20,616 bases of DNA from Bordetella parapertussis. Its GTDB lineage: Bacteria > Pseudomonadota > Gammaproteobacteria > Burkholderiales > SG8-41. Position 1 is the stretch's first letter. Each line of letters opens with the position of its first letter. A model generated the notes under the pieces. That model made no database searches and was not told where the DNA came from. It worked only from the letters and a program-made list of their open reading frames with translations. The stretch spans positions 1 to 20,616 of the forward strand of contig CAMBSS010000072.1 of NCBI GenBank assembly GCA_945870465.1. Reading direction: 5' to 3'. Positions 1-20,616 of this stretch are shown here, one piece after another. The position numbers and the translations under genes are program-made.

Positions 1-204
1 CGCGGCCTGCCCCGGAGCATCGTCATCAAACTGCACCGCGAAATCAATCGCTCGCTTGAATCGCCCGACGTCAAGGCACGCCTCGACGGGCTGGGCATAC
101 TGCCGTTCACGCTGCCGACGCCGGAAGCTTTCGGCGATTACATCAAGTCCGAAATCGCGAAGTACGCGAAGGTCGTCAAGGACTCCGGCGCGCGGCCTGA
201 CTGA
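1..204 (+). CDS. TctC/Bug-family periplasmic solute receptor, C-terminal fragment
   Basis: The window opens inside this gene; the frame is open from base 1 to a TGA at 202-204, giving 67 residues. The peptide reads as the end of a Bug receptor: a helix like LHREINRSLESPDVKARL, a turn GLGILPFTL, then TPEAFGDYIKSEIAKYAKVVKDSG, matching the 'P..F..fi..E..kw.kvvk.sG' end found in this family. Bug proteins are periplasmic, bind small carboxylates and related compounds, and often lack a cognate transporter next to them. The start, signal peptide and ligand pocket lie outside the window, so the ligand cannot be guessed. The 97 bases that follow, up to the next gene, hold a TTGACT (226-231) and a TACACT (262-267) but with 30 bases between them, so I see no convincing promoter and no terminator. 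Confidence 0.85.
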   Translation, partial: RGLPRSIVIKLHREINRSLESPDVKARLDGLGILPFTLPTPEAFGDYIKSEIAKYAKVVKDSGARPD

Positions 205-301
205 AGAGGTCGCGGCAACGATACGTTGACTGCACTTTCCGCGCGACTGAACGCTTTGCATTACACTACGCGAATCCAAACATTCGCAAGCGGGGACAAC
301 C

Positions 302-718
302 ATGAAAATCAAACGCATCGAGCACGTCGGCATCGTCGTGCGTAACGTCGAAGCCAGCCGCAAGCTGTGGGAAGACTGCTTCGGCATTCCACTGGGCAGC
401 GTCGAGCAGATTGCCGAGCGCCCCGTCAAGCTGGCGCTCTACCCGGTCGGCGAATCGATGGTCGAGCTGATCTCGGGGACTACGCCGGACAGCAAGCACG
501 CGAAAATGATCGCCGAAGGCAAAGGCGGGCTCAATCACATCTGCTTCGAAGTCGAAGACATCGACGAAGCTCTGGCCGAACTCAAGGCCAAGGGCATCCC
601 GCTGCTCGACCAGGTGCCGCGCATTGGCCATGCCGGCTGCCGCATTGCATTCATCGACCCGTCCGCCACCGAGAACTGCCTGATCGAACTCGCGCAACTG
701 CCTGCCGATCATCCGTGA
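302..718 (+). CDS. VOC-superfamily metalloprotein, methylmalonyl-CoA epimerase-like
   Basis: 138 residues with the two-repeat vicinal-oxygen-chelate fold. First module: IEHVGIVVRNVEASRKLWED with His8, and MVELIS with Glu55. Second module: GLNHICFEVEDIDEAL with His79, and NCLIELAQ with Glu129. These four sit where the metal ligands of methylmalonyl-CoA epimerase (His-Gln-His-Glu in the characterised Propionibacterium enzyme) or of other VOC enzymes lie; Glu55 in place of Gln is noteworthy. GHAGCRIAFIDP resembles the 'g..G..vaFl.P' segment of epimerases. Length fits single-domain epimerases. No mutase genes are nearby, so a role in propionate/methylmalonyl-CoA metabolism is possible but not supported by context; a glyoxalase or another VOC activity is an alternative. 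Start ATG with a poor ribosome site (GCGGGGAC about 8 bases upstream). Its TGA overlaps the GTG of the next gene. Confidence 0.8.
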   Translation: MKIKRIEHVGIVVRNVEASRKLWEDCFGIPLGSVEQIAERPVKLALYPVGESMVELISGTTPDSKHAKMIAEGKGGLNHICFEVEDIDEALAELKAKGIPLLDQVPRIGHAGCRIAFIDPSATENCLIELAQLPADHP

Positions 719-1686
719 AACGCGCCGCCGCGCTGCTATGGGCGCTCGGCGGCGTGCTGATTGCCCCTACCGGTCATGCGGCGCAACCCAACTACCCGGC
801 CAAACCGATCCGCATGGTCGTCGCGCAAAGCGCGGGCGGCAACGCGGATTTCGTCGCGCGCTACTACGCGCAACGCCTCACCGAACAACTCGGCCAGCAG
901 ATTGTCATCGATAACCGCGCGGGCGGCTCCGGCGTCGTCGGCACCGAACTCGTGGCGCACGCGCCGCCTGACGGCTACACGCTGCTGATGGCGCCGACTT
1001 CGCATGCGATCAATCCCAACTTCATCGCCAAGCTGCCATACGACACGCGGCGCGACTTCACGTCCGTTTCCCTGTTGGGCGCCGGCTACAACCTGCTGGT
1101 CGTCAATCAGGCCAATGCCGCACGCTCAGTGCGCGACGTTATCGCGGCCGCTCGCGCGCAACCGGGGCAGCTCCGCTATGCGTCTCCAGGCGTCGCCAGC
1201 GCCACCCAATTGACCACCGAACTGTTCCGCCTGATGGCCGGCATCGAAATGCTGCACGTCCCGTACAAGGGTGCGCCCGCAGCGCTTACCGCGGTCGTCG
1301 GCGGCGAATGCGATTTGAGCTTCGGCAGCATGGCCAGCGCGCTGCCGCTGATACGCAGCGGCAGGTTGCGCGCCCTCGCCATCACTTCGCGCGACCGCTC
1401 GCCCGCATTGCCCGAAATTCCGACGGTCGCCGAAGCCGGCGTGCCCGGTTATGAGAGCTCAAGCTGGCAGGCGCTGCTCGGCCCCGCCAGGATGCCGGCC
1501 GAGATCGTAAACCGCCTCTACCGCGAAATCGCGCAGAGCGCGAAAAATCCAGAAATGGTGAAACGCTTTAATGCCGAGGGCATGGTGCCGCTGGGCTCGA
1601 CCCCGCGCGAGCTCGACGAGCATATCGCCCGCGAGCTCGAAAAATGGGTCAAGGTCACAAAGGCGGCGGGACTCAACGTGCATTAA
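715..1686 (+). CDS. TctC/Bug-family periplasmic solute receptor
   Basis: 323 residues. I start it at GTG 715, which overlaps the upstream stop as GTGA; the frame is open further upstream, but that stretch only mirrors the VOC gene. From this start the protein has a clear Sec signal peptide: Lys-Arg n-region, hydrophobic core ALLWALGGVLIAP, cleavage after GHAA. The mature start NYPAKPIRMVVAQSAGGNAD and the segment GQQIVIDNRAGGSGVVGTE are Bug hallmarks, followed by the usual domain-two blocks (MLHVPYKGAPAALTAVVGGE; LRALAITSRDRSPALPEIPT; the final LEKWVKVTKAAGL). Role: high-affinity capture of an unknown organic anion in the periplasm. The overlap implies translational coupling to the epimerase-like gene, so the ligand may be metabolised by it (inference). 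No TctA/TctB membrane genes lie nearby. Confidence 0.88.
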   Translation: MKRAAALLWALGGVLIAPTGHAAQPNYPAKPIRMVVAQSAGGNADFVARYYAQRLTEQLGQQIVIDNRAGGSGVVGTELVAHAPPDGYTLLMAPTSHAINPNFIAKLPYDTRRDFTSVSLLGAGYNLLVVNQANAARSVRDVIAAARAQPGQLRYASPGVASATQLTTELFRLMAGIEMLHVPYKGAPAALTAVVGGECDLSFGSMASALPLIRSGRLRALAITSRDRSPALPEIPTVAEAGVPGYESSSWQALLGPARMPAEIVNRLYREIAQSAKNPEMVKRFNAEGMVPLGSTPRELDEHIARELEKWVKVTKAAGLNVH

Positions 1687-1717
1687 TCGGGCAACACCAC
1701 GCCGTCGCGCGAACGGC

Positions 1718-1735
1718 TAGAATGCAGGCAGGAGG
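1718..1735 (+). promoter_or_regulatory. Possible -10 element and strong ribosome binding site before the papain-like protease
   Basis: TAGAAT at 1718-1723 resembles a sigma-70 -10 box; no good -35 is visible 16-18 bases upstream. AGGAGG at 1730-1735 is a near-perfect Shine-Dalgarno sequence, 8 bases before GTG 1744 and 11 before ATG 1747. If the -10 is real the leader is only about 15 nt, so the Shine-Dalgarno would be at the very 5' end. Confidence 0.4.
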
Positions 1736-1743
1736 AGTGGCCC

Positions 1744-3609
1744 GTGATGTGCCAGAAATGGAAATCGGCCGCGCTTGCAGTGTTCTGCGCGACGGCAATA
1801 TTGATTTGCGACCTGGCGGACGCGCAGACGCGCCGCGCCAAAGGCTGGGTCCGCGAACCCGCGCATATCGTCGCCTCGATTCCGCTGATGCTGCGCTTCC
1901 AGAACTACCTGCCCGAGGAAGTCGATCTTTCTTCCAAGTTTCCGACGCCCGGCGACCAGGGCCAGCAGAGTTCCTGCACCGCGTGGGCGACGGGCTACGC
2001 AATGCGCAGTTATTACGAAGGCAAGCGCCGCAACTGGGATTTCTCCTCGCCCGAGCGGATCATCAGCCCCGCCTATATTTACAACCGGCTGCACGATTTC
2101 CGCGGCAACTGCGACACCGGCACGGCGATTTCCGAAGCGCTGGGCGTGTTGAAGAACGAAGGCTCGCCCACGCTTTCCGCTTACCCGTACGTCGAAGGCG
2201 ATTGCTCGCGGCCGGCTACACCCCAGCTGGTGCGCGACGGTTCGGCGTTCCGCATCAGCGGCTGGAGCGCGCTCGACAACAAGCGACTGGACGACGCCAA
2301 AGGCCAGCTCGCGCGCGGCAATCCGGTGGTGTTCGGCATGGAAGTATCGGAACGCTTCGAAAGCCTCGCCGGCCGCGAGATTTACGACGACACCGCCTCA
2401 CCGCGCAGCGGCGGACACGCGATGGTGCTGGTCGGCTACAGCGAGCGGCGCCAGGCGTTCAAGGTCATGAACTCGTGGGGCACCGAGTGGGGCGACGGCG
2501 GTTTCGGTTGGGTCTCGTACCGCGCGGTCCGCCAGTTGAGCGATCTCATGTTCGTGATGGAAGTGCCGGACTACGTGCCGCCTGCGCCGCCGCCCAAACC
2601 TGCGCCGCCACCCGTCGAGGTTGCGCCACCTGCGCCTGCGCCTGCGCCCGCGCCCGCGCCGGTCGTGATTCCACCTCCACCGCCGCCCGCGCCAGTAGTG
2701 GTCGCACCGCCCGTGCCAAAGCCGGCGCCCGACCCAGTGGTGAAACCGCAACCCGCCCCGCCGCCGGTCGTGACTCCGCCGCTACCGCCGGTGGTAGTTG
2801 CACCACCAACTCCACAACCCAAGCCCGCGCCGGTGCCGCCTGCGCCGCCGGTTGTCGTGGCACCACCGGCACCGACTCCGCCGCCCCAACCGGTAGTCAC
2901 ACCGCCCGTCGTCATCCCGCCGGTGGCGACAGTGCAAAAACAGGTCAAGGCACGCGTGCAGGAAGTGCGCTGCGCGCGCATCGACAGCGCGATCAAAGCA
3001 AAACAGATCGTGCAATTGCGCGGCTTTGCCGGCTCGGCCAGCGATCTCGCCAAACTTGAATCGGACCTGCTCACCATGCCTGGCGTGCGCCGCGTCGATT
3101 CGAAAGTGACACTGTATCCGTGGCCGCAGTGCGAAGTGTTTCTCAATTTCGCGGAAACGCTGAAGACGCCGCGCGGACTCAAGGCGAAATTGCGCGGGGC
3201 ATCGGCGCAGGCATTCGCCGCCGGCGATTCGCTCGCCATCGAGGTCGTGACGCCCGCGTACCCGACCTATCTTTACGTCACTTATCTGCAGGCGAGCGGC
3301 GACGCGGCGAACCTGTACTGGCCCGAAGGAAAGTTTCCGAAAGCGCTGCCGCCCAACACCAAAATGACTTTAGGCGGCGGGGCCGGCGGCGAACCGGTCT
3401 ACCGCATCACGCCGCCGTTCGGCGATGAGATCGTGGTGGTCGTCGCTTCGGCAAGCCCGCTGTTTGCGGACGAACTGCCGGACACCGCGACCAGCCGCGA
3501 TTACCTGACGTCTTTCCGCAAATCGTTTCTGTTGAGCCCCAGGAGCGGCGGCGGGCAGCGTACCGTATCGGTGCTTGCAGTACCGCTGAAGACGCAAGCC
3601 AAACCATGA
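1744..3609 (+). CDS. Secreted papain-type (C1A) cysteine protease with proline-rich linker and DUF4384-like C-terminus
   Basis: 621 residues from GTG 1744 (ATG 1747 is equally possible; AGGAGG upstream serves both). Residues 1-28: signal peptide ending around LADAQ. Residues 55-275: papain fold, with oxyanion Gln72 and catalytic Cys78 in GDQGQQSSCTAWA (spacing of six, as Gln19/Cys25 of papain), catalytic His225 in SGGHAMVLVGY and Asn243 in VMNSWGTEWGDGGFGW. There is no obvious inhibitory propeptide, only about 30 residues before the fold. Residues 279-393: a linker of about 115 residues, very rich in Pro with Ala, Val and Lys. Residues 398-465: a BON-like segment (AIKAKQIVQLRGFAG, MPGVRRVDSKVTLYP). 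Residues 490-575: DUF4384-like beta domain (YLYVTYLQASGDAANLYWPEG ... EIVVVVASASPLF). The stalk suggests an enzyme held across the periplasm or at the cell surface. Its stop overlaps the OmpA-like gene (ATGA), so the two probably act together on the envelope. Confidence 0.85.
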   Translation: MMCQKWKSAALAVFCATAILICDLADAQTRRAKGWVREPAHIVASIPLMLRFQNYLPEEVDLSSKFPTPGDQGQQSSCTAWATGYAMRSYYEGKRRNWDFSSPERIISPAYIYNRLHDFRGNCDTGTAISEALGVLKNEGSPTLSAYPYVEGDCSRPATPQLVRDGSAFRISGWSALDNKRLDDAKGQLARGNPVVFGMEVSERFESLAGREIYDDTASPRSGGHAMVLVGYSERRQAFKVMNSWGTEWGDGGFGWVSYRAVRQLSDLMFVMEVPDYVPPAPPPKPAPPPVEVAPPAPAPAPAPAPVVIPPPPPPAPVVVAPPVPKPAPDPVVKPQPAPPPVVTPPLPPVVVAPPTPQPKPAPVPPAPPVVVAPPAPTPPPQPVVTPPVVIPPVATVQKQVKARVQEVRCARIDSAIKAKQIVQLRGFAGSASDLAKLESDLLTMPGVRRVDSKVTLYPWPQCEVFLNFAETLKTPRGLKAKLRGASAQAFAAGDSLAIEVVTPAYPTYLYVTYLQASGDAANLYWPEGKFPKALPPNTKMTLGGGAGGEPVYRITPPFGDEIVVVVASASPLFADELPDTATSRDYLTSFRKSFLLSPRSGGGQRTVSVLAVPLKTQAKP

Positions 3610-4178
3610 TGATCGGAAAACCTGTCATGCTGAAATTTACTGCTGCCGCAGGCGGCATGCTGGCGCTGCTGATGCTTTTGTCCGCGCCGGCAGCGGCGCA
3701 GGACTCGCGCATGCCGACCACGGAGGAAATCATCCGCCAGCTCACGCAACCGCGATTGAGCCCGGACGACCTGAAAAGCAACGCCGTGCAGGTAGAAGGC
3801 CGGCGGCGGCGCGCGGAACCCACGCCGGGCGCGGGACCGAGCATAGATCTGGCGGTCAATTTCGAATACGCATCGGCGAAACTCACGCCCGATGCGCGCC
3901 TCGTGCTCGACAATCTCGCGCAGGCGCTCGCCGACCCCAAACTCGCCGCTTCGCGTTTTCGCATTGCCGGACACACCGATGCGCGCGGCGGCGACGCTTA
4001 CAATCTGACGCTGTCGAAACGGCGCGCGCAGTCGGTCGCCGAGTATCTAAAGGGCCAGCACAATATCGGTGCGCAGCGCCTGGGCGTCGAGGGTTACGGG
4101 CGCAGTCAATTGCTCGACGCTGCGAACCCCGAAAGCGCGGTCAACCGCCGCGTGCAGATCACCAACCTCGGCTCGTAA
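3606..4178 (+). CDS. OmpA-family peptidoglycan-binding protein
   Basis: 190 residues, ATG 3606 overlapping the protease stop; ATG 3609 and 3627 are alternatives. Residues 1-31 look like a signal peptide (long core LALLMLLSAPAAAQ). The middle (33-78) is a short linker with a basic patch GRRRR at 65-69. Residues 79-188 form an OmpA C-terminal domain: IDLAVNFEYASAKLTPDA, FRIAGHTDARGGDAYNLTLSKRRAQSV, VEGYGRSQLLDAANP and NRRVQI. Asp125 and Arg140 are 15 residues apart, matching the pair that holds diaminopimelate in OmpA/Pal proteins. No lipobox and no beta-barrel, so it is a soluble or weakly anchored periplasmic protein rather than Pal or full OmpA. The gene converges on a Bug gene 5 bases away with no visible terminator. 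Confidence 0.88.
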   Translation: MMIGKPVMLKFTAAAGGMLALLMLLSAPAAAQDSRMPTTEEIIRQLTQPRLSPDDLKSNAVQVEGRRRRAEPTPGAGPSIDLAVNFEYASAKLTPDARLVLDNLAQALADPKLAASRFRIAGHTDARGGDAYNLTLSKRRAQSVAEYLKGQHNIGAQRLGVEGYGRSQLLDAANPESAVNRRVQITNLGS

Positions 4179-4183
4179 CGCCG

Positions 4184-5164
4184 CTACCGGTTCTGACCGG
4201 CGCTGTCGCTGATCAGCTTTGTCATGCGCTCGCGCTCGCGGCGTATGAACTCGGCGGCTTCCGCTGAAGTGGTTCCCATCGGGTCCGCTCCCTGCACGGC
4301 AAGTTTTTCTTTTACGTCGGGCGTCAACAGGATGCGACGCGTCTCGGCCTGCAATTTGGCGACGATCTCGGGTGATATTTTGGCGGGCGCGAATATGCCC
4401 TGCCAGGAACCCGTCACGAAATCGGCGATGCCCGACTCCCCGAACGTCGGCGTCTCCGGCAGCGCTGCGTTGCGCTGCGCGCTGGTGACCGCCAGCAGCT
4501 TCAGCTTGCCGCCTTTTACATAGGGCAAAGTCGCGAGCATGCCGTTGAACAGCACGTCGGCCTGGCCGGACGCGACGTCGAGCACCGCCTGCGCGCCGCC
4601 TTTGCCGGGAATATAAGCCCAGTCGATGCCGGTGCGCGACGCGAGCAGAATCCCCGCCCAATGCGGTGCGGTGGTTTGCCCGGAGGTCGCGAAATTCAGT
4701 TTGCCCGGCCGCGCTTTGGCTAGCGCAATGAATTGTTTGACGTTGGCCGCCGGCACGCTCGGATGTACGCAAAATAAATGCGGCGAATACGACACGATCG
4801 TCACGGGCGTGAAATCACGCTGCAGATCGATCGTGCCCTTGCCATGCATGAGCACCGTGGTCGTCGTGCTGCCGTAATCAGCGAGCAGATAGGTGTAGCC
4901 ATCCGGCGCGGCCTTGACGAGCATTTCATTAGCGATGAGGCCGCTGCCGCCGGGACGGTTGTCGACGATGATCTGCTGCCCCCAGCTCTCGGCAAGCTTG
5001 GCGCCGATCACGCGCGCCAGGATATCGGAGGTGCCGCCGGCGACGGCGGCGATGAGCATGCGGATCGGCTTGACGGGGTACGTCGCATCGGCAGCGCTCG
5101 CTTGCCCTGCGCAAGCAGCCAGCGCGAACACTGCCATGTGAAAATACCCTCCCTGCAATTTCAC
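4184..5164 (-). CDS. TctC/Bug-family periplasmic solute receptor
   Basis: 326 residues if started at GTG 5164, which overlaps the upstream stop as GTGA and supplies a Lys in the signal-peptide n-region. A second candidate, ATG 5137, has a much better ribosome site (AGGGAGGG ending 9 bases upstream, inside the longer reading frame) but would leave the signal peptide without a basic residue; I keep 5164 with moderate confidence in the start. Signal peptide ends at QASA. Family marks: TYPVKPIRMLIAAVAGGTSD, GQQIIVDNRPGGSGLIANE, APHWAGILLASRTGIDWAYI, KLKLLAVTSAQRNAALPETPT. Ligand unknown. Translational coupling to the family-3 binding-protein gene suggests a shared substrate or pathway (inference). 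Confidence 0.87.
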   Translation of the reverse strand: MKLQGGYFHMAVFALAACAGQASAADATYPVKPIRMLIAAVAGGTSDILARVIGAKLAESWGQQIIVDNRPGGSGLIANEMLVKAAPDGYTYLLADYGSTTTTVLMHGKGTIDLQRDFTPVTIVSYSPHLFCVHPSVPAANVKQFIALAKARPGKLNFATSGQTTAPHWAGILLASRTGIDWAYIPGKGGAQAVLDVASGQADVLFNGMLATLPYVKGGKLKLLAVTSAQRNAALPETPTFGESGIADFVTGSWQGIFAPAKISPEIVAKLQAETRRILLTPDVKEKLAVQGADPMGTTSAEAAEFIRRERERMTKLISDSAGQNR

Positions 5165-5901
5165 GGCTTTGCCGTCGGCGCCACGGTGAGTCCGCGTATC
5201 TTGTGCTTTTCGATCGCGCGCGCGACGAATCCAGAGGCTTTGACGTCTTCAATGAACGCGGCCAGATAGCGCGCGCCGGCTTCGTGACCGCGCGGCGTGC
5301 CGGCCGCCTGCAGCACGGCGGTAAAGTTGCCCGGCAGGATGCGCGAGCCCGGCAGCTTGGGTTGATCGATCTCGAGCTGCGACTTCAAACCGGCGAGCGC
5401 ATCCATTTTCTCGGCAACGAACTGCTTGAAGGTCGCCTCGGCATCGGCGGTGCGAAAGAGCGTTGCGTGCTTCAACGTGCGCGTGAGATACAAATCGTAG
5501 GCGGCCTTGCCTGTCACCGAAATGCGCACGCCCGCCCGATCCACTTCATCGACGGACTTGAACGCCGAACCGGGCGGCACGAGGTAGGTCGCTTCGATTT
5601 CGACGTACGCTGCGGTGAAGGTGATCTCGTTCGCGCGCTTGGGCTCGATCGCGAGAAATCCGAGCTGCCATTCGCCTTTCGCGGCGGCTTCGGCCAGCCC
5701 GCCGGCGGATTCGTAATGCAGGATTTTGACCGGCACGCCCAAACGCTTGCCGAACTCGTGCGCGAGATCGAGCGCGACACCGCTCGGCGCGCGCGTGACG
5801 GGGTCGCGCGCGGTGAGCAGGATATTGGCAAAGTTGATACCGACATGCAGTGTGCCCGTGGGGGCGAGGTCGGCGCGCGCGGCGGAAATATCTTCACTCA
5901 T
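5161..5901 (-). CDS. Family-3 (SBP_bac_3) substrate-binding-domain protein without signal peptide
   Basis: 246 residues. The fold is that of amino-acid-type ABC binding proteins: GTLHVGINFANILLTA, GVALDLAHEFGKRLGVPVKILHYESAGGLAEAA, WQLGFLAIEPKRANEITFTAAYVEIEATYLVP, VDEVDRAGVRISVTGKAAYDLYLTRTL. The start MSEDISAARADLAPTGTL is hydrophilic, and the in-frame codons upstream reach a TGA with no ATG/GTG, so no signal peptide is hidden there. A cytoplasmic binding-fold protein could be a sensor, chaperone or enzyme, or be exported another way. Similar leaderless proteins exist in Burkholderiales to my memory, so this is probably a true family trait, not a misread start. It overlaps the downstream Bug gene by 4 bases and lies 79 bases after the M32 peptidase. 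Confidence 0.82.
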   Translation of the reverse strand: MSEDISAARADLAPTGTLHVGINFANILLTARDPVTRAPSGVALDLAHEFGKRLGVPVKILHYESAGGLAEAAAKGEWQLGFLAIEPKRANEITFTAAYVEIEATYLVPPGSAFKSVDEVDRAGVRISVTGKAAYDLYLTRTLKHATLFRTADAEATFKQFVAEKMDALAGLKSQLEIDQPKLPGSRILPGNFTAVLQAAGTPRGHEAGARYLAAFIEDVKASGFVARAIEKHKIRGLTVAPTAKP

Positions 5902-5980
5902 GATGGCGGAAATCCTCAGGATGGCGGAGCGATAATGTAACCCATCCCGCCGTCACGCACCGGACGCGGCGCGCGCGAAC

Positions 5981-7486
5981 TCAAGATCCCAGGTAGCGGG
6001 TCTCGAGATGTTTACGCAGATGCTGCGGATTCAGCGCTTCGCCGCTCGCGCGCCGCACCAGTTCCGGCGTGTCCCAGCGGCTTGCCTGCGACCAGATATT
6101 TGCATTGAGCCACGCGAAAACCGGTGCGAGGTCGCCGGCCGCTATCCGCGCGTCGAGGTCCGGCGTGGCGCGGCGCATCGCGGCAAACCATTGCGCCGCG
6201 TACATGGCGCCCAGTGTGTAGCTTGGAAAATAACCGAACGCGCCTTCGGTCCAGTGCACGTCCTGCATGCAGCCGTCCTTGAAATTGCCGCGCGTATCGA
6301 GCCCCAGCAGCCCTTTCATCTTTTCGTCCCATAGCGCAGGTATGTCCTCGGCTTCGATTTCGCCCTCGATCAGCGCGCGCTCTATCTCGTAGCGCAGTAT
6401 CACGTGCGCCGGATAAGTCACTTCGTCGGCGTCTACCCGTATGAAGCCGGGCTTTACACGCGTCAGCAGCCTGAACAAATTGTCCGCCGAGAACGCCGGC
6501 TGCGCGCCGAATTGCGCGCTCAGCATGGGCGCCAACAGGCCGACGAAACCGCGGCTGCGCGCGAGCTGCATCTCGAAAGACAGGCTCTGGCTTTCGTGGA
6601 TGCCGTACGAGCGCGCCACACCTATCGGCTGGCCCAGCCACTCACGCGGCAGGTTCTGCTCGAAGCGCGCGTGGCCGGTTTCGTGGATAGAGCCCATCAG
6701 GCTTTGCGCGAAATCCTCAGCGCGATAACGCGTGGTCAGGCGCACGTCTTCCGGCACGCCGCCGCTGAAAGGATGCGTGCTTTCGTCGAGCCGCCCCGCG
6801 GCAAAATCGAATCCCAGCAATTGCATCACGGCGAGATTCAACGTACGCTGGCCCGCGACGGGAAACGGCGGGATTGGTGCAATGTTTTTTTCATCGCGCT
6901 GCTTCGCCTGCACGCGCGAGACAAGGTCCGGCAACCATTGTTTAACGTCCGCGAATATGCGGTCGATATCCGCAGCGCGCACACCGGGTTCGAAGCGGTC
7001 CATCAGCGCGTCGTAGCGCGTGAGCCCGCTGTCGGCGGCGAGCAATTGCGATTCTTCGCGCGCGAGCTTCACGACTTCACGAAAATTTTCAAGAAATCCA
7101 GGCCAGTCGTTCGCCGGGCGCTGGCTGCGCCACGCGTGCTCGCATTTCGCGCCCGCCAGCGTCTTGGCTTCGACCAGAGCTTCCGGCAACGCGTTGGCAT
7201 CGCGCCAGTCGCGCTGAATCTCGCGCAGGTTGGCGCGTTCGACGTCCGCGAGCGGCTCCTGCTCCGCCGCGCGCAACAATTCCGCCAGGCGCGGTTCCGT
7301 GCGCGTGCGATGGATCAAGGCGCTCAACTCCGCTTCCGCGGCGGCGCGCGCCTCATTGCCCTTGGGCGGCATCATCGCGTTGCGGTCCCAGCCGACGATG
7401 GAAGCGAGATGGTTGAAGCGGTAGAGACGCGACCACACGCGGCAGAGTTCGTTATAGCTGGGAGCGGAGACAGTTGCTGCAGACAT
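5981..7486 (-). CDS. M32 metallocarboxypeptidase (thermostable carboxypeptidase 1 type)
   Basis: 501 residues, the usual length for the family. The zinc site is HETGH at 268-272 in GSIHETGHARFEQNL, with the third ligand expected from HESQS at 297-301 (GIHESQSLSFEMQLARS). Other family blocks are WDRNAMMPPKGNEARA at 33-48, VDADEVTYPAHVILRYEIE and the C-terminal GAFGYFPSYTLGAMYAAQ. The enzyme removes C-terminal residues from peptides in the cytoplasm and probably serves general peptide turnover. Start ATG 7486 has no strong Shine-Dalgarno; a perfect 7-bp hairpin lies just upstream in the 32-base gap after pssA. It appears to be the second gene of the minus-strand operon. Confidence 0.93.
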   Translation of the reverse strand: MSAATVSAPSYNELCRVWSRLYRFNHLASIVGWDRNAMMPPKGNEARAAAEAELSALIHRTRTEPRLAELLRAAEQEPLADVERANLREIQRDWRDANALPEALVEAKTLAGAKCEHAWRSQRPANDWPGFLENFREVVKLAREESQLLAADSGLTRYDALMDRFEPGVRAADIDRIFADVKQWLPDLVSRVQAKQRDEKNIAPIPPFPVAGQRTLNLAVMQLLGFDFAAGRLDESTHPFSGGVPEDVRLTTRYRAEDFAQSLMGSIHETGHARFEQNLPREWLGQPIGVARSYGIHESQSLSFEMQLARSRGFVGLLAPMLSAQFGAQPAFSADNLFRLLTRVKPGFIRVDADEVTYPAHVILRYEIERALIEGEIEAEDIPALWDEKMKGLLGLDTRGNFKDGCMQDVHWTEGAFGYFPSYTLGAMYAAQWFAAMRRATPDLDARIAAGDLAPVFAWLNANIWSQASRWDTPELVRRASGEALNPQHLRKHLETRYLGS

Positions 7487-7495
7487 TTAGATTTC

Positions 7496-7513
7496 ACCGG
7501 CCCACCGGCCGGT
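7496..7513 (-). promoter_or_regulatory. Intergenic hairpin between pssA and the M32 peptidase gene
   Basis: ACCGGCC (7-base arm), a 4-base loop and GGCCGGT form a perfect stem in the 32-base gap between the pssA stop and the peptidase ATG. No U-tract follows, so it is not a standard intrinsic terminator; it might limit ribosome access or mark RNA processing. Chance formation is possible in such GC-rich DNA. Confidence 0.35.
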
Positions 7514-7518
7514 TGCCT

Positions 7519-8165
7519 TCAAAGTTTGGGTATTCGCAACGTTTTACTGATCATCAGCGTGCCCGACAACAGGAACATGAGCGCCAGCGGATGCAGATCC
7601 CACGGCCCGCAGGTCCACACGCCGCCGTAAATATTCTCGCCCAGCCGGTCCTGCCACTCGAGCACCGCCAGCACCGCGACCAGCAATACGCTGGTGGGAA
7701 TCGGTGTGCCTTCAAAATAAGCCGCCTTGTCGCTGCCTTGCGACAGGCTTTCGGCGGTCACGTTATATCTGGCCAGTCTGCTAACGCCGCAACAAACGAA
7801 GTAAATCAACACCATCCAGTCCCAGCCACCGCGCAGGCCGGCTGCATAACCGAGCGCCGCGGGGCGACGCCAAACGAGATGACATCGGCCAGCGAATCGA
7901 GTTCTCGCCCCAGTGCGGAATGAGTGTGCCGCCAGCGCGCGATGCGGCCGTCGAGGACGTCAAATACGAAAGCCGCCGGCGCCATCGCCGCCGCGGCATA
8001 GAAATGGGCCGCTGATGCATTGCCGACGTAGATCATGGCGAGAAAAATCATCGCCACCCCGCAGGCCGCATTGGCGAGCGTGAAAAAGTCGGCGAGATGA
8101 AAACCCCGCAGCATCGAGAAATGTTTGCGTTCTTTGAGCGGCGAGGGCATCGACTGAAGAGTCAT
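7519..8165 (-). pseudogene. pssA: CDP-alcohol phosphatidyltransferase (phosphatidylserine synthase type), broken by a single-base frameshift
   Basis: Two overlapping frames together give one protein of about 215 residues. The 5' part (from ATG 8165) holds FSMLRGFHLADFFTLANAACGV, a membrane segment, and the complete CDP-alcohol transferase motif DG-x2-AR-x8-G-x3-D-x3-D in DGRIARWRHTHSALGRELDSLAD. After ...VISFGVAP the frame is lost; reading with one extra base near 7857-7863 restores AALGYAAGLRGGWDWMVLIYF and runs on through RLARYNVTAES, FEGTPIPTS and further membrane helices to the TGA at 7519-7521. Both halves are intact and well conserved, so the lesion is either very recent or a sequencing/assembly error in a GC run. 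The product would make phosphatidylserine, the precursor of phosphatidylethanolamine, in the inner membrane. TATACT at 8173-8178 (minus strand) ends 7 bases before ATG 8165, hinting at a leaderless transcript. Confidence 0.85.
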
Positions 8166-8245
8166 CTTTTTTAGTATAACCCACCGGCCCCGGCACGGAC
8201 CGGCGCGACGTGCGACGGCTTGTTGTTGCACCTATCGCGCCCCGA

Positions 8246-8259
8246 CTGATCCAGATCAA
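8246..8259. promoter_or_regulatory. FNR/ANR-type box
   Basis: CTGATccagATCAA differs by one base from the FNR consensus TTGAT-N4-ATCAA. It lies in the 239-base gap between divergent pssA and the class II ribonucleotide reductase. Its centre (8252.5) is 41.5 bases upstream of the start site predicted from TACGAT at 8282-8287, the classical distance for FNR activation. See also the structured leader downstream. Confidence 0.6.
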
Positions 8260-8281
8260 AGCAAGCCGCATGACGCGCGCC

Positions 8282-8359
8282 TACGATTCATGAAAGCGGG
8301 CCGCGGTGGCGGTTATATTCGCGCGCTCCCGTGCGAGCGGCCCGACCGGCAGGTAAAAT
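8282..8359 (+). promoter_or_regulatory. Candidate promoter elements and structured leader of the class II ribonucleotide reductase gene
   Basis: TACGAT at 8282-8287 could be an FNR-dependent -10 box (start near 8294). TAAAAT at 8354-8359 is a second possible -10 closer to the gene. Between them, CGGGCCGC at 8297-8304 pairs perfectly with GCGGCCCG at 8337-8344, enclosing a smaller hairpin (8322-8326 with 8331-8335, one G-U pair, loop TCCC). I see no B12 box, so this is not a recognisable cobalamin riboswitch. Confidence 0.35.
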
Positions 8360-8404
8360 GCGCCCATAGCGGCAATGTATGCCTGTAGATATCAAGGCCC
8401 GAAA

Positions 8405-11257
8405 ATGAAACCCGACGATTCCAAGCTCGCCCTGCCGCAACAACAAGTCAGCATCGATGTGCTGCTGGAAAAGTACGCGAAAGGCGACGAGAAGTCCGCT
8501 GACGACGTGCGGCGCCGGGTAGCGCGCGCGCTGGCCGCGGTCGAGCACGATCCCGCGCGCTGGGAGACGGCGTTCTTCGAAGCGCTGGTCGGCGGATTCA
8601 TTCCGGGCGGACGCGTGAATTCCGCCGCCGGCACCGACTTGCAGGCGACCTTGATCAATTGTTTCGTGCAGCCCGTCGGCGACTCGGTTTCCCAAACGGT
8701 TGATGGCCGGCCCGGCATCTACGTCGCGTTGATGGAAGCCGCGGAAACCATGCGGCGCGGCGGCGGCGTCGGCTACGATTTTTCGGCGATCCGGCCGAAA
8801 GGCGCTTACGTGCGCGGCACGCATTCTAGCGCCAGCGGCCCGGTATCCTATATGCGCGTGTTCGACCGCAGTTGCGAGACGGTCGAATCCGCGGGCTCGC
8901 GGCGCGGCGCGCAGATGGGCATATTGCGCTGCGACCACCCCGATATCGAAACCTTCATCCATGCCAAGGACCACGGCGATCTTTCGAACTTCAACGTCAG
9001 CATCGCGGTGACCGACGCGTTCATGCGCGCCGTCGAGACCGACGGCGACTGGGAACTCGTGCACAAGACGCCGCCCGACACGCGCGCCGACGAGCGGCAG
9101 AGGTCCCCGCGCGAGGACGGCGCCTGGGTCTACCGCACGGTGAAGGCGCGCGACCTGTGGCGGCAGGTCATGCAATCGACTTACGATCATGCCGAACCCG
9201 GCATAGTGTTCATCGACCGCATCAACGACGACGATAACCTGTCTTACTGCGAGCAGCTGGCCGCGACCAATCCTTGCGGCGAGCAGCCGCTGCCCGCATA
9301 CGGTTGCTGCTGTCTGGGCAGCATCAATCTCACGCTGTTCGTCACCGACGCTTTCCGCCCCACGGCGAGTTTCGATTTCGCAGCGTTCGCGCGCGTCATT
9401 CACCCGGCAGTGCGCATGCTCGACAACGTGCTCGAAGCCACCGTGTGGCCGCTGCAGCAGCAGCAGGCGGAAGCGCACGCCAAGCGCCGCATCGGGCTCG
9501 GCTTCACCGGCCTCGGCGACACGCTCGTCATGCTTGGCCTCAAATACGATACTGGCGAAGCCCGCAACATGGGCGGCAAAATTGCCGCTTTCATGCGCGA
9601 CGAATCCTATGCGGCATCGCTTGCCATCGCGAAGGAAAAAGGCGCATTTCCGCTGTTCGACGCGCAGCACTACCTGGCCGCGCCGCGCTTCGCCTCGCGC
9701 CTGCCGGCGGCGCTTAAAAAAGAAATCGCCGCGCACGGCGTGCGCAACAGCCACCTCCTGTCGATCGCGCCGACCGGCACCATCTCGCTGGCGTTTGCGG
9801 ACAACGCATCGAACGGCATAGAGCCGCCTTACGCGTGGACTTATCAGCGCAAAAAGCGCATGCCCGATGACACGCATCGCACCTATGACGTCGAAGATCA
9901 CGCGTGGCGCCTGTACCGACACTATGGCGGCGACGTGGAGAAACTGCCCGCGCACTTCATCACCGCGCTCGAAATCTCGGCGCTCGACCACATGCGAATG
10001 GTGGCGGCGATCGCGCCGTTCGTCGATTCGGCCATCAGCAAGACCGTGAACGTGCCGGAGAACTATCCCTACGACCAGTTCGCAGACCTTTACTTCGAAG
10101 CGTGGAAATCGGGACTGAAAGGCATCGCTACTTACCGGCCGAATGCCGTGTTAGGCAGCGTGCTCTCCGTCACTCCGGCCGCGACCGCCGCGACCGCCGA
10201 GCCCAACGACCTCGATACCTCCGATACCGACCGCCGCATCCGGCTCGATGCGGCGCCTGAACCGGCGCTGCTGAGCCTGCGCTGGCCCGGACGCCCCGTG
10301 TTGCCGGACGGCAATCCGTCGTGGACCTACATGGTTGAATCGCCGTTCGGACGTTTCGCCATCTTCGTCGGCCACGTGGAAAACGGCGCGCCCTACCCGT
10401 TCGAAGTGTGGATCAACGGCAACGAACAGCCGCGCGGCCTCGGCGCGATTGCGAAAACGCTGTCGATGGACATGCGCGCTCTCGACGCCCAGTGGCTGCG
10501 CATGAAGCTCGACGTGCTGGCGCGCACCGGCGGCGACGCGTTCGACTGCGCGATGCCGCCGGACGGCAAACCGCTGCGCGTGCCCAGCATCGTTGCCGCG
10601 TTCGCGTGCATCGTGCGCCATCGCGTGGACAAACTCGGCGCGCTCGCCGAAGCCGGCGGCAAATCGCCTGTGCTCAACGCCCTGTTCGCCAGCAAGGAAC
10701 CCAAGACGGGCACCGACGGCACGATGTCGTGGACGGTAGACGTCTACAACCCGAGCTCGGACGACGATTTCGTGCTGATGTTGAAAGAACTGGTGCTGCC
10801 CAATGGCCAGCGCCGGCCCTATTCGATGTGGATGGCAGGCGCCTATCCCAAGGCGCTCGACGGCCTGTGCAAGGTGCTGTCGCTCGACATGCGCGTGATC
10901 GATCCTGCGTGGATCGGCATGAAACTGAGAAAGCTTTTGTCGTACGACGAGCCGCTCGGGGACTTCATGGCGCGCGTGCCGGGCACCGAGCGCCAGGAAA
11001 ATTATCTCAGCACCGTGGCGTATGTCGCGCGCCTCACCATTCATCGCTACGCGCTGCTGGGCATACTCGACGAACGTGGTTTTCCGGTCAACGACATGGG
11101 CGTGCTCGAAATGCCGGACGATGACCATAAGGCGGTCACCTTCGATTACCGTCCGGCACACGGCAAGCTGTGCAAGGAATGCGGCAATTCGGCGGTGATC
11201 AAAAAAGACGGCTGCGAATTCTGCACCGCCTGCGGCGCCATTGGAGCGTGCGGATAG
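8405..11257 (+). CDS. nrdJ: Adenosylcobalamin-dependent (class II) ribonucleotide reductase
   Basis: 950 residues from ATG 8405, preceded by AAGG at a suitable distance; an in-frame ATG at 8375 has no ribosome site. It reduces ribonucleotides to deoxyribonucleotides using a thiyl radical made by B12, without oxygen and without an NrdB partner. Seen: Cys86 in [12 protein letters not shown], the radical/active-site motif Asn289-Cys291-Glu293 in [10 protein letters not shown], a Cys triplet at 301-303, [20 protein letters not shown] and the barrel end [25 protein letters not shown]. After about residue 600 come two TSCPD-type domains (about 640-710 and 775-850), both with the P..lw....p..l.gl.k.LSlDmR pattern. 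The C-terminus has CKEC (923-926) and CEFCTAC (937-943) with Cys949, a zinc-ribbon/redox tail that re-reduces the active site. An FNR-type box upstream suits an oxygen-independent enzyme. Confidence 0.95.
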
Positions 11258-11264
11258 GCGGCGC

Positions 11265-11300
11265 ATGAAAACCGTCGCTCTGCCGGTCATGGTCGCGTGA
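11265..11300 (+). other. 11-codon leader ORF whose start repeats that of the aldo/keto reductase gene
   Basis: ATG 11265 to TGA 11300 encodes MKTVALPVMVA. Its stop overlaps the GTG of the next gene (GTGA), and its first bases, ATGAAAACCGTC, match GTGAAAACCGTC at 11297. It could pass ribosomes to the GTG, which has no Shine-Dalgarno of its own. It may also be just a small tandem duplication of the gene start. Confidence 0.35.
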
Positions 11301-12130
11301 AAACCGTCACACTGAATACCGGCGAACGCGTTCCCGCGTTCGGCCAGGGCACGTGGCACATGGGCGACGACCGCGCGACGCGCGCGGAAGAAATTGCAGC
11401 GTTGCGGCTGGGCCTCGATCTCGGCGCCACTCTCATCGACACCGCGGAGATGTACGGCGATGGCCGCGCCGAGCAACTCGTCGGCGAAGCGATCGCCGGA
11501 CGGCGCGCTGAAGTTTTTCTCGTCAGCAAAGTCCTGCCGCACAACGCGACACGGCGCGGCACCGTTAGCGCGTGCGAAAAAAGTCTCAAGCGTTTGAAAA
11601 CCGACCGGCTCGATCTTTACCTGCTGCACTGGCGCGGCGACGTGCCGTTCGCGGAAACGCTGGAAGCGCTGATGGCGCTCAAAAGCGCCGGCAAGATCCG
11701 CCACTACGGTGTCAGCAATCTGGATTTCTCCGACATGCAGGAAATGTGGCCGCTCGTCGGCGGCGCCGAAATCGCGACCAACCAGCTGCTGTATAACCTG
11801 ACGCGCCGCGGCATCGAATGGGACCTGCTGCCGTGGCTGCGCGAGCGGCGCGTTCCGGTCATGGCGTATTCGCCGCTCGAACAGGCGCGGCTCGCCGGCA
11901 ACGCGAAACTCAAGACTTTTGCGCAGCGTCACGGCATGACGCCGGCGCAGGCGGCGCTCGCCTGGCTGCTGGCCGCAGACGATGTCATCGTCATCCCGAA
12001 ATCCGGGCAGCGCGAGCGGCTGCGCGAAAATCTGGGCGCGCTAGCCCACCCTCTGAGCGCGGCGCAACTCAAGGAACTCGACGGACTGTTTCTGCCGCCG
12101 CACGGGCCGCGCGCGCTCGAAATGCTGTAG
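11297..12130 (+). CDS. Aldo/keto reductase
   Basis: 277 residues from GTG 11297. The catalytic tetrad is complete: Asp48 (LIDTAEMYG), Tyr53, Lys78 (FLVSKVLP) and His111 (LDLYLLHWRG). Later family blocks are IRHYGVSNLDFSDM, NQLLYNLTRRGIEWDLLPW, VMAYSPLEQ and VIPKSGQRERLRENLGA, the last for NADPH 2'-phosphate binding. A cytosolic NADPH-dependent carbonyl reductase; substrate not predictable, though the sequence resembles the YeaE/diketogluconate-reductase-like branch. The gene starts 39 bases after nrdJ and is probably cotranscribed. Its own ribosome site is missing, so initiation may depend on the overlapping 11-codon ORF. Confidence 0.93.
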   Translation: MKTVTLNTGERVPAFGQGTWHMGDDRATRAEEIAALRLGLDLGATLIDTAEMYGDGRAEQLVGEAIAGRRAEVFLVSKVLPHNATRRGTVSACEKSLKRLKTDRLDLYLLHWRGDVPFAETLEALMALKSAGKIRHYGVSNLDFSDMQEMWPLVGGAEIATNQLLYNLTRRGIEWDLLPWLRERRVPVMAYSPLEQARLAGNAKLKTFAQRHGMTPAQAALAWLLAADDVIVIPKSGQRERLRENLGALAHPLSAAQLKELDGLFLPPHGPRALEML

Positions 12131-12214
12131 AGCGCCACCATCGCGCCAGAGCGTCAAGTCCTCGGCAGCCGGTGCCTGCTTTACGGCAGGCTTGCCCGGA
12201 CTTTTACGGTCCAT
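12041..12214 (-). CDS. Candidate small basic protein (57 aa), unrecognised
   Basis: ATG 12214 (or the adjacent ATG 12217) is preceded by GGGAGG (12221-12226 on this strand), 6 bases away, an unusually good ribosome site. The peptide begins MDRKSPGKPAVKQAPAAEDL and is Lys/Arg-rich, with no family that I recognise. Its last 90 bases run antisense to the end of the aldo/keto reductase gene, so that part may be a GC-driven shadow. The first half, over non-coding DNA, is more credible. Confidence 0.3.
   Translation of the reverse strand: MDRKSPGKPAVKQAPAAEDLTLWRDGGALQHFERARPVRRQKQSVEFLELRRAQRVG
12174..12191 (+). promoter_or_regulatory. Short hairpin downstream of the aldo/keto reductase gene
   Basis: GCCTGC, a 6-base loop and GCAGGC form a perfect 6-bp stem 43 bases after the stop. 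It is not followed by a T-run, so a terminator role is doubtful; it also lies within the minus-strand small ORF. Confidence 0.25.
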
Positions 12215-12290
12215 CATGCGCCTCCCACCCAATAAATAACCCTTTAGATCGTCAAAACGCACTTTTAAGCCACTTATGCGCCTTGGCCCG

Positions 12291-12307
12291 AAACTTGCGG
12301 AAAGTTT
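12291..12307. promoter_or_regulatory. Inverted repeat upstream of the RRM-like gene
   Basis: AAACTT-GCGGA-AAGTTT is a perfect 6-bp inverted repeat with a 5-base gap in an AT-rich pocket, 78 bases before the RRM-like gene. It could be an operator. No convincing -35/-10 pair was found beside it. The rest of the 12131-12384 gap holds only the small ORF and hairpin listed. Confidence 0.3.
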
Positions 12308-12384
12308 AGACGGCCTGCGCCAGCCCGCAGGTTTGACCACAGACCGACATCGATCACGGCGGCTGGAGCGGCAGGGAGGCAAAT

Positions 12385-12618
12385 ATGCTGGAAGTGGATC
12401 TGCAGGATACCGACCCTATCGTCGAGCGCGCGATTACGGAGAGTTGCGCCGCTTTCGGCAGTGTCACGTCAGTCAAGGTGCACCGTGAACCATCGCCTTT
12501 TGCGCTGATTGAAATGTCCCGGCGCGAGCAGACCTACGAGGTAGCGGCCCAGTATGGCGGTTCGGCGTTCGGCACTTCCGCGCTCATCCACCTGGCGCAA
12601 AAAGGCAAGGGCGGCTGA
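12385..12618 (+). CDS. Small RRM-like protein (77 aa)
   Basis: ATG 12385 follows AGGGAGG (12373-12379) by 5 bases, a strong ribosome site. Predicted order is strand-helix-strand-strand-helix-strand: MLEVDLQD, DPIVERAITESCAAFG, SVTSVKVHREP, PFALIEMS, EQTYEVAAQYGGS, TSALIHL. This is the ferredoxin-like order of an RNA recognition motif, and 'afG.v..vkv.....faliems' fits RNP2/RNP1 positions loosely. Aromatic RNP residues are largely missing, so RNA binding is inferred from layout only. Single-domain, cytoplasmic, and likely a stand-alone gene. Confidence 0.65.
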   Translation: MLEVDLQDTDPIVERAITESCAAFGSVTSVKVHREPSPFALIEMSRREQTYEVAAQYGGSAFGTSALIHLAQKGKGG

Positions 12619-12762
12619 CACATTTCGGCGCGCCGCGTTGCGCGTCATCCATTCGCGGCACGCGGCGCAGCGCTCCTCGCCGCAGGCTTTATCCGCTATG
12701 ATTCCGGCATCGACCATCTGAAGATTGCGGCCCCGCGTCTTCCCGCATCAGGCGCCCCGAAC

Positions 12763-13260
12763 ATGGCAATACGTTCCACCGGTTTTTCCATGATAGAGAT
12801 GTTGGTGGTGGTGGCGATCGTCGCCATCCTCGCGCTGATGGCAGCACCCAGCTTCCAGGACCAGATCATCCGCGACCAGATCAACGCCGCGCTGCCGCTC
12901 GCCGACATCGCGAAAACGCCGAACGCCGCGTCGTGGGCGATGCTGCAGACGTTTCCGCCGGACAATGCGAGCGCCGTGCTGCCGCCTGCCGACAAGATCG
13001 TCAACAATGCGATCAGTGCGGTGGCGGTCGAGGACGGCTCGATACACATCACGTTCGGCAACCGCGCGAACGGCGTCATCAACGGCAAGATCCTCACGCT
13101 GCGCGCGGCGGTGGTGGAAGACGCGCCCGTCGTGCCGGTGACCTGGGTCTGCGGCTACGCCGAAGCGCCCGAAAAAATGACCATACACGGCCAGAACAGG
13201 ACCAATGTTCCGGCCGCCTTCCTGCCGTTCGCCTGCCGCTCGCGCACGCCCAAGAAATAG
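12763..13260 (+). CDS. Prepilin-like protein (type IV pilin/pseudopilin N-terminus)
   Basis: 165 residues. The class III signal is clear: short basic leader MAIRSTG, cleavage before Phe8, Glu12 at +5 (FSMIE), then a hydrophobic helix MLVVVAIVAILALMAAPSF. PilD would cleave and N-methylate it. The rest is a small beta-rich domain, with two Cys (in TWVCGY and FACRSR) near the C-terminus that could form the pilin disulfide loop. No other pilus or type II secretion gene is adjacent, so whether it is a major pilin, a minor pilin or a pseudopilin is open. Ribosome site is weak. TATGAT at 12697-12702 might be a -10 box; the 144 bases upstream hold nothing else recognisable. Confidence 0.85.
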   Translation: MAIRSTGFSMIEMLVVVAIVAILALMAAPSFQDQIIRDQINAALPLADIAKTPNAASWAMLQTFPPDNASAVLPPADKIVNNAISAVAVEDGSIHITFGNRANGVINGKILTLRAAVVEDAPVVPVTWVCGYAEAPEKMTIHGQNRTNVPAAFLPFACRSRTPKK

Positions 13261-13278
13261 CTTGGTGCCGCAGCCGCG

Positions 13279-14169
13279 CTATTGCGGTCTTTCGCCCCTC
13301 ACCTGAACGCGGTGCATCATGCGCCGCTCGCTGGCATCGAAAGGGTCGCGCCGGTGCACGAGGCAACGATTGTCCCAGATCAGCGTGTCGCCGAGCTGCC
13401 ATTCGTGGCCCCAGGTGAATTCCGGCCGCGACGCCTGCGCCCATAATTCGTCGAGCAGCGCTTCGCTTTCATCCAGCGGCAAGCCAAGGATATAGGCGTT
13501 GCGGCGCCGGCCGAGATACAGCGCCTTCCTGCCGGTGGCCGGATGCACGCGGAACACCGGGTGCCGCGCGCCTGGCGCCGCGCGCGGATCGCTGACTTCC
13601 TTGAAGCCTTTGCGCAACTGTCCGCCGCTGTTGTACGACTCGTCATGGATGATCATTTTGCCGTCGAGCGCGCTGCGCGTTGCCGCTGGCAGCGTGTCGC
13701 ACGCGAGATACTGGTTGGAAAAATACGTGTTGCCGCCGACCGGCGGCAGTTCCAGCGCATGCAGTATTGCGTACGAAACCGGCACGTCCCGGTATGACAT
13801 GTCGGTATGCCAGATCGCCTCGCCGGCACCGAGATTGCCCTTGGGCTGACCATCCTCGATGATGTTGGAGATCACCAGCACGTCGGGATAGGCGTCGATA
13901 TAGGGTTTGCCGATGATGCTCATGCCCGGCGGCTCGAGTTCGCCGAATCGCTTGCCGAAGGCGATCAATTGCGGATCATCGATCGGCTGCCCCCTGACCA
14001 CCACCACCTGGTGGTCGTAAAGGGCCTGCCGGATGCCGTCAAACATCGCGGCGGTGAGGTTGACAAGATCGACGCCGCGCACTTCTGCGCCGCACGCCTT
14101 GCCGGATGGAACAACTTCAACCACTGTGGAACGGGCGCCTGATGGCGCGGAAACCCGGGCTGCTTGCAT
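13279..14169 (-). CDS. TauD/TfdA-family Fe(II)/2-oxoglutarate dioxygenase
   Basis: 296 residues. The iron triad is His121-x-Asp123 (AIWHTDMSYRDVP) and His272 (LVHRRDPFD). Arg283 and Arg287 lie 11 and 15 residues after the last His, as Arg266/Arg270 do after His255 of TauD, and should bind 2-oxoglutarate. DHQVVVVRGQ and GDTLIWDNRCLVH are family blocks. The enzyme hydroxylates a substrate with decarboxylation of 2-oxoglutarate; the substrate is not predictable. Start ATG has an excellent ribosome site (AAGGAGG). It is transcribed away from the GntR gene across a shared 71-base region that carries an operator, so it is likely under that regulator. It ends 18 bases from the convergent prepilin gene without a visible terminator. 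Confidence 0.93.
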   Translation of the reverse strand: MQAARVSAPSGARSTVVEVVPSGKACGAEVRGVDLVNLTAAMFDGIRQALYDHQVVVVRGQPIDDPQLIAFGKRFGELEPPGMSIIGKPYIDAYPDVLVISNIIEDGQPKGNLGAGEAIWHTDMSYRDVPVSYAILHALELPPVGGNTYFSNQYLACDTLPAATRSALDGKMIIHDESYNSGGQLRKGFKEVSDPRAAPGARHPVFRVHPATGRKALYLGRRRNAYILGLPLDESEALLDELWAQASRPEFTWGHEWQLGDTLIWDNRCLVHRRDPFDASERRMMHRVQVRGERPQ

Positions 14170-14190
14170 TGCTTCCTCCTTCAGAACAAA

Positions 14191-14207
14191 CGTATGATGC
14201 GCATGAC
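14191..14207. promoter_or_regulatory. Predicted GntR operator, copy 1 (dioxygenase/gntR divergent region)
   Basis: CGTATGATGCGCATGAC, with a perfect 8-bp palindrome ATGCGCAT at 14197-14204. It matches copy 2 (16131-16147) at 14 of 17 positions with the same dyad centre. It lies 21 bases upstream of the dioxygenase ATG and 33 upstream of the gntR ATG, so one bound dimer could control both. Confidence 0.6.
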
Positions 14208-14240
14208 TGGTTCACCCATCCCGCATACCGACGACTGCAC

Positions 14241-15002
14241 ATGCCGCGCAAAGCTTTACGCACCCGGCTCGAAATGGACGCTGCCGCACCCCTGTACCGG
14301 CAGGTTGAAAAACAGATCCTGCAATGCCTGGCCGAGGGCGAATGGAAACCGGGCGGCCAGCTGCCGACCGAAAGCCAGCTCGCCGAGCGCTTCGGCGTGG
14401 CGGTGTTCACCATACGCGCCGGCATTGCCGAACTGGTCGCCGCCAATATCCTGGTGCGCAAACAGGGTAAAGGCACTTTCGTTGCGCGTCATACGCGACA
14501 GCGCCAGCGCTACCAGTTTTCGCATGTGTTCGGCAATGACGGCCTGCAGATGTTTCCCGACCGCGAGTTGATATCCTTCAGGCGCGAAACCGCACCGGCG
14601 CCGCTGCAGGAAATTTTGCGGCTGCGGGGAGAAACGCGCCCCGCGATATTCGAAATCGAATGCCTGCTTACCACTGGTCTGCAGCGTGTGGCGGCGATGC
14701 AAATCACGCTTCCCGCAAAAAAATTTGCCGGCCTCACCGCGCGCACCATTCGCGCCAGCGACGAGAACCTCTACGCGGTCTACCAGGACGCGTGCGGCGT
14801 CAACGTCATCCGCATCGAAGAACGGGTGCATGCGGCAGTTGCGGCGTCCGCCATCGCGCGCGCGCTGAAAATTGCACCCGGCAGCCCGCTGCTGCGCATC
14901 GAGCGCATTGCCTACACGTATAACGATGTGCCGGTCGAGTTTCGGGTTCGCCATCTGGATGCCGCCAAATATCACTATCGCCTGGGTGAAGGCGGTCTCT
15001 AG
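14241..15002 (+). CDS. GntR-family transcriptional regulator, HutC/UTRA type
   Basis: 253 residues from ATG 14241. The frame is open further upstream, but that part overlaps the divergent dioxygenase gene and there is no start between it and 14241; ATG 14274 is an alternative. Residues 13-82 are the winged helix: APLYRQVEKQILQCLAEGEW, LPTESQLAERFGVAVFTIRAG, LVRKQGKGTFVARH. Residues about 95-248 are a UTRA ligand domain (RPAIFEIECLL, PGSPLLRIERIAYTYNDVPVEF, the usual C-terminal pattern). Such proteins repress until a small metabolite binds. A palindrome in its own promoter implies autoregulation, and a near-identical one upstream of the Bug gene implies a regulon. No clear Shine-Dalgarno. The stop overlaps that of the enolase-type gene tail to tail. 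Confidence 0.92.
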   Translation: MPRKALRTRLEMDAAAPLYRQVEKQILQCLAEGEWKPGGQLPTESQLAERFGVAVFTIRAGIAELVAANILVRKQGKGTFVARHTRQRQRYQFSHVFGNDGLQMFPDRELISFRRETAPAPLQEILRLRGETRPAIFEIECLLTTGLQRVAAMQITLPAKKFAGLTARTIRASDENLYAVYQDACGVNVIRIEERVHAAVAASAIARALKIAPGSPLLRIERIAYTYNDVPVEFRVRHLDAAKYHYRLGEGGL

Positions 15003-16084
15003 GCGACCGCCACGGGAGCAAAGCGTTCGCTTCGCGTCTCGTGCGCACTCAGCACGGCGCGATCGACCTCCGGCCAATACCCGGGGCGCAGCACAATGCA
15101 ACCGTCTTCGAACGGCAGCGGGTTTGCGAGCAAACGCACCTTGGGCTTGAGAAAACCGTTCATGTCTCCCGCGCGGGCGAGAAAACCGCGCGATACGCAG
15201 GCTTCCACCCAGCACATGAGTTCGGTAGCGACGCCGTCGCCCAGGCAAATATCGAGGCCGCGGCTGCGCGCCAGCGTCATGGCACGTATTGCGCGCTCGA
15301 CGCCGCCGACACGCTTTAACTTGAGCTTTACCAGTTTGACCCCGTCGATGCCGGCCGCCCTGTTTATGTCGGCATCAGTGCGAATCGATTCGTCGAGCAT
15401 CAGGGGCACCGTGGAAACTTTGGCCACTGCGGTATTCGCCGCCCACTCGTCCGCCTCGCACGGCTGCTCGAACAAATCGATGCCGTCCGGGTTGAGGCTG
15501 GATGCAAACCGGCATCCCTGCGCCTCGTCGTAGCCGCGGTTGGCGTCGAGCGTAATGCGCGCGCGCCCCCGTGCCGCCGCCTGGATCAACGCTATGCGCG
15601 CGAGATCGTCGTCGACCTGCCAGCCGACTTTCCCTTTGAACGTGCGGTAGCCCTGCGCAAAGCGGGCATCGACTTCGGCTTCGATGTCCGCCTGGTTGGC
15701 GCCGGCAATCGGCACCAGGAGCGGTATGCGCGTCTCCACCTTGACTGCCAAAGCCGGGTGGCGCTCCAGCACCGCGAGCGCAGTCAAAATCGCACAGGAG
15801 GCGAACGGCGCGCTGTCAACTTCTCCGTCGACCAGCGACTTTGCTTCCGCCACAGTTTTGCCGAGCAGGCGCGCCGCGACTGTCCGGCAAAATTCCCACG
15901 CGCCGTCGGCGGTTTCAGCCGTGGAGCCGGCGGGAATATAAGCTTCGCCCCAGCCAGTATTGCCGTCAGTGTCGCGGACCTCGACAATGATGGGCTCGAA
16001 TTCCGTGTAGGTGCGGAACGACACCCGGTACGGTTTGGTGAGCGGCAATTTAAGCTGGCGCAGCGCGATTTCCTGGATAACCAT
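14999..16084 (-). CDS. Enolase-superfamily enzyme, muconate-lactonizing/dipeptide-epimerase subgroup
   Basis: 361 residues. Capping domain: KPYRVSFRTYTEFEPIIVEV and GWGEAYIPAGSTAET. Barrel: Lys150-x-Lys152 (FKGKVGW), metal ligands Asp180 (ITLDANRGY), Glu206 (LFEQPCE) and Asp231 (LMLDESI), and the opposite-face Lys255 (KLKLKRVGG). Spacing matches the MLE subgroup, which abstracts a proton alpha to a carboxylate and then epimerises, cycloisomerises or dehydrates. The eighth-strand block reads ICLGDGVATELMCWVEA, not the DxD signature I know from Ala-Glu epimerases, so I would not call it a dipeptide epimerase. It diverges from a Bug receptor across operator copy 2 and converges on the GntR gene, sharing CTAG with its stop. 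Confidence 0.88.
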   Translation of the reverse strand: MVIQEIALRQLKLPLTKPYRVSFRTYTEFEPIIVEVRDTDGNTGWGEAYIPAGSTAETADGAWEFCRTVAARLLGKTVAEAKSLVDGEVDSAPFASCAILTALAVLERHPALAVKVETRIPLLVPIAGANQADIEAEVDARFAQGYRTFKGKVGWQVDDDLARIALIQAAARGRARITLDANRGYDEAQGCRFASSLNPDGIDLFEQPCEADEWAANTAVAKVSTVPLMLDESIRTDADINRAAGIDGVKLVKLKLKRVGGVERAIRAMTLARSRGLDICLGDGVATELMCWVEACVSRGFLARAGDMNGFLKPKVRLLANPLPFEDGCIVLRPGYWPEVDRAVLSAHETRSERFAPVAVA

Positions 16085-16110
16085 GGTCTCGTTGGTGCAA
16101 GTGGTAACAG

Positions 16111-16138
16111 TTGATAAAAAAGCTTACTTGCGTATCAT
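16111..16138 (+). promoter_or_regulatory. Sigma-70-type promoter of the Bug receptor gene
   Basis: TTGATA (16111-16116), 16-base spacer, TATCAT (16133-16138): each box has five of six consensus bases. Start expected near 16145, giving a leader of about 55 nt. The -10 box lies inside the predicted operator, which implies repression. Confidence 0.6.
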
Positions 16139-16154
16139 ACGTATGACTTGCAAG
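16127..16154. promoter_or_regulatory. Predicted GntR operator, copy 2 (28-bp interrupted palindrome)
   Basis: CTTGC, 3 bases, TCATACGTATGA (perfect 12-bp palindrome, 16135-16146), 3 bases, GCAAG, all centred at 16140.5. The inner CGTATCATACGTATGAC (16131-16147) matches copy 1 at 14191-14207 in 14 of 17 bases. It lies between the divergent enolase-type and Bug genes and covers the -10 box of the latter. Confidence 0.7.
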
Positions 16155-16198
16155 ATACAACAAATACAACAGTCCGACAACCCGGAGGAGGTTTTTAC

Positions 16199-17155
16199 GT
16201 GAGGTTCATCGTCAATGCGGCCCTGCTCGCTCTCGCTGTGCTGCCCGGTCCGCTGCACGCCGACAACTACCCGACGCGCCCGGTACGCGTCATCATTCCG
16301 TTCGCCGCCGGCGGCACCTTTGATCTCGTCGGACGCGTCGTCGCGCAAAAGCTTGGCGAATTGTGGGGACAACAGGTGGTCGCCGATAACCGGCCCGGCG
16401 GCGCCACGCTGATCGCGTCCGAACTGGTGGCAAAGTCGAACCCGGACGGCCATACGATTTATTTGTCGCCCAATTCACTGGCGGCCAATCCGTCGCTGCA
16501 CGCCAAGTTGCCTTATGCGCAACGCGACCTGCAGCCCGTCGTGCTGGTCGCCGCCCAACCCATGGCGCTCGGCGCCCATCCGACTTTCAAGGCGAAATCG
16601 ATCAAGGAATTGATCGACATGGCGAAGGCGGCACCCGGCGGACTCAATTACGGCACGGCCGGCATCGGCAGCGGCGGCTATCTCGCCGGCGAGATTTTCA
16701 AACTGGCGGCCGGCATCGACGTCGTCCACATCAGCTACAAAGGCGGCAACGTGGCGATGATCGAGGTGATGGCCAACCAGATCAATCTGGTCATGACCGG
16801 GCTGCCCAACCTGCTGCCGCAATACAAGGCCGGCAAACTGAAAATACTGGCGGTCACCGACGGCAAACGTTCGGCCGTCGCCAAGGAGATCCCGGCCATC
16901 AGCGAAACGGTGCCCGGTTATGAATTCCGCAACTGGTTCGGCCTTATCGTGGCGCGCGGCACGCCTGCACCACTCATCCGGCGCATCAACGCCGACGTAA
17001 ACCGGATTCTCGACACCGGCGATACACGCCAACGCCTGCTCGACCAGGGTTTCGAGGTGATCGGCGGAACCACGGAAGAATTCGATCGCGTCATCAGGGA
17101 AGACACGGTAAAGTTCGCGAAAGTGCTCAAGGGCGCGGAGAATCGTGCCAACTGA
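16199..17155 (+). CDS. TctC/Bug-family periplasmic solute receptor
   Basis: 318 residues from GTG 16199. GGAGGAGG (16184-16191) ends 7 bases upstream, and this start gives a good signal peptide (Arg n-region, FIVNAALLALAVLPG, cleavage at LHA). The frame extends upstream to 16148 but into the operator, so the earlier start is rejected. Family marks: NYPTRPVRVIIPFAAGGTFD, GQQVVADNRPGGATLIASE, DVVHISYKGGNVAMIEVM, LKILAVTDGKRSAVAKEIP, FAKVLKGA. It captures an unknown anion. Promoter and operator place it under the same control as the dioxygenase, GntR and enolase-type genes, so its ligand is probably their substrate (inference). No membrane transporter genes are adjacent. Confidence 0.9.
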   Translation: MRFIVNAALLALAVLPGPLHADNYPTRPVRVIIPFAAGGTFDLVGRVVAQKLGELWGQQVVADNRPGGATLIASELVAKSNPDGHTIYLSPNSLAANPSLHAKLPYAQRDLQPVVLVAAQPMALGAHPTFKAKSIKELIDMAKAAPGGLNYGTAGIGSGGYLAGEIFKLAAGIDVVHISYKGGNVAMIEVMANQINLVMTGLPNLLPQYKAGKLKILAVTDGKRSAVAKEIPAISETVPGYEFRNWFGLIVARGTPAPLIRRINADVNRILDTGDTRQRLLDQGFEVIGGTTEEFDRVIREDTVKFAKVLKGAENRAN

Positions 17156-17170
17156 CCCCGAAGTGCAGTC

Positions 17171-17176
17171 TAAAAT
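17171..17176 (+). promoter_or_regulatory. Possible -10 box giving a leaderless DUF3301 transcript
   Basis: TAAAAT lies 6 bases before ATG 17183, so transcription would begin at or next to the start codon, and no Shine-Dalgarno is present. No good -35 is seen. Readthrough from the Bug gene, which ends 27 bases before that ATG, is the alternative. Confidence 0.35.
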
Positions 17177-17182
17177 GGCGTG

Positions 17183-17515
17183 ATGCCCATCTTCGAAATT
17201 TTCAGCCTGCTCGCACTTGCCGCCATCGGGTGGCTGTGGCTCGACAGCCTGAAAGCGCGCGAAGTCGCCATGCGCGCCGCGCGCGCGGCATGTTCAGCCG
17301 ACGGCTTGCTGCTGCTCGACGACACGGTGGCGATCGCCCACCTGAAACCGGTGCGCGACGATGACGGCCACGTCAAACTCCAGCGCGCTTACGGTTTCGA
17401 ATACAGCGATACCGGCAACAACCGGCTTCAAGGCAGCATCGTTTTACTCGGCCACCGCGTTACCCTGCTCAACGTGGGGCTGCGCCTGCCGCCGGAAGTG
17501 CGCACTTTGCATTAG
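17183..17515 (+). CDS. DUF3301-family membrane-anchored protein
   Basis: 110 residues from ATG 17183 (GTG 17180 is possible). One membrane helix at the N-terminus (FEIFSLLALAAIGWLWL) is followed by DSLKAREVAMRAARAACSADGLLLLDDTVAI and YGFEYSDTGNNRLQGSIVLLGHRVTLLNVG. The blocks ARAAC, LLLDDTVA and FEYSDTG...R..G.i.l.G..v are those I know from DUF3301, a conserved proteobacterial family of unknown role. The bulk should face the cytoplasm. No catalytic residues are evident. It lies between the Bug gene and an amidohydrolase, probably by chance rather than function, as this looks like a housekeeping-type orphan. Confidence 0.8.
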   Translation: MPIFEIFSLLALAAIGWLWLDSLKAREVAMRAARAACSADGLLLLDDTVAIAHLKPVRDDDGHVKLQRAYGFEYSDTGNNRLQGSIVLLGHRVTLLNVGLRLPPEVRTLH

Positions 17516-17548
17516 CGTTGCCGACAAAAAAATAGAAGGAAATCCGCC

Positions 17549-18553
17549 ATGGCCAAAACCAGGCGCGTCGACGTGCACAGCCACGTGTTCCCGCGCGAAA
17601 TGTTCGACCTGATACGGGCGCGCCCGCACGACTACGGCATGCATTTCGCGAATACGCCGGCCGGCGAGAAACTCCTGCGCGAAGACGGCCATGCGACTCC
17701 GCTGTTCGACGAATTTTTCGATGCCGATGCAAAGGTCGCGGGCATGGACCGCAAGGGCCTCGACATTTCGGTGATCTCGCCGACGCCGATGATTTATTTT
17801 TACAATCTCGATGCCGACCGCGCGGCCACCGCAACGCGCGTGACCAACGACGGTGTGGCCAACATGGTGGCGAAACGTTCCGACCGCTTGCGCGGTATGG
17901 CGACGCTGCCGATGCAGAACACGGACGCCGCGGTTGCTGAACTCGAGCGCGTCGTCAAAGAACACGGTTTCCGCGCAATTGAACTCGGCTGCACTATAGT
18001 CGGCGATCAGCTTGCCGAAAAACGCTACCGCCCGGTGTTGAAACGCGCGCAGGAGCTGAAGGTTTTCATTTTCACGCACCCGCATTTCACGGGCGACCGC
18101 TGCGGCCTTGAACCCTACTATCTCTCCAATCTGGTCGGCTTTCCGCTGGATACGGTGACCATGGCGGCGCACCTGATGTTCAGCGGCGCACTCGACGAGT
18201 TGCCGGACCTGCGGATCGTGCTCGCCCACGGCGGCGGCTACCTGCCGTACCAGATCGGCCGGCTTGCCCATGGCTACGCAGTGCGCAAAGAGCCGCACGC
18301 ACATAAAGCATCATCGCCGCGCGACCTGCTGCGCCGTTTTTACTTCGACGCGCTTACCCACGACGACAAAGCCCTGGCTTTTCTGATCGAGCAGGTCGGC
18401 GCGGACCGCGTGACCCTCGGCACCGATGCGCCGTTCGACATGGGCGAGGAAAATCCGCTCGCGCGACTCGACACCGTGCCGGGGTTGAGCGCCGCCGACC
18501 GCGATCGCGTGCTCGGATTGAACGCCTTGGGACTGCTCGGCGAGAACGCTTAG
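17549..18553 (+). CDS. Amidohydrolase-superfamily protein, ACMSD-like
   Basis: 334 residues, ATG with GAAGGAAA seven to eight bases upstream. Metal site: His10-x-His12 (VDVHSHVFP), His177 (FIFTHPHF), His227 (IVLAHGGGYLPYQIGRL) and Asp293 (LGTDAPFDMG), the arrangement of aminocarboxymuconate-semialdehyde decarboxylase and related gamma-resorcylate/5-carboxyvanillate decarboxylases and hydrolases. Conserved framework: FDADAKVAGMDRKGLDISVISPTP and RLRGMATLPMQNTDAAVAELERVV. Likely a Zn/Mn-dependent decarboxylase or hydrolase of an aromatic or dienoic acid; the exact substrate cannot be read. It lies 33 bases after the DUF3301 gene and may belong with the upstream carboxylate module, though no operator copy was found in front of it. 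Confidence 0.9.
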   Translation: MAKTRRVDVHSHVFPREMFDLIRARPHDYGMHFANTPAGEKLLREDGHATPLFDEFFDADAKVAGMDRKGLDISVISPTPMIYFYNLDADRAATATRVTNDGVANMVAKRSDRLRGMATLPMQNTDAAVAELERVVKEHGFRAIELGCTIVGDQLAEKRYRPVLKRAQELKVFIFTHPHFTGDRCGLEPYYLSNLVGFPLDTVTMAAHLMFSGALDELPDLRIVLAHGGGYLPYQIGRLAHGYAVRKEPHAHKASSPRDLLRRFYFDALTHDDKALAFLIEQVGADRVTLGTDAPFDMGEENPLARLDTVPGLSAADRDRVLGLNALGLLGENA

Positions 18554-18589
18554 CCTGCCCTACTCGCCCTTGATGCCGGCCCGCCGCCC

Positions 18590-18955
18590 TTGTACGGAAT
18601 ATGCACCCAGCGGGGTGCCCGTCATCTACTGATAATGACGCAGGAACTGATCGCGAACATGCTGGGAGTGCGCCGTGAAGGCGTGACCGAAGCTGCCGGC
18701 AAATTGCAGGTCGACGGCGTGATTCAGTACAGCCGCGGCCACATCAAGGTGCTGGCCCGCGGAAAATTGGAAGCGCGCGTCTGCGAATGCTACCAAGTGG
18801 TGAAACAAGAGTTCGGCCGCTTGCTGGTCTATTGCGGCGACGTGGCTTTCGTTGCGGCACTTAGGTCGTGCATAAAGCGCGCGTTTGCCGACCATGGGCC
18901 CGTGGCCAGCCGAAAAAACGAAACCAGAGTTGGGAAATCGACATTAAGGCGTTGA
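18590..18955 (+). pseudogene. Remnant of a Crp/Fnr-type regulator (HTH_Crp part only)
   Basis: Only about 65 residues are recognisable (roughly 18632-18825): MTQELIANMLGVRREGVTEAA is the Crp-type helix-turn-helix, followed by KLQVDGVIQYSRGHIKVL and LEARVCECYQVVKQEFGRLL, the usual C-terminus of this Burkholderiales regulator family. The roughly 150-residue cyclic-nucleotide-like sensor domain is missing; sequence before it (MYGICTQRGAR) and after LLVY is unrelated. Full family members are about 230 residues. ATG 18635 could start a stand-alone DNA-binding peptide, but no ribosome site precedes it. Its tail overlaps the -35 box of the glycine-riboswitch promoter. Most likely a decayed fragment left by a rearrangement. 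Confidence 0.75.
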
Positions 18956-18981
18956 CCCCGGCGGCCCAAAGCCTGTAAAAT
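18952..18981 (+). promoter_or_regulatory. Promoter of the glycine riboswitch-dadA unit
   Basis: TTGACC (18952-18957), 18-base spacer, TAAAAT (18976-18981). Start expected near 18988, just before the GNRA hairpin and first aptamer. Confidence 0.6.
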
Positions 18982-18994
18982 TTTTATGCAAGTT

Positions 18995-19010
18995 GCTGGC
19001 GAAAGCCAGC
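18995..19010 (+). promoter_or_regulatory. GNRA-capped hairpin in the riboswitch leader
   Basis: GCTGGC-GAAA-GCCAGC: a perfect 6-bp stem with a GAAA tetraloop, 3 bases before aptamer I. It sits at the 5' end of the predicted transcript and could protect it, or dock into the aptamer as GNRA loops do. Confidence 0.55.
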
Positions 19011-19013
19011 GGG

Positions 19014-19199
19014 ACATCGGGAGAGACCTCTCGATATCGTCAGGCGCCGAAGGAGCAACCACCCCGGAAACTCTCAGGCCAAAGGACCGATGTTCCAGTT
19101 CGCACTCTGAAGAGAACCTGGGTTCGTCACCCGAGGGACACCGAAGGAGCAAGCAACGCATGTAGCCCGCGTTGCGAATCTCTCAGGTCCAGAACAGAG
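19014..19199 (+). ncRNA. Tandem glycine riboswitch (gcvT element, two aptamers)
   Basis: Aptamer I spans 19014-19093: closing stem ACATCGG/CCGATGT, then GAGAG, the core CGCCGAAGGAGCAA, ACTCTCAGG and GGAC. Aptamer II spans 19105-19199: closing stem CTCTG/CAGAG, GAAGAGAA, core ACACCGAAGGAGCAA, ATCTCTCAGG. An 11-base linker joins them. These are the hallmark blocks of the glycine riboswitch, which binds glycine and usually activates glycine-catabolic or transport genes. Aptamer II departs from the norm: the GGAC after CTCTCAGG reads GAAC (19192-19195). The element is followed by a DadA-like dehydrogenase 61 bases later, an arrangement in keeping with glycine/D-amino acid oxidation. Confidence 0.95.
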
Positions 19200-19250
19200 G
19201 GGGTGTCTGCATGCATGTGCATGAGATTACTTCCCTACGACGTTCTGGAG
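19188..19250 (+). promoter_or_regulatory. Predicted expression platform: aptamer II strand pairs with the dadA Shine-Dalgarno
   Basis: TCCAGAAC (19188-19195) at the 3' side of aptamer II is the exact reverse complement of GTTCTGGA (19242-19249), which contains most of the dadA ribosome site GGAG (19247-19250). Ligand-bound aptamer II would use the first strand itself and leave the ribosome site free, predicting translation ON with glycine. A T-tract terminator is not visible here. Confidence 0.55.
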
Positions 19251-19260
19251 CTTGTCAATC

Positions 19261-20571
19261 ATGCAATCAATTGCTGTAATTGGCGCCGGCATTACCGGCG
19301 TCACGACCGCTTACGCCCTCGCAAAGCGCGGCTACAAAGTGACGATCTTCGATAAGAATCGATACGCCGCCATGGAGACATCGTTTGCCAACGGTGGGCA
19401 GTTGTCGGCGTCCAATGCGGAAGTGTGGAATCACTGGTCAACAGTCTTCAAAGGCCTCAAGTGGATGCTTAAGGGGAATGCTCCTCTCTTGATCAATCCA
19501 AAGCCGAGCTGGCACAAAATCTCCTGGTTTTTGGAGTTCATGGCCGCCATACCCCAGTACCGCAACAACACCATCCAGACCGCACGCCTTGCTATTGCGG
19601 CGCGCGACCATCTTTTTGCGTGGGCGTCCCGGGAAGGCATCGAGTTTGACGCCCGGCAAGAGGGTATTCTTCATTTCTATCGGGATAAGGGCGCGTATGA
19701 CCACGCCGCGACAGTCTCGGAATTACTGGCCAAAGGGGGCCTCAAACGGCGGCCCGTGACGCCGGAAGAGATGCAGGCCATAGAGCCGACGTTGAAGGGC
19801 GACTATTACGGGGGGTTCTACACCCCGAGCGATTCCTCGGGGGATATTCACAAGTTCACGCAGGGTCTGGCAGACGCCGGGGCAAGGTGTGGCGTGCAGA
19901 ACCTGTTCGAACATCAAATCCACACTGTAAAAGAGAGCGGCGATGGAGTGCGTATTTCCGGAACCTGCCGCCAGATTGCGTTTGACTACTCCTTTGATGG
20001 CCTGGTTGTCTGTGCAGGTATCGTTAGCCGTTCGATTGCGGCCTCGCTTGGTGATCGGTTGAATGTTTATCCCGTCAAAGGATATTCCATTACCGTTAAC
20101 CTGCTCGACCTATCCAGTCAGGCAGCGGCTCCGACAGTCAGCCTGCTTGATGACGCAACAAAGCTTGTAGCCAGTCGCCTTGGTGTAGACCGATTCAGAG
20201 TCGCAGGTAGCGCGGAATTCAATGGCGCCAACAATGACATTCGCGCCGATCGAATTCGGCCGCTTCTGGACTGGGTACATGGCTGCTTCCCTGAAATTAA
20301 TACTCGCAGCGTTGTTCCGTGGGCCGGTTTGCGCCCCATGATGCCGAATCTCATGCCGCGCGTCGGCCCAGGAAAATCGCCACGTGTTTTCTACAATACG
20401 GGGCATGGACATTTGGGCTGGACGCTTTCCGCGGCTACGGCAGAACTCGTCGCCGGCATGGTGGACCAAAGGGCTCGAGGGGCCCGCACGTTTGTCGACA
20501 TACCGGTTGCTTCAAAGGCCAAGTCTCCTGACATGGGCGGCGGCCGCGCGAAGCCGGACCTTGTCTCATAG
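19261..20571 (+). CDS. dadA: D-amino acid dehydrogenase (DadA-like FAD oxidoreductase)
   Basis: 436 residues from ATG 19261, GGAG 10 bases upstream; the in-frame TTG 19252 is less likely. FAD site: IAVIGAGITGVTTAYAL with Gly8-x-Gly10-x-x-Gly13 and Asp31 at the end of strand two. Then ETSFANGGQLSASNAEVWNH, a DadA signature, YTPSDSSGDIHKFTQGLA, LVVCAGIVSRSIAASLG, YPVKGYSITV and the C-terminal NTGHGHLGWTLSAATAELVAGMV. It oxidatively deaminates a D-amino acid or glycine and passes electrons to the membrane quinone pool, acting on the inner face. The glycine riboswitch implies induction by glycine, so glycine or a D-amino acid metabolised with it may be the true substrate. Codon use is less GC-biased than in the other genes here, consistent with transfer. 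No racemase gene follows before the window ends; 20572-20616 shows nothing. Confidence 0.92.
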   Translation: MQSIAVIGAGITGVTTAYALAKRGYKVTIFDKNRYAAMETSFANGGQLSASNAEVWNHWSTVFKGLKWMLKGNAPLLINPKPSWHKISWFLEFMAAIPQYRNNTIQTARLAIAARDHLFAWASREGIEFDARQEGILHFYRDKGAYDHAATVSELLAKGGLKRRPVTPEEMQAIEPTLKGDYYGGFYTPSDSSGDIHKFTQGLADAGARCGVQNLFEHQIHTVKESGDGVRISGTCRQIAFDYSFDGLVVCAGIVSRSIAASLGDRLNVYPVKGYSITVNLLDLSSQAAAPTVSLLDDATKLVASRLGVDRFRVAGSAEFNGANNDIRADRIRPLLDWVHGCFPEINTRSVVPWAGLRPMMPNLMPRVGPGKSPRVFYNTGHGHLGWTLSAATAELVAGMVDQRARGARTFVDIPVASKAKSPDMGGGRAKPDLVS

Positions 20572-20616
20572 ACGAAATTTGCGATCGCAAACTCGGTGAG
20601 CTTCCCTCTGTTTTTC

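Follow-up and report, generated by a model that had tools for sequence, protein, structure and literature searches.

Conserved predicted operators connect a dioxygenase, an enolase-superfamily enzyme and a Bug receptor with a HutC-type regulator in a putative local regulon

Regulators of the HutC subfamily, among them NagR/YvoA, HutC and PhnF, combine a winged HTH with a UTRA domain and control local regulons through palindromic sites in their own and in target promoters, as described in the accessible part of PMC4494728. According to the same text, the operators usually show the spacing GT-N4-AC, with published exceptions, and sites of the wider GntR family carry extra boxes 7–12 nt from the centre. 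For bidirectional promoters, in which one symmetric −10 element is read on both strands, the commonest distance between the start sites is 18 bp, and control of such promoters was entirely unknown before that study, as its abstract states (PMC12825309). The cases in the accessible part of that article are controlled by activators or by SoxR, and AcrR is named as a repressor at acrA/acrR. In the literature searched, where most subscription journals were lacking, no unit composed of the genes presented below is described.

The window, i.e. the whole analysed stretch of 20,616 nucleotides, contains four genes between positions 13279 and 17155, which are arranged in two divergent pairs. A TauD/TfdA-family 2-oxoglutarate dioxygenase gene (tauD, 13279–14169, − strand; PF02668, 221.5 bits, cut-off 27) is paired with gntR (14241–15002, + strand), which encodes a HutC-type regulator with winged HTH (PF00392, 64.3 bits, cut-off 27) and UTRA domain (PF07702, 74.8 bits, cut-off 23.8). 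The second pair consists of a gene for an enolase-superfamily protein of the muconate-lactonizing subgroup (MLE, 14999–16084, − strand; PF13378, 109.8 bits, cut-off 29.4) and of bug (16199–17155, + strand), encoding a periplasmic receptor of the tripartite-transporter type (TctC/Bug, 318 residues; PF03401, 191.5 bits, cut-off 27). Between the two pairs, gntR and MLE run towards each other, with an overlap of 4 bases. The start of bug is best placed at the GTG at 16199, with the ribosome-binding site GGAGGAGG at 16184–16191 on the + strand. Re-reading of the sequence and a profile search left the gene calls, letters and coordinates given for this region in the initial annotation unchanged. An amidohydrolase gene at 17549–18553 was rejected as a member of the unit, since it is next to the cassette only in L001, and L003–L006 lack it there.

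Each of the two divergent gaps contains one copy of a common motif. Site 1, CGTATGATGCGCATGAC at 14191–14207, is situated between tauD and gntR, and site 2, CGTATCATACGTATGAC at 16131–16147, between MLE and bug; with 3 mismatches between them, the reported identity of 14 of 17 bases is correct. In order to score the sites, a weight matrix of 16 columns was built exclusively from the sites of other species, leaving out the window, with 60 dinucleotide shuffles as control. Site 2 (30.6 bits) and site 1 (22.6 bits) gave the top two scores in the window, followed by site 2 read from the opposite strand (21.8 bits), and the highest score over all shuffles was 14.5 bits. Together with the counts of core sites in ten genomes presented below, these scores rule out a chance similarity of the two sites.

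A scan of species-representative genomes for the regulator retrieved L001 with 98% protein identity, L002 with 66% and L003–L006 with 60–62%. The L001 stretch is 95.5% identical to the window over 7,471 columns. Both the order of the four genes and the two sites are retained in L001 and in L003–L006, while L002 stops at a contig edge. Within the family of G003, MLE is present in 22 of 74 genomes, in ten of them with at least 57% identity; retrieval by means of MLE added four genomes (G008, G010, G019 and G026) in which cassette and sites are the same. The counterpart of site 1 is kept in all ten genomes carrying this gntR, with one core change in G001 and G010, and the counterpart of site 2 in all nine having a divergent MLE/bug gap, reading TGTATCATACATATGA in G008, which confirms that the two sites are real and conserved. 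The ten genomes include several close relatives and thus do not represent ten independent cases. Between six representative lineages, the 16-bp site has a mean identity of 92%, compared with 25–56% for the surrounding stretches. Among 399 genomes drawn from the order, MLE was detected at E ≤ 1e-100 in five, two of them new (G212 and G139), and the stretches fetched from these two contain no core site. The conservation of cassette, sites and promoter spacing is established by these comparisons, and the cassette appears to be a genuine, conserved local regulon, with refined operator and predicted binding, in a group of mostly uncultured bacteria.

The initial annotation had assigned both sites a common dyad centre, TSATRCGYATGA. 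This dyad exists, but an alignment of 21 sites (two from the window and 19 from nine genomes) revealed it to be the second-best symmetry. Best kept is an 11-bp odd palindrome, CGTAT-S-ATACG, which is centred 4.5 bp further left and accompanied by one half-site 9 bp further on. For the inner six pairs, complementarity amounts to 0.87 for CGTATSATACG versus 0.79 for the earlier dyad and at most 0.55 for other centres, whereby the former is favoured because nearly all sites were located and aligned through it. Its inner five pairs are complementary in 20–21 of the 21 sites, with TCATRCGYATGA ranking second, which weakens the earlier dyad as the sole one. At the MLE/bug site of G008 both outer dyad bases are changed and the palindrome is retained; in G005 and G026 a single change disrupts the second dyad only. 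Of the two predicted operator copies in the window, both on the + strand, copy 2 (CGTATCATACGTATGA, 16131–16146) has a perfect core dyad (16131–16141) and a likewise perfect earlier dyad (16135–16146). Copy 1 (CGTATGATGCGCATGA, 14191–14206) has one mismatch in its core dyad (14191–14201), and the earlier dyad is located at 14195–14206. The orientation of the tauD/gntR site is the same in the window, G002 and G008, and opposite in G003 and its close relatives. A 28-bp interrupted palindrome that had been proposed around site 2 is present at 16127–16154; its outer arms, CTTGC and GCAAG, are missing from the sites of the other species, however, and it is therefore ruled out as the operator.

With its N-terminal winged HTH (PF00392) and C-terminal UTRA domain (PF07702), the regulator displays the domain composition of the HutC subfamily, and like the known local regulons it is combined with palindromic sites in its own and in putative target promoters, with divergent gene pairs and with an extra half-site, the 9-base distance of which fits the 7–12 nt described for GntR-family sites (accessible part of PMC4494728). 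It stays below the equivalog cut-offs of PhnF (101 of 157 bits) and HutC (86 of 220 bits). The best-kept dyad corresponds to GT-N5-AC, whereas the known HutC regulons usually show GT-N4-AC, a spacing which is typical of, though not strictly defining for, the subfamily. A different regulator encoded elsewhere might bind the sites, with gntR being a mere neighbour. The LPSER motif is typical of HutC-subfamily members, and absence of its Arg from the regulator of the window lends some weight to this reading. So does the GT-N5-AC spacing, which is unusual in the subfamily as far as the accessible part of PMC4494728 goes. Nevertheless, a foreign regulator is quite improbable: site and regulator occur together in ten of ten genomes, the exact core dyad is found in none of the 17 MLE loci lacking this regulator on the stretch (a one-mismatch version in one), and related sites are also located near the more distant homologues of the regulator in L008, L009 and L013.

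In the aligned cassette regulators the recognition-helix region reads GVAVFT or GVAIFT, and it is different in the distant ones. L009 contains TCATACGTATGA and TCATGCGTATGA with longer flanking symmetry, and L008 and L013 contain TCATTCGTATGA; judged from these letters, the dyad of the initial annotation may be the main one in the more distant regulators. At L009:5982 and L009:7805, near a GntR protein of 42% identity, TCATRCGYATGA is in each case enclosed by a longer palindrome of another kind, which suggests that related regulators have operator variants of their own.

Site 2 was reported to overlap a TATCAT −10 box, and this hexamer is indeed found at 16133–16138. Moreover, TATCATA (16133–16139) forms a candidate −10 element shared by both strands, reading TATCAT towards bug and TATGAT towards MLE (16134–16139), so that the two hexamers overlap by five bases beneath the core dyad. 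Candidate −35 elements are TTGATA (16111–16116, + strand) for bug, 16 bp before TATCAT, and TTGTTG (CAACAA on the + strand, 16158–16163, − strand) for MLE, 18 bp from the −10. In all nine MLE/bug stretches, comprising the window and eight genomes, a TTG precedes TATCAT by 16–18 bp in the direction of bug and TATGAT by 17–18 bp in the direction of MLE. Elsewhere in these stretches this two-sided pattern occurs in 8 of 531 cases, only TTG being demanded of the −35 in this count. Thus, all nine stretches contain a −10 that can be read in either direction and is flanked by two −35-like elements. The predicted start sites, 7 bp beyond each −10, are at about 16145 (+) and 16127 (−) and hence 18 bp apart, which is the spacing most common at bidirectional promoters in the accessible part of PMC12825309. 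In contrast to the cases presented there, the predicted operator is centred on the shared −10.

These features would also be expected if the conserved element were solely a symmetric bidirectional promoter and no operator, and the TATCATA within the core, flanked on either side by TTG at −35 distance in nine of nine stretches, speaks for such a reading. We consider it very improbable, since not only the −10 but also the outer C and G of the dyad as well as YATGA are conserved, and since further copies of the element are located at tauD, at an operon of G002 and at a second tauD in G008; these copies are not two-way promoters or lie past a better −10. The MLE/bug gap is likely to be a bidirectional promoter whose axis carries a repressor operator, and it represents a naturally occurring candidate for this type of promoter under the control of a repressor. 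The bioO operator of BirA is one operator for two overlapping opposed promoters; the arrangement predicted at MLE/bug resembles it in the use of one operator for two opposed promoters and differs in regulator family and promoter overlap.

At the tauD/gntR gap, TTG-17-TATGAT is situated beneath the operator in the direction of tauD in seven of ten stretches (G003, G004, G005, G006, G010, G019 and G026) and is absent from the window, G002 and G008; no good tauD promoter was found in this gap of the window. In G003–G006, G019 and G026, a TATAAT-type promoter of gntR lies beyond the operator. In these six relatives gntR thus seems to have its own promoter outside the operator, and the regulator may or may not repress its own gene.

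Comparison between genomes provides good support for a predicted co-regulation of tauD, MLE and bug by one HutC-type regulator; this part of the one-regulon reading of the initial annotation stands, in contrast to its dyad centre and outer arms. Probably, the cassette is a local, substrate-induced regulon, in which GntR binds a composite operator, CGTATSATACGYATGA, in both divergent promoter regions and represses until a ligand is present. From the arrangement of genes and sites we infer binding, repression, an effector and all of the chemistry as follows. The HutC-type protein would occupy the operator in the two promoter regions and block RNA polymerase. At MLE/bug, where the operator is centred on the two-way −10 TATCATA, one dimer would close both promoters; at tauD the operator would overlie a −10-like TATGAT at proper distance from TTG (seven of ten stretches). 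A small molecule, probably substrate or product, would bind the UTRA domain and end the block. Bug would then capture the compound, the enolase-type enzyme would take off and return a proton beside a carboxylate, and the TauD-type dioxygenase would oxidise the product. A stricter version, in which repressor operator and bidirectional promoter share one axis and a GT-N5-AC dimer upon the shared −10 silences uptake and metabolism symmetrically, is conceivable, although the odds are somewhat against it. If true, it would constitute a simple and conserved natural example of how a bidirectional promoter is controlled, linked to a pathway of racemase plus dioxygenase that has not been described.

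Rearranged loci provide a further view on the relation between operator and genes. Among the variant loci (REARRANGEMENTS), the tauD/gntR pair of G002 retains its site, and MLE and bug are shifted into an operon, where bug (68%) and MLE (57%) are at the end of a + strand run encoding a metallo-hydrolase, a ligase, three 2-oxoacid oxidoreductase subunits, a GltD-like flavoprotein, Bug, a GST and MLE. In front of this operon lies TTGACA-17-TATACT, followed by a perfect site reading GCGTATCATACGTATGATAC. In G008, a second tauD (64%) has an exact site of its own. Of 17 non-cassette loci with an MLE paralogue, 9 encode TauD at a distance of no more than about 4 kb from it, and without a site the genes are consecutive on one strand in L195 (MLE-TauD-Bug) and in L196 (TauD-MLE-Bug, with only 25% identity of Bug). 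Taken together, the operator accompanies the genes when they move, and the genes tend to cluster even without it, which supports a common function of TauD, MLE and Bug, as predicted from gene context, where the operator is absent. In turn, the operator predicts further partners (in G002 the metallo-hydrolase, ligase, 2-oxoacid oxidoreductase and GST) and thereby narrows the chemistry. MLE paralogues with 40–45% identity in L154, L158, L159 and L160 are found together with TauD and a member of the acylating aldehyde dehydrogenase family, and these groups adjoin housekeeping genes of the dapA/bamC type. At other MLE loci, e.g. L156, methylaspartate mutase E is encoded nearby.

The exact core CGTATSATACG occurs 21 times in the ten genomes, 18 times within this gene cluster (including the G002 copy before the MLE/bug operon, which shares its contig with gntR at a distance of 16 kb) and three times elsewhere; the reversed pattern, used as control, occurs twice. 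The random scatter and absence from syntenic relatives that would speak against a regulon were thus not observed for the exact core. The 14-mer CGTATSATRCGYAT is found exactly on cassette contigs only (G001–G006). With one mismatch it occurs at 22 places outside the cassette contigs of these genomes, compared with 5 for the control, and additional regulon members may be among them. Of 369 genomes of the class, 4 contain the 16-mer CGTATSATACGYATSA, among them G003. One exact core site outside the cluster, the perfect CGTATCATACG at L188:6013–6023 (G001:C407), is located between an amidohydrolase and a dienelactone hydrolase gene; it lacks the third half-site and is a possible extra member of the regulon in the closest genome. 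The other two are a G008 copy inside an ORF of 897 residues and a site in G010.

The predicted structure of MLE (pLDDT 94.5) matches enolase-type folds, and Lys150, Lys152, Lys253 and Lys255 as well as Asp180, Glu206 and Asp231 are invariant in 41 sequences, giving the KxK motif, further lysine and three acidic metal ligands of MLE-type members of the enolase superfamily. Identity to muconate and chloromuconate cycloisomerases and to N-acylamino acid racemases (1nu5, 2p88) is about 23–24%, and no cut-off of a known family is reached. The dioxygenase combines PF02668 with His121, Asp123 and His272, which we take to be the iron ligands (HxD...H) of the TauD/TfdA superfamily; among 14 aligned TauD proteins Asp123 is invariant and both His are retained in all but one paralogue. 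Its best PDB sequence match is a distant one, the (R)-phenoxypropionate dioxygenase of the same family (6d1o, E 5e-43). The bug product, which has the PF03401 domain of Bug/TctC receptors, matches best to Bug proteins and to a terephthalate-binding protein in the PDB. As a small putative regulon that is conserved and amenable to testing, the locus is of interest for enzymes whose sequences do not reveal the substrate.

As to function, the preferred guess, a tentative one, is that MLE acts as racemase or epimerase of a 2-substituted carboxylate, whereby a stereoselective TauD-type dioxygenase could use both isomers. A pathway for degradation of an organosulfonate would agree with the TauE/SafE exporter and the ComA-family protein encoded near tauD of G002 and with the acylating aldehyde dehydrogenase of L158 (745 bits, sulfoacetaldehyde-dehydrogenase cut-off 600), the gene of which overlaps the TauD gene beside an MLE paralogue. 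It is unlikely, however, since the dioxygenase misses the taurine-dioxygenase cut-off (NF007104, 160.2 versus 313 bits), has Glu at the position aligned with the His of RFGDLHIHP in TauD, which has a sulfonate-related role there, and since sulfur-linked genes are not found beside the cassette in L003–L006. Alternatively, MLE could be a cycloisomerase in a pathway for an aromatic or muconate-type acid, as chloromuconate and muconate cycloisomerases are among its top fold matches, the operon of G002 further comprises the ligase, which has a PF14535 domain, the 2-oxoacid oxidoreductase and the GST, and the terephthalate-binding protein is among the best matches of Bug. This assignment is doubtful as well, given the 104.1 bits of MLE compared with 334.95 required for muconate/chloromuconate cycloisomerases (TIGR02534), the low identity to those structures and the lack of a recognised ring-cleaving dioxygenase within the cassette.

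Outside of the cassette, collinearity of the window with the closest genome (L121) is lost at 18580. Positions 18578–18635 pair with L121 8879–8823, and about 386 bp, located at the start of the Bug gene of the relative, are absent from the window. By eye, the ORF at 18590–18955 resembles a CRP/FNR regulator reduced to its C-terminal HTH half, with the N-terminal part missing; it adjoins a DAO-type FAD oxidoreductase gene at 19252–20571. Upstream, at 8375–11257, the window encodes a B12-dependent ribonucleotide reductase of 960 residues, of which the recognised reductase part stops near residue 591.
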